Below are positions 1-49,115 of a DNA stretch of 49,115 bases, piece by piece (position 1 is the stretch's first letter; each line of letters opens with the position of its first letter). The stretch lies in contig MNDG01000151.1 of the NCBI GenBank assembly GCA_001914815.1, positions 7,669 to 56,783 of the forward strand. Reading direction: 5' to 3'. The stretch is from Acidobacteriales bacterium 13_2_20CM_55_8. Lineage in GTDB: Bacteria > Acidobacteriota > Terriglobia > Terriglobales > Acidobacteriaceae. The translations under genes and the position numbers were made by a program. The notes below the pieces were generated by a model. That model saw only the letters and a program-made list of their open reading frames with translations. It did not search any database and was not told where the DNA came from.

Positions 1-156
1 CCGCCTGTGCGTCCATGTTCACGCCCTCTTCAGGTCCCATCACATTTGGATTCCCTGACACTCCGGCTGAAAGTTGCGCCAACGCGAAGGACTGCCCATT
101 TAGTGCTCGCGCTCGTGACGAAGGTTTTTAACCCGGCGCCTTCAGAATAAAGTACG

Positions 157-1389
157 TTATTCCCGGCGCATGGCAAGCTGTCTTTCATCCGGAGTCATTG
201 CCTTCCAGAGAATTTCCAAGTCCTGCTGGATGCGGCTGTTCCCCGGATCTCCATGCAGGGCGCGGGCGAACCATCGGTAAGCGGTGGGCAGGTCGCGGGT
301 AGCGCAATGTCCGGTGAAGTACATCGTGCCAAGCATGGCTTGGGCTTTGGAGTTCGAATGTTGAGCGGCAGTTTGCAAATACTTCTGCGCTCGATCGCAA
401 TTTTCCGGAACACCTGTGCCGTAGAGATATTTCTCTCCATCGGCAATTAGTCTTTCGTCAGAGGTGTCGGAAGAAGTTGCTGGTTGAATTTCCTTTTTTG
501 GAGATTTTGGGACGGCCGCGCGCGGCTTGGTGTTTTTCACTGGAACAGTGTCAGTTTCAGCCGCCGCCTGGTCTGGTTTCGCGGAGGATTCTTCCGCATT
601 AGAACCTTCACCGGATTGCGACTCCGCGGATTCCGCCGCTTTACTTTGCGAAGCGGTTGCATTCGAGGTTGTAGCGGCCGAAGCTGGAGCTGACGAAGCT
701 GGAGTCGAAGTCTCCGCCGCTGGCGGTTGCTTTGCCGGGTCGGTTTTCTCCGGCGCAGTGGTGGAACGCTCATCTTGTGGCGTGATGGTATGTGAATCTG
801 TTGCCGATGCCGGCGGTGGTTCGGTTGGTGTCTGCGACGAGGAATTCGTGGAACTGGATGGCGCGATGATCGCTTGCACCCGATGCAACGCTTCCGCCGC
901 CCGCGGATAAATCTCTGCCCGCCAACGCCAGCCCGCGTAGACGACTCCGGCGAGCAGCAACAGCAAAACTATCGACATGCTCTTATGTCCCGAGGACGGT
1001 TCTTCATCCTCGAGCAGGTAATCAAGATCGCGAGCCGGTTCGTCCCCCAGGCCCAAAAACGACGGACCACTCACCGGCTGCGATCGTTCGCGCGGTGCAC
1101 TTGTGCGTGAGCTTTGACTGGAAGCCCTCTCACTCGGACGGACTGAAGGTTCATCCCCCAATCCCAAAATCGAGGGCGTTCGTCCGTGGGGCGAATCTGT
1201 CCGTAACCTTTGACTTGGACTCTGCTGCAACGGCGCCTGACGAATTGGCGGAGCCGGAATTGCCGAAGGTGGAATTGCCGGGGAGGAAGCGGGAACCGAA
1301 ACCGGCACCGTCAGTTGCGTTCCGCACATTCCGCAAAAGCGGTGCTGCTCTTTATTTTCAAACCCGCATTTAGGACACCGTGGCAGCAT
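157..1389 (-). CDS. Membrane protein with N-terminal zinc ribbon, low-complexity Ser/Pro/Thr region, one TM helix and C-terminal SEL1-like repeats
   Basis: ORF track; N-term CPKCGFENKEQHRFCGMCG (CxxC..CxxC), TM SIVLLLLLAGVVYAGW, C-term LYGTGVPENCDRAQKYLQTAAQHSNSKAQAMLGTMYFTGH typical of SEL1. Confidence 0.8.
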   Translation of the reverse strand: MLPRCPKCGFENKEQHRFCGMCGTQLTVPVSVPASSPAIPPSAIPAPPIRQAPLQQSPSQRLRTDSPHGRTPSILGLGDEPSVRPSERASSQSSRTSAPRERSQPVSGPSFLGLGDEPARDLDYLLEDEEPSSGHKSMSIVLLLLLAGVVYAGWRWRAEIYPRAAEALHRVQAIIAPSSSTNSSSQTPTEPPPASATDSHTITPQDERSTTAPEKTDPAKQPPAAETSTPASSAPASAATTSNATASQSKAAESAESQSGEGSNAEESSAKPDQAAAETDTVPVKNTKPRAAVPKSPKKEIQPATSSDTSDERLIADGEKYLYGTGVPENCDRAQKYLQTAAQHSNSKAQAMLGTMYFTGHCATRDLPTAYRWFARALHGDPGNSRIQQDLEILWKAMTPDERQLAMRRE

Positions 1390-1551
1390 AAAACGTGAAT
1401 TCCTGTATTCTCTTGGATGTCAAATCCTAGCTTCCCGTTGGGCTGATTACAGGCCTCTCTCTCTCTCACTTTACACCCTCTTTGCAACGTGTTACCCTCA
1501 ATGAAGTTACAAAGAAAAAATCGAAACTGACGACAGGAGTGCACCAGCTTA

Positions 1552-1818
1552 GTGTTAGCCAGAGAGCAGAAGAAGTCCCTCATTGACCAGTACGGTACGC
1601 ATCCCACCGACACGGGCAGTCCAGAAGTCCAAATCGCGCTGTTAAGCGAGCGCATTGGTCACCTGACGGAACACTTCAAAACGCACCTGAAAGACCATGG
1701 TTCACGCCGCGGTCTTCTCATGCTGGTCAGCAAGCGACGCCGCCTGCTGGATTACCTCAAGACATACGATTCCGAACGCTACAAGACCGTCGTTCAGAAG
1801 CTTGGGCTGCGTAAGTAA
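1552..1818 (+). CDS. rpsO: 30S ribosomal protein S15 (GTG start)
   Basis: 88 aa; [50 protein letters not shown] is diagnostic of S15; followed by pnp. Confidence 0.98.
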
Positions 1819-1825
1819 TTTCCCA

Positions 1826-1841
1826 TTCAGCGTGTGCTGAA
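1826..1841 (+). promoter_or_regulatory. Short hairpin in the rpsO-pnp spacer (TTCAGC-GTGT-GCTGAA)
   Basis: Perfect 6-bp stem with tetraloop just after the rpsO stop codon. Confidence 0.45.
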
Positions 1842-1936
1842 GATATTTGCAGCTTCCAGAGGTGCGTTTCCGGCCATCTCCAAACTCTCTACTGGCCCTC
1901 CAGGATCTCTCCTCCTGCCCAGAAGGAACATGAATT

Positions 1937-4282
1937 ATGACGCATGAAGTAATTGTTGATCTAGCCGGCGGTAAACGAATCTCATTTGAAACCGGAAAAT
2001 TGGCCAGGCAGGCTCATGGCGCAGTAGTGGTGCGCATGGGCGATAATGTCGTTCTTGCCACTGCCACCGCCAACCCCGATCCTCGCGAAGGCATTGACTT
2101 CTTCCCCTTGACGGTCGATTACCGCGAATACACCTATGCTGGCGGACGCATTCCCGGCGGATTCATAAAGCGTGAAGGACGTCCCAGCGAGCGCGAAATC
2201 CTTACCAGTCGCCAGATTGACCGCCCGGTTCGCCCTCTTTTCCCCGAAGGCTTCCGCTGCGAAACTCAGGTGATTGCATTCGTTCTCTCCGCCGATACCG
2301 AGAACGATCCGGATGTGGCCGGCATCAATGGTGCCTCCGCTGCACTGACAATTTCCGATATTCCATTCAACGGCCCCATCGGCGCAGTGCGCGTCGGCCT
2401 GGTCAGTGGCCAATTCATCATCAATCCAACCTACAGCGAAATGCGCGACAGCCTGATCAACATCATGGTGGTCGGCACCGCGGATGGCATTGTGATGATC
2501 GAGTCCGGCGCCAAAGAAGTAAAAGAAGAGACGGTGGTCGACGCCATCGAGTTCGCCCACACTGAAATCAAGAAAATCTGCGCCTCCATCAATGACCTTC
2601 GGAAAAAAGCCGGTAAGCCCAAGCGGGAAGTTACCGCGCCCGAATTTGATGAGCGTTATTACAGCGATCTCAAATCGCGCATCGGCGCCGATCTTACCGA
2701 GCGCCTCGATACAGAGAAGCATCCGAAAGCAGAAAGTTACACGCTGGTCAGGGAATTGAAAAAAGTGCTAGTGGCTGCTCTTCCGGAAGAAGATGAAGCC
2801 GCGCAGACCAAGGTCAAAACCTACTACGAAATTCTGCGAGAGAGAATCTTCCGCGAGGCCGTGATCAACCAGAAACGCCGTCCCGATGGACGCGCCTTCG
2901 ATCAGATCCGCGCCATCTCCATCGAGGTCGGTGTCCTGCCGCGCACCCACGGTTCCGCAATTTTCACTCGCGGCGAAACCCAAGCGTTAGTTACCACCAC
3001 CCTCGGCACCAGCGACGACATGCAACGCCTGGAAGTCTTCGAAGGCGAAGCCAAAAAACGCTTCATGCTCCACTACAACTTTCCGCCGTTTTCTGTGGGG
3101 GAAGTGGCATTTTTGCGTGGGGCAGGGCGTCGAGAGATTGGACACGGGGCGCTGGCCGAACGATCGGTTTCCGCAGTGCTGCCGCCGGAAGATAAGTGGC
3201 CATACGCGATGCGCGTGGTCTCGGACATTCTTGAATCGAACGGGTCGTCATCGATGGCGACGGTTTGCGGGGCCTCGCTTTCGTTGATGGATGCGGGCGT
3301 TCCCTTGAAGGCTCCGGTCGCAGGTGTGGCAATGGGACTGGTGAAGGAAGGCGAGAAGTACGCCATCCTGACGGACATCGCCGGCGCTGAAGATCACTAC
3401 GGCGATATGGACTTCAAAGTTGCAGGCACCAGGGATGGCATCACTGCCTTGCAGATGGACATCAAGGTCGGGGGCATCACGGCGCAGATCATGCGTGAGG
3501 CTCTCGCCCAGGCGCAGCGCGCCCGTATGTTCCTGCTCGACAAGATGAACGAAGCTTTGTCCACGGGGCGGGAAAAAGTTTCGGCGTTTGCGCCGCGTAT
3601 TTATACCCTTCAAATTCCAGTGGACAAGATTCGCGACGTGATCGGACCGGGCGGCAAAATGATTCGCAGCATCATCGAGCAGACCGGTGTGAAGATCGAC
3701 GTGGAGGATTCGGGCAAAATCAACGTCGCTTCCAATGACGAAGCTTCTGCCGCGAAAGCTCTGCAGATTATCGGTGATCTCACCGCGACCGCCGAAGTAG
3801 GGAAAACCTATCTTGGCAAGGTTTCGCGCCTGGCTGATTTCGGCGCCTTCGTTGAAATCCTTCCCGGACTGGACGGCCTGCTGCACATCAGCGAAGTGGC
3901 CGAGCACCGTATCAAGGACGTCCGCGATGAACTGAAAGAGGGCGATCAGGTACTGGTGAAAGTACTGGCCGTCGAAGGCAACCGCATTCGGCTGTCGCGC
4001 AAAGCCATCCTCAAAGAGCAGCGGGCAAAAATGGGCGGAGGTGAAGCGGCACCCGAAACTGCAGCTGCAGCCATCACCATCGAGGGCGGCGGCGACTTTC
4101 CTGACGAGCCCGAACCCAATTTTAATCGTGACGCCCCACAAACCGGATCCGGCGATCGTCCTGATCGTGGTCCAGACCGCGGAGGACGTGGCGGCCGTCC
4201 CGGTGGCGGTGGCGGCGGAGGACGTCGTCGTGGGCGCGGGCATAACGGACGGGGTGGACATGGTGGACCGCCGCGTCACTAA
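1937..4282 (+). CDS. pnp: Polyribonucleotide nucleotidyltransferase with KH and S1 domains and a long Gly/Arg-rich C-terminal tail
   Basis: 781 aa; IGPGGKMIRSIIEQTGVKIDVED (KH), GKVSRLADFGAFVEILPGLDGLLHISEVA (S1), tail GGRGGRPGGGGGGGRRRGRGHNGRGGHGGPPRH. Confidence 0.98.
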   Translation: MTHEVIVDLAGGKRISFETGKLARQAHGAVVVRMGDNVVLATATANPDPREGIDFFPLTVDYREYTYAGGRIPGGFIKREGRPSEREILTSRQIDRPVRPLFPEGFRCETQVIAFVLSADTENDPDVAGINGASAALTISDIPFNGPIGAVRVGLVSGQFIINPTYSEMRDSLINIMVVGTADGIVMIESGAKEVKEETVVDAIEFAHTEIKKICASINDLRKKAGKPKREVTAPEFDERYYSDLKSRIGADLTERLDTEKHPKAESYTLVRELKKVLVAALPEEDEAAQTKVKTYYEILRERIFREAVINQKRRPDGRAFDQIRAISIEVGVLPRTHGSAIFTRGETQALVTTTLGTSDDMQRLEVFEGEAKKRFMLHYNFPPFSVGEVAFLRGAGRREIGHGALAERSVSAVLPPEDKWPYAMRVVSDILESNGSSSMATVCGASLSLMDAGVPLKAPVAGVAMGLVKEGEKYAILTDIAGAEDHYGDMDFKVAGTRDGITALQMDIKVGGITAQIMREALAQAQRARMFLLDKMNEALSTGREKVSAFAPRIYTLQIPVDKIRDVIGPGGKMIRSIIEQTGVKIDVEDSGKINVASNDEASAAKALQIIGDLTATAEVGKTYLGKVSRLADFGAFVEILPGLDGLLHISEVAEHRIKDVRDELKEGDQVLVKVLAVEGNRIRLSRKAILKEQRAKMGGGEAAPETAAAAITIEGGGDFPDEPEPNFNRDAPQTGSGDRPDRGPDRGGRGGRPGGGGGGGRRRGRGHNGRGGHGGPPRH

Positions 4283-4302
4283 GGCGTGAAACCAGTAAAG
4301 TC

Positions 4303-4321
4303 GACAGGCGAGTCGCCTGTC
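4303..4321. repeat. Perfect 19-bp palindrome GACAGGCGA-G-TCGCCTGTC downstream of pnp
   Basis: 9-bp arms with 1-nt centre, read directly; no T-run follows. Confidence 0.7.
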
Positions 4322-4377
4322 GCTACGCAATCGAACTTACACGGCAGAGGTTTGTTACGCAGTGCACGCGTTTAGCT

Positions 4378-4716
4378 GTGTTGACGGCCGTGTTCGCAAT
4401 CGCGACCGTCGTGTTTCCATCGGCCTTTGCCCAAGACAGAGGGCGCGAGGGATCCTCAGAAAAGGCGCACTGTAAACAACTGAAAGAGCGTCATAAGCTC
4501 GAGGCTAGAGAGCTTCGCGACCGACAACGGGATGAACTTGCCAGATGTCGTCCCTTATCCAGCGCAAGGTGTGAAGAGCTGAAGGAACGGCAGAAGCGGG
4601 AAGTCAAGGAATGGAAGGAACGTACCAAGGACCAGCTAAAGGATTGTAAAGAAGAGAGAAAAGATGACAAAAAGGAACGTAAAGAATACGAAAAGGACAA
4701 AGACAAGCATTTCTAG
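4378..4716 (+). CDS. Secreted, highly charged K/E/R-rich helical hypothetical protein (GTG start)
   Basis: Signal-like N-term MLTAVFAIATVVFPSAFAQ followed by about 90 aa of K/E/R with four Cys. Confidence 0.6.
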   Translation: MLTAVFAIATVVFPSAFAQDRGREGSSEKAHCKQLKERHKLEARELRDRQRDELARCRPLSSARCEELKERQKREVKEWKERTKDQLKDCKEERKDDKKERKEYEKDKDKHF

Positions 4717-4787
4717 CGCGGTCTAAAATAATTTCGCCTACCGGGAAACCTGTAGGAGGGGGCTGGAATCCAAGGTACGGCGCTTTT

Positions 4788-5063
4788 ATGCAAACCTTAT
4801 TTCCCCCGATTGAAGAACGCAGACCGCGAAGTGCTGGTATCCAGATTGAAGCCGCTTACGATTGCGACGGTTCCCGCTGTCATCAACCGGTATTCAGACA
4901 AGACGGCACCCTGAACTACGTCGCCCCCCATTGCCATTTAGTGGAGTGGAATTCCAAGGGACCAACGTATTACCCGATATTTTGCGATTTTCCCGAGAAC
5001 AGCGAGCCGACATCGCCTGTCAGAAGGGACGATTCACTGTTCGCGAACTATCCCCCATTTTAG
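4788..5063 (+). CDS. Hypothetical protein
   Basis: 91-aa ORF, no recognised family. Confidence 0.4.
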   Translation: MQTLFPPIEERRPRSAGIQIEAAYDCDGSRCHQPVFRQDGTLNYVAPHCHLVEWNSKGPTYYPIFCDFPENSEPTSPVRRDDSLFANYPPF

Positions 5064-5100
5064 GTAGCGACGGCGTCCCGCCAGCGCTACTCGTTGCTTC

Positions 5101-5220
5101 ATGGACAAGAAAGAAATTAACTCTCCGAAACTGACTGCCAACTTCCTGATCTGGATCTGCGGAGTCGGCGCTCTGCTGCTGGTAGCTTTCCTGGCACACT
5201 TCGTCTGGAAGATCCTGTAA
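5101..5220 (+). CDS. Small single-TM protein, 39 aa (below the ORF-track length cutoff)
   Basis: ATG to TAA: MDKKEINSPKLTANFLIWICGVGALLLVAFLAHFVWKIL; hydrophilic start, one TM helix. Confidence 0.45.
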   Translation: MDKKEINSPKLTANFLIWICGVGALLLVAFLAHFVWKIL

Positions 5221-5235
5221 GGGTCGAGCGCAACC

Positions 5236-5670
5236 CTATTTATGTTCGATGAAGTCCTTGAGGTGTTTGGCAACCGCCTCAGCCATGGATTGCTGGTTCT
5301 TGTTGCCGCCTCTCTGTTTGTTCACCGAGTATGCCCAAAGCATCTTGCTTGAACTGATTTCAATGTATTGGACAGAAACGCTTCCTTTGTCCTCAATCCC
5401 TGCGCAAGAAGCGAACAGGCAACGAGTGATTTTGGCTCCGGTGGATTCCTGTTTGACCTCGACCGGTGCGGCTTTTAGCAAGTAGGCAGCTTTAGTCTGG
5501 TCCATGACGATATCGATGGGAACGCCCTTCTTCGCCATCGCCGCACCGAGGTAAGTTTCAAAACCATTTTGCGGTGCAATATAGACCGCGGGCCGCTGTG
5601 TCTGAGCGACACTCGGCAGCGACGCGACCAACAACGTCAGAAGTAATCCAGTTTTTTTCATTTTCCGCAC
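5236..5670 (-). CDS. Exported hypothetical protein
   Basis: Signal peptide MRKMKKTGLLLTLLVASLPSVAQ; 144 aa. Confidence 0.6.
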   Translation of the reverse strand: MRKMKKTGLLLTLLVASLPSVAQTQRPAVYIAPQNGFETYLGAAMAKKGVPIDIVMDQTKAAYLLKAAPVEVKQESTGAKITRCLFASCAGIEDKGSVSVQYIEISSSKMLWAYSVNKQRGGNKNQQSMAEAVAKHLKDFIEHK

Positions 5671-5858
5671 GCCTCCACGGCAAGCCTATGACGGAGTGTG
5701 CCGATCGACAAAGTTACGCAGGTAATTGACAGGGGATCTCGTCGGTGGGGCCACTCGGCGAGGGGATGCGGAGAGCAGAAGGGGGACATTGTACGAGAAG
5801 TTCTACCGTGGAACTCCCGTGCACAATGCCCCCGATCAGACGACTAAATTCTCTCTAG

Positions 5859-6779
5859 TCACTGCTTCTCTTTTTCCGCTATTTTGGTTTTACTGCTGGC
5901 TTTTACCAGAGGTGCTTTAGCGGCACTTGCCTTCGCATTGACTGCCGCGGTTCCCTTCGGTCTCCAGAAATCCGGGGAAGCCGAAGCCACCTGCTCTGGT
6001 GCATTGCTGGCATCGGCCAAGAACCGGCTGATCACGGTTTCTGTGTTAGAGACCGCTTCGGCATTCGTTTTGAGAAACTTCTGATAGCCATCTTCTCCCA
6101 ACGTTTGCTGAATCGGTGGGATCGAATCAAATCCCGCTAAAGAACTCTGCAGGGTCGTGACATAAAAGACGGTGCCTTCCTGGCCGGCCACCGCTTGGGA
6201 GACTAAGACTGTTAGCGGGGGTGAGGCCTTTTCGCGCGCCGCTTTCACATCTTTGAGAAGCGCCTCGAAGTTCGCAACCTGGCCTGGCCGGACGTGAACG
6301 ACGTTGGTGCGCAACCAGCGGGATTCTCCGAGCAGCTTCGCCATAGCCGCGGGATCGGCCGGCGGGTTGCTGCTCAGATCGAAGCGCCGGCGACGGAATT
6401 CGGACCGTGAACTTACCAGGCACTGACTGAAATCCTGGAACAACTTGTCAGTTGCCGCTTTCCCGTACGCTTTTTGTATCGCCCCGTAAAATGTGCCAAA
6501 GGCTTTTTCTACTTCGCCATAGGTATGGCGCATGCTGATAAAGCTGACACGATCTCCTACACCGTAAACCGTCTCCGTGGCGAGCCAGGCATCGCCATTG
6601 TTCTGCCGATTAGCCGCCGCGACTTTCTTGGTGATGGCGTCGAAGTCCGCGCGTTTTTCTGGTTTGACCTGGACAGTAAACACGTCAAGATATTCTTCCG
6701 CCGCTGGCTGAGCTTGACCGACTGCCAGCACCGCGAGCAACACGACTGCGACCGCGGTCCATATGGCTTTCCGCTGCAT
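5859..6779 (-). CDS. Exported hypothetical protein (start moved to internal ATG; track ORF extends to 6848)
   Basis: MQRKAIWTAVAVVLLAVLAVGQAQPAAEEYLDVF is a clear signal peptide beginning at 6779. Confidence 0.65.
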   Translation of the reverse strand: MQRKAIWTAVAVVLLAVLAVGQAQPAAEEYLDVFTVQVKPEKRADFDAITKKVAAANRQNNGDAWLATETVYGVGDRVSFISMRHTYGEVEKAFGTFYGAIQKAYGKAATDKLFQDFSQCLVSSRSEFRRRRFDLSSNPPADPAAMAKLLGESRWLRTNVVHVRPGQVANFEALLKDVKAAREKASPPLTVLVSQAVAGQEGTVFYVTTLQSSLAGFDSIPPIQQTLGEDGYQKFLKTNAEAVSNTETVISRFLADASNAPEQVASASPDFWRPKGTAAVNAKASAAKAPLVKASSKTKIAEKEKQ

Positions 6780-6912
6780 AGCATCCTCCTTCTGATTGGA
6801 CGTTTCCCGAGAGAGGGGCAACGTACACGCAGGCGGGGCGGACGTCAAGTGAGAGTTCGTGGATTTCCGTGCTCCTCGAACTCTTGGGATACCGCGTGGA
6901 AGTTGGCGCAGA

Positions 6913-6947
6913 GACTAGAAACCAGAAACCGGACACCCGAAACTCGA
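6913..6947. repeat. Intergenic period-7 degenerate repeat array (5 units, NACYNGA)
   Basis: GACTAGA|AACCAGA|AACCGGA|CACCCGA|AACTCGA. Confidence 0.75.
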
Positions 6948-6954
6948 GTTTGCT

Positions 6955-8259
6955 TCAGGCGCGTACTGCTGGAGCCACGGCTCGCTTAGGAAGCATTTCC
7001 CCGATGCGGCGAATCTGGGCGCCTACGCCGCGCAGTTTTTCCTCGATGTGTTCGTAGCCGCGGTCGATGTGATAGACGCGGTCGATAATGGATTCGCCTT
7101 CCGCGACCAGGGCGGCCAACACCAGCGATGCGGATGCGCGCAAGTCGGAAGCCAGCACGGCGGCGGCGCTGAGCGGAGATTTGCCTTGAACCACGGCGCG
7201 CCGTCCTTCAATTTTGATCTTCGCTCCCATGCGCACTAGTTCCTGGGCGTGCACGAAACGGTTCTCGAAAATATTTTCTGTGATGATGGATGTTCCCTCC
7301 GCTTGCGTGGCCAGAACCATATATTGTGCCTGCACGTCGGTAGGGAATCCGGGATACTCCTCGGTGACGATGTCGGAGGCTTTCAGCGGCGCATCGCCCA
7401 TCACGCGTACCGAATCCGCGCTGTGGACAGTTTTCACGCCGGCTTCTTCCAGCTTCTGCAACAAAGCGTCAAGATGACGAGGATCGCACCCCGTCACATT
7501 CAAATCGCCTCCAGTCAATGCTCCGGCAATGATGAAAGTGGCGGCCTCGATGCGGTCAGGAATAATGCGATGCCGGGCGCCATGGAGTTTGCTCACACCT
7601 TTCACACGAATCGTGGCAGTGCCAGCACCTTCAATATGAGCGCCCATTTTGTTGAGCAGTTCGGCCAGATCGGCGACTTCCGGTTCGCGCGCACAATTCT
7701 GCATAACAGTTTCACCGTCGGCGAGCGACGCTGCCATCAGTAAGTCTTCGGTGCCAGTCACGGTAATTTTGTCGAAGACGATTTCCGCGCCGCGCAGACG
7801 TTTCGCGCTGGCTTCCACATAGCCGTGATCCTGAGTTATGGCTGCGCCCAGCCGCTCCAGTCCCTTGATGTGCAGATCGATGGGGCGAGATCCAATGGCG
7901 CAGCCTCCCGGCAGTGAAACGCGGGCGCGTCCGCAGCGCGCTACCAGCGGACCGAGGACAAGAGTCGAGGCGCGCATGGTCTTGACCAGTTCGTAGGAGG
8001 CCTCGGGTGACGTCAGATTGCGGCAGCAGAGCGTGGTGCGATGCTGGGCGCGACCGTACCCGAGTTCGACTTCAGCCCCCATCGCTGCCAGCAGCTTGCG
8101 CGTCGTCTCTATATCGCGCACCTGCGGAATGTTTTCCAGGATGACGGGCTCGTCCGTGAGAATGGCGGCGGCCATAGCCGGCAAGGCGGCATTCTTAGCC
8201 CCGCTGACGCGAACTATCCCCAGCAGCGGATTTCCGCCGCGGATCACGAATTTGTCCAT
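6955..8259 (-). CDS. murA: UDP-N-acetylglucosamine 1-carboxyvinyltransferase
   Basis: [74 protein letters not shown]. Confidence 0.97.
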
Positions 8260-8428
8260 ATCTAAATAATTCCTTGCGTAAGCCCCATCGCTCCCATTCT
8301 AGCGGGGAATAAGGTGGACAACAGTGAGGAAATTATTAATCGGGAGGGCATGGCTGGGTGTCGTTGTCGTTCGTCGCCGGCCGTTCGCTTACCATCAAGG
8401 ACCCACGGCCAACGCCAACGACGGCTTC

Positions 8429-9361
8429 CTACAAACTTCGCGCTGCGGCAATGGCATGACGGACATGGCCATTCGCAGCCTTCAACGCCCGTTGAGCTTC
8501 GGCGCGGCTGACCTGTGCTTCTGACATCACCAATGCCAAGGGAATGCTGTTTCCGGACCTTCTAAGCGCCTTTTGCGCGGCTTTTCTGCCCAGGCCGGTG
8601 GTAAGTTGCAGGATTCTCAAGGCGCGATCCGCTAGCTTTTCATTTTTCTGATGTAGGTTGACCATCAGATTGCCATAAACGTAGCCCAGGCGAATCATGG
8701 CTCCGCTGGAAAGCATATTCAGGACCATCTTTTGCGCGGTGCCCGCTTTCATGCGCGTGGATCCGGAGATGACCTCGGGACCAACCTCAGTAACGATTGC
8801 CAGGTCCGCGGCTTTTTCCAGGGGAGAATTGCGGTTGCAGGTGACGGCGATGGTCTGCGCCCCATGCCGGCGAGCGTAGGCAATGGCGGCCACCGTGAAT
8901 GGAGTGCGTCCGCTGGCGGCGATGCCCACCACTACATCATTTTTCCCTGGCTTTTTCTTCGCGATCTCGCGCTCCCCGAGCTTAGGAGAGTCCTCGTCGG
9001 TTTCTACTGCCGCGCCCAGAGCTCTTAACCCTCCGGCGATGATGAACTGCACTGTTTGGCGATGAGTGTCGAATGTAGGCGGACACTCGGCGGCATCGAG
9101 TGCAGCGATGCGTCCGCTCGTGCCAGTGCCGACGTAAATGAGACGGCCGCCTCGTTGCAGAGCAGATGCGATGATGTCGATGGCACGTGCGATCTGTGGC
9201 AGGACACGCTTTACCGCGGCAGCGACTCTGGCATCTTCGGAATTCATGATGCGCGCCAGTTGCAGCGATGGTTTCAGATCCAGGTCCGCCGAAGCCGGAT
9301 TCGCTTTTTCAGTGACGAGACCGACTAAGTCGGTGCGTTGCTTTTTTACTGAACCTCTCAA
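8429..9361 (-). CDS. murQ: N-acetylmuramic acid 6-phosphate etherase (TTG start overlapping upstream stop)
   Basis: IYVGTGTSGRIAALDAAECPPTF; VVGIAASGRTPF; STRMKAGTAQKMVLNMLSS; start/stop overlap TTGA with upstream gene. Confidence 0.95.
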   Translation of the reverse strand: MRGSVKKQRTDLVGLVTEKANPASADLDLKPSLQLARIMNSEDARVAAAVKRVLPQIARAIDIIASALQRGGRLIYVGTGTSGRIAALDAAECPPTFDTHRQTVQFIIAGGLRALGAAVETDEDSPKLGEREIAKKKPGKNDVVVGIAASGRTPFTVAAIAYARRHGAQTIAVTCNRNSPLEKAADLAIVTEVGPEVISGSTRMKAGTAQKMVLNMLSSGAMIRLGYVYGNLMVNLHQKNEKLADRALRILQLTTGLGRKAAQKALRRSGNSIPLALVMSEAQVSRAEAQRALKAANGHVRHAIAAARSL

Positions 9362-10590
9362 CGGCCTGCCTCCAGCGCTTCGACGACCGCATCATGAAAT
9401 TTTGGACGGATCTCTTGAATGGCTTTATTGCTGGCATCGGGCCAGGTTCGATTGGTAAGCAAGGCGACTGAGAGCTGGCGTTCAGCATCGATCCACAGTG
9501 AGGTGCCGGTGTAGCCGAGATGTCCGAAAGAATGCGGAGAAAAATATTTTCCGGACTGCGAGGGGGAGGAAGGCGTGTCCCATCCAAGCGCGCGAGAGGT
9601 ACCTGCGGGTGACGGTTCGCGGCGGGTGAAGACGGCCAGCGTTTCCGGATGAAGGATGGGTTGTCCTCCGTTCAACATGGCATTGGCAAAGACGGCGACG
9701 TCGTGTGCTGGGGCAAATACGCCGGCTTGAGCGGCCACGCCTCCCAGCACACTGGCATTCTCGTCATAAACTTCTCCTTGAATGATGCGGTGGCGGAAAG
9801 AGCGGTCATCGACTGTGGGCAGAATCGAAGGTCGCCAAGCCGGAGGCGGATTGAAAGCTGTGTGGGCCATGCCCAGTGGGCCGAATACCTCGCGTTGGCA
9901 GAATCGGTCAAGAGGTTCGTCCGCAATGCGTTCGAGCGCAATTCCAAGAATGATAAAACCGATGTCACTGTAGGTGGCCTGGGTGCCTGGATCCGCTACT
10001 AACGGCATCACAAAGGCCGCATCCAGCAACTGATCTTTCGTAGGAGCTCTCCGGAACAGTTTTTCATATGCCGGCAACCCCGACGAATGGGCCAGCAGCA
10101 TGTGCAAAGTTACTTCGCGGCGGCGCTCATCTTGTCCAGCGAATTCCGGCACAACGGAAACGACATGCATTTCCAAATCCAGCAAACCGCGCTGGTAAAG
10201 AATCATGGCGACGGTAGTAGTGGCTACGACCTTAGAAACCGAAGCCAGATCAAAGATGCTGGCGCTGGTCACTTCCGGAGACTGCGGATCATATGTAAAG
10301 CTGCCAATGGCCTTCAGTGCGACCAGTTTTCCTTGACGTGTTACCGCGACCGAGGCAGCGGGGAAAGCGTGCTGTGCAATGGCTTGTTGCAATACCTCAA
10401 AGGCAGGCGAGAAGACCGCGTCCTGCTGCTCGTAAGCAGGAGCAGGAAAATGCGCGGAAGTCCTGGATGCGGTATTCAGGGAGGAGGGACTCTCTGACAA
10501 AGGTTTAGTTTGTTCGATGTTCGGTTTATAGCAAAGTTCGCAGAGCGGGTAAAGGTGACTTTGCGAAACCCAGCAATTAGCATTTAGCAC
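9358..10590 (-). CDS. Class C beta-lactamase-like serine hydrolase (candidate cytoplasmic AmiE-type amidase); start uncertain
   Basis: SxxK motif DLASVSK, YSDIGF, FGHLGYTG; no evident signal peptide; the annotated N-term lies inside the period-7 repeat, so the true start is probably downstream. Confidence 0.85.
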   Translation of the reverse strand: MLNANCWVSQSHLYPLCELCYKPNIEQTKPLSESPSSLNTASRTSAHFPAPAYEQQDAVFSPAFEVLQQAIAQHAFPAASVAVTRQGKLVALKAIGSFTYDPQSPEVTSASIFDLASVSKVVATTTVAMILYQRGLLDLEMHVVSVVPEFAGQDERRREVTLHMLLAHSSGLPAYEKLFRRAPTKDQLLDAAFVMPLVADPGTQATYSDIGFIILGIALERIADEPLDRFCQREVFGPLGMAHTAFNPPPAWRPSILPTVDDRSFRHRIIQGEVYDENASVLGGVAAQAGVFAPAHDVAVFANAMLNGGQPILHPETLAVFTRREPSPAGTSRALGWDTPSSPSQSGKYFSPHSFGHLGYTGTSLWIDAERQLSVALLTNRTWPDASNKAIQEIRPKFHDAVVEALEAGR

Positions 10591-10681
10591 TTAGCATCTG
10601 GCCAAATGGGGCCTGGTGCTCGATACGCAAAAAATACCATGGGCTGGCTAAATGCTAACTGCCAAGTGCTAAGTGCCGAAT
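10575..10681. repeat. Long inverted repeat made of two opposed period-7 arrays (ANYTRGC family) around a ~44-bp centre
   Basis: Left AATTAGC|ATTTAGC|ACTTAGC|ATCTGGC (10575-10602); right GCTAAAT|GCTAACT|GCCAAGT|GCTAAGT|GCCGAAT (10647-10681), whose reverse complement is the same family. Confidence 0.8.
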
Positions 10682-10858
10682 TTTCAAGCCGCGTCAAAAC
10701 AGTATTCGGATAAACGATGAATCAGTGGTACACACGGTACCCCCTCCTTGAGGTTCTTGAGTAATCGGGCGGCGGTTGTGTAGAGTCGGGATATCCGCAT
10801 AATCAGGGCAAATTCGCGAATCCAGCGGTCCGCATCCTGCCTGCTCGCTACCGCATTT

Positions 10859-13210
10859 TTGTTCAGCAGCCTCATTTTTTCTGCTAGTGCGCACGCGGCC
10901 ACGGCCGGCAAACCAGGTCCCCCAAACCGGCTCGGTGTCCTCGATTCCATCGTGCAGAACGCAATCCGCCAAGGCCAGATGCCGGGTGCAGTGTTGTTGG
11001 TGTGGCACAACGGGCAGGTGATGTACCGCAAGGCGTTTGGCAACCGGTCTCTCGAACCGCGACGCGAAACGATGACGCTGGATACGATTTTCGATCTCGC
11101 CTCTCTCACCAAAGTGGTGGCTACAACGACCGCAATCATGCAACTGATGGAGCGCGGCCAGGTGCGATTAAATGATCCCGTGGCCAAGTACATTCCCGAG
11201 TTCGCGCAAAACGGCAAAGAAGATATTACGGTCCGCAATTTGCTTACGCATTATTCCGGTCTGCGGGGAGATCTCGACTTGGCGCAGGCTTGGCAGGGAC
11301 ACGATACGGCGTTTTCCATGGCTTTCGCCGAAACGCCAGCCATCCCCCCGGGTTCCCGTTTTCTCTATAGCGATATCAACTTCATTGTCCTGGGCGCGTT
11401 GATCGAACGCGTGTCCGGAACATCGGAGGATGACTACTGCCTGAAGAACATCTTCACTCCGTTGGGGATGACGCATACTCGCTACCTTCCGCCAGCGGCT
11501 TGGAAGTCCGCAATTGCGCCAACTGAGTATGACGAGCAGGGCAAGATGTTGCACGGAATTGTACACGACCCCACCGCACGCCGTATGGGAGGCGTTGCCG
11601 GACACGCGGGGTTGTTTTCTACGGTAGGAGATTTGTCGAAATTTGCCCAGGCTTTGCTGAAGGGCAGCGCGGTATTGCCTGCGCTGATGGTGGAGAAGAT
11701 GACTACACCGCAGCAGCCGCCCACATCTGACAGTCTGCGTGGCTTTGGCTGGGACATCGATTCTCCTTTGTCGAGTAATCGCGGCGAACTCCTGCCAGTA
11801 GGTTCGTTTGGGCACACGGGATGGACCGGCACTTCAATTTGGATCGATCCCACCACCCGCACTTACATCATCTTGCTCACCAATTCCATTCATCCGCGCG
11901 GGAAGGGAAATGTGATTGCGCTGCGCGCGAAGATTGCCACTGCCGTAGTCGCGGCCCTGCCACTGACCGTCAGTGAAAAAGAACAGCTGCGATTGAAAAG
12001 TATTACCGGCTATAACGAGACCCAGACTGCGGCCCGCCGATTGTCCGTACGCAATGGCTCGGTGCAAACCGGAATCGACGTCTTGGAAGCGCACAACTTC
12101 GACGTGCTGCGAGGTGCTACCGCCAAGAACAAAATCGGGCTGCTGACCAATCAGACCGGAGTCGACTCTCAGGGACGCCGCACCATTGACGTCCTGGCCG
12201 AGGTTCCCGGAGTTTCTTTGGACGCCATATTCAGCCCCGAGCACGGGGTCACTGGCACCCTCGATACCACCGAGGTAGGGAACTCGAAAGACGCTGCCAC
12301 CGGAATTCCGGTGTACAGCGTCTATGGCGCTACCGATGCTGCCAGACGTCCCTCGCCCGAGGTTCTCAAGAATCTGGACGCGGTAGTGGTGGATATTCAG
12401 GATGCAGGCGTGCGTTTCTACACTTACGAAACTACTTTAGGTTATTTTTTGGAAGCCGCGGCCAAGGCCGGAATTGAGATCATCGTGCTGGACCGTCCTA
12501 ATCCCATCACGGGTTCGTTCGTGCAAGGGCCGATGCCCGATCCCGGTCGCGAGAGTTTCGTGAACTACGCCGCCGTGCCGGTGCGTCACGGCATGACAAT
12601 CGGCGAATTGACTCAGATGTTTAACGCCGAGCGCAACATCAACGCCCGGCTGCAAGTCGTGGCCATGGATGGATGGATACGCGGCGACTGGTTTGATTCG
12701 ACGGGCGTGAACTGGATCAATCCCTCACCTAATCTGCGCAGCCTCACCGAAGCCACGCTTTACCCCGGGGTGGCTCTGATTGAAGGCACCAACGTTTCGG
12801 TTGGGCGCGGAACCGACACTCCCTTTGAGATCGTGGGCGCTCCGTGGATCAATGGCCGCGAACTGACGCAGTATTTGAACGCCAGAAATATCTCCGGCGT
12901 TCGTTTTGTGCCGGTAACCTTCACTCCCAACGCCAGCACTTATGCGGCCGAAAAGTGTGCCGGGGTGAACATCGTTGTTACGGACCGCAATGCCTTGGAC
13001 GCTCCTCAACTGGGCATCGAATTGCCGTCGGCTTTACACAAACTGTATCCCCAACAATTTCACATGGAACGCATGATTGAGTTGCTGGTGAATCAGACGG
13101 TGTCTGACGCCATCTCTCAAGGACAAGATGCACGTCGCATTGCGGAGGACTGGCGCGAGCCGCTGGAGAAATTCCAAAAGCTGCGACAGAAATACCTAAT
13201 CTACAAGTAG
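10859..13210 (+). CDS. Exported fusion: N-terminal class C beta-lactamase-like domain and C-terminal DUF1343/NamZ-like (GH171-type) domain; true start probably upstream of 10859
   Basis: DLASLTK, YSDINF, FGHTGWTG; then LLTNQTGVDSQGRRTIDVL..FSPEHGVTGTLD..DIQDAGVRFYTYETTLGYFLEAAAKAGIEIIVLDRPNPI typical of DUF1343. Confidence 0.9.
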   Translation: MFSSLIFSASAHAATAGKPGPPNRLGVLDSIVQNAIRQGQMPGAVLLVWHNGQVMYRKAFGNRSLEPRRETMTLDTIFDLASLTKVVATTTAIMQLMERGQVRLNDPVAKYIPEFAQNGKEDITVRNLLTHYSGLRGDLDLAQAWQGHDTAFSMAFAETPAIPPGSRFLYSDINFIVLGALIERVSGTSEDDYCLKNIFTPLGMTHTRYLPPAAWKSAIAPTEYDEQGKMLHGIVHDPTARRMGGVAGHAGLFSTVGDLSKFAQALLKGSAVLPALMVEKMTTPQQPPTSDSLRGFGWDIDSPLSSNRGELLPVGSFGHTGWTGTSIWIDPTTRTYIILLTNSIHPRGKGNVIALRAKIATAVVAALPLTVSEKEQLRLKSITGYNETQTAARRLSVRNGSVQTGIDVLEAHNFDVLRGATAKNKIGLLTNQTGVDSQGRRTIDVLAEVPGVSLDAIFSPEHGVTGTLDTTEVGNSKDAATGIPVYSVYGATDAARRPSPEVLKNLDAVVVDIQDAGVRFYTYETTLGYFLEAAAKAGIEIIVLDRPNPITGSFVQGPMPDPGRESFVNYAAVPVRHGMTIGELTQMFNAERNINARLQVVAMDGWIRGDWFDSTGVNWINPSPNLRSLTEATLYPGVALIEGTNVSVGRGTDTPFEIVGAPWINGRELTQYLNARNISGVRFVPVTFTPNASTYAAEKCAGVNIVVTDRNALDAPQLGIELPSALHKLYPQQFHMERMIELLVNQTVSDAISQGQDARRIAEDWREPLEKFQKLRQKYLIYK

Positions 13211-13295
13211 ACGATCGGCGCCCGACTCGCCAGCAGTTCAATTACAATGTCTGCACACCTGTCCGAACATTTTCCGAGCCCCGGGGAGTCGTGTA

Positions 13296-13568
13296 ATGGA
13301 TGCTGGACCCTCTAACCTCGCCAATCCCTTCTACCGTTGTGCCGGTCCCAACTGCGGTGTGCAGAAAGGCTCAACTGACCGCTGGTGGCTGATGTGGACA
13401 TCCTTTGGCGAATACAACCGGCCGCTGCTTTACCTTTGCGCGTGGGACGAGGAGATTGCACAGAAAGAAGGTACGCTCCACCTGTGCGGCGAACGATGCG
13501 CCCAGCGGTTGCAGTCACAATTCATGGGAAACGTAAGAGAAAGCCAGTTCAAACGGACCGGCGCATAG
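13296..13568 (+). CDS. Small Cys-rich (putative zinc-binding) hypothetical protein
   Basis: FYRCAGPNCG...LCAWDE...HLCGERC. Confidence 0.55.
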   Translation: MDAGPSNLANPFYRCAGPNCGVQKGSTDRWWLMWTSFGEYNRPLLYLCAWDEEIAQKEGTLHLCGERCAQRLQSQFMGNVRESQFKRTGA

Positions 13569-13704
13569 CATCGCGGTCAGTCCCCATCCCACGAAACCTT
13601 TTCGCATCGTGGCGGCATCCTACCTTCATCGGAAACTAATTGCGGTCTATACTCAGTTGCTGTTTTCGGCTGCCGCCGCCTTTGATTTGGTGGGGAGGTC
13701 TTCC

Positions 13705-14406
13705 ATGCACACGATCGCGATTGTACTTCTGCTCTCCTCGTTGGTGTTGGCTCAAGCCAGCCCTGCTGCTCATCCAAGTAGCGCGACGACTTCATCGTCG
13801 CCCGTCACTTCGGCCAGCACGAATGAGCTCATCATTCCTGCCGGCACAAAAGTTCCACTGGCACTCAAGCATGCGGTTTCGACCAAGAGCGCGCGCGAAG
13901 GAGACTCAGTGTACGCGGAGACCACTTTTCCCGTGGTGCTGGATAATCGTGTCCTGATTCCGGCTGGGACATACGTGCAGGGACGGATCACCCACGTGCA
14001 GCGTGCAGGACGAATCAAAGGGCGGGCTGAAGTTTTGATGCATTTCACCACGCTCATCTATCCCAGCGGCTACACCGTGCTGCTGCCGGGGGCGGTGGAA
14101 AATGTGCCCGGGGCCGAGAAGACATCCATCAAGGGCGAGGAAGGCACCATCCGCCAAGACAGGCAAACGGGTCAGAAGGTTGGGACAGTCGCTCAAAGCG
14201 CCGGCACAGGTGCGGTGATTGGCGGCTTAAGTGGCGGAGGAAAAGGAGCCGCCATCGGTGCGGCTGCGGGAGGGGTAGTGGGGACCGCCATAGCCCTGCT
14301 GTCACGTGGCAACGACGTGAAACTGGATGCCGGCACGACTGTGGAGATGGTTTTTCAGCGCGCCGTTCCACTGGATCCGAATCGGATTCCCCCGCCCGTA
14401 AGGTAG
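13705..14406 (+). CDS. Exported protein with glycine-zipper segment (start at internal ATG)
   Basis: MHTIAIVLLLSSLVLAQA signal; GAVIGGLSGGGKGAAIGAAAGGVVGTAIALL. Confidence 0.7.
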   Translation: MHTIAIVLLLSSLVLAQASPAAHPSSATTSSSPVTSASTNELIIPAGTKVPLALKHAVSTKSAREGDSVYAETTFPVVLDNRVLIPAGTYVQGRITHVQRAGRIKGRAEVLMHFTTLIYPSGYTVLLPGAVENVPGAEKTSIKGEEGTIRQDRQTGQKVGTVAQSAGTGAVIGGLSGGGKGAAIGAAAGGVVGTAIALLSRGNDVKLDAGTTVEMVFQRAVPLDPNRIPPPVR

Positions 14407-14454
14407 GTGGCCCCGCGTGCGACGATGTCTCGCGACTGCCGGCGGGACGCCGCG

Positions 14455-15183
14455 TTACTTTAGCGCGAACATGGCATTCACATGGGCCGTAACCTGGATG
14501 TTCTGAGGGCTGAACTCGGCGGTGGGCGCGGCAAGTTTGGCGGCAGCGCCCATACTCTCCATCACACGTGCATTCATGGGAGCCACAATCCGCACATTCT
14601 CGAAAGTATCAACTGAAGCGTAAGAAAGTTCTCCCAGGCTGCGCCCTCCGGCACGAGCCACGGCATTTGCCGACTCACGGGCGCGGCGGTAGGCGTCTTC
14701 GACGGCGCGGGTCTTGGCGGCATCGATGTCGTCGAGGGTATAGCTGACTGTCTGATTTTCCGTGATATCAGTGTCGGCAAGTTGCTGCACGATGGGCGCG
14801 ATCTTGGAAAAATCTTTCAATTTCAACGATACATTCGTGTTCACACGGTATCCCACCAGTTTCCGCTTGGCAGTCCTGAAATCGTAAACCGGCTGCAGAG
14901 AAAAGAATCCAATTTCGGCGGCTTTGGGTTCGATTCCATTGGAGCGCAGGATCTGGCGGATCTGCTCGGCTGACTTAGAGGCGCGATCATAGGCTGCCCG
15001 CGAACTTTCTTCTTGGGCAGAAATGTTGAATTGCACCAGCGCGGTGTCGGGATTCGCTTCAAACTTGCCGTCAGCGCCGACGAATACGGTGTTGGGCTGG
15101 GCGGTAACTGTTGGCCGATCCTGCGCCAGGCCGAACGCGCCAGTCAGGATTACAAGTGACATCCATGCCATAGAAGTTTTCAT
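14455..15183 (-). CDS. SIMPL-domain (DUF541) exported protein
   Basis: PNTVFVGADGKFEANPDTALVQFNISAQEESSRAAYDRASKSAEQI...GYRVNTNVSLKLKD. Confidence 0.85.
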   Translation of the reverse strand: MKTSMAWMSLVILTGAFGLAQDRPTVTAQPNTVFVGADGKFEANPDTALVQFNISAQEESSRAAYDRASKSAEQIRQILRSNGIEPKAAEIGFFSLQPVYDFRTAKRKLVGYRVNTNVSLKLKDFSKIAPIVQQLADTDITENQTVSYTLDDIDAAKTRAVEDAYRRARESANAVARAGGRSLGELSYASVDTFENVRIVAPMNARVMESMGAAAKLAAPTAEFSPQNIQVTAHVNAMFALK

Positions 15184-15400
15184 GATTTCTCCCCCGACAA
15201 GACCAATAGATTTATACGCCCGAAATGCTGTTACTCAAAGAACGCGAACATTGCTGGAACTTGGGCCGGACTAGTGGAGTGAAAAAGAAAGGGCGCGGAT
15301 CTGGGAATCCATGCCCGTTCTTTCGTCAGAATCGGCTCTCTGGTCAAGTGGAATTGATGCAATTTTCCCGGCAAACTGTCTGGCATAGTTGAAGCGGAGT

Positions 15401-16498
15401 CTAAGAGGAGCTTTTGGCGGCAGTGGATAAGGGGAAACGATAGATCCGCGAATCGATTTCCTTGCGTAGATCTTCCCAGATGTTCTCCGGCATGGAAAGG
15501 AACTTCTTCACCACTTCTGGATCGAACTGGCGCCCCGACCAGCGTTGGATTTCTTCCCGAGCTGCGGTGAGCGTTTGGGCGGGCCGATAGGGACGATCGG
15601 AAGTTATAGCATCCAGAGTATCGGCTACGGCAAACATGCGGGCGCCCAGGGGGATTTCTTCTCCCTTTAGTCCACGAGGATAGCCAGTTCCATCAAAACG
15701 TTCCTGGTGGGCATAGACGATTTCTGCCGCCTCCTGGAGGAACGGAATTCTTTTCACGATCTGGTAGCCATGGTAAGAATGTTCGCGCATGAGCGCGACT
15801 TCCTTAGGGTCCAAAGCACCAGGCTTGCGCAGAATGGCATCCGGGATGGCCATCTTGCCGATGTCATGCAAAAACGCCCCACGGGCAATTACCCGAATCT
15901 GGTCGGCGCTTAATCCCATCGTCTTGGCGATAGCGATGGTGAAGGCGGTAACTCGTTTGGAATGTCCCTCGGTCTCGGCATCTTTGAGGTCGAGGGCACC
16001 GCCCAGCGCTTCCAGAGTGATGTCGTAGGAGCGCTCCAGATCGGCCATGGCCTTGCGCAACTGTTCGGTGCGGGCGGCGACCAGCGTTTCAAGATTGGTC
16101 TGGTAAGCGCGGTTTTCCAGCTTGAGGCGGCGGTTCTCCATCGCGCGCCGCACCGTGGCGAGTAGTTGTTCGCGCTCGAAAGGCTTCAGCAGGTAGTCAT
16201 AAGCCCCGTTGCGTATAGCGGCGAGGGCCACGGAAATATCGTGGACCGCGGTCACCATGACCACGGGCATGTCTGGGAATCTTTCTTTGGTGCGCTCGAG
16301 CAAGCCAATGCCGTCGAGGTCGGCCATCATCAGGTCGGAGAGCATCAGTTCAAACTCTTCGCCGGAATCGAGTAGGGCGATTGCTTCAAGGCCGGACGCG
16401 GCCTGCCGACACTTATAGTTGGCGTGGGTCAGCATCGACGAGACAATCTCGCGGATAGTCTCCTCGTCGTCGACAACCAGGATTCGCTCGGCTGGCAT
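15401..16498 (-). CDS. Response regulator with HD-GYP c-di-GMP phosphodiesterase domain
   Basis: ILVVDDEETIRE..MLSDLMMADLDG receiver; HDIGKMAIPD and HQERFDGTGYPRGLKGEEIPLGARM HD-GYP. Confidence 0.95.
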   Translation of the reverse strand: MPAERILVVDDEETIREIVSSMLTHANYKCRQAASGLEAIALLDSGEEFELMLSDLMMADLDGIGLLERTKERFPDMPVVMVTAVHDISVALAAIRNGAYDYLLKPFEREQLLATVRRAMENRRLKLENRAYQTNLETLVAARTEQLRKAMADLERSYDITLEALGGALDLKDAETEGHSKRVTAFTIAIAKTMGLSADQIRVIARGAFLHDIGKMAIPDAILRKPGALDPKEVALMREHSYHGYQIVKRIPFLQEAAEIVYAHQERFDGTGYPRGLKGEEIPLGARMFAVADTLDAITSDRPYRPAQTLTAAREEIQRWSGRQFDPEVVKKFLSMPENIWEDLRKEIDSRIYRFPLSTAAKSSS

Positions 16499-16634
16499 GG
16501 GCTGGTTCAGTGTAGCGTCATTCTATCCTACTTCTCAGATTCCGAAAGTAACCATTTGGGCGGCGAAAACCGCCGGGTAAGGCCACCGGGCATGGTATCA
16601 AGAGGCGAGCGCAGCCTTCTTAATCGCGAGGAAT

Positions 16635-19600
16635 ATGCCTGCCTGGTGGACCTGGTTCACGGTCGGGGACATCGCTGTCCCTAAGCTGATGGCGCAGGAG
16701 TCTCTCGCCCTGATCATCCTCATAGCCAGCCTCCTCGTGTTTCGCACCTTTCGCGAGCGTTATCTGCTGGTTTGGATTGTGGGATGGATGGCGTATTTCG
16801 GTTCCCGCTGGACACTACGGGGTGGCGGAGACCATGTTCCGAGCTACTTGACAGCAATTTCCCAGGCGGAATTCATTCTTGCGGTATGCCTCTTCGCTGC
16901 TGCAGTCCTGGTGTATACCCACGCCCGTAAGTTGTTGCTGCCTCTACTGCTGATTTCAACCACGGTCATCACCTACGCGGTGCTTCGGGTTCTATGGTGG
17001 CCGGATTCGATTATTCTGCGCGTGGCGCTCGAGGTCTCCTATCGAATTATCGCGTTGGCCGCAGCCGTTCAGTTGCTGCGCTTTCGCTGGGCACGATGGG
17101 AAATTGGTCCCTGGATACTGAGCGTAAGTCTGCTGTGGTTGCATCTGGACTGGGCGCCGGTGAATGTCTATCTTCCACCGGGCCTTGCTCCCATCGCAGA
17201 CCTGATTTTTAGTTTGGGAATTCTGCTGATTGTCTTTGACGAGTCCAAGGGGCGCACCCGGCGCTTGCGCGCAATCAACACTGTGATGACCAGCATTGCT
17301 GGCGCGCAGCAACATGGGCCGATGATGGTGACCTCCCTCGACCAGCTTAAGCGGCTGATGCGTTCGAATGCTGCCTGGGTCTATCTGCTCGAAGGCGACG
17401 ATCTGGTAGTGGCACAACAGATCGGGCTTTCAGAAGAATTTGTGGACGACCATGATTCGTCCGCCCTGGATGAAACTCTGGGACCTGTTCTGCGCGAAGG
17501 CAAGCCAACGGTGATTAAGGCTTCTACTGCCGGCGAGAGTATGCGGGCATTCCTGGAGAGCGAACGCTTTCACCATGTTGTGGTAGTGCCCGTGCAGGGA
17601 AAGAAATCCTCCGTCGGCACTCTTATGTTTGGACGCCGTCATTCGTTCATTTATACCTCGGAAGAGATGGAATTTCTCGCGACCTGTGCGCAGCAATTGG
17701 GGTTCGCGGTAGAGAATGTGCGGCTTCTGGAACAAATCCTGCGCGCGCAGCGGCAGTGGACGAATACCTTCGATTCCATCCAGGATTTTGTCCTGCTGCA
17801 TGATTCCGAATTTCGGGTGGTGAAGGCGAACCACGCATTGCTCCAACGCCTGGGCCGCGCTCCCGCCGACGTCGTGGGCAATCTGTGCGAGGCGGTCCTG
17901 CCGCGAACTCGTGAAGCTTGGACCGCATGTCCCTACTGCAAAACAAATGACGAGGGTTTTCACGAGGGCGTCGATCCCTGCTTCGGCGGCTTTTCCATGG
18001 TTTCCACGTCTTCGTTCACCGACCAGGGAAGCAAGCAACGAGGCACCATCCACGTGGTCCGGGATACCACCGACGGGCGCGTGGCGGAAGAAAAGTACCG
18101 GCTGCTGTTCGAACAAGTGCAGGAAGGAGTATTCGTTGTCACCCACGATGGCAAACTGTTGGACTGCAACGACGCTTTCGTGCGCATGCTGGGGCACAGC
18201 AACCGTGAAGAACTGATGGCGCTGAACATTGATACCGAGCTCTACGTTTCGGTTGAACAGCGTGATGCTTTTCGCCGCGAGGTCGAGTTACACAACTACG
18301 TCCGTAACTTTGAAGTTACGCTTCGACGCAAGGATGGAGTGCTGCTGACTGCCATGGAAAGCAGCTTTGCCACGCGGGATGCCAGCGGCAAAATCGAACG
18401 CTACCAAGGTTTTCTGCTTGACATGACGGAGAAGAAGCGCGCCGAAGATGAAATCCGGCGGCGCAATCGCGAATTGAATGCTTTGAATGCGATGGCCGTG
18501 ATTGCGACTCAGTCATTCGATCTGGACGAGATCTTGAATTTGACCCTGCGCCAGGTGATTTCTTTGCTGGGAGCGGAAACCGGCTCCATTTACCTGAGCG
18601 AGAGCGAGGAACCGACTTTCCGCCGCCGCGCCGGTTGGGGCCAGCGCAGTGCCGACCGCGCTCGCCTTTCGGAAGTCAAGTTGCCGGATGGTTTTGGCGA
18701 TCTGGTCACCCGTTCTCGGACGGAAGTAATCACACCCGAATACTTGCCACTGTGGAGCAAAGACAAACCCATGGGAATTATGGGTATCAGCAGCCGCGAG
18801 AGCCGGGAGTACACCAGCAACGATGAAAACCTGCTGGTGGCAATTGGGCGGCAGTTGTCCACTACTATCGAAAAGGTCCGTCTATATGAAGAGACCTGCC
18901 GTGCGTATGAAGAGTTGAGGACCGCTCAGGAGCAGTTGCTGCAGAGTGAAAAAATGTCGGCTGTAGGACAGCTAATCGCTGGAGTCGCGCATGAGCTCAA
19001 TAATCCTCTGACGGCGATTTTGGGTTATGCCCAGCTTCTGGAAGGCGAGGGACTGGAAGAGCGAGCTTCAGATTTTGTGCGTAAGCTTTTCAAACAGGCA
19101 CAGCGCACCCATCGCGTCGTGCAGAACCTGCTCTCGTTTGCCCGGCAGCGCAAACCGCAGAAACAGGAAGTGGATATTCGCAAAGTGCTGGACGAGACTC
19201 TGGCCCTGCGGGATTACGATCTGAAAGTAAACAACATCACGCTGGAGCGCGAGATCGAAGCGGCGATTTCAGCAGTGACCGCCGACCCTCACCAATTGGA
19301 ACAAGTATTTCTCAACATCATCAACAACGCCGTAGACGCCCTGCTGGAAGCCGGTAAGGGAGGCACGTTAAAAGTGTGCATCTACGCAAAAGACGGAAAC
19401 GTTTATACGGAATTCCACGATTCCGGAGCGGGCATCAAGGAACCGAACCGCATTTTTGATCCGTTCTATACCACCAAGAGCGTTGGGAAAGGCACCGGTC
19501 TGGGACTGAGCATCTGCTACGGAATTGTGAAGGAACATGGAGGCGATATTACCGCCCGCAATCGGCCGGAAGGAGGCGCGATTATCGAAGTACGGCTTCC

Positions 19601-20054
19601 GTCCGCGGGTCGCACGCCGGCTGGGGAACAAAACTTGCCGGTTCCGAGACATGAACTTGCCATCGAAGGTCGGATATTGCTGGTGGAGGATGAAGAGGCC
19701 GTGCTGGAGTTTGAGCGCGATGTGCTGACCGGCGCTGGAGCACAGGTAGTTACGGTAATGAGTGGCGAGGATATGAAATCGCGCCTGCAAAGCGAAACCT
19801 TTGATGCGCTCATCCTGAACGGAAAAATGCTGGGCGGATGGTGTGCGCAAGAGGCGTACCGCTGGACTTTGCAGAATTGTCCTGCCCTGGAGAAGCACAT
19901 GCTGTTCACTTTTTCCAGCGTGCTAGAACCCGAAATCCGCAGTTTTCTGCAGGAACAAAATCTGCCCTACCTGGTGAAACCTTTCGAAGTCGCCGACCTG
20001 ATTGCGCAAGCTCGACGCTTGTCGCAAAAGGCACAAGCCGCAAGCGCCGGCTAG
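16635..20054 (+). CDS. Large membrane hybrid histidine kinase (7-8 TM, GAF, PAS, PAS, GAF, HisKA-HATPase, C-terminal degenerate receiver)
   Basis: VGQLIAGVAHELNNPLTAILGYAQLL H-box; GTGLGLSICYGIVKEHGG G-box; ILLVEDEEAVLEFERDVL receiver start. Confidence 0.93.
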   Translation: MPAWWTWFTVGDIAVPKLMAQESLALIILIASLLVFRTFRERYLLVWIVGWMAYFGSRWTLRGGGDHVPSYLTAISQAEFILAVCLFAAAVLVYTHARKLLLPLLLISTTVITYAVLRVLWWPDSIILRVALEVSYRIIALAAAVQLLRFRWARWEIGPWILSVSLLWLHLDWAPVNVYLPPGLAPIADLIFSLGILLIVFDESKGRTRRLRAINTVMTSIAGAQQHGPMMVTSLDQLKRLMRSNAAWVYLLEGDDLVVAQQIGLSEEFVDDHDSSALDETLGPVLREGKPTVIKASTAGESMRAFLESERFHHVVVVPVQGKKSSVGTLMFGRRHSFIYTSEEMEFLATCAQQLGFAVENVRLLEQILRAQRQWTNTFDSIQDFVLLHDSEFRVVKANHALLQRLGRAPADVVGNLCEAVLPRTREAWTACPYCKTNDEGFHEGVDPCFGGFSMVSTSSFTDQGSKQRGTIHVVRDTTDGRVAEEKYRLLFEQVQEGVFVVTHDGKLLDCNDAFVRMLGHSNREELMALNIDTELYVSVEQRDAFRREVELHNYVRNFEVTLRRKDGVLLTAMESSFATRDASGKIERYQGFLLDMTEKKRAEDEIRRRNRELNALNAMAVIATQSFDLDEILNLTLRQVISLLGAETGSIYLSESEEPTFRRRAGWGQRSADRARLSEVKLPDGFGDLVTRSRTEVITPEYLPLWSKDKPMGIMGISSRESREYTSNDENLLVAIGRQLSTTIEKVRLYEETCRAYEELRTAQEQLLQSEKMSAVGQLIAGVAHELNNPLTAILGYAQLLEGEGLEERASDFVRKLFKQAQRTHRVVQNLLSFARQRKPQKQEVDIRKVLDETLALRDYDLKVNNITLEREIEAAISAVTADPHQLEQVFLNIINNAVDALLEAGKGGTLKVCIYAKDGNVYTEFHDSGAGIKEPNRIFDPFYTTKSVGKGTGLGLSICYGIVKEHGGDITARNRPEGGAIIEVRLPSAGRTPAGEQNLPVPRHELAIEGRILLVEDEEAVLEFERDVLTGAGAQVVTVMSGEDMKSRLQSETFDALILNGKMLGGWCAQEAYRWTLQNCPALEKHMLFTFSSVLEPEIRSFLQEQNLPYLVKPFEVADLIAQARRLSQKAQAASAG

Positions 20055-20075
20055 GAAATAGTTTTGTCGCCCCTC

Positions 20076-20375
20076 TTATAAACTTTCCCGCAACGTTTTC
20101 GCAAAATCACGCAGAGCCGGTTCGTTGCGCCGGTACCACATCCATTGGCCAAGTTTCTTGCCTTCCACCAGGCCCGCCTTCATCAAAATGGACATATGAT
20201 GAGAAATGGTGGGCTGCGAAAGGTGAACGCGTGCTTCGATATCGGAAGCGCAAAGGCCGACGTCCTTATCAATCGAACAGGCTCCGCGCTCCTTGAGCGC
20301 TTGCAGGATTTTCCGCCGGGTGGGGTCGGCGACGGCATGCAAAATCCGATTTAGGGTCTCCTCCGGCGTGCTCAT
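20076..20375 (-). CDS. ArsR-family winged-helix transcriptional regulator
   Basis: AVADPTRRKILQALKERGACS..DIEARVHLSQPTISHHMSILMKAGLVEGKKLGQWMWYR. Confidence 0.93.
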   Translation of the reverse strand: MSTPEETLNRILHAVADPTRRKILQALKERGACSIDKDVGLCASDIEARVHLSQPTISHHMSILMKAGLVEGKKLGQWMWYRRNEPALRDFAKTLRESL

Positions 20376-20398
20376 GGCAAGATAGGAATAAAATGTGA

Positions 20399-20414
20399 AT
20401 TGACGCCTGTCAAT
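20399..20414. promoter_or_regulatory. Inverted repeat ATTGAC-GCCT-GTCAAT in the ArsR/oxidoreductase divergent promoter region
   Basis: 6-4-6 perfect dyad between divergent starts at 20375(-) and 20444(+). Confidence 0.55.
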
Positions 20415-20443
20415 ATAAAAGAAGGACTGGGTTTAGGAGTCCT

Positions 20444-21052
20444 ATGCTATTTGAAGGCAAAGATCGCAGGGAACTGCAGCAGGCGATGAAAAGCGCGGGG
20501 CGTTTGCCTCCGGGACAATCGCTCACTTTGAAATGGCCAGTCCTTCATTATGGTTCGGTGCCGCGTTTTGATCCGAAAACCTGGGATTTTCGTGTCTATG
20601 GACTGGTAGAGTCGCCGCTCAAGCTCCCATGGAACGAATTTAATGCTCTGCCCAAGGTTCAGCGCACCAGCGATTTTCATTGTGTAACGCGATGGAGCCG
20701 ATTCGAGAACCATTGGGACGGAGTTGCATTTCAGGAGTTGCTGCGCCGGGTTAAACCGAAATCGGAAGCCGCGTACGTGCTGATCCATGCTGAGCAGGCC
20801 TTCACCGCCAATGCGCCACTGGCCGATCTCGATCGCGAGGAAGTTTTGCTGACGACCCGTCATGACGGCGAGCCGTTATCCCCCGAGCACGGATATCCTT
20901 TGCGTTTGATCGTGCCGCACCTCTATGCCTGGAAATCAGTGAAGTGGGTTCGCGGCTTGGAATTCCTCGATCATGATCAGGCGGGATTCTGGGAGCAGAA
21001 CGGATATCACATGTATGGAGATCCGTGGAAGGAACAGAGATTCAGCAGATAG
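20444..21052 (+). CDS. Molybdopterin-dependent oxidoreductase, sulfite oxidase/YedY-like
   Basis: WDFRVYGLVESPLKLPWNEFNALPKVQRTSDFHCVTRWSRFENHWDGVAFQELL; PLRLIVPHLYAWKSVKWVRGLEF. Confidence 0.88.
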   Translation: MLFEGKDRRELQQAMKSAGRLPPGQSLTLKWPVLHYGSVPRFDPKTWDFRVYGLVESPLKLPWNEFNALPKVQRTSDFHCVTRWSRFENHWDGVAFQELLRRVKPKSEAAYVLIHAEQAFTANAPLADLDREEVLLTTRHDGEPLSPEHGYPLRLIVPHLYAWKSVKWVRGLEFLDHDQAGFWEQNGYHMYGDPWKEQRFSR

Positions 21053-21070
21053 TTGAGCACTATCCGCGAA

Positions 21071-21105
21071 CTGTCATCCTGAGCGGATTTTTAGCGAAGG
21101 ATCTT
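21071..21105. repeat. Intergenic repeat-like segment CTGTCATCCTGAGCGG..TTTTAGCGAAGGATCTT with degenerate second copy near 21176-21193
   Basis: Direct similarity GATTTTTAGCGAAGGATCTT vs GATTTTCGCAAAGGATCTT; resembles the dispersed TCATCCTGAGCGAAGCGAAGGATC element seen in several phyla (recalled). Confidence 0.5.
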
Positions 21106-21194
21106 ACGAAGCGATTGAATCGGCAAATCCGCATACGAGATATTAGTTGAGCAGCAGGCCCGAGTCATCGGCGAGATTTTCGCAAAGGATCTTT

Positions 21195-21791
21195 CTACTT
21201 CTTCAAGATCGGATTGTAGCCATCGCTTACCAGCTTGGCGCGGATGTTTTCGGCATCCTTGATATCGGGGAAGGGGCCGACCTGAATATGGAAAAGCTTG
21301 TCGGTAGGTGTGTTGTTGGCAAATGCGGCGTACTGCTTTTTCTTTAGCGCCTCGACCAGTGCTTCAGCATCTTCTTGCTTGCTCACTGCGGCGACCTGCA
21401 CGTAATAGCCATTCAACGCGGGCGGAGCGGGATTCGCAGGATCGATTTTTGCCTCGGAGGCCGCGGCTCCCGCGTCTTGAGTATTGCTTCCGCGATCGTT
21501 GGTGGCTAACTGGGTATCGCTGCTGTTTTGTCCAACTGTTTTGTAAAACGTCAGATCAGCAGACGGACTGGGATTGGCATTGGGGGACCGGACAGCCGGC
21601 GAACGCAGTGGACCACTCGCAGTAGTGGTCGAGGGAACAGAATCACTGCCCGCCGCCTTGACCGAGGTTCTTCCGAATGAGAATCCCATACCAAAAAAAA
21701 CTGCGCACAGAGCCACTAGCCCAAAAAACAGGACCAGCATCTTGCCAGTACCCAAAGTGATTTCCGTGTCTTGCGAAGCCGCGATTGCCAT
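21195..21791 (-). CDS. Membrane-anchored SPOR-domain protein
   Basis: TM LVLFFGLVALCAVFFGMGFSFG; YYVQVAAVSKQEDAEALVEALKKKQYAAF..FHIQVGPFPDIKDAENIRAKL. Confidence 0.9.
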   Translation of the reverse strand: MAIAASQDTEITLGTGKMLVLFFGLVALCAVFFGMGFSFGRTSVKAAGSDSVPSTTTASGPLRSPAVRSPNANPSPSADLTFYKTVGQNSSDTQLATNDRGSNTQDAGAAASEAKIDPANPAPPALNGYYVQVAAVSKQEDAEALVEALKKKQYAAFANNTPTDKLFHIQVGPFPDIKDAENIRAKLVSDGYNPILKK

Positions 21792-21822
21792 TTTTACCTC
21801 GTCTTAATTCCAGCCGGAGAAG

Positions 21823-22614
21823 TCAGCCCTTGGCGACAGTTGGAGAACCGTCTCCGGCGGATTTGCCCAACATTTTCTGAACGCCGGAGAAGATGTCCAC
21901 CGGGACGGGGAACACCACAGTAGTGTTCTTCTCCACACCGATTTCCGTCAAAGTCTGCAGATAGCGTAACTGCACGCTGACCGGTTCTGTCGCCAGTAGT
22001 TTTGCGGCGTCGACCAGGCGCTGAGCCGCCGAAAACTCGCCTTCCGCGTGAATAATCTTGGAACGCTTTTCACGTTCGGCCTCAGCCTGTTTGGCCATGG
22101 CGCGAAGCATGGTTTCCGGCATGTCTACCTGTTTGACTTCCACATTCGCCACCTTCACGCCCCAGGGCGCGGTGTGGGTATCAAGAATGCTTTGTAGGCG
22201 AAGATTAATTTTTTCACGATGCGCCAGCAGTTCATCCAATTCTTGCTCGCCGAGCACGGAGCGCAATGTGGTTTGCGCAAATTGCGAAGTCTGGTAGACG
22301 TAATTCGATACCTCCACCACCGCTTTGTTCGGGTCAATCACGCGCAAAAAGATAACAGCGTTGACTTTCAACGTAACGTTGTCGCGGGTGATGATGTCCT
22401 GCGGGGGCACTTCGAGAGCTTCCTGGCGCAACGAAATGCGCACCATGCGGTCTATCGGAGCGAACACCAGGATGATGCCTGGCCCTTTTGCATTCGGCAA
22501 AAGCCGTCCCAGCCGGAAGATGACACCGCGTTCGTACTCGGCCAGAATCTTGATTGAGCTCAAGAGGTATAGACCGAAAATAATGATTGCGATGGTAGTC
22601 AATGAAAGGCCCAT
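21823..22614 (-). CDS. Slipin (SPFH/stomatin-family membrane protein)
   Basis: [73 protein letters not shown]. Confidence 0.95.
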
Positions 22615-22734
22615 CTGCGCCTCCGCGCCTGATTGTCAGGGATGCTGCTGCCGCGAATTGTAACGCAATTCCAGTGCCGGTTGAGGCATTTCGATGTAAG
22701 ACGGTGTTGTCTCTGGAGATGCGGGAATACGCCT

Positions 22735-24063
22735 TTAAACCACGATTGCTGCGGGAGTTCTCTGCGCTGAAGATGCAGGATCAACCTGAATTTTCAACCC
22801 ATCGACTTGCCGCACAACCACGGTTTGTCCAGCAGGAATGTTGGTGGAAGAGACGGCATCCCAGACTTCACCGTGAATGAAGACTTTGCCCTGCGGAGAA
22901 AGCGGCGTCTGCGCGATTCCAATTTCTCCGACCAAGCCCTGAGCGCCTGTGACAATCTTGTTGGCCCGGGCTTTCAGTACAATGCTCATCAGAAATACGG
23001 TGATGATTGCCAGCGGAATGCTGACCGCCAAGGCGGTCAGGAGGTGAACCCGCATTTCAGGAATAGGCGCGTCCACCAGGAGCAGCGCTCCTAAGACCAT
23101 GGTGACAATTCCGCCGATCGCCAACACACCGTGAGTTGCGAACTTGGCTTCCATTGCAAAAAGAATAAAGGACGCCAGTATCAGCACCACGGCTGCGAAG
23201 CGCGTGGGCAGCAGGTTGAGGGCAAATACCGCCAGCAAGATAAAAACCACACCGACTGTTCCGGGCACCACCGCACCAGGATGATTGAACTCCGCATAGA
23301 GCGCCAAGGCGCCGATGGCGAGCAGGATGAATGCGATGTTGGGATCCATGATGAAAGCCAGGATGCGTTGTTTCAGAGTCATATCGAAGGTGCGCACCGG
23401 CTCGCCAACCAGGCTGAGAGTTTCAGTCTGGCCATTGAATCGCTTCACGGTTTTTCCCTGCATTTGCCTGAACAGGTCTTCTTCACTGGGAGCAATGTAG
23501 TCGATCAGCTTTTGAGATAAGGCCTCCTGCTCGGTGAAAGACTTGGACTGACGCACCGCCGTTTCAGCGATCTCAACGTTGCGGCCGCGCTTGGAAACCA
23601 CGGAACGCATCAGCGCGGCAGAATCGTTTTCCAGTTTTTGCTTCATCACGTCGTCTATCTTGCCGCCGCCGATGGTGACAGGATGAGCCGCTCCCGTGTT
23701 GGTCCCCGGAGCCATGGCCGCTACGTCCGCGCTTTCCAGGATGAAGAACCCCGCCGATGCGGCACGGCTTCCCCCCGGCGTGACATAAATGATGACAGGA
23801 ACTGGCGCTGCAGTGATTTTCTCGATGATGTTGCGCGTGGATTCGAGAAGACCGCCGGGAGTGTTCAATTCAATCAACAGCGCCCGGTCTTTATTCCGTT
23901 GAGCTTCAGCCAGGGCGCGGCCTATGTACTCATCCGTGATGGGATGAATCGTGTCGTTGACTACGATCTTCAAGATTTCCGCGGAAGCGGGGCAGGGAAG
24001 TCCGCACAGCAAGAAACCAACAATGAACGCGGAAAACCAGTCCGACCTGGTGTTACGTTTCAT
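22735..24063 (-). CDS. NfeD-family membrane serine protease (ClpP-class)
   Basis: DRALLIELNTPGGLLESTRNI; GSRAASAGFFILESADVAAMAPGTNTGAAHPV; adjacent to slipin. Confidence 0.93.
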   Translation of the reverse strand: MKRNTRSDWFSAFIVGFLLCGLPCPASAEILKIVVNDTIHPITDEYIGRALAEAQRNKDRALLIELNTPGGLLESTRNIIEKITAAPVPVIIYVTPGGSRAASAGFFILESADVAAMAPGTNTGAAHPVTIGGGKIDDVMKQKLENDSAALMRSVVSKRGRNVEIAETAVRQSKSFTEQEALSQKLIDYIAPSEEDLFRQMQGKTVKRFNGQTETLSLVGEPVRTFDMTLKQRILAFIMDPNIAFILLAIGALALYAEFNHPGAVVPGTVGVVFILLAVFALNLLPTRFAAVVLILASFILFAMEAKFATHGVLAIGGIVTMVLGALLLVDAPIPEMRVHLLTALAVSIPLAIITVFLMSIVLKARANKIVTGAQGLVGEIGIAQTPLSPQGKVFIHGEVWDAVSSTNIPAGQTVVVRQVDGLKIQVDPASSAQRTPAAIVV

Positions 24064-24133
24064 GACTTTGGACCAGAGTAAGCCAATGGATGCGCAACTA
24101 CAACCGTAGTAATGTTCGAAGCATTAGTCACAG

Positions 24134-25444
24134 TCATCCTACCCGCTGTTTGGGACGTTCGGAATGCGTCGATTCCAGATCGTCCCAACCCGGCAATCGG
24201 GTATCGCCGGTAATCAACCGCGCGCCTCGCTCGTAAGTGAAATACGACCACGCCCACTGGATCAATACGATCAGCCGATTGCGGAATCCGATGAGAAAGA
24301 AAATATGAATGAAAAGCCAGGACAGCCAGGCGATGAAGCCGGAAACATGGAATTTCCCGAAGTCAGCGACGGCGGCGGCGCGACCGATAGTGGCGAGACT
24401 GCCTTTGTCTACGTAGTGAAAGTTCTGCCGGGGCTTACGTTGCAGATCGCGTTGAATGTTTCTCGCCGTTGCCGTTCCTTCCTGCATGGCTACCGGCGCG
24501 ACTCCGGGAAGCAGCTTACCGTGTTCATCTTTGAGGGCAGCCAAGTCGCCAATGACAAAGACTTCCGGATGCCCAGCAATACTCAAGTCGGGATTCACCA
24601 GCACTCGCCCGGCGCGATCGACGGGAACGCCCAACTTTTTTCCCAGAGGAGATGCTGCGACGCCGGCGGCCCACAAAATACCTGCCGCTGGAATACGAGC
24701 TTCGCCTATCCGAACCTCTGCCGGTTCGATGCCAGTAACTAAAGTGGAGGTATGGACCTCTACTCCAAGGCGTTGCAATTGCCCCGCAGCGCTTTGCGAC
24801 AAGTCTTCCGGATAAGCGGGCAGAATGCGGGGACCGCCTTCGAGCAGCAGAATGCGCGTACGTTTGGGGTCGATGGAGCGGAATTCGTTGGCCAGGACGC
24901 GGCGGGCAATTTCGGCCAGTGTGCCCGCTAGTTCCACTCCCGTCGGTCCGCCGCCAACCACCACGAAGTTTAGCGGCAGTTCCTCTTCGCCGTTAGCGGC
25001 GCGGCGCTCAGCCAATTCATAGGCAAGCAAAATCCGGCGGCGAAGTTCCAGCGCGTCCTCAATGGTTTTGAGGCCAGGAGCGAAGGGTTCCCACTCATCA
25101 TGGCCGAAGTAGGCATGGCTCGCGCCCGCAGCCACTATCAGATAGTCGTAGGGAATTTCTTCACCGGAGAGTCTGACCACGCGCCGCGAGAGATCGAAGT
25201 CTTCAACTTCAGCAAGCAGGACTTGGATATTAGGACAGCCGCGAAGAATCCAACGAAGAGGCGCAGCAATTTCCCCAGGAGAGAGTCCCGCCGTCGCCAC
25301 CTGGTAGAGCAGAGGTTGAAAGGTATGGTGATTCTTGCGGTCAATCAGCGTAATGCGAACCGGGGAGCGGGCCAGCTTCCGTGCAGCCATGAGGCCACCA
25401 AAGCCGCCGCCGATGATGACCACGTGCGGTGTGATTTTCTCCAT
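24134..25444 (-). CDS. Type II NADH dehydrogenase (NDH-2)-like FAD oxidoreductase
   Basis: VVIIGGGFGGLMAARKLARSPVRITLIDRKNHHTFQPLLYQVATAGLSPGEIA; FVVVGGGPTGVELAGTLAEIA. Confidence 0.95.
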   Translation of the reverse strand: MEKITPHVVIIGGGFGGLMAARKLARSPVRITLIDRKNHHTFQPLLYQVATAGLSPGEIAAPLRWILRGCPNIQVLLAEVEDFDLSRRVVRLSGEEIPYDYLIVAAGASHAYFGHDEWEPFAPGLKTIEDALELRRRILLAYELAERRAANGEEELPLNFVVVGGGPTGVELAGTLAEIARRVLANEFRSIDPKRTRILLLEGGPRILPAYPEDLSQSAAGQLQRLGVEVHTSTLVTGIEPAEVRIGEARIPAAGILWAAGVAASPLGKKLGVPVDRAGRVLVNPDLSIAGHPEVFVIGDLAALKDEHGKLLPGVAPVAMQEGTATARNIQRDLQRKPRQNFHYVDKGSLATIGRAAAVADFGKFHVSGFIAWLSWLFIHIFFLIGFRNRLIVLIQWAWSYFTYERGARLITGDTRLPGWDDLESTHSERPKQRVG

Positions 25445-25549
25445 AGGCTCCAGTTAAAACCCCTATTCATAAGATTCGGGGGAATGCGGAAGGAACCCGG
25501 AATTTCTGATGGCTCCCGTAGTGCCGGCTCTGGGACTTGGCGGTGTTTC

Positions 25550-25678
25550 GTCCCTCCGGGACTCTAGTCCCTTTGGCGCGGTCCCAGGGCTAAAAGCGCT
25601 GGGCTAAATTGTGCCGTCCCTTCGGGACTGCTGCAAGCTGGCACTCGGCTGGCGTTTTCCCCAAGAGGCCTCTCGGGG
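25550..25678. repeat. Multi-hairpin intergenic element (GTCCC-TCC-GGGAC; CCCAGGGC-TAAAA-GCGCTGGG; GTCCC-TTC-GGGAC; CCCCAAGAGG/CCTCTCGGGG)
   Basis: Four stem-loops at 25550-25562, 25583-25603, 25616-25628, 25659-25678. Confidence 0.65.
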
Positions 25679-25764
25679 AGATCGCTTCAGCTCCGCCCAC
25701 AACCGCGACTAACCGGGGCGCCTGGCACAGCGGTCGCCCTTGACATATCGCGCTCCATCTATAT

Positions 25765-25790
25765 CATAAGTAAGTATTTACTTACTTATG
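25765..25790. promoter_or_regulatory. 26-bp palindrome CATAAGTAAGTA-TT-TACTTACTTATG, putative TetR operator including the TetR start codon
   Basis: 12-bp perfect arms; ATG start is 25788-25790; TTGACA at 25740-25745 and TATCAT at 25762-25767 (16-bp spacing). Confidence 0.85.
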
Positions 25791-26504
25791 GCGACAGCTC
25801 AAGTTCGCTATTCAGCGGCCGACCGCCGGGTACAGATTTTGGAGGCGGCGACCCAGCTTTTCGCCCGGCAGGGATTCCAAGGGACCACGACGAAACAAAT
25901 TTCCGAACATACGGGTGTGACCGAGGCTCTTATTTTCCGCCATTTTGCATCCAAAGATGAGCTTTATTGGGCAGTCATCGAGCGCAAAATCACAGCCGCC
26001 GCGCCCGGCGAACATATGCGAGAACGGCTCAGCGCGGGCGGCACAGATCTGGAAATACTCTCTGGGATCGCTACCCAGATTTTGGAGCGACGAGCCAAAG
26101 ACCAGACTCTATCTCGTTTACTGCTGTACAGCGCACTCGAAAACCACCGCCTCTCTCACCGCTTCTTCCGCACTTATGTAGCGGAATCCTACGAGGTGCT
26201 GGCGGATTACATTCGCGGACGCAGTGCGGATGGGAAATTCCGGGCCGTGGATCCCTTGCTTGCGGCCCGAGGTTTCCTGGGAATGGTGATCTATCATTCC
26301 TGGATTCAGGAATTATTTGGGGGGAAACGTTATCAGAATTTTTCCGTCCAACAAGTAAGCAAGACACTAGCCCAGCTATGGCTGCAAGGCATGCTGTCTG
26401 CCTCTGAGATTGCATCCTCACAACGGGCAGAGAAATTCAATAACGGCAATAGTAGTAATGATCGCAATCGCAGAAAACAGGAACATAGCAATCATGTTGG
26501 CTAA
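25788..26504 (+). CDS. TetR/AcrR-family transcriptional regulator
   Basis: DRRVQILEAATQLFARQGFQGTTTKQISEHTGVTEALIFRHFASKDELYWAVI. Confidence 0.95.
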   Translation: MATAQVRYSAADRRVQILEAATQLFARQGFQGTTTKQISEHTGVTEALIFRHFASKDELYWAVIERKITAAAPGEHMRERLSAGGTDLEILSGIATQILERRAKDQTLSRLLLYSALENHRLSHRFFRTYVAESYEVLADYIRGRSADGKFRAVDPLLAARGFLGMVIYHSWIQELFGGKRYQNFSVQQVSKTLAQLWLQGMLSASEIASSQRAEKFNNGNSSNDRNRRKQEHSNHVG

Positions 26505-27681
26505 GACACTTCGTCGCGGTGCATCGGCGGTTCTCGCATGCGCTGTTCTCATGTTATTGAACTCATGCACCGGCACCAAAGCGGCTCCGCCGCGCAATCC
26601 CTCGGTGCCGGTTATGGCGGCAGAGGTCGAGCAGAAGAACGTTCCATTGCAGGTCAAGGCCATCGGCTCAGTCGAAGCGTATTCGAATGTCTCCATCAAA
26701 ACCCAGATCACCGGCGAACTGACGGGCGTGTTCTTCAAAGAAGGTGACGATGTTAAGAAAGGCCAACTCCTGTTCACCCTCGACAAGCGGCCGCTGGAAG
26801 CAGATCTAAGAAGAGCAGAGGGCACATTGGCGAAAGATCAGGCCCAGGCTGCCAACGCCCAAACCCAGGCTCGCCGCTACGAAGCGTTGTGGAATTCAGG
26901 AGTAGTGTCCCGAGAGGAGTACGACCAGATGCGGGCCAATGCCGACGCTCTCGAGGCAGCGGTTCGCGCTGACAAAGCTGCAGTCGAGAACGCTCGCGTC
27001 CAAATTCAGTACTGCTCGATCTATTCGCCAATTAACGGGCGCACAGGTCCGCTAATGATCCATCGCGGCAACATGATCAAAGCCAATGACACTCCCTTTC
27101 TGGTCAGCATCAACCAAGTGCAGCCGATTTACGCCACCTTTACCGTGCCGGAGCAGTATCTGGGTGAAATAAAGAAATACGCCAGTGGCGGCAAACTTCC
27201 AATCAAGGCTTACATCCCCAACGACACCCGAGGGCCATCGATCGGCCGGCTCAGTTTTATCGACAATACTGTGGACCAAGCCACGGGCACCATCAAAATA
27301 AAAGGAGAGTTTGCCAATCCCGACCGCCGCCTATGGCCGGGGCAATTTGTGGACGTAGTCTTAACCCTTGCCGATCAGCCCAACACCATTGTCGTTCCTT
27401 CGCAAGCCATTCAAAACGGACAGCAGGGACAATTCGTTTTCGTAGTTAAACCCGACATGACGGTGGAAACACGCCCCGTGATTGTGAGCCGAAGCAGTGA
27501 TGGACAAGCCGTCGTCGACAAGGGCCTCACTCCCGGAGAGCGAGTGGTGACGGATGGGCAATTACGATTGGTGCCGGGAGCCAAAGTTGAATTGAAGCAG
27601 GCTGCCGTCACTCCATCTACAACCGGTAACAGCACAGGGACTGCGCAGAATTCCCAGAATCCCCGAGCGCGGGGAGAGTAG
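26494..27681 (+). CDS. RND efflux periplasmic adaptor (membrane fusion lipoprotein); start at internal ATG overlapping TetR end
   Basis: Lipobox LLNSC; SVEAYSNVSIKTQITGELTGVFFKEGDDVKKGQLLFTLDKRPLEADL; ARVQIQYCSIYSPINGRTG. Confidence 0.95.
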   Translation: MLAKTLRRGASAVLACAVLMLLNSCTGTKAAPPRNPSVPVMAAEVEQKNVPLQVKAIGSVEAYSNVSIKTQITGELTGVFFKEGDDVKKGQLLFTLDKRPLEADLRRAEGTLAKDQAQAANAQTQARRYEALWNSGVVSREEYDQMRANADALEAAVRADKAAVENARVQIQYCSIYSPINGRTGPLMIHRGNMIKANDTPFLVSINQVQPIYATFTVPEQYLGEIKKYASGGKLPIKAYIPNDTRGPSIGRLSFIDNTVDQATGTIKIKGEFANPDRRLWPGQFVDVVLTLADQPNTIVVPSQAIQNGQQGQFVFVVKPDMTVETRPVIVSRSSDGQAVVDKGLTPGERVVTDGQLRLVPGAKVELKQAAVTPSTTGNSTGTAQNSQNPRARGE

Positions 27682-27683
27682 TC

Positions 27684-30600
27684 ATGAACGTCGCCGAACT
27701 CTTCATTCGCCGGCCCGTGATGACCACCCTGGTCATGCTCGGGATCCTGATGTTCGGGGTCATGGGCTATCGCTTGTTGCCGGTGAGCGATTTGCCCAAT
27801 GTAGACTTTCCTACGATTTTGGTTTCGGCGAGCCTTCCCGGAGCGACGCCGGACACCATGGCTTCCGCAGTGGCCATGCCGCTGGAGAAGCAATTTTCCA
27901 CCATCGCCGGCGTGGACTCGATGACCTCCTCGAGTTCGCAGGGCTCCACACAGATCACGCTGCAGTTCAACCTGAGCCGCAGTCTGGATGCCGCCGCTCA
28001 GGACGTTCAGTCCATGATTGCGAAGGCGGCGCGAGATCTTCCGCAGAACTTGCCCAGTCCGCCTTCGTATCAGAAGGTGAATCCGGCGGACTCGCCGATT
28101 CTTTACTTGTCGCTCAGTTCGCCCACTCTGCGTCTCTCCGATGTGGACGAGTACGCGGAAACACTGATGGCACAGCGCATCTCGATGGTGAGTGGCGTTG
28201 CCCAGGTCAGTGTCTTTGGCGCACAAAAGTATGCGGTTCACGCCAAACTCGATCCCAAGGCTTTAGCCAGCCGTCAGATTGGAATCGATGAAGTCACTAC
28301 CGCGATTCAGAACGGCAATGTGAATCTGCCCACCGGGACGCTTTACGGCACCCATCAGGCTTTCGTGGTTCAAGCCAGTGGTCAGCTCAAGAAGGCGATT
28401 GATTACGAGCCGCTCATTGTGGCCTATCGCAACGGCGCTCCAGTTCGGCTCAAGGACTTGGGTTCGGTGGTGGATGGAGTTGAAAACGATAAGACAGCGA
28501 GTTGGTTTTACGACTCCAAGGGTTTGCGCCGCGCGATCATTCTGGCGATTCAACGCCAGCCCGGCACCAATACCGTCGAAGTCGTAGATTCGATCAAGGC
28601 ACTGCTGCCCAGTTTTCGTACCGTAATGCCGCCGTCGGTGGACGTGGCCACTCTCTATGACCGATCGGTCTCGATCCGCTCGTCAGTGAATGACGTCAAG
28701 TTCACGTTGTTTCTGGCGCTGGTCCTGGTGATTCTCGTCATCTTCCTGTTCCTTCGAAATCTGTCGGCCACGGCGATTCCGAGCATGGCGCTGCCCATGT
28801 CCATTGTGGGCACGTTCGCCATCATGTATTTGCTGGGATACTCGCTCGACAATCTCTCACTCATGGCATTGACGCTCTCCGTGGGCTTTGTGGTGGACGA
28901 CGCCATCGTAATGCTGGAAAACATTGTGCGCCACATGGAAATGGGGGAGCCTCCCATGCAGGCCGCTTTCAGTGGCGCGCGCGAAATCGGTTTTACCATT
29001 ATTTCCATGACCCTGTCGCTGGCCGCGGTATTTATCCCAGTGCTGTTCGTGGGAGGCATTCTCGGACGCTTACTGCATGAGTTTGCTGTCACCATTGGCG
29101 CGGCGATTCTTGTTTCCGGTGTAGTGTCACTCAGTCTCACTCCCATGTTATGCAGCCGATTCTTGCGAGCCTCGAAGGAAGCCGAGACCCATCACGGACG
29201 TCTGTGGTCGTTCTTTGAGCGATTTTTCGATGGCATGCTGCGGGTTTACGACCGCACACTGCAATTCACGCTGCGACACAGAGTCGCGACCATGGCAGTT
29301 TCGGCCGCCGTCGCGGTGGCGACGATTTATATGTTCATTGTGATTCCGAAAGGTTTCTTGCCGGATGAAGACCAGGGCCAGATCTTCATCTTCACCGAAG
29401 GTCCTCAAGGTATTTCTTTCGACAGCATGGTCGAACATCAGTTGGCATTGACTCAAGTCGTGGCTCAGCAGCCCTGGGTGGATTCATTCATGTCGACGGC
29501 CGCTGGAGGCAACGCGGGCCGAATTTTTCTTCGCATGAAGCCGCGCAACGAGCGCAAGTCGGCGATGGAGATCATTCAGGAGTTGCGTCCCAAGCTGGCT
29601 TCCGTTCCGGGGATCAATGCCTTTCCCCAGTTGCTGCCCCCGATCCGCATTGGCGGCCAGCTCACAAAGAGCCAATACCAGTTCACTCTGCAGTCGCCGG
29701 ATACCGACGAACTCTATCAAAACGAGCCCAAGCTAGAAAACCGGCTTCGAAGCGATCCCCAACTCCGGACACTACTGCAAGACGTGACCAGTGATTTGCA
29801 GATCAAGAACCCACAGGTCAACGTAGACATCGATCGCGACAAAGCGTCCAGTCTCGGGGTTAGTGCCCAACAGGTAGAAGACGCGCTCTACTCCGCTTAC
29901 GGGCAGCGACAAGTCTCGACCATTTACGCGCCGAATAATGCTTATCGCGTCATCACTGAATTAGAAAATCAATATCAGCTCGATCCGTCCGCATTATCGA
30001 TGCTCTATGTTCGTTCTACCAACGGACAACTGGTGCCGTTGAACGCAGTCGCCAAACTCACGCGGACCGTGGGGCCGCTGACCATCAATCACTTGGGACA
30101 ATTGCCCGCGGTGACGGTTTCGTTCAATTTGCGTCCGGGAGTGTCGTTGGGAGACGCGGTCAACGCCGTCAACAAGGCCGCCCGGGAAATGCTTCCCGCA
30201 ACCGTCAGCACCAGCTTTCAGGGCACGGCACAAGCCTTTGAATCCTCGATCAGCGGCTTAGGGCTGCTGTTGTTGATGGCGATCCTGGTCATCTACCTGG
30301 TGCTGGGTATTTTGTATGAGAGCTTCATTCACCCGATAACGATTCTTTCCGGTTTGCCGTCCGCCGGTTTTGGAGCGCTGCTCACGCTGATGATCTTCCA
30401 TCTCGATCTAAATCTCTACGCATTCGTGGGCGTCATCATGTTGGTGGGCATCGTGAAGAAAAATGCCATCATGATGATCGACGTGGCGCTGGAGAAACAG
30501 CGGGAAAGCGGCGAATCGGCGAAGGAAGCCATCTATCAAGGCGCACTGCTCCGTTTCCGGCCGATCATGATGACCACCATGGCGGCGCTCATGGGTACCT

Positions 30601-30839
30601 TGCCAATCGCGCTGGGATTCGGCGCGGGAGCGGAGTCCAGGCGCCCGCTCGGTCTGGCCGTCGTCGGAGGATTGGTCTTCTCGCAGTTGCTGACTCTTTA
30701 CATCACACCTGTTTTCTATACTTACATGGAATCCTTCCAGAACTGGTTGAGGTCATTTCGGAAGCGAAAGACGGTTCCGGAAAGCGCCTTCGAGCGCGAG
30801 CCGGTATTCGCCGGGAAATCCGGCAGTAAGATCGCTTGA
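27684..30839 (+). CDS. RND multidrug efflux permease (HAE1/AcrB-MdtB family)
   Basis: 1051 aa; MNVAELFIRRPVMTTLVMLGILMFGVMGYRLLPVSDLPNVDFPTI; GFVVDDAIVMLENIVRHME. Confidence 0.98.
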   Translation: MNVAELFIRRPVMTTLVMLGILMFGVMGYRLLPVSDLPNVDFPTILVSASLPGATPDTMASAVAMPLEKQFSTIAGVDSMTSSSSQGSTQITLQFNLSRSLDAAAQDVQSMIAKAARDLPQNLPSPPSYQKVNPADSPILYLSLSSPTLRLSDVDEYAETLMAQRISMVSGVAQVSVFGAQKYAVHAKLDPKALASRQIGIDEVTTAIQNGNVNLPTGTLYGTHQAFVVQASGQLKKAIDYEPLIVAYRNGAPVRLKDLGSVVDGVENDKTASWFYDSKGLRRAIILAIQRQPGTNTVEVVDSIKALLPSFRTVMPPSVDVATLYDRSVSIRSSVNDVKFTLFLALVLVILVIFLFLRNLSATAIPSMALPMSIVGTFAIMYLLGYSLDNLSLMALTLSVGFVVDDAIVMLENIVRHMEMGEPPMQAAFSGAREIGFTIISMTLSLAAVFIPVLFVGGILGRLLHEFAVTIGAAILVSGVVSLSLTPMLCSRFLRASKEAETHHGRLWSFFERFFDGMLRVYDRTLQFTLRHRVATMAVSAAVAVATIYMFIVIPKGFLPDEDQGQIFIFTEGPQGISFDSMVEHQLALTQVVAQQPWVDSFMSTAAGGNAGRIFLRMKPRNERKSAMEIIQELRPKLASVPGINAFPQLLPPIRIGGQLTKSQYQFTLQSPDTDELYQNEPKLENRLRSDPQLRTLLQDVTSDLQIKNPQVNVDIDRDKASSLGVSAQQVEDALYSAYGQRQVSTIYAPNNAYRVITELENQYQLDPSALSMLYVRSTNGQLVPLNAVAKLTRTVGPLTINHLGQLPAVTVSFNLRPGVSLGDAVNAVNKAAREMLPATVSTSFQGTAQAFESSISGLGLLLLMAILVIYLVLGILYESFIHPITILSGLPSAGFGALLTLMIFHLDLNLYAFVGVIMLVGIVKKNAIMMIDVALEKQRESGESAKEAIYQGALLRFRPIMMTTMAALMGTLPIALGFGAGAESRRPLGLAVVGGLVFSQLLTLYITPVFYTYMESFQNWLRSFRKRKTVPESAFEREPVFAGKSGSKIA

Positions 30840-31029
30840 TCCTTTTCATTTCGCCCCATCGGGAAAATTCGTCTTTTCCGAAGTTTCGCGAATTTCGATT
30901 AACCTGGTGGAACTTAGCACCTATCCCTATCTCATAAATGGCCTGTGTGGAAATTGCTGGTGAAGTGGGGATTTTTCAACAGCAAATGGAGGGCACAATA
31001 CAATCACCTCGGACGAGGATCAATTGGTT

Positions 31030-31515
31030 ATGTCGTTGGTGAGGACCGGGGCTTTCTGGGTAGTGATTTTGCCCGTTCTCTGCGTCGCACAGCTTGAGCC
31101 CGCAGGCTGCCGTTCGTACGAACCCGCCCTCGTAGCACTTCACGGCACACTACATCGCAAGACTTTTGCAGGGCCGCCGAACTATCGTGACATTCGCAAG
31201 GGCGACAAGGCCGAAACGTACTGGCTGCTGAATCTGGATTCGCCAATTTGTGTGAGTCAGGACAAGGCCGAACCTGACCTCAATCCCAGCCAGAAAAATG
31301 TCCGTAGAGTGCAACTGGTGCTCAATCCAGGAGACTACAAGCGATTTAAGGTGCTATTTGGCAAAAGAGGTGTTGCGACAGGTTCTCTGTTCGGGGCGCA
31401 CGGGACACCACCACACGTCTGTTTTGCTGACCGTCACGAGTCTCGAACAACAGCACTGGAAATAAACGACTCCTCAACTGTCGAAAACAAGCGCTTACGC
31501 TCACGATCCGGTTAA
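31030..31515 (+). CDS. Exported hypothetical protein
   Basis: MSLVRTGAFWVVILPVLCVAQ signal; YWLLNLDSPICVSQDKAEPDLNPSQKNVRRVQLVL. Confidence 0.55.
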   Translation: MSLVRTGAFWVVILPVLCVAQLEPAGCRSYEPALVALHGTLHRKTFAGPPNYRDIRKGDKAETYWLLNLDSPICVSQDKAEPDLNPSQKNVRRVQLVLNPGDYKRFKVLFGKRGVATGSLFGAHGTPPHVCFADRHESRTTALEINDSSTVENKRLRSRSG

Positions 31516-31604
31516 AGAGTGTATGGGCGATTTTTCGCTAACAGCCGCATAGTTCGCCTCGACCGGCAGCCGAATGCGAAGCCTTTGGACTTATAATCGC
31601 GACG

Positions 31605-32840
31605 ATGGGTAGCTCTCCTTCAAAGGATTTGCTTGACCGGCACGCTTTTCGTCTGGATCGGCAGGATCCTTATCTTCGCGTTCTATGTATCAACATCTTC
31701 GTCCGTGACCAGGATCGAAGTTTGCGCTTTTACGTGGACCAGCTTGGATTTGGCCTGGTTGTCGATGAGAGCTATGAATCCGGTGGCCGTTGGGTGGCAG
31801 TCGCGCCTCCAGATGGAAATACCGTTCTCGCGCTTGTTACTCCCAAACGCAATACCGGAGAATACAAGCTGATTGGCCGCTCCCAACACGCTGTTCTTGT
31901 TACCGATGACGTCATGGCCAAATTCGTCGAGTGGCAGAAGCGCGGGGTCCGCTTTCACCATCCGCCACAGACTACCTTGTGGGGCGGAATCTTCACCCGC
32001 TTTGACGATCTGGACGGCAACTCTTTCATGCTGGTGGGACGGGATGACTTCGTTCGCGAAATCGACGCACAGCGCCGGGCGGCTGCGGAGAAGCTGGAGG
32101 CTGAACGACGCACAGCCCAGGAACTGGAAATCGCAAAACAAGTGCAGGCAAGACTATTTCCCCAAAAGCTGCCGATGCTCAATACTCTCGAATATGCGGG
32201 TATGTGCATTCAGGCGCGTGAAGTCGGGGGCGACTATTACGATTTTTTAAACCTAGGCCAAGAGCGGATTGGACTAGTGATGGCTGATACTTCAGGGAAA
32301 GGGATCGGTGCGGCTCTGTTGATGGCTAACTTGCAAGCAAATTTGCGAAGCCAGAGTGCAATCGCTTTGGATCAACCCGAACGTTTCTTGCGATCAGTTA
32401 ACCAACTCTTCTACGAAAACACGACCGACAGCGCCTATGCCACGCTCTTCTTTGCGGAATACGACGATAAGGCGAGACGCTTGCGCTATGCGAATTGTGG
32501 GCACTATCCACCTCTTCTGCTACGGAGAGATGACAGTCTTGAACGACTCGATTCCACTTGCACTGTTCTCGGGCTGTTCACGGAGTGGGACTGCTTAACT
32601 CGGGAAAGCCAACTCTTTCCGGGAGACACACTGGTACTGTACACGGACGGGATAACAGACTCGTTCAATGAAGCCGGAGAGGAATTTGGAGAGCAACGCC
32701 TGATCGAAGCGTTGCGGCGACATCGTGAACTGTCTCCGCAGGTCATGCTTGTTGCCATTGTGGATGAAGTTCGGCACTTCAGCCCTCACGAACAGCAAGA
32801 CGATATAACTCTAATAGTTGCCACGTGCAGGACGAATTAG
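31605..32840 (+). CDS. VOC/glyoxalase-like domain fused to SpoIIE/RsbU-type PP2C phosphatase
   Basis: INIFVRDQDRSLRFYVDQLGFGLVVDE..FDDLDGNSFMLV; AKQVQARLFPQKLP..GGDYYDFLNL..MADTSGKGIGAALLMANLQA..LYTDGITDSFNEAGEEFGEQRL..QDDITLIV. Confidence 0.92.
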   Translation: MGSSPSKDLLDRHAFRLDRQDPYLRVLCINIFVRDQDRSLRFYVDQLGFGLVVDESYESGGRWVAVAPPDGNTVLALVTPKRNTGEYKLIGRSQHAVLVTDDVMAKFVEWQKRGVRFHHPPQTTLWGGIFTRFDDLDGNSFMLVGRDDFVREIDAQRRAAAEKLEAERRTAQELEIAKQVQARLFPQKLPMLNTLEYAGMCIQAREVGGDYYDFLNLGQERIGLVMADTSGKGIGAALLMANLQANLRSQSAIALDQPERFLRSVNQLFYENTTDSAYATLFFAEYDDKARRLRYANCGHYPPLLLRRDDSLERLDSTCTVLGLFTEWDCLTRESQLFPGDTLVLYTDGITDSFNEAGEEFGEQRLIEALRRHRELSPQVMLVAIVDEVRHFSPHEQQDDITLIVATCRTN

Positions 32841-33032
32841 AGATTCGCCGACTTTTCCGACCGTCCCAGGTAGTTTCCGAGTGACGGGCAGATCGAAAGC
32901 AATCCGCCTTCGACGAAAACTGGTCTTGAGCTCTAGGTGGGTATGGTTTATGTAATCAGGCGCTTAAACCACTTATCGAATCCAACACTTCCGGGCCATT
33001 TATGAGATAGCTTCTAGTTCCAGGCCAGCGAC

Positions 33033-34661
33033 TTGATCGGAAATCCATCGCAAACCGTTGAACGTCGGGTATCAGGGTCCACAGAGGTTCGCATACCCCC
33101 TGCCTGGTTCCGTCTATTCATACCGTCGGTCGCAGACCTCATCTTCATCGTTCTTCTCATCGCGCTGACCTACGGAGCGCTGGCGCCGCGTCTGCTGAAA
33201 GATGCCGGGACCGGCTGGCATATTCGCAATGGACAACAAATCCTGCTCACGCATTCAATCACTCGCATTGATACGTTTTCGTACACCATGCACGGCCAAC
33301 CTTGGTATGCCTGGGAATGGTTATACGACGTGCTGATCGCAGCGATTTACCAGGCTCTTGGATTGAATGGCGTCGTGTTCTTTACCGCAGCTGTGATTGC
33401 CGCCACATTCGCGCTCGTGCTTCGGCTCACTTTGCGCCAGGGAGGAGGCCTGCCTGTAGCGGTGATCCTGTTGTTATTGGCGGTGGGCGCTTCCACCATC
33501 CATTTTTTTGCGCGGCCCCACGTGTTGAGTTGGCTTCTGACAGTAATTTGGTTTCAGTTGCTGGACACGTCAGAAACCGCTTCAGAAACTGCGGCTCATC
33601 CTGAGCAGGACCGCCGCTTGCTCTGGTTGCCAGTGATCATGCTGCTCTGGACTAATCTTCACGGCGGATTTCTGCTCGGTATCGCACTGTGTGGACTCTA
33701 CCTGATCGCGGGGTTGATCCGATCCTTCTCAAATAGAGAAGATCGCCCGAAGATCGGACGATGGCTGAAACGTTTGGCGATCGCGAGCCTGCTTTCAGTC
33801 TTGGCTACGTTTGTAAACCCCTACGGTTACAAACTGCATGTCCACATTTGTTCATATCTTTTCAACCGCTTCTTAATGAATCACATTGACGAATTTCTCT
33901 CGCCAAACTTTCATGGCGTGGCCCAGCAATGTTTCGCGGCGATGTTGCTGATCACAGCGGCAGCGGTGGCCACGAAGCGCCAAAAGCTGCGGCTCTCGCA
34001 CTTGCTGGTGATAATTTTCGCGGCCTATAGCGGCTTGTACGCGTCGCGTAATCTGTCGGTCTCGTCGATTCTTTTAACGCTGATCGTAGCGCCAATCCTG
34101 TCGGCATCCATCTTCGACACTGACGCCTTGCAAAAGATGACGTCGTGGCTGCGAGGACTGATTTCGCGTGGCAGTGCATTTGCGTCTCGCATGACTGACA
34201 TGGAGTTGCGATTCCGGGGCCATTTCTGGCCCGCGATGGCAGTGCTCCTGGGGCTCCTGGTTTGCATACAATATGGAAGGCTGGGTACCCAGCAGGTCAT
34301 GGACGCGCAGTTCGACGCCAAACGTTTTCCAGTGCAGGCTGTCGAAGTGATTGCCCAGCGCGGCATCAATGACCCCATCTTCGCACCCGACTACTGGGGA
34401 GGGTATTTGATCTACCGTTTTTTCCCCGAGGCGAGAGTCTTTGTGGACGATCGCCACGATCTGTATGGCGACGACTTCTTAAAGGATTACTTAAAGGTGA
34501 TGCATGTGCAGCCGGACTGGGAAAAATTCCTGAACGAGCGACGGGTCCATTTGGTGCTGGCGCCAGCAGGAGGTTCGTTAGCCAACATCCTGAAAGAAAC
34601 GCCGGTGTGGAAGGTGACCTATGAGGACAGCACTGCAGTGCTTTTTCAGAGAGCCATGTAA
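33033..34661 (+). CDS. Polytopic membrane protein, putative GT-C-like (paralogue of 44989-46476)
   Basis: TGWHIRNGQQILLTHSITRIDTFSYTMHGQPWYAWEWLYD; C-term YWGGYLIYRFFPEARVFVDDRHDLYGDDFLKDYLKV. Confidence 0.75.
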   Translation: MIGNPSQTVERRVSGSTEVRIPPAWFRLFIPSVADLIFIVLLIALTYGALAPRLLKDAGTGWHIRNGQQILLTHSITRIDTFSYTMHGQPWYAWEWLYDVLIAAIYQALGLNGVVFFTAAVIAATFALVLRLTLRQGGGLPVAVILLLLAVGASTIHFFARPHVLSWLLTVIWFQLLDTSETASETAAHPEQDRRLLWLPVIMLLWTNLHGGFLLGIALCGLYLIAGLIRSFSNREDRPKIGRWLKRLAIASLLSVLATFVNPYGYKLHVHICSYLFNRFLMNHIDEFLSPNFHGVAQQCFAAMLLITAAAVATKRQKLRLSHLLVIIFAAYSGLYASRNLSVSSILLTLIVAPILSASIFDTDALQKMTSWLRGLISRGSAFASRMTDMELRFRGHFWPAMAVLLGLLVCIQYGRLGTQQVMDAQFDAKRFPVQAVEVIAQRGINDPIFAPDYWGGYLIYRFFPEARVFVDDRHDLYGDDFLKDYLKVMHVQPDWEKFLNERRVHLVLAPAGGSLANILKETPVWKVTYEDSTAVLFQRAM

Positions 34662-34696
34662 ATAATTTCAGATCTCAGCAAAGCGGTTGAGGCATT

Positions 34697-34767
34697 GGAA
34701 ATCTGAAAATCAAAAATCAACAATCAAAAATCGTACTTCGTAAATCGTACTTCGTAAATCGCAATTC
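34697..34767. repeat. Intergenic period-7 degenerate array (about 9-10 units, RNANWTC; one 8-bp unit)
   Basis: GGAAATC|TGAAAATC|AAAAATC|AACAATC|AAAAATC|GTACTTC|GTAAATC|GTACTTC|GTAAATC|GCAATTC. Confidence 0.85.
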
Positions 34768-34770
34768 GCC

Positions 34771-36708
34771 CTACCTGGTGTCGATATTAAATCCCAGAAT
34801 TGCATTCACTTCGACCGGCTGATCTCCCCGCAACACAGGACGGAATTTCCAGTTGGGCAACGAAGCCAGAACCTTGCCGGTCATCTCGCCGCCACCGGGT
34901 TCGAGTACCTGAGGATTTCGTAACAATCCAGAGCGATCGAGAATGCACGCGATCACCAGTCGTGAGCGCTGCAAGTCCGATGGAACTTCGGCGCGCATCG
35001 GCTCGGGAGCGGTGAGGTCGCCCGCGTAAGCGTGGGCCGCAGAGGTGGGATCGGCAAACTGCATGACTGCAGTTCCCAAGCCGGTCTCGATGTAGATGGT
35101 GTATACCTTATCGCCCTTGAGCGCGCCGTAGAAGTTGAACGCGCCACCAGAACGTGAAGTGGCAACGACCGTGATCCCAGAACCATGACGATCTGTGCTG
35201 GAGGAGCGGCCGCCGCCCGCACCCTGGTCTCCGTCAGAACCGAAACTGGGAAGCGTAACGATGTTGCTGCCTCCGCGCACCGAAACTCCGGGAACCACCG
35301 GTTTCCCATTGGTTCCGCTGCCCGCGCCGCCCGTGCCGGGATAAGGTGAAATCCCGCTATGCGCGGACACATCCGAACCGCGACCGGTGCCAGCTTTCGC
35401 CGCGCCCGAACCTTCGCCGGAAAATCCGCTGCCTGATCCATTACCGCGGCCAATGCTAGAGCCGCCACCGGAACCACCCAGTCCCGGCTTTTCTCCTCCC
35501 GAAGGAGACATTGCCAAAGAGCCAGCTCCGCCACTGCCAGGCACGCCAACCTTTGATCCAGGTTGATTAGAAACGACCACGCCTGTGCCCGCGTTACTGC
35601 CGCCGCTCGCGGCAGGCGCCGCAGCTGCGATCCCCAGATCCAGGGCACCACCGCGTCCCAAGCCGCGATTTCCGCTTCCTTGCCCGCCGACAGAAGTGGA
35701 CGCCGAGACTGAGGGAGGGGGTGGTATCACGCTTGTGCCTCCAGCTAAGCCGCCGCTCGATTGATGTTGCAACGAGGCGCTGCCTAGCTGAACTGGAGGC
35801 GGTATCACTGCCGCGTTGCCCAAGCTTCCAATATTGCGGTGCTCCCCTGAACTCTCGCCCATTTGAATTGGCGGGGGCACAACTTGCTTACGCAATTCGC
35901 CAGCGCCGAAGCCTGGTCCCGAAGCAATCTCGTGAGTAATCTGCGGCGGTGGTGCCACGATGGTTGGTACCGGCAGCGTAAGCTGCGGATTCAAATTCGA
36001 GACTTGCTCAGGAGCCGAGACCGGGGGTGGAATGACCTCTGCAGCGTGTGAACCTGGCAGCCGCAGCGAAGCCAGGTCGCGTTGAGCCGCGGGCGCAGGC
36101 GGAATTACCGCAGCGTCAAGCGTAGGTGTGCTCTGAATCTTGTCACGATCAATCTGCGGCGGCGGGGCCACGGCGGCCGCAGACATCGCCGGAAGCCGGG
36201 CAGAAGATTTCAAGCCTTCTGCAGGCGCCGGACCAGGAATCGTCTTGAAGGCCAACAAATTGGCCACGGCTGAATCGGAACGCGGCAAATTCAACTTCGG
36301 CGCGTCCACGACTTTTTCTCGAAGCGAATTTCCACGTGCAACGCGGATAGTTTGGGTGCGATGATGGGCTTCCTGTCCGCCGGCACGTCCGGAGCGTCCG
36401 GATTGTGCGCCGCCAGCGTCTTCGGCCCGCGGCAGTTCTTCCCCCGAAAAATAAATAATGTCGTACTTGGGGAGCGGCGGAGGTGTGTAGGGACGCATCC
36501 TCGCCAGCTTCGCGGGCACGACGATCACAGCGATCAGAAGTGCGGCTTCCAGTACCCAAGAGACCATCATGCCCCGATAAGGGAATAATCCGCTACGCGC
36601 CTCCCCTGCCAGGCGTTCTCCCGACCTCCCCATTGCGGGCCGGATCGCGGTGACGAATTCCTGCCACGGCGATGACCATTCCACTAGAAGTTTGGGTGCG
36701 TCGTTCAC
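34771..36708 (-). CDS. TonB-like protein with seven VIPPP-type ~25-aa repeats and Gly/Ser-rich linker (GTG start)
   Basis: Single TM near N-term (VLEAALLIAVIVVPAKLARM); Pro repeats; C-term NPQVLEPGGGEMTGKVLASLPNWKFRPVLRGDQPVEVNAILGFNI like TonB C-terminal domains. Confidence 0.8.
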   Translation of the reverse strand: MNDAPKLLVEWSSPWQEFVTAIRPAMGRSGERLAGEARSGLFPYRGMMVSWVLEAALLIAVIVVPAKLARMRPYTPPPLPKYDIIYFSGEELPRAEDAGGAQSGRSGRAGGQEAHHRTQTIRVARGNSLREKVVDAPKLNLPRSDSAVANLLAFKTIPGPAPAEGLKSSARLPAMSAAAVAPPPQIDRDKIQSTPTLDAAVIPPAPAAQRDLASLRLPGSHAAEVIPPPVSAPEQVSNLNPQLTLPVPTIVAPPPQITHEIASGPGFGAGELRKQVVPPPIQMGESSGEHRNIGSLGNAAVIPPPVQLGSASLQHQSSGGLAGGTSVIPPPPSVSASTSVGGQGSGNRGLGRGGALDLGIAAAAPAASGGSNAGTGVVVSNQPGSKVGVPGSGGAGSLAMSPSGGEKPGLGGSGGGSSIGRGNGSGSGFSGEGSGAAKAGTGRGSDVSAHSGISPYPGTGGAGSGTNGKPVVPGVSVRGGSNIVTLPSFGSDGDQGAGGGRSSSTDRHGSGITVVATSRSGGAFNFYGALKGDKVYTIYIETGLGTAVMQFADPTSAAHAYAGDLTAPEPMRAEVPSDLQRSRLVIACILDRSGLLRNPQVLEPGGGEMTGKVLASLPNWKFRPVLRGDQPVEVNAILGFNIDTR

Positions 36709-37106
36709 TCTGTGCTTGCCTCCCGGGCCTGTCCCAAAACGATCTCGATCTCATCTCCAATCGAAGTTCCCGTGGAGTGCAAAATATTGCGGGGTAACTC
36801 GATTACCGAGGCTGCTTGCATGCGTACCGCAGCAACTCGCCAGGGCTTCAAATCCTGTTCCAGATGAACCACGGTCTTTTCCTCATCCAGATAGAGCACA
36901 TCGATCGGAAAGCGCATGGCGAAGGTATGAACTCCGCGAGACGGAACAATCCACAAGCCTCGTCCCGCATGGAAACTTCGGGCTTCGGTGCACATCAGGC
37001 CGCGAAGACGTGACCAATGGGTTGCGGCGATCGACAACTGGGTGGCGAGATAAGCCTGGCGCGTCCGATTGAAAGCATATCCTGTGGAGTCCGGTTCCGG
37101 CATCAC
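36705..37106 (-). CDS. DUF192 family protein
   Basis: LRGLMCTEARSFHAGRGLWIVPSRGVHTFAMRFPIDVLYLDEEKTVVHLEQDLKPWRVA; 4-nt overlap with the downstream TonB-like gene. Confidence 0.9.
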   Translation of the reverse strand: MMPEPDSTGYAFNRTRQAYLATQLSIAATHWSRLRGLMCTEARSFHAGRGLWIVPSRGVHTFAMRFPIDVLYLDEEKTVVHLEQDLKPWRVAAVRMQAASVIELPRNILHSTGTSIGDEIEIVLGQAREASTE

Positions 37107-37152
37107 AACCCCCTGGTTCGGCCCTGGAACATCTGATTCTGTAGCAATTGAC

Positions 37153-38055
37153 TCACCGTCCCATCTCTGGCAGCAGGGTTCTAATTAACTGGATTACCGC
37201 CGGACCTAATGTGACAAAGATGATAGACGGTAGAACGAAAACCACCAAGGGGATAACCATCTTAATCGTGGTCTTCGCGGCCTGCTCTTCTGCTCTTTGC
37301 CGGCGTTCCGTCCGCAGCGAATCCGAATGCACTCTCAACGCCTTGGCAACGCTGGTCCCGAAGCGGTCAGTTTGCACCAGAGTGCCCACCAGAGCGCGGA
37401 CATCGTCTACGCCGGTCCGCTCCGTCAGATTGCGCAGCGCCTCGACTCTTGGTTTGCCGGCCCGCATCTCCAGGTTCACCAAATGAAACTCATCACTCAA
37501 ATCGGGGTGAGCATGATGTAGATCGGCGCCTACCCGCATCATCGCCTGGTCTAATGCCAACCCGGCTTCGACGCAGATGACGGTCAGGTCCAGTGCATCT
37601 GGTAGTGCGAGAGTAATGCGCCGCTGCCGATCCCGGATCATGCGCTTCAACACGAATCTTGGCAGGAAGAAGCAAAAGGCGGTAACGCTCACCATCAGAA
37701 GCACAGAATCAAAGCCGGCAGCCGCAATCACCGCAACCAATCCGATGAGTGCCAGCAGCACGCGGCTGCCGACATACATAGTGAGGTGGCGCGGCTCGCG
37801 ATAACCGGCCTGGATAAGCCATGCTCGAGTTCTGGAGACTTCCGAGGGCGACAATGGCAGAGCCCGGCTTAAAGGATCGAGCGCCTGTTCCAACCGCTCT
37901 TTGAATGCCGGTTTCTCCTGCGGCTCAGCTTTCTGCCATCCCAGCGCGCGCAAACGCGAGCCCAACACGGAAGACGGAGCATAGGCGGCCGCCCCGAAAG
38001 AAAACACTGCCAGGGCGATGGTGAAGAACAATACGATTGCCAGCAGCAATGCCAT
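37153..38055 (-). CDS. tadC: Tad pilus inner-membrane protein TadC (T2SSF family)
   Basis: DALDLTVICVEAGLALDQAMMRVGADL..LRNLTERTGVDDVRALVGTLVQTDRFGTSVAKALRVHSDSLRTERRQRAEEQAAK. Confidence 0.93.
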   Translation of the reverse strand: MALLLAIVLFFTIALAVFSFGAAAYAPSSVLGSRLRALGWQKAEPQEKPAFKERLEQALDPLSRALPLSPSEVSRTRAWLIQAGYREPRHLTMYVGSRVLLALIGLVAVIAAAGFDSVLLMVSVTAFCFFLPRFVLKRMIRDRQRRITLALPDALDLTVICVEAGLALDQAMMRVGADLHHAHPDLSDEFHLVNLEMRAGKPRVEALRNLTERTGVDDVRALVGTLVQTDRFGTSVAKALRVHSDSLRTERRQRAEEQAAKTTIKMVIPLVVFVLPSIIFVTLGPAVIQLIRTLLPEMGR

Positions 38056-38058
38056 GTC

Positions 38059-39027
38059 TTAGACCTGAATCCGAATGATTCTTCGGATGATGAAATATCC
38101 CACGGTTTGAAGCGTCAGGCCTGCGACGATCAGGGTATGGCCGATGGGATCTGCAAATAGCGGCCGAATGAAGGTCGGATTCATAATCAACATCGTGACG
38201 ACGATAATTGGCGGCAATCCCATCAACAGCATCATGGTTAGGCGGCCTTGCGCTGTATACACGCGTACTTGACGCATGATCTTGAAACGTTCCCGGATGA
38301 GATAAGACAAGTTATCCAGAATCTCGGCCAGGTTGCCGCCGGTTTCCCGCTGCAACATGACAGCGGTGACGAAGAACTTCACGTCCACCAGAGGCATGCG
38401 CTCAGTAAGGTTCAGCAATGCATCGCGAACCGGCAGTCCGAATTTTTGCTCCTCAAACAGCTTGCGAAATTCGGAAGCGATGGGTTCTGAAATCTCATTC
38501 GAGATCAGTTCAAGAGCCGTGGTGAAGGCGTGCCCGGCGCGCACCGCCCGTGCCAGCGTATCGATGGCTTCGGGGAACAATTCCTCAAATTTCTGAAATC
38601 GCCGGGCGCGCCGGAAGGACGCATATGAATACGGCAGCACGGCGCCAACAATCATTCCCAACCAGGCAAACTGCGGAAATGGACTTAGGATCAATACAAG
38701 TAGCGCCAGCCCCACACCGCTGAGCACACACAGCATCAGAATAGTGCCTGCGCGGGTCTTCAGGTCCGCCTGGGAGAGGAGCGTCTGGAGATTGGTAATT
38801 CTGGCGGATCGGCGCAACAGGCTGTCGAGCGCCGGGATCTCACTCAACATTTCGTCGCGCAGCAACGCCAGTTCTTCGCTGGGTTGGCGTTCGGCGGCCT
38901 TCTCCACACTGGCCAAACGTTCACGCAGCAGGCGGGCGCGAGCGCTGCGCCGGTCAAGCAGGGAACCAATGACGAAGGTGGCGAGCGAAACAACCACGAA
39001 TACGGCTATGGCGATCAGGGTCAACAT
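38059..39027 (-). CDS. tadB: Tad pilus inner-membrane protein TadB (T2SSF family)
   Basis: FPEAIDTLARAVRAGHAFTTALELISNEISEPIASEFRKLFEEQKFGLPVRDALLNLTERMPLVDVKFFVTAVMLQRETGGNLAEIL. Confidence 0.93.
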   Translation of the reverse strand: MLTLIAIAVFVVVSLATFVIGSLLDRRSARARLLRERLASVEKAAERQPSEELALLRDEMLSEIPALDSLLRRSARITNLQTLLSQADLKTRAGTILMLCVLSGVGLALLVLILSPFPQFAWLGMIVGAVLPYSYASFRRARRFQKFEELFPEAIDTLARAVRAGHAFTTALELISNEISEPIASEFRKLFEEQKFGLPVRDALLNLTERMPLVDVKFFVTAVMLQRETGGNLAEILDNLSYLIRERFKIMRQVRVYTAQGRLTMMLLMGLPPIIVVTMLIMNPTFIRPLFADPIGHTLIVAGLTLQTVGYFIIRRIIRIQV

Positions 39028-39059
39028 ACCGGTTGGGAGCGAAGCTCCGCTTCCGCCTC

Positions 39060-40355
39060 TTAAACCTCCATCCGAGATTCAAATAACGCAGGACGCAGGC
39101 GGCAACCGGCGGTCGCCAGGCGATCGGCGAACTTGGGCCTGATTCCGGTGGCATGGAAAGTTCCACGCACTTTGCCGCTCTCATCAACTCCTATCCGTTC
39201 GAATACGAAAATATCCTGCATGGAAATGACTTCGCCTTCCACGCCCGTGACTTCACAGATCGCGATCACCTTTCGTGAGCCATCGGAAAGGCGCGCGATT
39301 TGTACCACGGTGTGAATGGCCGAAGCGATCTGGTGCCGGACCGCCCGCTCCGGAATATTTAAGTTGGCCATGGAGAACATGCTCTCGATACGCGCCAGCG
39401 CGTCGCGTTGCGAGTTGGCGTGGACTGTGGTCAAGGAGCCTTCGTGACCCGTGTTCATCGCTTGCAACATGTCAAATGCTTCTTCGCCGCGGACCTCGCC
39501 CACCACAATGCGGTCGGGACGCATACGCAGACTGTTGATCACCAGTTGGCGTTGCCTTACTGCGCCCTTACCTTCGATGTTGGGCGGTCGCGTCTCCAGC
39601 CTGACTACGTGCTCCTGTTTCAATTGCAGTTCGGCAGCATCCTCGATGGTCACGATGCGCTCATTATTCGGAATGTAACCGGAGAGGACGTTCAGCAGTG
39701 TGGTCTTACCGGCGCCAGTTCCACCCGAGATCAGAATATTCAGCCGGCCCTTTACCATGGTCGAGAGCAGCTCCAGCATGGGTTCGGTGAGAGTCTTGTT
39801 CTCGATCATGTTGCGCGCCGTAACCGGATCCCGGCCGAAGCGCCGGATAGAGAGACATGGACCATCAATGGCCAGCGGAGGAATGATGGCGTTCACACGC
39901 GAGCCGTCCGCCAAACGCGCATCCACCATGGGAGACGATTCATCCACCCGCCGTCCCACGCGCGAGACGATGCGGTCGATGATCTGCATGAGGTGCTGGT
40001 CATCCTTGAAACTGAGGCCAGTGGTCTCCAGTTTGCCGCCGCGTTCCACATACACACGGTTGTAACGGTTTACCAGAATGTCAGTGATGCTGGGGTCCTT
40101 GAGCAACGGCTCCAGCGGACCCAGTCCAAAGATTTCATCCAGAATCTCGCGGGCCAACCGCTCGCGCTCGGCGAAGCTGAGCGGCACAGCTTCGCTGTTC
40201 ACAGTGTTGCGAATCAGTACCAATACTTCTTCGCGAGCGGCATCGCCCGGCGTCCGGCCCAGCTTCTCCAGATCCAGACGATCGAGAATCTTGCGATGGA
40301 GATCGGCTTTTACCTGCTGATATTCGCTTCTTTCGAAGGTTTGCAAATTTGCCAT
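39060..40355 (-). CDS. cpaF: Tad pilus assembly ATPase CpaF/TadA
   Basis: [98 protein letters not shown]. Confidence 0.97.
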
Positions 40356-40373
40356 GATTATGTCTGACTAAAA

Positions 40374-41546
40374 TTAAACCGTCTTAAACAACGACCACGC
40401 CGTGCGCTTCACATCCGCATCATTTTCAGTGAGGCGAGCCGCAAGACCGGTAAAGGAACGCGCAATGTCGGTATGATTTTGCTGCATCAGCGGAATTCCG
40501 CGATCGATGGCTGTGGAGACCGCGAAATATTGATTAGGTATCTTCCACAGCAGCTTCACCCCGGCCGCAGCTTCAGCGTCGGCTTCACTGAACCCCGGAA
40601 TCTTACGAAAACGATTGAGTACGAGTTGCACGCGCTCGCGGCCGCCAGTTTCTCCTAAATACTGCTGCACTCGGGCCGCGCTCCACAGCGACGCAACATC
40701 GGCATGAGTCACCAGCAACACGGTTTCGGAAAGATTCGACACCAGCCGAGTAGTCCCGTCCATGCGCGAAGACGCATCCACAACGACATAACGGAAGTGA
40801 CTCATCAGCATGTCGAACAGCCGGGCAAATTCCGCGGTTGAAGGTTCCAAACCCACCGGGGTATTTGCTCCGGCCAGCAATTGCAGGCCGCCGCTGTGCC
40901 GGGTCATAAAACTTTCCAGCAGCGAACTGTCGAGACGGTGAAGATTACGGATGGCGTCGGCTACGCTGAACAGCGGCTTGAGATTCATGTGCAGCGCGGC
41001 GTGACCGAGTTGCGCGATGTCCACCAGCGCGACATTGCCATGGGCGGACTGCAAGGCCAGGGCGAGGTTAACGGCGATGGTGGTGGCGCCGCTGCCTCCC
41101 TTGGCGTTCACGATTGTAAAAACTTTGCCGCGCGCTCCCTCCCGATGTACTTTTCGCTGCGCAGTCGCCAGTCGGACAAAAGCTTCCAGAAGATCGGTGG
41201 TAGTAGTAGGCCGTTCAATAAACTCGCGCGCTCCCGACCGCATAGCGTTCACAATCACCTGGGCCTGAGACATACTGCCAATGGCAAACAATGCAGAGTC
41301 GGGCAGTTCCTGATGAAGTAGTTCGATCGCCCGAAGAGCGAGTGCCCCGGTGTCAGCAGGAATGTCCACCAGAATCACCTCGGGGTTTGCCGTCTGAATC
41401 CTGCGCACGACTGGATCGGTAGCGGCGACCGGATAGCTGGGACAAGTGTGCACCGCCCGCGCTACGCTGGTGCCGTCCACGAGAACCTGCAGCACGGCAC
41501 GCTGTTCGCTGTCTGACGCGACGATCACCACAGAAAGTTCGGGCAT
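40374..41546 (-). CDS. cpaE: CpaE/TadZ-like ParA-family protein with N-terminal receiver-like domain
   Basis: VFTIVNAKGGSGATTIAVNLALALQ; YVVVDASSRMDGTTRLVSNLSETVLLVTHADVASLWSAAR. Confidence 0.9.
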   Translation of the reverse strand: MPELSVVIVASDSEQRAVLQVLVDGTSVARAVHTCPSYPVAATDPVVRRIQTANPEVILVDIPADTGALALRAIELLHQELPDSALFAIGSMSQAQVIVNAMRSGAREFIERPTTTTDLLEAFVRLATAQRKVHREGARGKVFTIVNAKGGSGATTIAVNLALALQSAHGNVALVDIAQLGHAALHMNLKPLFSVADAIRNLHRLDSSLLESFMTRHSGGLQLLAGANTPVGLEPSTAEFARLFDMLMSHFRYVVVDASSRMDGTTRLVSNLSETVLLVTHADVASLWSAARVQQYLGETGGRERVQLVLNRFRKIPGFSEADAEAAAGVKLLWKIPNQYFAVSTAIDRGIPLMQQNHTDIARSFTGLAARLTENDADVKRTAWSLFKTV

Positions 41547-41624
41547 TGATCCTGCTTGGGCCCCTACCGATTTCTTACTTCACCGACTTGCCGGAGTTGC
41601 TCTCTTTTTCACAACTCCTGTCTT

Positions 41625-43076
41625 CTATTTGCCGCTGCCCGAGGGCTTTGTTCCATCGAATTTGTTCTTATCCAAAAACGGTTTCGGATTCGCGGGTGTC
41701 GCCGGCGGCTGACTGCTCGGCGAGACGCGGCGCACAGTGCACAGAACCATGAGCTCGGCGTTGCTCTTTTGCGTGCTCCTGCTCTTGAAAAAATTGCCCA
41801 GGATTGGAATGTCACCCAGTCCCGGAATCTTGTTGTAGATGTTGGTGACACGATTGTCCATCAAACCGGCAATCACGAAGCTCTGGCCATCCTGCAACTC
41901 GAATTCAGTGTCCGCCCTGCGAGTGCTGAGCGCGGGCACATTGAAGCCGGAAATGGTAAGCCCATTGGCGAAATCCAGGGTGCTGACTTCGGGAACCACC
42001 TTCAAGTGTATGTTGCCGCTCGGCATGATAACTGGAGTGAATTTCAGGCGGACTCCGAATTCCCTGAATTGAATGGTTATCGCGTTGACACCGTTGCCAG
42101 GTTGCACAACGGGGAAGGGAAATTCACCTCCTGCCAGAAAGCTTGCTTCTTTGCCATTGACCGCGATCAGGTTGGGTTCAGCCAGGATCTGCAGCAGATT
42201 CTTCTGTTGCAGTGCTTTAATGACCGCGCCGATGTTGACGTCCGTGCGAGTCACAAAAACATTGAGAAAGTCGCTGATATTTACCGTGGACGGCGATACC
42301 GTCGTGGTGGTGACGCCCCCGGTTGTACTTGTGGTCGGTGTCGGGCGAGTGGTTGTAATGCTCCCAAATTGCCCTGTCTGGGTTTGTGCAATAGTGTTCC
42401 CCAGTCCTGGGGCAAAGAGATTGATCCCAAGCTGAGTCGTCGCCGTGCGATCCACTTCCGCGAACTTCACTTCAAGTAGAACTTCCTGGGCGCCCACGGG
42501 ACCGAAAGTCAGCACGTTCACCACGTTTTTGGAGTAGGCATCAGCGATCATGCCGGCGCGTTTGGCTACGTCTTCAGTGGAGACGTGGCCAGAGAGCACG
42601 ATCGCCGAGCGGGAAGGCGTGACCGCGATTTGCTCATCCGGGAAAACGCGTTTTTCTTCTTCGGCGGCAGCGCTGACGTCCACATCCACACGCAGATCGA
42701 AGCTGCGCGAACGTTCCAGTTCATCCCAGATCAACAAGGAGACCTCGCCCGGAGTGCGGCCGTGTACCAGGATCTGGGTCGGAGCTACCACCAGCGGATC
42801 CGCGATTGTGGCGTCGGTTACGGAAACCCGTTTGATCCTTTCCGTGGTGTTGATCAGCAGCGACTTCCCTACCATCACCCGCAATGGCGCGGCACTTTGA
42901 TTCTCAGGCTGTGCCGCCTGAGATGCGGTCATAGGAGACTGAGCAGCTGGTTGTTCCGCACCGGGTTGCACGTTGGGAGTTAAGCTCGAAGGTGGTTGTT
43001 CCTGGGATCCGGCAACTACCGCCGAGCCCAGCAGCCAGACCGCCAAAGTCTTCAGCGCCAGGGTACAAACTTTCAT
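41625..43076 (-). CDS. cpaC: Tad secretin CpaC/RcpA with BON-like domain and Thr-rich insertion (start at internal ATG; track ORF extends to 43136)
   Basis: MKVCTLALKTLAVWLLGSAVVAGSQ; VLLEVKFAEVDRTATTQLGINLFAPG; FEFPFPVVQPG/VRLKFTPVIMPSGNIHLKVVPEVSTLDFA; GLGDIPILGNFFKSRSTQKSNAELMVLCT. Confidence 0.93.
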   Translation of the reverse strand: MKVCTLALKTLAVWLLGSAVVAGSQEQPPSSLTPNVQPGAEQPAAQSPMTASQAAQPENQSAAPLRVMVGKSLLINTTERIKRVSVTDATIADPLVVAPTQILVHGRTPGEVSLLIWDELERSRSFDLRVDVDVSAAAEEEKRVFPDEQIAVTPSRSAIVLSGHVSTEDVAKRAGMIADAYSKNVVNVLTFGPVGAQEVLLEVKFAEVDRTATTQLGINLFAPGLGNTIAQTQTGQFGSITTTRPTPTTSTTGGVTTTTVSPSTVNISDFLNVFVTRTDVNIGAVIKALQQKNLLQILAEPNLIAVNGKEASFLAGGEFPFPVVQPGNGVNAITIQFREFGVRLKFTPVIMPSGNIHLKVVPEVSTLDFANGLTISGFNVPALSTRRADTEFELQDGQSFVIAGLMDNRVTNIYNKIPGLGDIPILGNFFKSRSTQKSNAELMVLCTVRRVSPSSQPPATPANPKPFLDKNKFDGTKPSGSGK

Positions 43077-43143
43077 TTCTCCAGCCTCCCGGTTACGGGA
43101 GCAAATCAACATATTCTCGGACCTCGGAAGTTTCAATGGGGGC

Positions 43144-43971
43144 TCAGAACTTGGTCACGTCCATTTTGTTGCCGCGAATCACCTCGACCGTATAAAAAGC
43201 AGGCGCAGGAGGTATTTCCACCGTCTTGCGTTTAGGGCGTTCACGGACAACAGGCGTGGGAGCAGAAATGTTCTTATACAAGCTGTTGCTTTTCACCGTC
43301 GCCAAATCTTGCTGCTTGGTGTCCAGGGGATTGCGCAGCGCTAACTGAATGCGTCCTTGGGTACTGGCGAGGGTCAGCTTCTGTGCGTCATCGGGCGAAA
43401 CCAGCAGTGTGATGACCGGAGTCATCTGTGGATCGCCGGCCGAATTGCGTTCCAGCCGCTGGCCGGTGGCAATCACGGCGACGTTCTCGAGCACTGTAGT
43501 TGTCTGTTGCTCGGTTGCGCCCGACGGATTTCCTGTCAGCAAAACGTCTACTCGGGTGCCCGGCAAAACGAAACCAGCTACCGAAACGACTTCGTTAACC
43601 CGCACTGAGACTGCGCGCATTCCAGGCGGAATTAGCGACGGCAGACCGTAACCGGCATTCTCACCGGCCAGTTTCAGGGGCAGGACAAATTCTCCCTTGG
43701 CAATCGGCAGCACCACTCCGCGGCCTACGACAGAAGATTTCTGATGAAAGCAGCTCGGGGGCAGATCGCCGGAGGGGAAACGAACCACCTTGACATCTTT
43801 GTCCTCGATCTTGGCCCCAACCTGAATGTCGCCAGTTGCGATTACTACATCCACACCAGGCGCATTGTTGGACCCTGTCCTCGACTGCAGGTTGCGGTAA
43901 ACGGCGAAGCTGGCAAAGGCGCCCAGTGCCAGGGCGACGACTCCAATTAACAAAAGCCTGCTGCGATTCAT
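43144..43971 (-). CDS. cpaB: Flp pilus assembly protein CpaB/RcpC
   Basis: IATGDIQVGAKIEDKDVKVVRFPSG..VGRGVVLPIAKGEFVLPLKLA..GMRAVSVRVNEVVSVAGFVLPGTRVDVLLT. Confidence 0.93.
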   Translation of the reverse strand: MNRSRLLLIGVVALALGAFASFAVYRNLQSRTGSNNAPGVDVVIATGDIQVGAKIEDKDVKVVRFPSGDLPPSCFHQKSSVVGRGVVLPIAKGEFVLPLKLAGENAGYGLPSLIPPGMRAVSVRVNEVVSVAGFVLPGTRVDVLLTGNPSGATEQQTTTVLENVAVIATGQRLERNSAGDPQMTPVITLLVSPDDAQKLTLASTQGRIQLALRNPLDTKQQDLATVKSNSLYKNISAPTPVVRERPKRKTVEIPPAPAFYTVEVIRGNKMDVTKF

Positions 43972-44128
43972 TAGCTACTCCTCAGAAATCTAGTTCAGTG
44001 CCTTGGGCGCAAAAAGGACCGCCAGCCGCTGCAATATGGCCGGTGGGCGAGCCCTCGATCTCAGGTTAGGGCGCAGCCGCGCGTGACGCGTCACACGGCA
44101 AACCGATCCCAGCTTCGCTCCGGTTTCG

Positions 44129-44293
44129 CTACTGAATCGAACTAGCGACGGAAGAGAATACGTTGTTGGCGTTGGATCCGATAAGCCGGATCGTGCCCAC
44201 CACAATCACTAGGATCACTGCCAGCATTACGGCGTATTCCGCGATATCCTGTCCTTCGTCTTCCCACCACAGCCTATAAAGAATCTGTTTCAC
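44129..44293 (-). CDS. flp: Flp-family type IVb pilin 1 (GTG start; track ORF extends to 44323)
   Basis: MKQILYRLWWEDEG|QDIAEYAVMLAVILVIVVGTIRLIGSNANNVFSSVASSIQ; prepilin G|xxxxEY site. Confidence 0.88.
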   Translation of the reverse strand: MKQILYRLWWEDEGQDIAEYAVMLAVILVIVVGTIRLIGSNANNVFSSVASSIQ

Positions 44294-44439
44294 TCTAAAT
44301 TCTTCTCCTGGAAAATCAGGCAATAGATAGTCCTACCCGATCTTGTGCAATTTTGTGCGCATCGGCGACCTCGTACCGCAATTTCTTCTGTTTGCTGAAT
44401 CAATGGCTTGCGAAAGGGAAAGGAGACGGTCTCAAGTCC

Positions 44440-44612
44440 CTCGCCCATAATACCCGACGCGTCCCCGGTCGAGGGACAAATTCTTGCACATTGTATCCCG
44501 GATGCCGCCCCGATGCTTTGGCGGGCGCGGTGAGGATTCGGTCCAGAAGGATGCTACCGTTTTCAGAGGACCTCGGCAAAGAAATATCTGCCGCATTATA
44601 CCCGGGAAACGC
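44440..44612 (-). promoter_or_regulatory. Three CGGG-preceded -10-like boxes upstream of flp pilin 1 (putative promoter cluster)
   Basis: Minus strand: TCGGGTATTATG (rc of 44446-ish), CCGGGATACAATG (rc of 44488-44502), CCGGGTATAATG (rc of 44593-44604). Confidence 0.35.
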
Positions 44613-44642
44613 AGCAAAGCATTGGCTTTCACTAGAAACTAC

Positions 44643-44813
44643 TTATTGAACCGCGCTGGCAACGGAGGAAAATACGTTGCCTGCACTGGAGCCGATAAGT
44701 CGAATCGTACCTACAGCAATGGCTAGGATCACGGCCAGCATGATGGCATACTCCGCGATGTCTTGTCCGGCTTCGCCCCGCCACAGTTTGTGCACTGCTC
44801 CCATTGTCTTCAT
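44643..44813 (-). CDS. flp: Flp-family type IVb pilin 2 (start uncertain; track ORF extends to 44873)
   Basis: MKTMGAVHKLWRGEAG|QDIAEYAIMLAVILAIAVGTIRLIGSSAGNVFSSVASAVQ. Confidence 0.87.
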   Translation of the reverse strand: MKTMGAVHKLWRGEAGQDIAEYAIMLAVILAIAVGTIRLIGSSAGNVFSSVASAVQ

Positions 44814-44988
44814 CCTCGTAACAGCAAAGAAATTACACAGGGGGAGAGATGCACAACAGACCAGCCGTTCCACTTCGTTGCCTTGGCCGGCCTTGAATAT
44901 GCCCGGCTATGATATCTCAGGAGCTCAACCGAAGCGAGATATATATTGCAGAGTGCTAGCTCCGCCAAGAGGTTAGCTGCTGCCCTTG

Positions 44989-46476
44989 CTAGCGCTCTTG
45001 AGTCAATATGACGGCTTGAGAGTCGGCATAAATTTGCTTCCAGCCCGCCTGGGACCGTAGCGCAGTTATCAGAGGTGCATCGGGAGGTAGGATTACGGTA
45101 CGGATTTGCCAGTGCTGGATCGGACCCTTCCAGCCATCCGTGAGGTGGTAAGTGGCATAGAAATCATCCATAAAGGAACCGCCGTACAGGTCGGTGCGCC
45201 CGTCAATAAAAACGCGGTATTCGGGATACAGTTCGCCGATGAAATAGCCACCCCAGTTGTAGTTGTTCAATACTGGCCCGGGTGGTCGCTGCCTCGCTAG
45301 AAAGGAAACCGCTGCTGCAGGAAAGTGCTCGGCTTCGGTTTCTGATTGACGGCTTATCACGGTTCGAACCTGTGCGATGGTGAAGACGACAAAGGTCGTC
45401 AATATAGTTGCATTCACTAGCATGCGGCGTGACCACAAAGAACTTGACCGCGACCCGACCCATGAGGCGGCGCCACGTTGTTCCAGCCAGGATTGTATCG
45501 ATCCGCTGAGGATGGGTACGGCGACGAGTACATAAATCGGGATATGGCGCACCGAGCGCAGGGCCAACCACATGGTCGCTAGCAGCAAAAGAAGGTCTCG
45601 GGCGCGCACCCGTCGCGAGGAAAGTCCCAGGGCGAGAAAAGTAGCCAGGAGCATGCAGAGAAAAGGCAATTCTTTGGCTTGATGAAAATTCGGCGAAAAC
45701 CATTCGTCGACATAATTCTGTATGGCGCTGGAACGGATGGTTTCCAGTGGATACCAATACATAGGCATCCCATTCGGATTCAGAGGCACCACCGCCAGGC
45801 ATGCGACCAGAGCCAACACCAACCTGCGGAGATGCGGAGCAGACTGCGTCCAGCCCCCGAAACCAAACACTACTTCCAGCACCTCACCGGCTAGAAACAG
45901 GATCATCAGACCGATTCCAACAAAGTATCCTCCGTGTGAATTCACCCAGAGTAGTGTCAGCGGCGGCACCGTCCACCACAGCAGCCGCGGATGTTTGTCT
46001 GAACGCTCTAGTATGAAGAGAAAGATGCTGGCCAATAGCAGCGAGAACATTTGTGGGCGTACTCCCCAAATAGGAGCCGAAGCTGCAGCGCCCCATATCG
46101 TGAATATCCCGGCAACATAAGGCTGACCCGGACTTCGCAAGTAAACCAGCAGAGAACTAACGGCGATGATTACCGAGAACCCGACAATCAATCCTCCCCA
46201 ACCCGCCAGACGATACACACCGTACATCGCAACCTCGGATAGCCACTCGTGGTTAATCCATGGTTGGCCCGCACGAGTAAAGGAGTAAGGGTCCGCGTGA
46301 AACACCTGATGATTCTGAATGATCAGTTGACCGGTGCGTAGATGCCACCACACATCGGGGTCGGCTACACCCCGGGCCGCCATGGCGAAGAGGCCAAGCA
46401 CCAGAACGGCAACAAAAATCCGGCGCGTTTCGAGGAGAGAATTCACCTGCGCTGGATAATACCCCAGCCGGAACAC
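44989..46476 (-). CDS. Polytopic membrane protein, putative GT-C-like (paralogue of 33033-34661)
   Basis: DVWWHLRTGQLIIQNHQVFHADPYSFTRAGQPWINHEWLSEV; NYNWGGYFIGELYPEYRVFIDGRTDLYGGSFMDDFYATYH. Confidence 0.75.
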   Translation of the reverse strand: MFRLGYYPAQVNSLLETRRIFVAVLVLGLFAMAARGVADPDVWWHLRTGQLIIQNHQVFHADPYSFTRAGQPWINHEWLSEVAMYGVYRLAGWGGLIVGFSVIIAVSSLLVYLRSPGQPYVAGIFTIWGAAASAPIWGVRPQMFSLLLASIFLFILERSDKHPRLLWWTVPPLTLLWVNSHGGYFVGIGLMILFLAGEVLEVVFGFGGWTQSAPHLRRLVLALVACLAVVPLNPNGMPMYWYPLETIRSSAIQNYVDEWFSPNFHQAKELPFLCMLLATFLALGLSSRRVRARDLLLLLATMWLALRSVRHIPIYVLVAVPILSGSIQSWLEQRGAASWVGSRSSSLWSRRMLVNATILTTFVVFTIAQVRTVISRQSETEAEHFPAAAVSFLARQRPPGPVLNNYNWGGYFIGELYPEYRVFIDGRTDLYGGSFMDDFYATYHLTDGWKGPIQHWQIRTVILPPDAPLITALRSQAGWKQIYADSQAVILTQER

Positions 46477-46508
46477 AAGGTAGAATCGGCTGGCCTAAAG
46501 ATTGATTC

Positions 46509-47747
46509 ATGAAGCCGGAGAAATATAAAAAGCTTTTGCTGCTTTTTTTGGCGGGAATGCTTTCCCTGCATATCGTCGTAGCCTGGCGTTCGCGGGATTT
46601 AGTTCGCAAGGGCTACCCCGACTTCACGGCTCTCTATTCGGCAGGAAAAATTGTGCGGGAAGGTTTAGGCAAGCAGCTGTACGACAGTCAGACTCAGTAT
46701 CGTATCCAGCAGGAATTTGCCGCCGGAGTCAGCATTCGGCAAGGCCCTCTGCCTTACATTCACCCGCCTTGGGAAGCTCTTATTTTCGCGCCCTTCACGT
46801 GGTTTTCTTATCCCGTGGCTTATCTGCTTTGGGATGCGGTGAACGTGCTGATTCTCTTATCACTCCCGCTTTTGCTGCGGAACCAGTTGTTCCAACTGAA
46901 GCATGTGTCCGCCCTGTTTTGGCTATTCGTCTCCCTAGCTTTTTATCCTATGTTTTTTGATTTATTGCAGGGGCAGGACATTCTTCCGCTCTTACTGTTT
47001 TTTACTCTCGCTTTCGTATCTCTAAAGCAGAACAATGATTTGGCTGCCGGTTGCTGGCTGGGCCTCGGACTCTTCCGGTTCCATCTGGTGTTGCCTCTGA
47101 TGTTGATCCTGCTGCTTCACAAACGACTAAAAGCGTTGCTCGGATTTGTATCAGTAGCAGTTGTTCTGACAGTGGTTTCAATCGCCGTTATTGGTTGGAA
47201 CGGGGTGTTGAGCTATCCAGCATTTGTGTGGCACATCGAGACCGTGATGGGACACGGAGCGATCGTCCCAGTAGATATGCCGAATCTGCGCGGCCTGCTC
47301 CATACCTTTCTCGCCGCTCGCAGTTCGAAACTCGTTATTCAACTTGTGGTGGCGATGTTGTCAGTTGCTTTGTTCATCTTCGCATCGGCGAAATGGAAAG
47401 TTGCAAGAGAGGGAACAGTATTTGATCTGGGATTCGCTTTAGCGCTGGTTACTACGATTCTTGTGAGTTATCACGCCAACACCTATGACCTCAGCTTGCT
47501 GTTTTTGCCTGTTATCCTGCTGGCGAATCATCTCGCAGGCGCCGATGTGAAGGGTGGATGGAATCGGATAACACTCGTGGGACCAATGTTGCTGCTGTTC
47601 GTAAGTCCGATCCAGATGCTTCTGCTGCAAAAATATGGGAAGTTGAGTTTGCTCGCTCCGGTATTGCTGCTGTGGGCGTGGGGATTGGCCAGGGAAATCT
47701 CAAGGATTGGACGTCCCCGCGAGATTCCCACGACCCAAGCTGTCTGA
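46509..47747 (+). CDS. GT87/DUF2029-like polytopic membrane glycosyltransferase
   Basis: KGYPDFTALYSAGKIVREGLGKQLYDSQTQYRIQQEF; PPWEALIFAPFTWFSYPVAYLLWDAVNVL. Confidence 0.8.
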   Translation: MKPEKYKKLLLLFLAGMLSLHIVVAWRSRDLVRKGYPDFTALYSAGKIVREGLGKQLYDSQTQYRIQQEFAAGVSIRQGPLPYIHPPWEALIFAPFTWFSYPVAYLLWDAVNVLILLSLPLLLRNQLFQLKHVSALFWLFVSLAFYPMFFDLLQGQDILPLLLFFTLAFVSLKQNNDLAAGCWLGLGLFRFHLVLPLMLILLLHKRLKALLGFVSVAVVLTVVSIAVIGWNGVLSYPAFVWHIETVMGHGAIVPVDMPNLRGLLHTFLAARSSKLVIQLVVAMLSVALFIFASAKWKVAREGTVFDLGFALALVTTILVSYHANTYDLSLLFLPVILLANHLAGADVKGGWNRITLVGPMLLLFVSPIQMLLLQKYGKLSLLAPVLLLWAWGLAREISRIGRPREIPTTQAV

Positions 47748-48659
47748 CTCCGCTGCGGTCGGTAGGATCACAGGCTTGTTTCTCTTGGCAAGCCCTCGCC
47801 AAAGCACTACTCCCAGCATGGGCAGATAGATGAATACCACCGTCCATCGCCCGACCTCAGTGAAGCTGTGCGGAGTGTGATACCAGCGCCAGATGCCCGC
47901 TCCGTAACTGAAAAATGCTGTGGCCAGGATCTCGCGTCGAGATTTTGGAATCAGCCACAGAATGAAAGCGTCAAAAAACCATCTCTCCGGCATGATCGCC
48001 GCCAACAATAAAAAAATCGCGTCCCGATCGCGATAACGCCACAACGCAAGTGCCAGCAAAGGCCCGGGCAAAACCAGCAAGGGGATGAAGTGCTCGTAAT
48101 ATCCCAGTTGCCCAAACCATAAGAATGGCCACCGCGGCATTACCACCAGGCTCAGCAGTACAACCACTACGCAGCCGATAACTCCGCGGCGAGTAAGATG
48201 GGTGAGAGCAACCGGCAAACCAATCTGCGGCTTGACCATCGTTACCGGGAGAAGGAGAGGAAAGAAAGCGCTGGCCACAATCAACGGTGACCACTGCGCG
48301 GTCAGAATCCCTGCCCAGTAGGGATATGCAAGAAATACGAGCAACCGGTGATAGCCGTAGCGTGTGAGCCCGAAAGCCAGCAGCGCTGAACTGATGCCGT
48401 AGAAGGCGCCGGCCGCGACTTCGGGACGCATCCACACGAATGGCAATCCGAATAAAGCCGCCGTCATCGGATACTGCTCAAGCGGTGTGTCGTACGGATT
48501 TTTCCCTGCCAGGAGATACTTCGCAGCCCGAATGGCCCAACTGAAGTCTGCCGCGCCCTGGTGAAAGTGAGTCAGCAGGAACCAACAAAACATGCCGCTA
48601 GCAATTCCGATGACGGTCGAAACCAGAATTCGTAGTCTCACGGGAAAGGTCGTTCGCAA
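47700..48659 (-). CDS. GT87/DUF2029-like polytopic membrane protein (convergent, overlaps end of 46509-47747)
   Basis: GAADFSWAIRAAKYLLAGKNPYDTPLEQYPMTAALFGLPFVWMRPEVAAGAFYGISSALLAFGL. Confidence 0.75.
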   Translation of the reverse strand: MRTTFPVRLRILVSTVIGIASGMFCWFLLTHFHQGAADFSWAIRAAKYLLAGKNPYDTPLEQYPMTAALFGLPFVWMRPEVAAGAFYGISSALLAFGLTRYGYHRLLVFLAYPYWAGILTAQWSPLIVASAFFPLLLPVTMVKPQIGLPVALTHLTRRGVIGCVVVVLLSLVVMPRWPFLWFGQLGYYEHFIPLLVLPGPLLALALWRYRDRDAIFLLLAAIMPERWFFDAFILWLIPKSRREILATAFFSYGAGIWRWYHTPHSFTEVGRWTVVFIYLPMLGVVLWRGLAKRNKPVILPTAAESDSLGRGNLAGTSNP

Positions 48660-48713
48660 AAAGATTGTTCGCGATAAGTTGTAACATGGGGCGATTTCGT
48701 TTCGGCCACACTA

Positions 48714-49115
48714 TTGTTAAAGAATCCCAAAGTAGGTTTGGTGATCGCGCTGCTGATGGCGGCGAGCATGTGGTTGTACGTGCAGTATGTCCTGGTCCCT
48801 TATCAGCGGGCAGATGCGGCGGCGCACGGCCGGCCGCGCGGCAATCTTTCGGACCTCTATCCGCGCTGGCTGGGCGCGCGCGAGTTGCTACTTCATCATC
48901 GTGATCCGTACAGCAGCGATGTCACGCGGGAAATCCAGGCCGGCTACTACGGACGTCCTCTCGACCCCGCTCGTCCCGAAGATCCGAAAGATCAGCAAGG
49001 TTTTGCTTACCCGATGTATGTTGTCTTTCTGCTCGCCCCGACTATCACGCTGCCGTTTTCGGCGGTGCAAGCCGGCTTCCGCTGGCTATTGCTGATCCTG
49101 ACGATCGCCACGGTT
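48714..49115 (+). CDS. GT87/DUF2029-like membrane protein, 5' part only (TTG start, runs off window)
   Basis: LLKNPKVGLVIALLMAASMWLYVQYVLVPYQRADAAAHGRPRGNLSDLYPRWLGARELLLHHRDPYSSDVTREIQAGYYGRPLD..; open to window end. Confidence 0.75.
   Translation, partial: MLKNPKVGLVIALLMAASMWLYVQYVLVPYQRADAAAHGRPRGNLSDLYPRWLGARELLLHHRDPYSSDVTREIQAGYYGRPLDPARPEDPKDQQGFAYPMYVVFLLAPTITLPFSAVQAGFRWLLLILTIATV

Follow-up and report, generated by a model that had tools for sequence, protein, structure and literature searches.

The intergenic inverted repeat found in a 49,115-nucleotide stretch of DNA from Acidobacteriales bacterium 13_2_20CM_55_8 (the window) is most plausibly a non-autonomous, MITE-like and non-coding member of a class of mobile elements that encode S23p, a protein of the 23S rRNA intervening sequence (IVS) family; we put the probability of this reading at roughly 0.7. 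On the best reading of the data, a complete member of the class would be a unit of ~430 bp in which one S23p gene (PF05635/TIGR02436, a four-helix-bundle protein) lies between inverted arrays of about four 7-bp repeats. The feature had been singled out in a first-pass annotation of the window and is real but was undervalued there: the likeness of its arms to the inverted arms of S23p/IVP cassettes was missed, as was the homology of spacers among a dozen loci.

The element has two opposed arms of a degenerate heptad family, each with four GCANTTR units, and TRF calls both arrays at period 7. Read as its reverse complement, the right arm is GCACTTA-GCACTTG-GCAGTTA-GCATTTA-GC. Five units had originally been assigned to this arm; four of them stand, and the fifth (GCCGAAT, to 10681) is a degenerate edge. 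The contiguous degenerate 7-mers are neither a microsatellite nor a CRISPR, as had been noted, the latter having identical repeats and unique spacers of similar length. The spacer of 44 bp is non-coding, with no S23p ORF between the arms, and for this copy its resemblance to a core found in other elements (CATTACGGGCYGGTG...GAGGG) is by eye only and not significant (p = 0.46). The arms themselves have the form seen around S23p genes, i.e., inverted period-7 arrays of about four units.

The element lies between protein genes and not within a 23S rRNA helix. Its neighbors are the divergent cell-wall salvage genes already described, one beta-lactamase/PBP4B-like and the other a beta-lactamase–NamZ fusion, but a tie of the element to cell-wall genes finds no support in the wider comparison, in which about 90 scored elements of the source genome (G000) and a sister genome (G001) are spread over many different intergenic gaps. 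A bidirectional terminator or structured RNA between the two divergent genes is very hard to credit, even though the predicted hairpin is stable (RNA stem-loop of −41.7 kcal/mol, z = −3.3, stronger than dinucleotide shuffles): the window element sits between 5′ ends, the elements have no clear bias to convergent gaps, and positions 10300–11000 of the window gave no Rfam match.

Table 1. Parts and neighbors of the window element (positions in the window), and S23p loci with arms of period 8 or 9 (locus identifiers)
Feature	Position or loci	Strand	Source
Left arm, four heptads GCAATTA GCATTTA GCACTTA GCATCTG (+GC)	10573..10602	+	sequence, TRF
Spacer/core CAAATGGGGCCTGGTG...ATGGGCTG	10603..10646	.	
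Right arm, four heptads (reverse complement), GCTAAAT GCTAACT GCCAAGT GCTAAGT GC	10647..10676	-	sequence, TRF
Flanking gene, beta-lactamase/PBP4B-like (context only)	9358..10497	-	
Flanking gene, beta-lactamase domain fused to exo-N-acetylmuramidase NamZ (context only)	10859..13210	+	
Period 8 arms, AAGGTTTC	L131, L170, L178, L182, L205		
Period 8 arms, GTAATTGG	L261, L274, L277		
Period 9 arms, TTAGCGGGG	L200, L207		
Period 9 arms	L126, L204		

Periodicity at 7 bp is a property of the genome as well as of this site. Among strong tracts in the window at lags 3–15, four have period 7, one falls at lag 14 (a harmonic), two at lag 15 and one at lag 3. A scan of 636 kb of the source genome (a 2.77 Mb draft, 67% complete) gave 45 period-7 tracts, with loci picked around array hits so that the densities are not genome averages; a Markov shuffle gave 11, and shuffled DNA therefore does not reproduce the periodicity, an outcome that the first-pass annotation had named as decisive for its claim. 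Each lag that is not a multiple of 7 gave 6–10 tracts, a baseline made up largely of assembly N-runs, and only lags 14 and 21 were likewise raised. Pattern counts, which are genome-wide, revealed many more arrays, with 60 + 55 matches to GCANTTRGCANTTRGC on the two strands and 3 to the backwards pattern; the second outcome that the annotation had named as fatal to its claim, a lack of other arrays, thus does not hold either. The same pattern has a patchy distribution, being present in 20 of 61 relatives. GCANTCA and GCANTTR units are mixed inside single arrays, and the window also holds period-7 tracts of other heptad families of this genome, of AATCAAA/TTCGTAC type at 34698–34761 and of CAGAAAC type at 6909–6943.

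The layout of the arrays is strongly directional. Array pairs in the source genome are convergent in 25 cases and divergent in 1 (15 and 0 in the sister), typically with a spacer of 40–57 bp, and none of the about 90 elements scored in the two genomes lies within a predicted gene, though 86% of the DNA is coding. About a dozen elements have in common a directional core, CATTACGGGCYGGTGRTGGTTCCGTCAGAG...GAGGG, and thus are copies of one ancestor rather than independent slippage products. Like MITEs, these mini-elements are multi-copy, short and non-coding, with inverted ends. Units of the same rank in the two arms match only slightly above chance at the variable positions (p = 0.055 in the outer register). 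Perfect pairing of the stem thus seems not to have been kept; the preserved features are the type of repeat and the inverted layout. Cruciform formation or protein binding, both suggested earlier, is possible as a sub-step.

In the sister genome, which is about 86% identical, the element is at the same place as in the source genome at most compared loci; because these loci were chosen for their array in the sister, they give no measure of the frequency of differences. Orthologous arrays have gained or lost units in exact 7-bp steps and changed at variable positions, with the layout kept. The window site itself, for which a comparison between sister strains had been proposed, holds a different heptad element in the sister, CGTCGTTGGTCGTTCGTCCTTGGTCGGTGGCC/AACGACGAACGACCAACAGCCAACGACGG, and we identified no duplication of the target around the window element. 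The flanks of two canonical copies (L024, L072) had no match in the sister's draft assembly. At another locus (L103 9940–10150, contig C114 of the sister) the sister has two overlapping GCANTTR elements in a row with different cores and the source genome has one, which could be due to insertion, nested or in tandem, or to a deletion from the source genome.

The exact 7-bp steps could be taken to mean that these are heptameric simple sequence repeats born by polymerase slippage and immobile, with the opposed arms kept for cruciform formation or regulator binding. Heptamers are indeed the commonest long repeats of this kind in many bacteria (PMC4679880, PMC4692102), but we regard slippage as an improbable explanation of the whole, since it cannot yield convergent pairs (40 against 1) or cores in common. 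Neither can it yield arms that frame half of S23p genes, units that track the protein tree or 5-bp target duplications, which are described below.

The connection with S23p came through a sister unit. In both the source and the sister genome, GCANTCA arrays frame a gene of the 23S rRNA intervening sequence protein family; in the window's own genome this cassette is on contig C121. None of the S23p loci examined has exact GCANTTR arms, and the link to the window element runs via GCANTCA. S23p genes are widespread, being present in 45 of 61 acidobacterial relatives and in many phyla among the loci. In the named collection, the relatives of the source genome's S23p mostly bear the labels Acidobacteriaceae/Terriglobia, which suggests an acidobacterial source. 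In the 61 relatives, 61 period-7 tracts lie in the 41 kb within 300 bp of PF05635 genes, compared with 13 in the more distant 161 kb; periods 5, 6 and 9–12 are nearly missing. We added 80 loci from other GTDB species, including Myxococcota, Thermodesulfobacteriota, Planctomycetota, Chloroflexota, Cyanobacteriota, Bacteroidota, Verrucomicrobia, Pseudomonadota and others. Reverse-complement period-7 arrays are present on both sides of 86 of 172 unique S23p loci (PF05635, S23p/IVP), against 1 of 516 control positions taken from the same DNA, in a sample gathered by homology search rather than at random and with a GTDB scan biased to the NIAEGQ subfamily. A further 10 loci have arms of period 8 and 4 of period 9, with only lags 7–9 represented, and about half of the loci have no detectable arms. 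Among cyanobacterial plasmid loci that were collected separately, arms are found in 10 of 12. The class, defined by inverted period-7 arms around S23p genes and by a unit tied to the protein, is secure.

Dispersed arrays and armed S23p genes are also associated across genomes. The dispersal of GCANTCA is associated with GCANTCA-armed S23p (p = 0.002), and the count of S23p genes correlates with that of GCANTTR (rho = 0.46, p = 0.004). The relationship is not one-to-one, because the corresponding association for GTTTCNA is not significant (p = 0.12), GCANTTR has no exact cassette and one genome, G027, has arrays without S23p. The last, which is 97% complete, has 25 GCANTCA array matches and no PF05635 gene; its arrays could be relics or could have moved without S23p. 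It is most unlikely that the arrays belong to the REPIN type and owe their movement to a Y1 (RAYT) transposase. REPINs, too, are inverted doublets of small size that lie between genes and are linked to a protein gene in single copy (PMC3116915), and 50 of 61 relatives have Y1_Tnp genes, but the counts of these genes are not significantly related to those of GCANTTR (rho = 0.30, p = 0.07) and S23p counts fit better. Moreover, the arms are period-7 arrays, not imperfect palindromes, and they frame S23p.

The repeat unit varies by locus (AGTGGCT, AGTTCTC, AGTTTCN, AGGGAAC, AGCATTC, GATTGNN and others) and follows the protein in three respects: (i) Units resemble each other more as protein identity increases (Mantel rho = 0.33 among pairs of under 60% identity, with 0 of 500 permutations as high). 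(ii) The period changes 7 times on the protein tree, compared with 13.6 times when shuffled (minimum 11), and arms of period 8 or 9 cluster on that tree. (iii) The repeat class changes 47 times, compared with 72 when shuffled (minimum 65). Related proteins in different phyla have units in common, for example GTGACGA/GTGATGA in Acidobacteriota and Chloroflexota. Because unit, period and class all track S23p phylogeny, protein and arm evolve together, and the natural inference from this co-variation is that S23p would recognize its arms. Linkage of a gene to its flanks would by itself give some correlation between unit and protein by descent; repeats as labile as these would be expected to lose such a correlation at 40–60% protein identity. 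A unit, and even a repeat length, that tracks the protein tree constitutes a natural record of protein–nucleic acid co-evolution.

Filled and empty sites in cyanobacterial plasmids provide evidence of mobility. Plasmid C of Trichormus variabilis has an S23p cassette that plasmids of Tolypothrix PCC 7601 and Nostoc carneum lack (L323 compared with L326 and L327), with about 97.5–97.6% identity around it. The empty site reads AAAAAGTAATTAAC and the filled site AAAAA-GTAAT-[cassette]-GTAAT-TAAC, so that GTAAT is duplicated; these 5 bp include the stop codon of the upstream gene. In a second comparison, of Nostoc ATCC 53789 and C052 with C057 and another C052 plasmid, the cassette is at another stop codon, and the target duplication is TTCTA (ATCC 53789 and C057, L325 compared with L330). 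The Trichormus and Nostoc cassettes are 78–81% identical over about 419 bp in unrelated surroundings, and both clear duplications come from one cassette family. The mobility of the S23p class is well supported by these two clean insertion sites. Other pairs lack the cassette on one side with no clean duplication (L314/L339, L318/L337, L322/L336, L320/L332, L334/L331 and L316/L333). The Trichormus insertion is also found in Scytonema, with a left arm two units shorter, and plasmid E of Nostoc C052 has a truncated S23p at the same insertion site. Our statement about stop codons concerns the plasmid cassettes, because the preference of acidobacterial mini-elements is not significant (p = 0.23 with 12 usable tandem gaps, raw median 9.5 bp from 3′ ends).

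A site downstream of a TldD/PmbA-like gene, so named from its sequence, suggests how a cassette could become a miniature. The source and sister genomes both have a full GCANTCA cassette there. In G015 the arms and both ends of S23p are kept and the middle is deleted, leaving AEMKDFRDLHV*HKAHLTN...ASLSLALKVEADRLAG, with an end that reads KVEADRLAG, in place of the intact MKNFRDLQVWQKAHRLT...LASLVRKVEADRRAG. One arm of this remnant includes a GCACTTA unit, a type found in the window. The element at the site is a short inverted heptad array in G002 and G005 and is missing from G004, G007 and G012. Internal deletion of a cassette is thus one route that can lead to an element like that of the window. 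We do not claim an S23p origin for mini-element spacers in the source and sister genomes, because an HMM scan of them for S23p/IVP remnants did no better than shuffles.

S23p, or "four helix bundle protein", has to our knowledge no known function and no known nuclease or transposase fold. S23p matched the Xanthomonas campestris S23p structure (PDB entry 2gsc) at 3.6e-19, and the Xanthomonas protein is a homopentamer (PMC4990558). Arm architecture, co-variation with the protein, presence and absence with target duplication, and internal deletion are established here by comparing sequences. We propose that S23p might bind successive units of its own arms, in DNA or in a transcript hairpin, and might promote copying or integration with help from the host; the length of the arrays would then drift by slippage in 7-bp steps, and non-coding copies such as that in the window would be moved in trans or be relics. 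Whether S23p drives movement of the element stands, in our estimate, at about even odds. In the fuller proposal, a new class of transposable elements would owe its mobility to S23p, which would recognize its own 7-, 8- or 9-bp unit in the inverted arms, integrate with a 5-bp target duplication and leave non-coding miniatures in genomes; this proposal is tentative, and we rate it a little below an even chance.

The cassettes could instead be mobile with S23p as a passenger or regulator (of expression, RNA processing or immunity to re-insertion), an enzyme of the host or of another element doing the cutting and pasting. S23p has no recognizable catalytic motif, and in Coxiella it does not seem to be translated and the IVS stem is a target of RNase III (PMC4990558). 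However, S23p is the sole gene in the unit and is conserved across phyla, and both repeat unit and period track its phylogeny, which leaves a passenger role rather unlikely in our judgment.

The class proposed here shares features with several known systems. The 23S rRNA IVSs of Coxiella and Leptospira, like S23p cassettes, are about 430 nt long, with one S23p ORF and a terminal inverted stem. The Coxiella IVS has 428 nt, a 28-bp stem, an S23p ORF and tandem GACAGAT heptamers, the copy number of which differs among strains (PMC4990558); read with the present data, the 28-bp stem would be four heptads. Unlike rRNA IVSs, the present cassettes sit between ordinary genes, show target duplications and have non-coding miniatures, and their period-7 arms are general and track protein phylogeny; the window element, in addition, has no ORF and is outside rRNA. 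REPIN/RAYT systems (PMC3116915) are the best functional analogy, with short intergenic inverted-doublet elements, each type tied to a protein gene, and co-evolution of repeat and protein. They differ in that S23p is a four-helix-bundle protein and not a Y1 transposase, the arms here are tandem 7-mers, and the S23p gene is enclosed by the arms and travels along with them. Bacterial MITEs are likewise short and non-coding with inverted ends, and are related to a bigger element that has a gene and duplicates its target on insertion; in the present case, by contrast, the terminal repeats consist of 7-bp arrays that drift, and no known transposase is encoded by the putative autonomous partner.

Intergenic heptamer repeats are a long-standing puzzle in cyanobacteria, Xanthomonas and Geobacter. 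The likeness to cyanobacterial heptanucleotide repeats drawn in the first-pass annotation is borne out, in that GCANTTR arrays are 7-bp tandem, intergenic and dispersed, a comparison of layout. Published reports describe heptamer repeats in cyanobacteria, Xanthomonas, Beggiatoaceae and Geobacter (PMC4692102, PMC4679880, PMC2700814). Cyanobacterial STRR, Xanthomonas GGGAATC and Beggiatoaceae TAACTGA repeats are, too, intergenic 7-bp tandem arrays that differ in length among relatives, and those of Xanthomonas also form convergent pairs (PMC4692102, PMC4679880); these reports interpret them as simple repeats, as G-quadruplexes or as sites of regulation and, in the parts consulted, draw no link to S23p genes or to insertion. 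In Geobacter metallireducens, one class of elements likewise has dozens of copies with four heptads each, and another, with five heptads, is drawn as stem-loops; in the text available to us, these elements are read as global regulatory elements and no protein partner is named (PMC2700814). Our search of the open-access literature found no paper that ties S23p genes as a group to heptad arms or to target duplications, and priority is uncertain.

If the proposal holds, these would be among the smallest gene-bearing transposable elements (about 430 bp), and they would often insert at stop codons, a position that spares the host operon. The S23p element class would offer a general origin for ribosomal IVSs, which would become special cases of it, perhaps along with many bacterial heptamer repeats. 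S23p and heptamer repeats would then become one question, namely whether S23p binds its own heptad and moves the unit.

Mobility would also account for S23p genes in unrelated operons (nrdB–nrdA, cas6–cas4, cas10–cmr3), where cassettes are present between nrdB and nrdA or within CRISPR operons and absent from relatives. Such insertions can mislead gene-association searches, and those in CRISPR operons could explain the listing of "23S rRNA IVP" as CRISPR-associated (PMC10910872). In Nostoc edaphicum pNe_5 (L316), nrdB and nrdA are separated by a cassette at 1400–1960 that has AGGGAGT arms, and Calothrix NIES-4105 (L333) has nrdB and nrdA with no S23p cassette. Cassettes inside CRISPR operons, in the orders cas6–S23p–cas4 and cas10–S23p–cmr3, were seen in Anabaena sp. 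90 pANA02 (L322), Pseudanabaena (L321) and Picosynechococcus PCC 7003 (L324); a Dolichospermum plasmid (L336) that is 98.9% identical lacks the S23p gene. Plasmids 1 and 2 of Calothrix brevissima NIES-22 (L314 and L315) have the same S23p cassette in a 3.6-kb homologous stretch of 97.5% identity, where it adjoins a phage-type integrase, and this stretch occurs without the cassette in other plasmids.
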